Translations under genes and position numbers: made by a program
NCBI GenBank assembly: GCA_004211235.1
Contig: SEEY01000198.1
Span: forward strand, 1-7,088
Direction of reading: 5' to 3'
Length of the DNA: 7,088 nucleotides
Source: Rubrivivax sp.
GTDB lineage: Bacteria > Pseudomonadota > Gammaproteobacteria > Burkholderiales > Burkholderiaceae
In this document: one piece after another, positions 1 through 7,088 of the stretch
Numbering within the stretch: the first letter of the stretch is position 1
Layout: every line of letters starts with the position of its first letter
The notes under the pieces: model-generated
Told to the model about the DNA's origin: nothing
Seen by the model: the letters and a program-made list of their open reading frames with translations, nothing else
Database searches by the model: none

Positions 1-306
1 TCCAAAGGCGAGGCACGGGTTGTGGGCGGCCAGTTCGGCGGCTTCCTCAAGGCTCGCGGCGACGATGAACCAGAAGCCGCCGACCAGCTCCTTCGCCTCC
101 GCGAAGGGGCCATCGGTGATCAGCTGGTGCGCCACCACTTTTCCCGCCGGCGCCAGCCGGCTGCCGGGCTTCATGCGGCCGTCGGCGAGGTGGCCCTCGT
201 ACCAGGCATAGAACCGGTCGATCGCCCCCTGAACATCGTCGCGGCTGGCGTGCTCATTCCACTGACCGCGCGAGATGACGAGATAGTCGTTTTCTGGCTT
301 GTCCAT
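1..306 (-). CDS. YCII-related (DGPF-motif) domain protein, 3' end missing
   Basis: Reading leftward from an ATG at 306-304 gives 102 uninterrupted codons to the window edge, so the C-terminus is cut off. The protein carries the family hallmark DGPFAEAKE (residues 65-73) followed by a GGFWFI strand (76-81) and the EEAAELAAHNPCL segment near the cut. This is the pattern of the YCII/DGPF family, small dimeric ferredoxin-like-fold proteins of about 110-130 residues, so only some 15-25 residues should be missing. The biochemical role of most members is unknown; some lie next to ECF sigma factor genes, which cannot be checked here. No strong Shine-Dalgarno sequence precedes the ATG, but the next upstream alternative would lengthen the protein beyond the family's usual start. 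It is transcribed divergently from the ThDP operon and is probably unrelated to it. Confidence 0.85.
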   Translation of the reverse strand, partial: MDKPENDYLVISRGQWNEHASRDDVQGAIDRFYAWYEGHLADGRMKPGSRLAPAGKVVAHQLITDGPFAEAKELVGGFWFIVAASLEEAAELAAHNPCLAFG

Positions 307-319
307 GCCGGGATGCTAA

Positions 320-334
320 GGGCTGGGTGAGCCC
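320..334. repeat. Small dyad upstream of the YCII-domain gene
   Basis: GGGCT-GGGTG-AGCCC forms 5-bp perfect arms around a 5-base loop, ending 14 bases before the YCII ATG. On the minus-strand transcript it would fold just ahead of the ribosome binding region. There is no U-tract on either strand, so it is not a standard terminator. Five-base arms in GC-rich DNA are expected by chance, so significance is doubtful. Confidence 0.3.
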
Positions 335-370
335 GCGGCCGGTGCCGGGGCGCGCCAAGGCGGGCGGTAT

Positions 371-393
371 TAATGCGCAAGGTCTGACCCCAT
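371..393 (-). repeat. Possible scar of a REP/RAYT-type or IS200-like element end
   Basis: On the minus strand this stretch reads ATGGGGTCAGACC followed by TTGCGCATTA. From memory, GGGGTCAGA(C/G) strings recur in proteobacterial genomes next to REP-associated tyrosine (Y1) transposase genes and their orphan ends. No transposase reading frame is present nearby and no partner end was seen, so this would be a lone remnant. It sits where the composition changes, which fits an insertion junction. The call rests on one short string and is weak. Confidence 0.25.
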
Positions 394-433
394 CGCCCTC
401 GAATGCGGGGATGTACTGATGTTTCAACTCGAT

Positions 434-450
434 ACAGTTGTGATCACTGT
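434..450. promoter_or_regulatory. Operator-like dyad in the divergent intergenic region
   Basis: ACAGT-N7-ACTGT (arms 434-438 and 446-450) forms a 17-base dyad that overlaps a second, offset perfect palindrome GTGATCAC (440-447). The right side runs into TGTGCAG (448-454), which recurs as a direct repeat at 471-477. Overlapping dyads between two divergent genes are typical of a regulator binding site. The spacing does not match the CRP consensus well and I cannot assign a regulator. Confidence 0.35.
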
Positions 451-524
451 GCAGGTGCCGAGGGCAACCATGTGCAGACACAGAACCGCGCAGGCTTCCG
501 GAGCCGCAAGCGCACGCAGGGAGT

Positions 525-555
525 GAGGCCACGAGAACGTCGAATCTCGGGCCTC
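525..555 (+). promoter_or_regulatory. Strong stem-loop in the operon leader
   Basis: GAGGCC (525-530) pairs with GGCCTC (550-555). After a single bulged A531, CGAGA (532-536) pairs with TCTCG (545-549). The result is an 11-bp stem with an 8-base loop (537-544). This is far stronger than chance dyads of this length. No T-run follows, so it is not a canonical intrinsic terminator. The loop segment ACGTC (537-541) is complementary to GACGT at 593-597, downstream of the next two dyads, so a pseudoknot is possible. It is the first of four closely spaced dyads ahead of the ThDP gene. Confidence 0.5.
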
Positions 556-561
556 CTGGGT

Positions 562-590
562 GTCCACCACGGTGGACGAACTACGAGTTC
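562..590. repeat. Two back-to-back inverted repeats
   Basis: GTCCACC-AC-GGTGGAC (562-577) is immediately followed, with no spacer, by GAACT-ACG-AGTTC (578-590). Both arm pairs are perfect. The 2-base and 3-base centres favour a protein-binding DNA dyad, although the first can also fold in RNA as a 5-bp stem with a 6-base loop. Together with the stem-loop at 525-555 and the dyad at 618-632 they form a cluster within about 110 bases upstream of the operon. No coding explanation applies, because no reading frame here looks like a gene. Confidence 0.5.
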
Positions 591-617
591 CAGACGTCGC
601 GCGGACAAGCTGGTGAT

Positions 618-646
618 GCGTTCCAAGAACGCGCGCCACGGCCGTG
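618..646. repeat. Dyads abutting the first start codon of the operon
   Basis: GCGTTC-CAA-GAACGC (618-632) has 6-bp perfect arms and a 3-base loop. Five bases later comes the perfect 10-bp palindrome CACGGCCGTG (637-646), whose last three bases are the GTG at 644-646, the most upstream candidate start of the ThDP gene. If translation starts there, the ribosome would load on sequence that can be buried in these structures. No Shine-Dalgarno sequence lies between them. Confidence 0.4.
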
Positions 647-2497
647 ATGCCGTCCCATTGCCTGCTCACGACTGTGGAAACCAATACCGTATTCGCTTCG
701 CACCCTGAACGGGTGCCCGAACCTCCCCGGGACGCCGCCGACCTGCTGGTCGACGCGCTCGCTGCACTGGGCGTCGAGTTCGTCTTCGGCGTGCCTGGCG
801 GCGCCATCGAGCCGCTCTACAACGCCCTCGCGCGCAGCGCCCGGCGCGGCGGCCCGCAGGCCGTCGTCGCCCGCAACGAGCAGGGCGCCGCCTACATGGC
901 CGACGGCTATGCCCGCGAGACGGGCCGGCTCGGCGTGTGCATCGCCACGTCGGGTCCTGGCGCCACCAACCTGATCACCGGCGTGGCCTGTGCCTACGAC
1001 AACAACGTGCCGATGCTCGTCATCACCGGCCAGCCGCCGATCAAGAACTTCGGCAAGGGCGCGCTGCAGGAGTCGAGCTGCACCGGCGTCAACACGATGG
1101 CGATGTTCCGGCCTTGCACGCGCTACAACTCGCTGGTCTCGCATGCCGAGCAACTGCCCACCAAGCTGTTCAACGCGCTGATGCAGGCACAGCGTGCGCC
1201 CAGCGGCCCGAGCCACCTGTCCATCCCGGTCGACATCCTGCGCGAGCCCCTGCCCGAAGGCATGGAGACGCCGGACTTCGCCGGCCTGCTGCGCCGCGCG
1301 CCGGCCATGGTCGACCTGCCCGCCGTGCGCCAGCTCGCGCGCCTGCTGTTCTCCGCCCGCCAGCCGGTCTGGCTGATCGGTGATGGTTGCGGCGACGCGG
1401 CGGCCGACCTGATGCAGCTGGTGCAGCGCACCGATGGCCGCTTCATCACGACGCCCGACGGCAAGGGCTTCATCAACCCGCGCCACCCGCGTTTTCGCGG
1501 CGTGTTTGGTTTCGGCGGCCACGCCAGCGCGGCCGAGCTGCTGTCGAGCGAGCCCGACCTTGTCATCGCGCTGGGCACGGGCTTTGGCGAGTTCAACAGC
1601 GGTGGCTGGTCGGCCGCGCTGCTGAACAGCCGCCTCGTCCATGTGGACGACAGCGACGAGAACCTGATGCGCTCGCCGATGGCGCGGCTGCACGTGCGCG
1701 GCCACGTCAAGGCGGTGTGCGAACAGCTGCTGTCGCTGCTGGCCTCGCCCGGCGGGCAGGACGCGCAGCTGCTGCCCTTCACGCATCCGCAGATGGCACG
1801 CCAGGCCTATGAAGCGATGGTCGACGACCCGCAGGCGCTGCACAGCGCCGCCGCGCCCGTCAAGCCGCAGCGCCTGATGGCGACGCTGAGCGGCCGCTGC
1901 CCGCCGCAGACGCGCTTTGTCGCCGATGCGGGCAACAGCGCGGCCTGGGCGGTGCACTACCTCGCGCCGCACGACCAGCGCAGCCGCATGCCCGGCGGCG
2001 CCTACCTGCCGGCCGGCAAGGAGCGGCGCACCCGCAGCTCCAGCTGGCTGCGTGTGACGATGGACTTTGCGCCCATGGGCTGGGCCATCGGCTCGGCCGT
2101 GGGCATCGCGCTGGCCAACCGCCGCTGCCCGGTCGTCTGCCTGACGGGCGACGGCAGCTACCTGATGAACGGCCAGGAGATCACGGTCGCCGCCGAGCTG
2201 GGCCTGCCGGTGCTCTACGTCGTGCTCAACGACGGCGCGCTCGGCATGGTCAAGCATGGCCAGCGGCTGGCGGGCGCGGAGCCCATCGGCTTCCAGCTGC
2301 CCAAGGTCGACTTCGCCATGATGGCGGCGGCCATGGGCATCCCCGGCCACGTGATCAGCTCGCCCGCCGATCTCGATGCGCTCGACTTCAACGCGCTGCT
2401 GTCCCGCGACGGCCCGACGCTGCTGGACATCCGCATCGACGGCGAGGAAGTGCCGCCGATGAATCTCCGAATGAAAACCCTGGGAACCGCGAAATGA
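644..2497 (+). CDS. ThDP-dependent enzyme, acetohydroxyacid synthase superfamily
   Basis: This 617-residue protein has the three-domain architecture of ThDP 2-oxo-acid enzymes. The PYR domain spans about residues 30-200, with catalytic Glu79 in NEQGAAYMADGYAR and an SGPGATN loop at 103-109. A middle domain lies at about 225-370. The PP domain has GDG at 502-504 and ND at 529-530, the metal/ThDP-binding motif. The C-terminal half resembles acetohydroxyacid synthase (AHAS), but key AHAS residues differ. The FQ pair is LQ (141-142), the Lys of the IPKDV-like motif is Val196, and the QWQ Trp that selects 2-oxobutyrate is Gly539. It is therefore probably not the housekeeping enzyme; I expect a decarboxylation plus carboligation or acyl-transfer reaction on another substrate. 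FAD binding is uncertain. The start is uncertain: GTG644, ATG647, GTG674 and GTG713 are in frame, none has a Shine-Dalgarno sequence, and family similarity begins only near residue 30. GTG644 is the first start after the in-frame stop at 614-616. It overlaps the SDR gene by 4 bases. Confidence 0.85.
   Translation: MMPSHCLLTTVETNTVFASHPERVPEPPRDAADLLVDALAALGVEFVFGVPGGAIEPLYNALARSARRGGPQAVVARNEQGAAYMADGYARETGRLGVCIATSGPGATNLITGVACAYDNNVPMLVITGQPPIKNFGKGALQESSCTGVNTMAMFRPCTRYNSLVSHAEQLPTKLFNALMQAQRAPSGPSHLSIPVDILREPLPEGMETPDFAGLLRRAPAMVDLPAVRQLARLLFSARQPVWLIGDGCGDAAADLMQLVQRTDGRFITTPDGKGFINPRHPRFRGVFGFGGHASAAELLSSEPDLVIALGTGFGEFNSGGWSAALLNSRLVHVDDSDENLMRSPMARLHVRGHVKAVCEQLLSLLASPGGQDAQLLPFTHPQMARQAYEAMVDDPQALHSAAAPVKPQRLMATLSGRCPPQTRFVADAGNSAAWAVHYLAPHDQRSRMPGGAYLPAGKERRTRSSSWLRVTMDFAPMGWAIGSAVGIALANRRCPVVCLTGDGSYLMNGQEITVAAELGLPVLYVVLNDGALGMVKHGQRLAGAEPIGFQLPKVDFAMMAAAMGIPGHVISSPADLDALDFNALLSRDGPTLLDIRIDGEEVPPMNLRMKTLGTAK
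683..716. repeat. Two further dyads at the unconserved 5' end of the ThDP reading frame
   Basis: AATAC-C-GTATT (683-693) and GCACCC-TGAAC-GGGTGC (700-716) are both perfect. They fall before recognisable family similarity starts (about 728), so they may be leader rather than coding sequence. The second dyad covers GTG713, a candidate start, and a stop codon at 706-708 of a different frame. If GTG713 is the real start, the whole 434-716 stretch is untranslated or regulatory leader. Confidence 0.4.
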
Positions 2498-3261
2498 CGA
2501 CGACGACACAGACGCTTGGAAGCAAGAACGCCCTCATCACCGGCGGCAACAGCGGCATCGGCCTGGCCACGGCCAGGCTCTTCCTGGAGCACGGCGCCAA
2601 CGTGATGATCACCGGCCGCGACGAGGCCACGCTGGCCGCGGCCCGCGCCTCGCTCGGGCACGACCTGCTGGCCGAGCGCAGCGATGCCGGCAAGCTGGAC
2701 GACATCGACCGCCTGATGGCGCAGGTGAAGGCGCGCTTCGGCCATCTCGACGTGCTGGTGTTGAACGCCACGGGCGGCTCGCCGGTGCCGATCGAGTTCA
2801 TGACCGAGGACCAGTTCGACGCGATGAACAACGTCGCCTTCAAGGGCGTGTTCTTCGCCATCCAGCGCGCGCTGCCGCTGCTGCGCCCGGGCGCGTCCAT
2901 CGTCGTGACGACGTCCATCGCCAACCAGGTCGGGGCGCCAGGCTTCTCGGCCTATGCGGCCTGCAAGGCAGCGGCGCGCTCGCTGGTGCGCACCGCCAGC
3001 CTGGAGCTGGCCGCGCGCGGCATCCGTGTCAACGCGGTCTGTCCCGGCCCCATCGACACGCCCGGCTTCGGCCGTTGGGACCACGTGCCGCGCGAGGTGG
3101 TGGAGGGCGCCCGCGCCGACCTGACGCGCCGCTCGCCCGTGCAGCGTTTCGGCACCGCCGAGGAAGTGGCGAACGCGGTGCTCTATCTCGCCTCGCCGGC
3201 GTCGTCGTATGTCGTCGGCACCGAGCTGGTGGTCGATGGCGGCTTCAGCCAGCTGATGTGA
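2494..3261 (+). CDS. Short-chain dehydrogenase/reductase (classical SDR)
   Basis: This 255-residue protein is a complete classical SDR, a cytosolic NAD(P)-dependent oxidoreductase with a single Rossmann domain. Visible motifs are the cofactor loop TGGNSGIG (16-23), NATG (91-94) in place of the usual NNAG, catalytic Ser141, Tyr154 and Lys158 (YAACK), and the PGPIDTPG segment after beta-6. It ends with the usual VVDGGFSQLM tail. Arg42 after the second strand (TGRD) suggests NADP(H). The helix-4 position normally held by the catalytic Asn (VNxKG) appears to be Ala115 in NNVAFKGVFF. The ATG overlaps the ThDP gene's TGA as ATGA, so translation is probably coupled; upstream there is only a weak GGGAA. 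In context it likely reduces or oxidises the product of the ThDP enzyme, such as a hydroxyketone or keto acid. The substrate cannot be read from sequence. Confidence 0.9.
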   Translation: MTTTTQTLGSKNALITGGNSGIGLATARLFLEHGANVMITGRDEATLAAARASLGHDLLAERSDAGKLDDIDRLMAQVKARFGHLDVLVLNATGGSPVPIEFMTEDQFDAMNNVAFKGVFFAIQRALPLLRPGASIVVTTSIANQVGAPGFSAYAACKAAARSLVRTASLELAARGIRVNAVCPGPIDTPGFGRWDHVPREVVEGARADLTRRSPVQRFGTAEEVANAVLYLASPASSYVVGTELVVDGGFSQLM

Positions 3262-3268
3262 GCGGGCG

Positions 3269-4066
3269 ATGACCGAACAGGTTCGTACGCGCATCTGGCG
3301 TGAGGAGGCCGAGCCCGCCGACCGCTTCGCGACGCGTTCCGCGCATTGCCGTGGCTACGACGTGTATGCCGACCTGCTGGGCCGCGCCCGCTGGGTCGAC
3401 ATGCTGTGGCTGCTGTTCCGCGAGGAGGCCCCCACCGACGCGCAGGCACGTTTGCTGGAAGCGCTCGCCGTGGCCCTGGCCAACGCCGGCCCGCGCGATG
3501 CCGCGGTGCATGCGGCGATGTGCTCGGGGCTGGGCGGCTCGCCGGCGGCGGCGGCGCTGATGGCCGCGCTGGCCGTGGGTGCGGGCCGCCATGGCGGTGC
3601 GCAGGAAGTGGCCGCGGCCATGACGCTGTGGGACCGCCAGGCTGCGCCGGAGAGCGTCGAACCCTGGGCCGGCCGCTGGTTGTCCGCCGCGGCACCGACC
3701 TCGGCCATCTGGCCCGAGGCCGACCATCCGCCCGGCTTCGAGCCCAACGGCGTGGTCACGCCCGGCATCGTCGCCGACGCCTTGCAACGCCTGGCCGACA
3801 TCGGCGGCGGCCCACGGCTGCGCTGGCTGGCCGCGCAACGCGCTGCCGTCGAGGCGGCGGTCGGCTTGCCGCTGGCGATGTCCGGCGTCGCCGCGGCGGC
3901 GCTGGGCGACCTGGGCTTCACGCCCGACCAGGGCGAGATGCTGCACCTGCTGCTGCGCCTGCCCGGTGCGGCGGCACATGCGCTGGAACAGCGCGCCGGC
4001 AGCTACAAGAACTTTCCGTTCTTCGCGCTCGACCTGCAGGACGATCCAATGAAGGTGGCGGCATGA
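3269..4066 (+). CDS. Citrate synthase/citryl-CoA lyase-like protein A, catalytically degenerate
   Basis: This 265-residue all-helical protein matches the short citrate synthase superfamily members often annotated citryl-CoA lyase. Recognisable blocks are SPAAAALMAALAVGAGRHGGAQEV (91-114), equivalent to the HGGAN motif with His108 conserved; PPGFEPNG (154-161), equivalent to PGFGHRVH; and LPLAMSGVAAAALGDLGF (200-217), equivalent to the LPxNVDGAxAAxLxDLGF block. In family enzymes the second block holds a His and the third an Asp that enolises acetyl-CoA. Here these appear to be Pro159 and Ser205, so only the first of the three catalytic residues remains. It lies 7 bases after the SDR stop, with a weak GAGCGGGCG upstream, and overlaps the next citrate synthase-like gene by ATGA, pointing to equimolar production and a heteromeric complex. 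Family assignment is good; activity as a citrate synthase or lyase is doubtful. Confidence 0.75.
   Translation: MTEQVRTRIWREEAEPADRFATRSAHCRGYDVYADLLGRARWVDMLWLLFREEAPTDAQARLLEALAVALANAGPRDAAVHAAMCSGLGGSPAAAALMAALAVGAGRHGGAQEVAAAMTLWDRQAAPESVEPWAGRWLSAAAPTSAIWPEADHPPGFEPNGVVTPGIVADALQRLADIGGGPRLRWLAAQRAAVEAAVGLPLAMSGVAAAALGDLGFTPDQGEMLHLLLRLPGAAAHALEQRAGSYKNFPFFALDLQDDPMKVAA
4051..4055 (+). promoter_or_regulatory. Ribosome binding site of the second citrate synthase-like gene
   Basis: GAAGG lies 7 bases before the ATG at 4063, inside the end of the preceding gene. It is the clearest Shine-Dalgarno sequence in the operon. It decides the start: the same frame is open far upstream (from 3346), but that extension overlaps the preceding gene completely and shows no family similarity. 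Confidence 0.6.
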
Positions 4067-4875
4067 ACGAACAGAAAACCTCGCCGCTCGAACAGCACGC
4101 CGGCCGGCTGCGCACCCGCATGGGCGGGGCCTTCGTCGGCCAGCGCGCCGTGTTCCGCGGCCAGGACCTGCACGCCGACCTGGCCGGCATGGACTGGATG
4201 GCGCTGTACGTCTTCGGCATCACCGGCGAGCGCTACACACCGGCGCAGATCCGCGTGCTGCATGCGATCTGGGTCTGCACCAGCTATCCGGATGCGCGCA
4301 TCTGGAACAACCGTGTGGCCGCGCTGGCGGGCAGCGCACGCAGCTCGGGCACGCTCGGCGTGGCCGCGGCGCTGGCGGTGTCGGAGGCCGAGATCTATGG
4401 CCGCGGCATCGACATCCGCGCCGCCAGCTTCATCCAGCGGGCACGCCAGGTGATCGCGGCTGGCGCCAGCCTGGACGACTGTGTGCGCGACGAGTTGAAG
4501 CGCCACCGCGCCATCGCCGGCTACGGCCGCCCCATCGCTGCGGGAGACGAGCGCATCGCGCCGATGCTGCGGCTGGTCGAGCGGGAAGGGCTTGCCGGTG
4601 GGGCGCATGTGCAGGCGGCGCAGAAGGTGGAGCAGCATCTGCAGGAAGGCCGCTGGCGGCTGCGCATGAATTACGCCGCGCTGACGGCGGCGCTGACGGC
4701 CGACATGGGTTTCACGCCGCGCCAGCACTACCAGTTCGGCTTCCCCGCCTTCCTGGCCGGCATGCAGCCCTGCTACATCGAGGCCAGCGAACAACCGGCC
4801 GGCACCTTGCTGCCGCTGGCCTGCGACCACATCGCCTACGAAGGGCAGGCGCCCCGGCGCTGGAACGCTGCCTAG
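4063..4875 (+). CDS. Citrate synthase/citryl-CoA lyase-like protein B, all catalytic residues replaced
   Basis: This 270-residue protein is similar in length and block order to its upstream neighbour. The helix preceding the active site is family-like (NNRVAALAGSARSSGTLG, 82-99). The three catalytic motifs are present as blocks but altered: EIYGRGID (110-117) where HGGA is expected, GYGRPI (153-158) with Arg156 where GFGH has His, and LRMNYAALTAALTADMGF (200-217) with Ala205 where the Asp should be. Asn203 is kept. None of the three citrate synthase catalytic residues survives by this alignment, so B is either a structural/regulatory partner of protein A or performs different chemistry. The start ATG overlaps the stop of A (ATGA) and has a good Shine-Dalgarno sequence. 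It is the last gene of the operon; its TAG overlaps the TAG of the convergent receptor gene, and no terminator is seen. Confidence 0.72.
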   Translation: MNEQKTSPLEQHAGRLRTRMGGAFVGQRAVFRGQDLHADLAGMDWMALYVFGITGERYTPAQIRVLHAIWVCTSYPDARIWNNRVAALAGSARSSGTLGVAAALAVSEAEIYGRGIDIRAASFIQRARQVIAAGASLDDCVRDELKRHRAIAGYGRPIAAGDERIAPMLRLVEREGLAGGAHVQAAQKVEQHLQEGRWRLRMNYAALTAALTADMGFTPRQHYQFGFPAFLAGMQPCYIEASEQPAGTLLPLACDHIAYEGQAPRRWNAA

Positions 4876-6983
4876 AAGCGATACACCAGCTGCACGTCCA
4901 GCGCGCGTCCGGCCATCGGCAGGTCGTCGGGGATGCCGGTGCTCGCCAGGCTGGGCTCGCGCACGTTGGCGTCGAACAGGTTGCGCAGCGAGATGCTCAG
5001 GTCCCAGCCGGACTGGCGCGCTGCGGTGCGCAGGGTCAGGTCGGCGGTGGTGTAGTCGGGCACGGCAGGCCGCAGGTCGCCCACCGGCCGCAGCCGGCCG
5101 GCCACGTGCTTGACCTGGCCGCTGAGCGCCCAGTCCTTGTCGAAGTGCCAGTCGGCGCGCAGATAGGCCATCTGGTGCGGCGCATAGCCGGCGTCATGGC
5201 CGGTGCTCTCGTCCAGCGCCCGCTGGTAGGCGTAGTGGCCGGCCAGGCGCAGGTTGCGCGCCACGTCCGCCACCAGTTCCAGCTCCAACCCGTGGCCGCG
5301 CTGGCTGCCCACGTTGGCGTATTCCGACGTGCCGCCGCCGATGCTCGCGGCGCGGATGATGTCCGTCATCGTGTAGCGGAAGGCGCTGGCCTGCAGCTGC
5401 ACCTGCGCGCCGAGCTGCCAGCTGAACGCGGCTTCGGCGGTGCTGATCTGCTCCGGCTTGAGCGTCGGGTTGCCGCGGATCACCGGGTTGTTGATGCTGT
5501 ATTCCTCGGAGAACGAGGGCGCCCTGAAGGCCCGGCCGAGCAGCAGCTTGGCGGTGACGTCGAGGCTCGCGTCCCAGACCAGGGCCAGGCGCGGGTTGGT
5601 GGTGTTGCCGAAGTCGCTGTAGTTGTCGCGCCGCACGCCGGCGGTGAGCGTCCAGTCCCGGGCCACGCTCCATTCGTCCTGCAGATAGGCGTAGGTCACG
5701 CGACGACGTTGCGGCGTCACGAACGACTTGTCGACCGCGAACTCGATCAGCTCGCCGCCGGGCGTCGGCATCGGCAGGCCTTTCGCCGGCCCGGAATCGA
5801 TGATGGTGAAGTTCTTGAACTCCTGGGTGCGGTACATGTCCAGGTCGTCATGGCCAATGCCGAGCCGCAGCTGATGGCCGCTCAGGCCGGTGTAGCCCAG
5901 CACGGCGGCCACGCGCGTCTGCCGCTCCCAGGTGCTGGGCGCGCCAAGCATGCCCTGGGGAAAGGCGCCGCCGAAGGCCCCGGGCGGGAAGATCTGCAGC
6001 GTCTGCGGGAACTGGTTGGTCAGCTGGAAGTAGCTGCCGGTCAGGTTCAGCAGCAGCTTCGGCGCCAGCTCCAGTTCGGAGAGCGACATGTTGGCGATCC
6101 AGCGCTGGTTCCGGCCCTTGCCGACCGGGTCGAGCGCGCCGCCGGCACCGGCACCGGTGCCGATGTTGTCCCTGAGCATGTAGCCGGCGCGCAGCCTCAG
6201 CTTGCTGTACTGGCCCTCGACATGGGCATCCACCGAGTCGTAGCCGGTGTTGACCGGCCCGGGCGCGAGGCTCGCCCGGGTGCCGAACAGGGCGTCCAGC
6301 CCGGTCTGCGCGTCGGCCCGAACCGTTTCCTTGAAGCCATCGGTGCGCCCGGCATGCAGATAGGCCGCCACCGCCATCGGGCCTACGCTGCCGCCGTACT
6401 GCGCCCAGCCGTCCCGCGTCGCAAACGAGCCGGCGCGCAGGCCGACTTCCAGCCCCTGCACATCGGCCGGGCCCTTGGTGACGATGTTGATGACGCCGGC
6501 ATAGGCGTCGGCGCCATACAGCGCCGAGCCCGGGCCGCGGATGACCTCGACGCGCGCGATGTTGGCCACCGGCAGGCCGGCCCAGAGCGTGCTGCGGTTG
6601 CCGATGAACATCGTCGTCATCGGCACGCCGTTGTAGAGCACCAGCGTCTGCGCGTTGAACTCGCTGTAGATGCCGCGAATGACATACAGCGGGTTGTAGC
6701 CCTGGTTGTTGCGGCCCACGTGCACGCCGGGCACGCTGGCGAGCACCTGGTCGATATCGGTAGCGCCCATCATGGCGATGTCCTGCGCCGTGATCACCGT
6801 GGCCACGGCCGGCGCGCGGCGCAGCGACTGCGCAGCGCCGGTGGCGATGCTGACGGTCGTCTTGTCGCCGTAGACCTGGGCGAGCTCTTCTTCCTCATTG
6901 CCGGGCGTCTGGGCGAGCGATGCCGACGGGGCGGCAGCCGAGCAGACGGCTCCCAGGAACACCAGGCGTAAGAAAACTCTCAT
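4872..6983 (-). CDS. TonB-dependent outer-membrane receptor
   Basis: This 703-residue protein has a signal peptide (MRVFLRLVFLG core, probable cleavage after Ala24 in SLA-Q) and a short acidic mature N-terminus. A possible TonB box lies in DKTTVSIATG (40-49). The plug domain is at about 55-170, with YVIRGI (100-105) and the plug signature RVEVIRGPGSALYGADA (144-160). A 22-strand-type barrel follows, ending in the aromatic LVYRF signal for outer-membrane insertion. No N-terminal signalling (STN) domain is present, so it is not a FecA-type transducer. The type resembles colicin-I-receptor/siderophore-like receptors; the ligand is unknown. I chose ATG 6983 rather than the upstream ATG 7079 because it starts the signal peptide and has GGAGAA 7 bases upstream; the longer form would bury the signal peptide behind 32 residues. 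It converges on the ThDP operon with overlapping stop codons. Confidence 0.9.
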   Translation of the reverse strand: MRVFLRLVFLGAVCSAAAPSASLAQTPGNEEEELAQVYGDKTTVSIATGAAQSLRRAPAVATVITAQDIAMMGATDIDQVLASVPGVHVGRNNQGYNPLYVIRGIYSEFNAQTLVLYNGVPMTTMFIGNRSTLWAGLPVANIARVEVIRGPGSALYGADAYAGVINIVTKGPADVQGLEVGLRAGSFATRDGWAQYGGSVGPMAVAAYLHAGRTDGFKETVRADAQTGLDALFGTRASLAPGPVNTGYDSVDAHVEGQYSKLRLRAGYMLRDNIGTGAGAGGALDPVGKGRNQRWIANMSLSELELAPKLLLNLTGSYFQLTNQFPQTLQIFPPGAFGGAFPQGMLGAPSTWERQTRVAAVLGYTGLSGHQLRLGIGHDDLDMYRTQEFKNFTIIDSGPAKGLPMPTPGGELIEFAVDKSFVTPQRRRVTYAYLQDEWSVARDWTLTAGVRRDNYSDFGNTTNPRLALVWDASLDVTAKLLLGRAFRAPSFSEEYSINNPVIRGNPTLKPEQISTAEAAFSWQLGAQVQLQASAFRYTMTDIIRAASIGGGTSEYANVGSQRGHGLELELVADVARNLRLAGHYAYQRALDESTGHDAGYAPHQMAYLRADWHFDKDWALSGQVKHVAGRLRPVGDLRPAVPDYTTADLTLRTAARQSGWDLSISLRNLFDANVREPSLASTGIPDDLPMAGRALDVQLVYRF

Positions 6984-6990
6984 GGCCAGC

Positions 6991-6996
6991 TTCTCC
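6991..6996 (-). promoter_or_regulatory. Ribosome binding site of the TonB receptor
   Basis: On the minus strand GGAGAA sits 7 bases before the ATG at 6983. This near-consensus Shine-Dalgarno sequence, together with the signal peptide that begins there, fixes the start over the in-frame ATG at 7079. Confidence 0.75.
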
Positions 6997-7044
6997 GGGA
7001 TGGACGGGTCATTGGGCGCGTATTGTGATGTCGCCCGGCGGTTG

Positions 7045-7062
7045 CCCTGACGCCTGTCAAGG
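7045..7062 (-). promoter_or_regulatory. Perfect -35 hexamer within a dyad upstream of the receptor
   Basis: The minus strand has a perfect TTGACA at 7060-7055. It lies inside an imperfect inverted repeat CC-c-TGAC-gcct-GTCA-a-GG (7045-7062, one mismatched pair). A repressor bound there would block the -35. The expected -10 window 17 bases further on is GC-rich and poor. The best -10-like string, CACAAT (7027-7022), is 27 bases away, too far for a normal promoter. I therefore regard promoter activity as possible and not shown. No Fur-box-like sequence is visible. Confidence 0.35.
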
Positions 7063-7088
7063 AGGGCGACGCTGCCCATTCGTGAACT

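What the first reader, a model, noticed from the sequence alone, without database searches (positions are those of the whole stretch)
3269..4875. Tandem citrate synthase-fold pair with dismantled active sites
Citrate synthase and citryl-CoA lyase use His-His-Asp. By motif alignment protein A retains His108 but has Pro159 and Ser205 at the other two positions; protein B has Tyr/Gly-type residues, Arg156 and Ala205. Both keep family length, block order and the surrounding helices, and they overlap by ATGA. Two co-translated degenerate paralogues suggest an obligate heterodimer with either composite or new chemistry, or a non-catalytic CoA/acyl-binding scaffold. Both having lost the enolising Asp argues against ordinary Claisen condensation.
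Basis: partly seen in the sequence, partly recalled or inferred. Interest (0 to 1): 0.78.

Follow-up and report, generated by a model that had tools for sequence, protein, structure and literature searches.

The report
Repurposed citrate-synthase pair in sensing operon
Two neighbouring bacterial proteins descend from a citrate-cutting enzyme but have lost its catalytic residues and gained other conserved ones, and they sit beside a carbon-joining enzyme and an uptake-and-sensing apparatus, which hints at an undescribed pathway that makes or processes a sensed small molecule.

Summary
A (3269-4066) and B (4063-4875) are citryl-CoA-lyase-fold paralogues overlapping by ATGA; neither has the His-His-Asp triad. 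That is a family trait: no intact triad among 58 A and 56 B rows. A's His108 is incidental (41 of 118 homologues). B is re-equipped rather than dismantled: Arg156, Arg164 and Asn203 are in 121 of 121 rows, Tyr112 in 118.

The pair belongs to a six-gene module: ThDP enzyme, A, B, TonB receptor, PF04392 periplasmic binding protein, and a membrane sensor feeding kinase and/or GGDEF-EAL domains. In one 300-genome sample the genes nest: binding protein in 20, ThDP in 16, B in 14. Both ThDP genomes without B carry a sulfotransferase; three binding-protein genomes show receiver genes alone. In Roseateles, A, B and TonB diverge together (54-62%) while ThDP, binding protein and sensor stay at 74-88%.

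Best explanation: a non-Claisen heteromeric partner of the ThDP enzyme that shapes the small molecule the TonB receptor recognises. Synthesis rather than breakdown, and signalling, are inferred. Nine literature searches found no description.

The parts
644..2497 (+). ThDP-dependent enzyme of the acetolactate-synthase type (start codon uncertain; homology begins near residue 10-30)
   Evidence: Pfam TPP_enzyme N/M/C; beside A/B in the fetched loci with room for it; nearest solved chains BbmA 5.3e-89, CsmA 4e-78, acetolactate synthase 6lpi 3.5e-66
2494..3261 (+). SDR oxidoreductase, optional member of the module
   Evidence: adh_short_C2 2.4e-60; between ThDP and A in L001, L002, L005, L007, L012, L097 only
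3269..4066 (+). Protein A, citryl-CoA-lyase-fold subunit without triad
3482..3499 (+). A residues 72-77 (NAGPRD; family NPGPRD), Asn72, Gly74, Pro75, Arg76, Asp77 invariant in 13 of 13 deep-clade rows
3590..3592 (+). A His108 at the first-His position; not conserved (41 of 118)
3734..3745 (+). A residues 156-159 (GFEP) in place of GFGH; the second-His loop is missing
3881..3883 (+). A Ser205 at the Asp position (S 68, T 40, A 6 of 118)
4063..4066 (+). ATGA overlap of the B start and A stop codons
4063..4875 (+). Protein B, citryl-CoA-lyase-fold subunit with a replaced, strongly conserved active-site residue set
4396..4398 (+). B Tyr112 at the first-His position (118 of 121)
4528..4554 (+). B Arg156-Pro157 (second-His position) to Asp162-Glu163-Arg164, each 121 of 121
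4669..4677 (+). B Asn203 (121 of 121) and Ala205 at the Asp position (A 67, G 54)
4872..6983 (-). TonB-dependent receptor of the module
   Evidence: Plug and TonB_dep_Rec_b-barrel; in 22 of 24 loci L001-L024; the window ends before the binding-protein and sensor genes that follow it in L001, L002, L006 and L015

Best explanation
A and B are paralogous citryl-CoA-lyase-fold subunits, probably one heteromer, that no longer do Claisen condensation or cleavage. They partner the upstream ThDP enzyme. Proposed working: the ThDP enzyme forms (or breaks) a C-C bond through an acyl-anion intermediate; A/B bind and convert its product without enolate chemistry, for example by acyl transfer, with B's Tyr112/Arg156/Arg164/Asn203 pocket the likelier reaction site and A the likelier structural or gating subunit; SDR and sulfotransferase are optional tailoring enzymes. 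A/B fix the final structure of a small molecule that the co-varying TonB receptor brings into the periplasm and the PF04392 protein presents to the membrane sensor, which signals by phosphorelay and/or c-di-GMP. Shown: fold, loss of triad, new conserved residues, pairing, module, nested occurrence, joint divergence with TonB. Inferred: heteromer, chemistry, direction (synthesis preferred), ligand, signalling role.
For: No intact triad and no Asp in 58 A or 56 B rows yet conserved new residues and dN/dS 0.14-0.18 against L001 and L002. In one 300-genome sample B 14, ThDP 16, binding protein 20 genomes, each inside the next (Fisher 9.6e-20 for B against binding protein). Both ThDP genomes without B carry the sulfotransferase. 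Three binding-protein genomes have TonB, binding protein and sensor without enzymes nearby (L112, L133, L134). Same six genes in another order in a distant clade. In Roseateles loci L006 and L015 A (61, 62%), B (56, 54%) and TonB (60, 60%) have diverged from the window together while ThDP stays at 88 and 86%; binding protein (74-79% to L015) and sensor (79-83%) are also steady: A/B go with receptor specificity. I saw no inner-membrane transporter among the recurrent neighbours.
Against: No complex, activity or ligand was shown. Joint divergence of A, B and TonB fits breakdown of different imported substrates as well as synthesis of different products. L220 has this ThDP type without A, B or recognised receiver genes in 12 kb. 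Several gammaproteobacterial loci lie near amine and acyl-CoA metabolism genes: aminotransferase and acyl-CoA dehydrogenase in L018-type loci, acyl-CoA dehydrogenases in L224, which leans to catabolism. Receiver-only genomes may be incomplete assemblies. dN/dS against L006 is higher (A 0.39, B 0.51).
Confidence: 0.42

Rival explanations
1. Catabolic uptake operon: the TonB receptor imports a nutrient, binding protein and sensor induce the genes, and ThDP lyase, SDR and A/B break it down.
For: TonB receptors commonly import nutrients (recalled); SDR beside the pair; aminotransferase and acyl-CoA dehydrogenase genes near some loci; joint divergence of A, B and TonB would fit different substrates.
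Against: Receiver genes without the enzymes in L112, L133, L134; no inner-membrane transporter noticed among recurrent neighbours; sulfotransferase as partner suggests building rather than breaking; found in Gallionellaceae and Sulfuricella, which I recall as lithoautotrophs.
Confidence: 0.3
2. A/B are a non-catalytic pseudoenzyme pair: a regulatory or metabolite-binding scaffold for the ThDP enzyme, as acetolactate synthase has a regulatory subunit (recalled).
For: Both triads absent; A/B accompany this ThDP enzyme in 14 of 16 genomes of the order sample.
Against: B's invariant Arg/Arg/Asn and near-invariant Tyr at the former active site is more than mere scaffolding would seem to need; A/B are missing exactly where an enzyme, the sulfotransferase, is present; A/B diverge with TonB, not with ThDP.
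Confidence: 0.16
3. Metallophore cassette: the enzymes make a metal-binding molecule that the TonB receptor takes back, with the sensor reporting uptake.
For: TonB hits include siderophore-receptor models (TIGR01783 141.7 bits, below its 223.5 cut-off); receptors without synthesis genes resemble uptake of foreign siderophores (recalled).
Against: No siderophore synthetase or metal ABC transporter noticed among the genes annotated; the binding protein is PF04392.
Confidence: 0.07

Closest known systems
Citryl-CoA lyase (Hydrogenobacter thermophilus, PDB 6hxp) and the lyase module of ATP citrate lyase
   Same: Length, helix order and fold; best structural and sequence match for both A and B
   Different: Those I aligned keep His-His-Asp as one gene (ten CCLs); A and B are two subunits without the triad, with new invariant residues
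Citrate synthase / methylcitrate synthase (PF00285)
   Different: Shorter, below Pfam cut-off, no triad; the ten genomes tested hold a separate full-length citrate synthase
Acetolactate-synthase-like ThDP enzymes (BbmA 8x3x, CsmA 8x3z, AHAS)
   Same: Three ThDP-enzyme domains, best PDB sequence matches of the window's ThDP protein
   Different: 301 bits against a 538 cut-off for biosynthetic acetolactate synthase; what BbmA and CsmA do I did not find in the library
LuxPQ / CqsA-CqsS type signalling (recalled)
   Same: Periplasmic binding protein with a membrane kinase (LuxPQ), enzyme gene beside receptor gene (CqsA/CqsS), receivers without synthase
   Different: Other enzyme and binding-protein families, a TonB receptor added, no signal molecule shown

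Membership tests
Citrate synthase family (PF00285) | Score above Pfam's gathering cut-off | tested here: not met
   A 24.0, B 23.8 bits against 27; distant A' and B' of L075 pass with 33.6 and 28.1
Citrate synthase family (PF00285) | Citrate-synthase fold | tested here: met
Citrate synthase / citryl-CoA lyase | Catalytic His-His-Asp triad | tested here: not met
   0 of 58 A and 0 of 56 B rows intact; no row has Asp (2 A rows and 1 B row are gapped there)
Citryl-CoA lyase (NCBIfam PRK06224 models) | Score above the curated cut-off | tested here: not met
   A 61.6, B 47.4 bits against 245 for the best model
Citryl-CoA lyase | Cleaves citryl-CoA | not testable with these tools
   No assay possible
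Biosynthetic acetolactate synthase (TIGR00118), for the ThDP partner | Score above the curated cut-off | tested here: not met
   301 bits against 538.35
Small-molecule signalling system (LuxPQ- or CqsA/S-like) | Enzyme genes accompanied by a dedicated binding protein and sensor | tested here: met
   14 of 14 B genomes and 16 of 16 ThDP genomes of the order sample hold the binding protein; exception in another order: L220
Small-molecule signalling system (LuxPQ- or CqsA/S-like) | A released molecule made by the enzymes and bound by the receptor | not testable with these tools
   Needs experiment

The most novel reading that the evidence does not exclude
The module is an undescribed class of bacterial chemical communication. 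A ThDP carboligase with a neofunctionalised citrate-synthase-fold heteromer (or a sulfotransferase) makes a small molecule that is recaptured by a dedicated TonB receptor, presented by a PF04392 binding protein and read by a kinase or c-di-GMP sensor; A/B and the receptor switch specificity together, and genomes with receiver genes alone are listeners. A/B would be a citrate-synthase-fold enzyme working without enolate chemistry.
Probability: 0.22. Interest if true: 0.92.

Novelty: new variant of a known kind. Interest (0 to 1): 0.72.

Why it matters
Citrate synthase is a textbook case of Claisen catalysis. A co-inherited pair that keeps the fold, loses the triad and fixes a different residue set is a clean test of how that fold acquires new chemistry. 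The module ties metabolic-type enzymes to outer-membrane uptake and kinase or c-di-GMP signalling in Beta- and Gammaproteobacteria, and the nested occurrence makes a synthase/receiver hypothesis directly testable in cultured Roseateles. Source databases name many of these proteins 'citrate synthase' or 'citryl-CoA lyase', which is probably wrong.

Tried and rejected
Intact triad by better alignment: A's conserved His153 (115 of 118) first looked like the second catalytic His, but distant A-type proteins show that it lies upstream of the aligned PPGF. Random decay: rejected by conservation and by dN/dS against L001 and L002; against L006 the ratio is higher (A 0.39, B 0.51) and the L012 comparison gave no value. 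Complementary-loss active site (A keeps an Arg at the CS Arg401 position, B at the Arg329 position; pig numbering recalled): the A arginine is missing in the A' rows, so I do not claim it. Natural A-B fusion: not seen, not specifically searched. Complex prediction: no tool for it. A in plasmids: no match. Papers: nine searches; some searches listed 1, 1 and 19 papers (10 shown), unrelated by title and abstract start; the others listed none; I opened no paper. The binding-protein query in the second order (14 of 135) is too divergent to count absences. A binding-protein gene next to the window's own TonB gene could not be checked: the window ends at 7088 and no genome is held.

Rows dropped and caps: only the best 120 of 2763 A and of 1929 B hits were listed. 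One search used the window plus 117 of 120 A hits (one identical to the window, two too short) and the window plus 120 of 120 B hits. Searches left out some A/B rows, one search also the citrate synthases; the tree program warned of long branches. In one search A rows L213 and L217 are badly aligned; B row L101 is mis-cut (gap at the Asp column) and is the only B row with His at the first-His column; A row L072 has His at the second-His column. Of 19 B genomes in the second order I fetched flanks of 15; G008 was known as L018; G589, G598 and G625 were not fetched. G004, the centre of the first order sample, was known to hold the pair beforehand, and G010 too.

Full report
What is there. On the + strand the window carries a ThDP-enzyme gene (644-2497), an SDR gene (2494-3261), A (3269-4066) and B (4063-4875), tightly packed, followed by a convergent TonB-receptor gene (4872-6983, minus). 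A and B overlap by ATGA.

Fold. Both proteins fall just short of Pfam's citrate synthase cut-off and far short of NCBIfam's citryl-CoA lyase cut-offs, although those models are their best hits. The closest solved sequence is citryl-CoA lyase 6hxp. Profile comparison with ten CCLs that keep the triad gives 99.2 and 98.3 per cent probability. AlphaFold monomers (A pLDDT 75, pTM 0.73; B 63.5 and 0.62) match CCL structures best, above citrate synthases. The fold is secure; pocket geometry is not, least of all in B, where residues 75-115 are below pLDDT 50.

Triad. None of 58 A and 56 B rows is intact and none has the Asp (2 A rows and 1 B row gapped there); six A rows have His at the first position and one at the second; the single B row with His at the first is mis-cut. 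A's first position drifts (H 41, Y 32, L 19 of 118) and its second-His loop is missing. B is the opposite of drift: Arg156, Pro157, Asp162, Glu163, Arg164, Arg197, Arg199 and Asn203 are each in 121 of 121 rows, Tyr112 in 118. Across 13 deep-clade rows Trp81, Asn83, Arg84, Glu108, Tyr112, Arg149, Arg156, Glu163, Arg164 and Asn203 are invariant; in still more distant rows Glu108 can be Asp. A keeps Asn72, Gly-Pro-Arg-Asp 74-77, Pro-Gly-Phe 155-157 and His237/Glu240/Gln241 in 13 of 13, though the last group varies in L218 and L224. dN/dS against two near relatives is 0.14-0.18. This is replacement, not decay.

Kinship. In trees with and without citrate synthases A-type rows form one side of a branch, B-type rows another, and A plus B together are set off from CCLs (99/96 and 97/95), consistent with one duplication; the program warns of long branches in both. 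Ten genomes tested also hold ordinary citrate synthase.

Module. In loci found with A, ThDP, A, B, TonB receptor, a PF04392 periplasmic binding protein and a membrane sensor lie together: of L001-L024, ThDP and A in 24, B in 23, TonB in 22, binding protein and sensor in 23; L011 is a 3.5 kb contig and L004 ends before the TonB position; L025 is a truncated contig left out. Sensors examined end in kinase domains (L001, L075), a hybrid kinase with GGDEF-EAL (L018) or PAS-GGDEF-EAL (L009, L112); in L213, L215, L216 and L217, where the recognised sensor is short, a further gene recurs that in L213 reads receiver-PAS-GGDEF-EAL. A distant A'/B' clade (L073-L076) keeps the six genes in another order.

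Occurrence. One 300-genome order sample was searched with B, binding protein, ThDP enzyme and sulfotransferase (the same sample, since no new handles appeared between them). Binding protein: 20 genomes. ThDP: 16, all inside the 20. B: 14, all inside the 16; A is beside B in all 14 (G004 as L006), and TonB, binding protein and sensor lie in the same stretch in 13 (L096 is a 6.6 kb contig; that genome's binding protein is on another contig). The two ThDP genomes without B (G362, G569) carry a PF13469 sulfotransferase; it occurs in 4 of 300 genomes at E 1e-80, all with this ThDP enzyme, and also beside A/B in L003, L092, L096, L213 and L215. Of four binding-protein genomes without ThDP, three show TonB, binding protein and sensor alone (L112, L133, L134) and one only short contigs (L135, L136). 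In 135 genomes of a second order B occurs in 19 and ThDP in 21: 18 shared, and the 19th (G604) has a ThDP gene below the threshold (L218). Of three ThDP genomes without B, two have A at a contig end (L219, L221); one (L220) has neither A, B nor recognised receiver genes in 12 kb, against a strict rule.

Joint divergence. The window's ThDP enzyme is 86-88% identical to those of all four Roseateles loci compared. A, B and TonB are 81-90% identical in L001 and L002 but only 61-62, 54-56 and 60% in L006 and L015, while binding protein and sensor differ little between the two types (74-79 and 79-83% to L015). A and B thus vary with the outer-membrane receptor, not with the enzyme next door, as expected if A/B fix the structure that the receptor recognises. 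Replacement of the block by gene transfer would look the same.

How it probably works. The ThDP enzyme is the core; A/B or a sulfotransferase is its partner; receiver genes can stand alone, but the enzymes were seen without them only in L220. This one-way dependence resembles a synthase with its receptor more than a feeding operon, though experiment must decide. I put synthesis and sensing first, catabolism second, a regulatory scaffold third, a metallophore fourth. With the enolising Asp gone, A/B should act without an enolate; acyl transfer to a hydroxyl, parallel to sulfonyl transfer by the sulfotransferase, is my guess and nothing more.

Novelty. Nine searches of the open-access library gave nothing on this pair or module; subscription papers are mostly not held, so absence from print is not shown. 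I rate it a new variant of a known kind: known fold and gene families in an undescribed pairing and module.

Noticed in passing
L060, L061, L063, L064, L067 (citryl-CoA-lyase-like proteins): A separate, single-gene CCL-like clade has Leu-type residues at the first-His position and mostly Asn for the Asp (NVNG), but keeps the second His: another altered triad.
   Followed up: partly
L132:5873-7138 and L137:2972-4219: A PF13469 sulfotransferase stands with the ThDP enzyme and TonB receptor where A/B are absent; two copies occur in L003 and L092.
   Followed up: yes
L112:6990-12876, L133, L134: TonB receptor, binding protein and sensor without ThDP, A or B; in L112 beside mutS and an aconitase gene.
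   Followed up: partly
L010:2634-4718 and 11633-13714; L007:11666-13705 and 15606-17690: Two TonB-receptor genes of the module type in one locus.
   Followed up: no
window 1-306, minus strand: Start of a gene running off the window end; it looks like a YCII-related protein (recalled, not searched).
   Followed up: no
window 644-2497: The ThDP protein's nearest solved chains are BbmA and CsmA, whose function I could not find in the library.
   Followed up: partly
L220:1717-3753: Module-type ThDP gene without A, B or recognised receiver genes in the 12 kb held; the 648-aa neighbour has no Pfam hit.
   Followed up: partly
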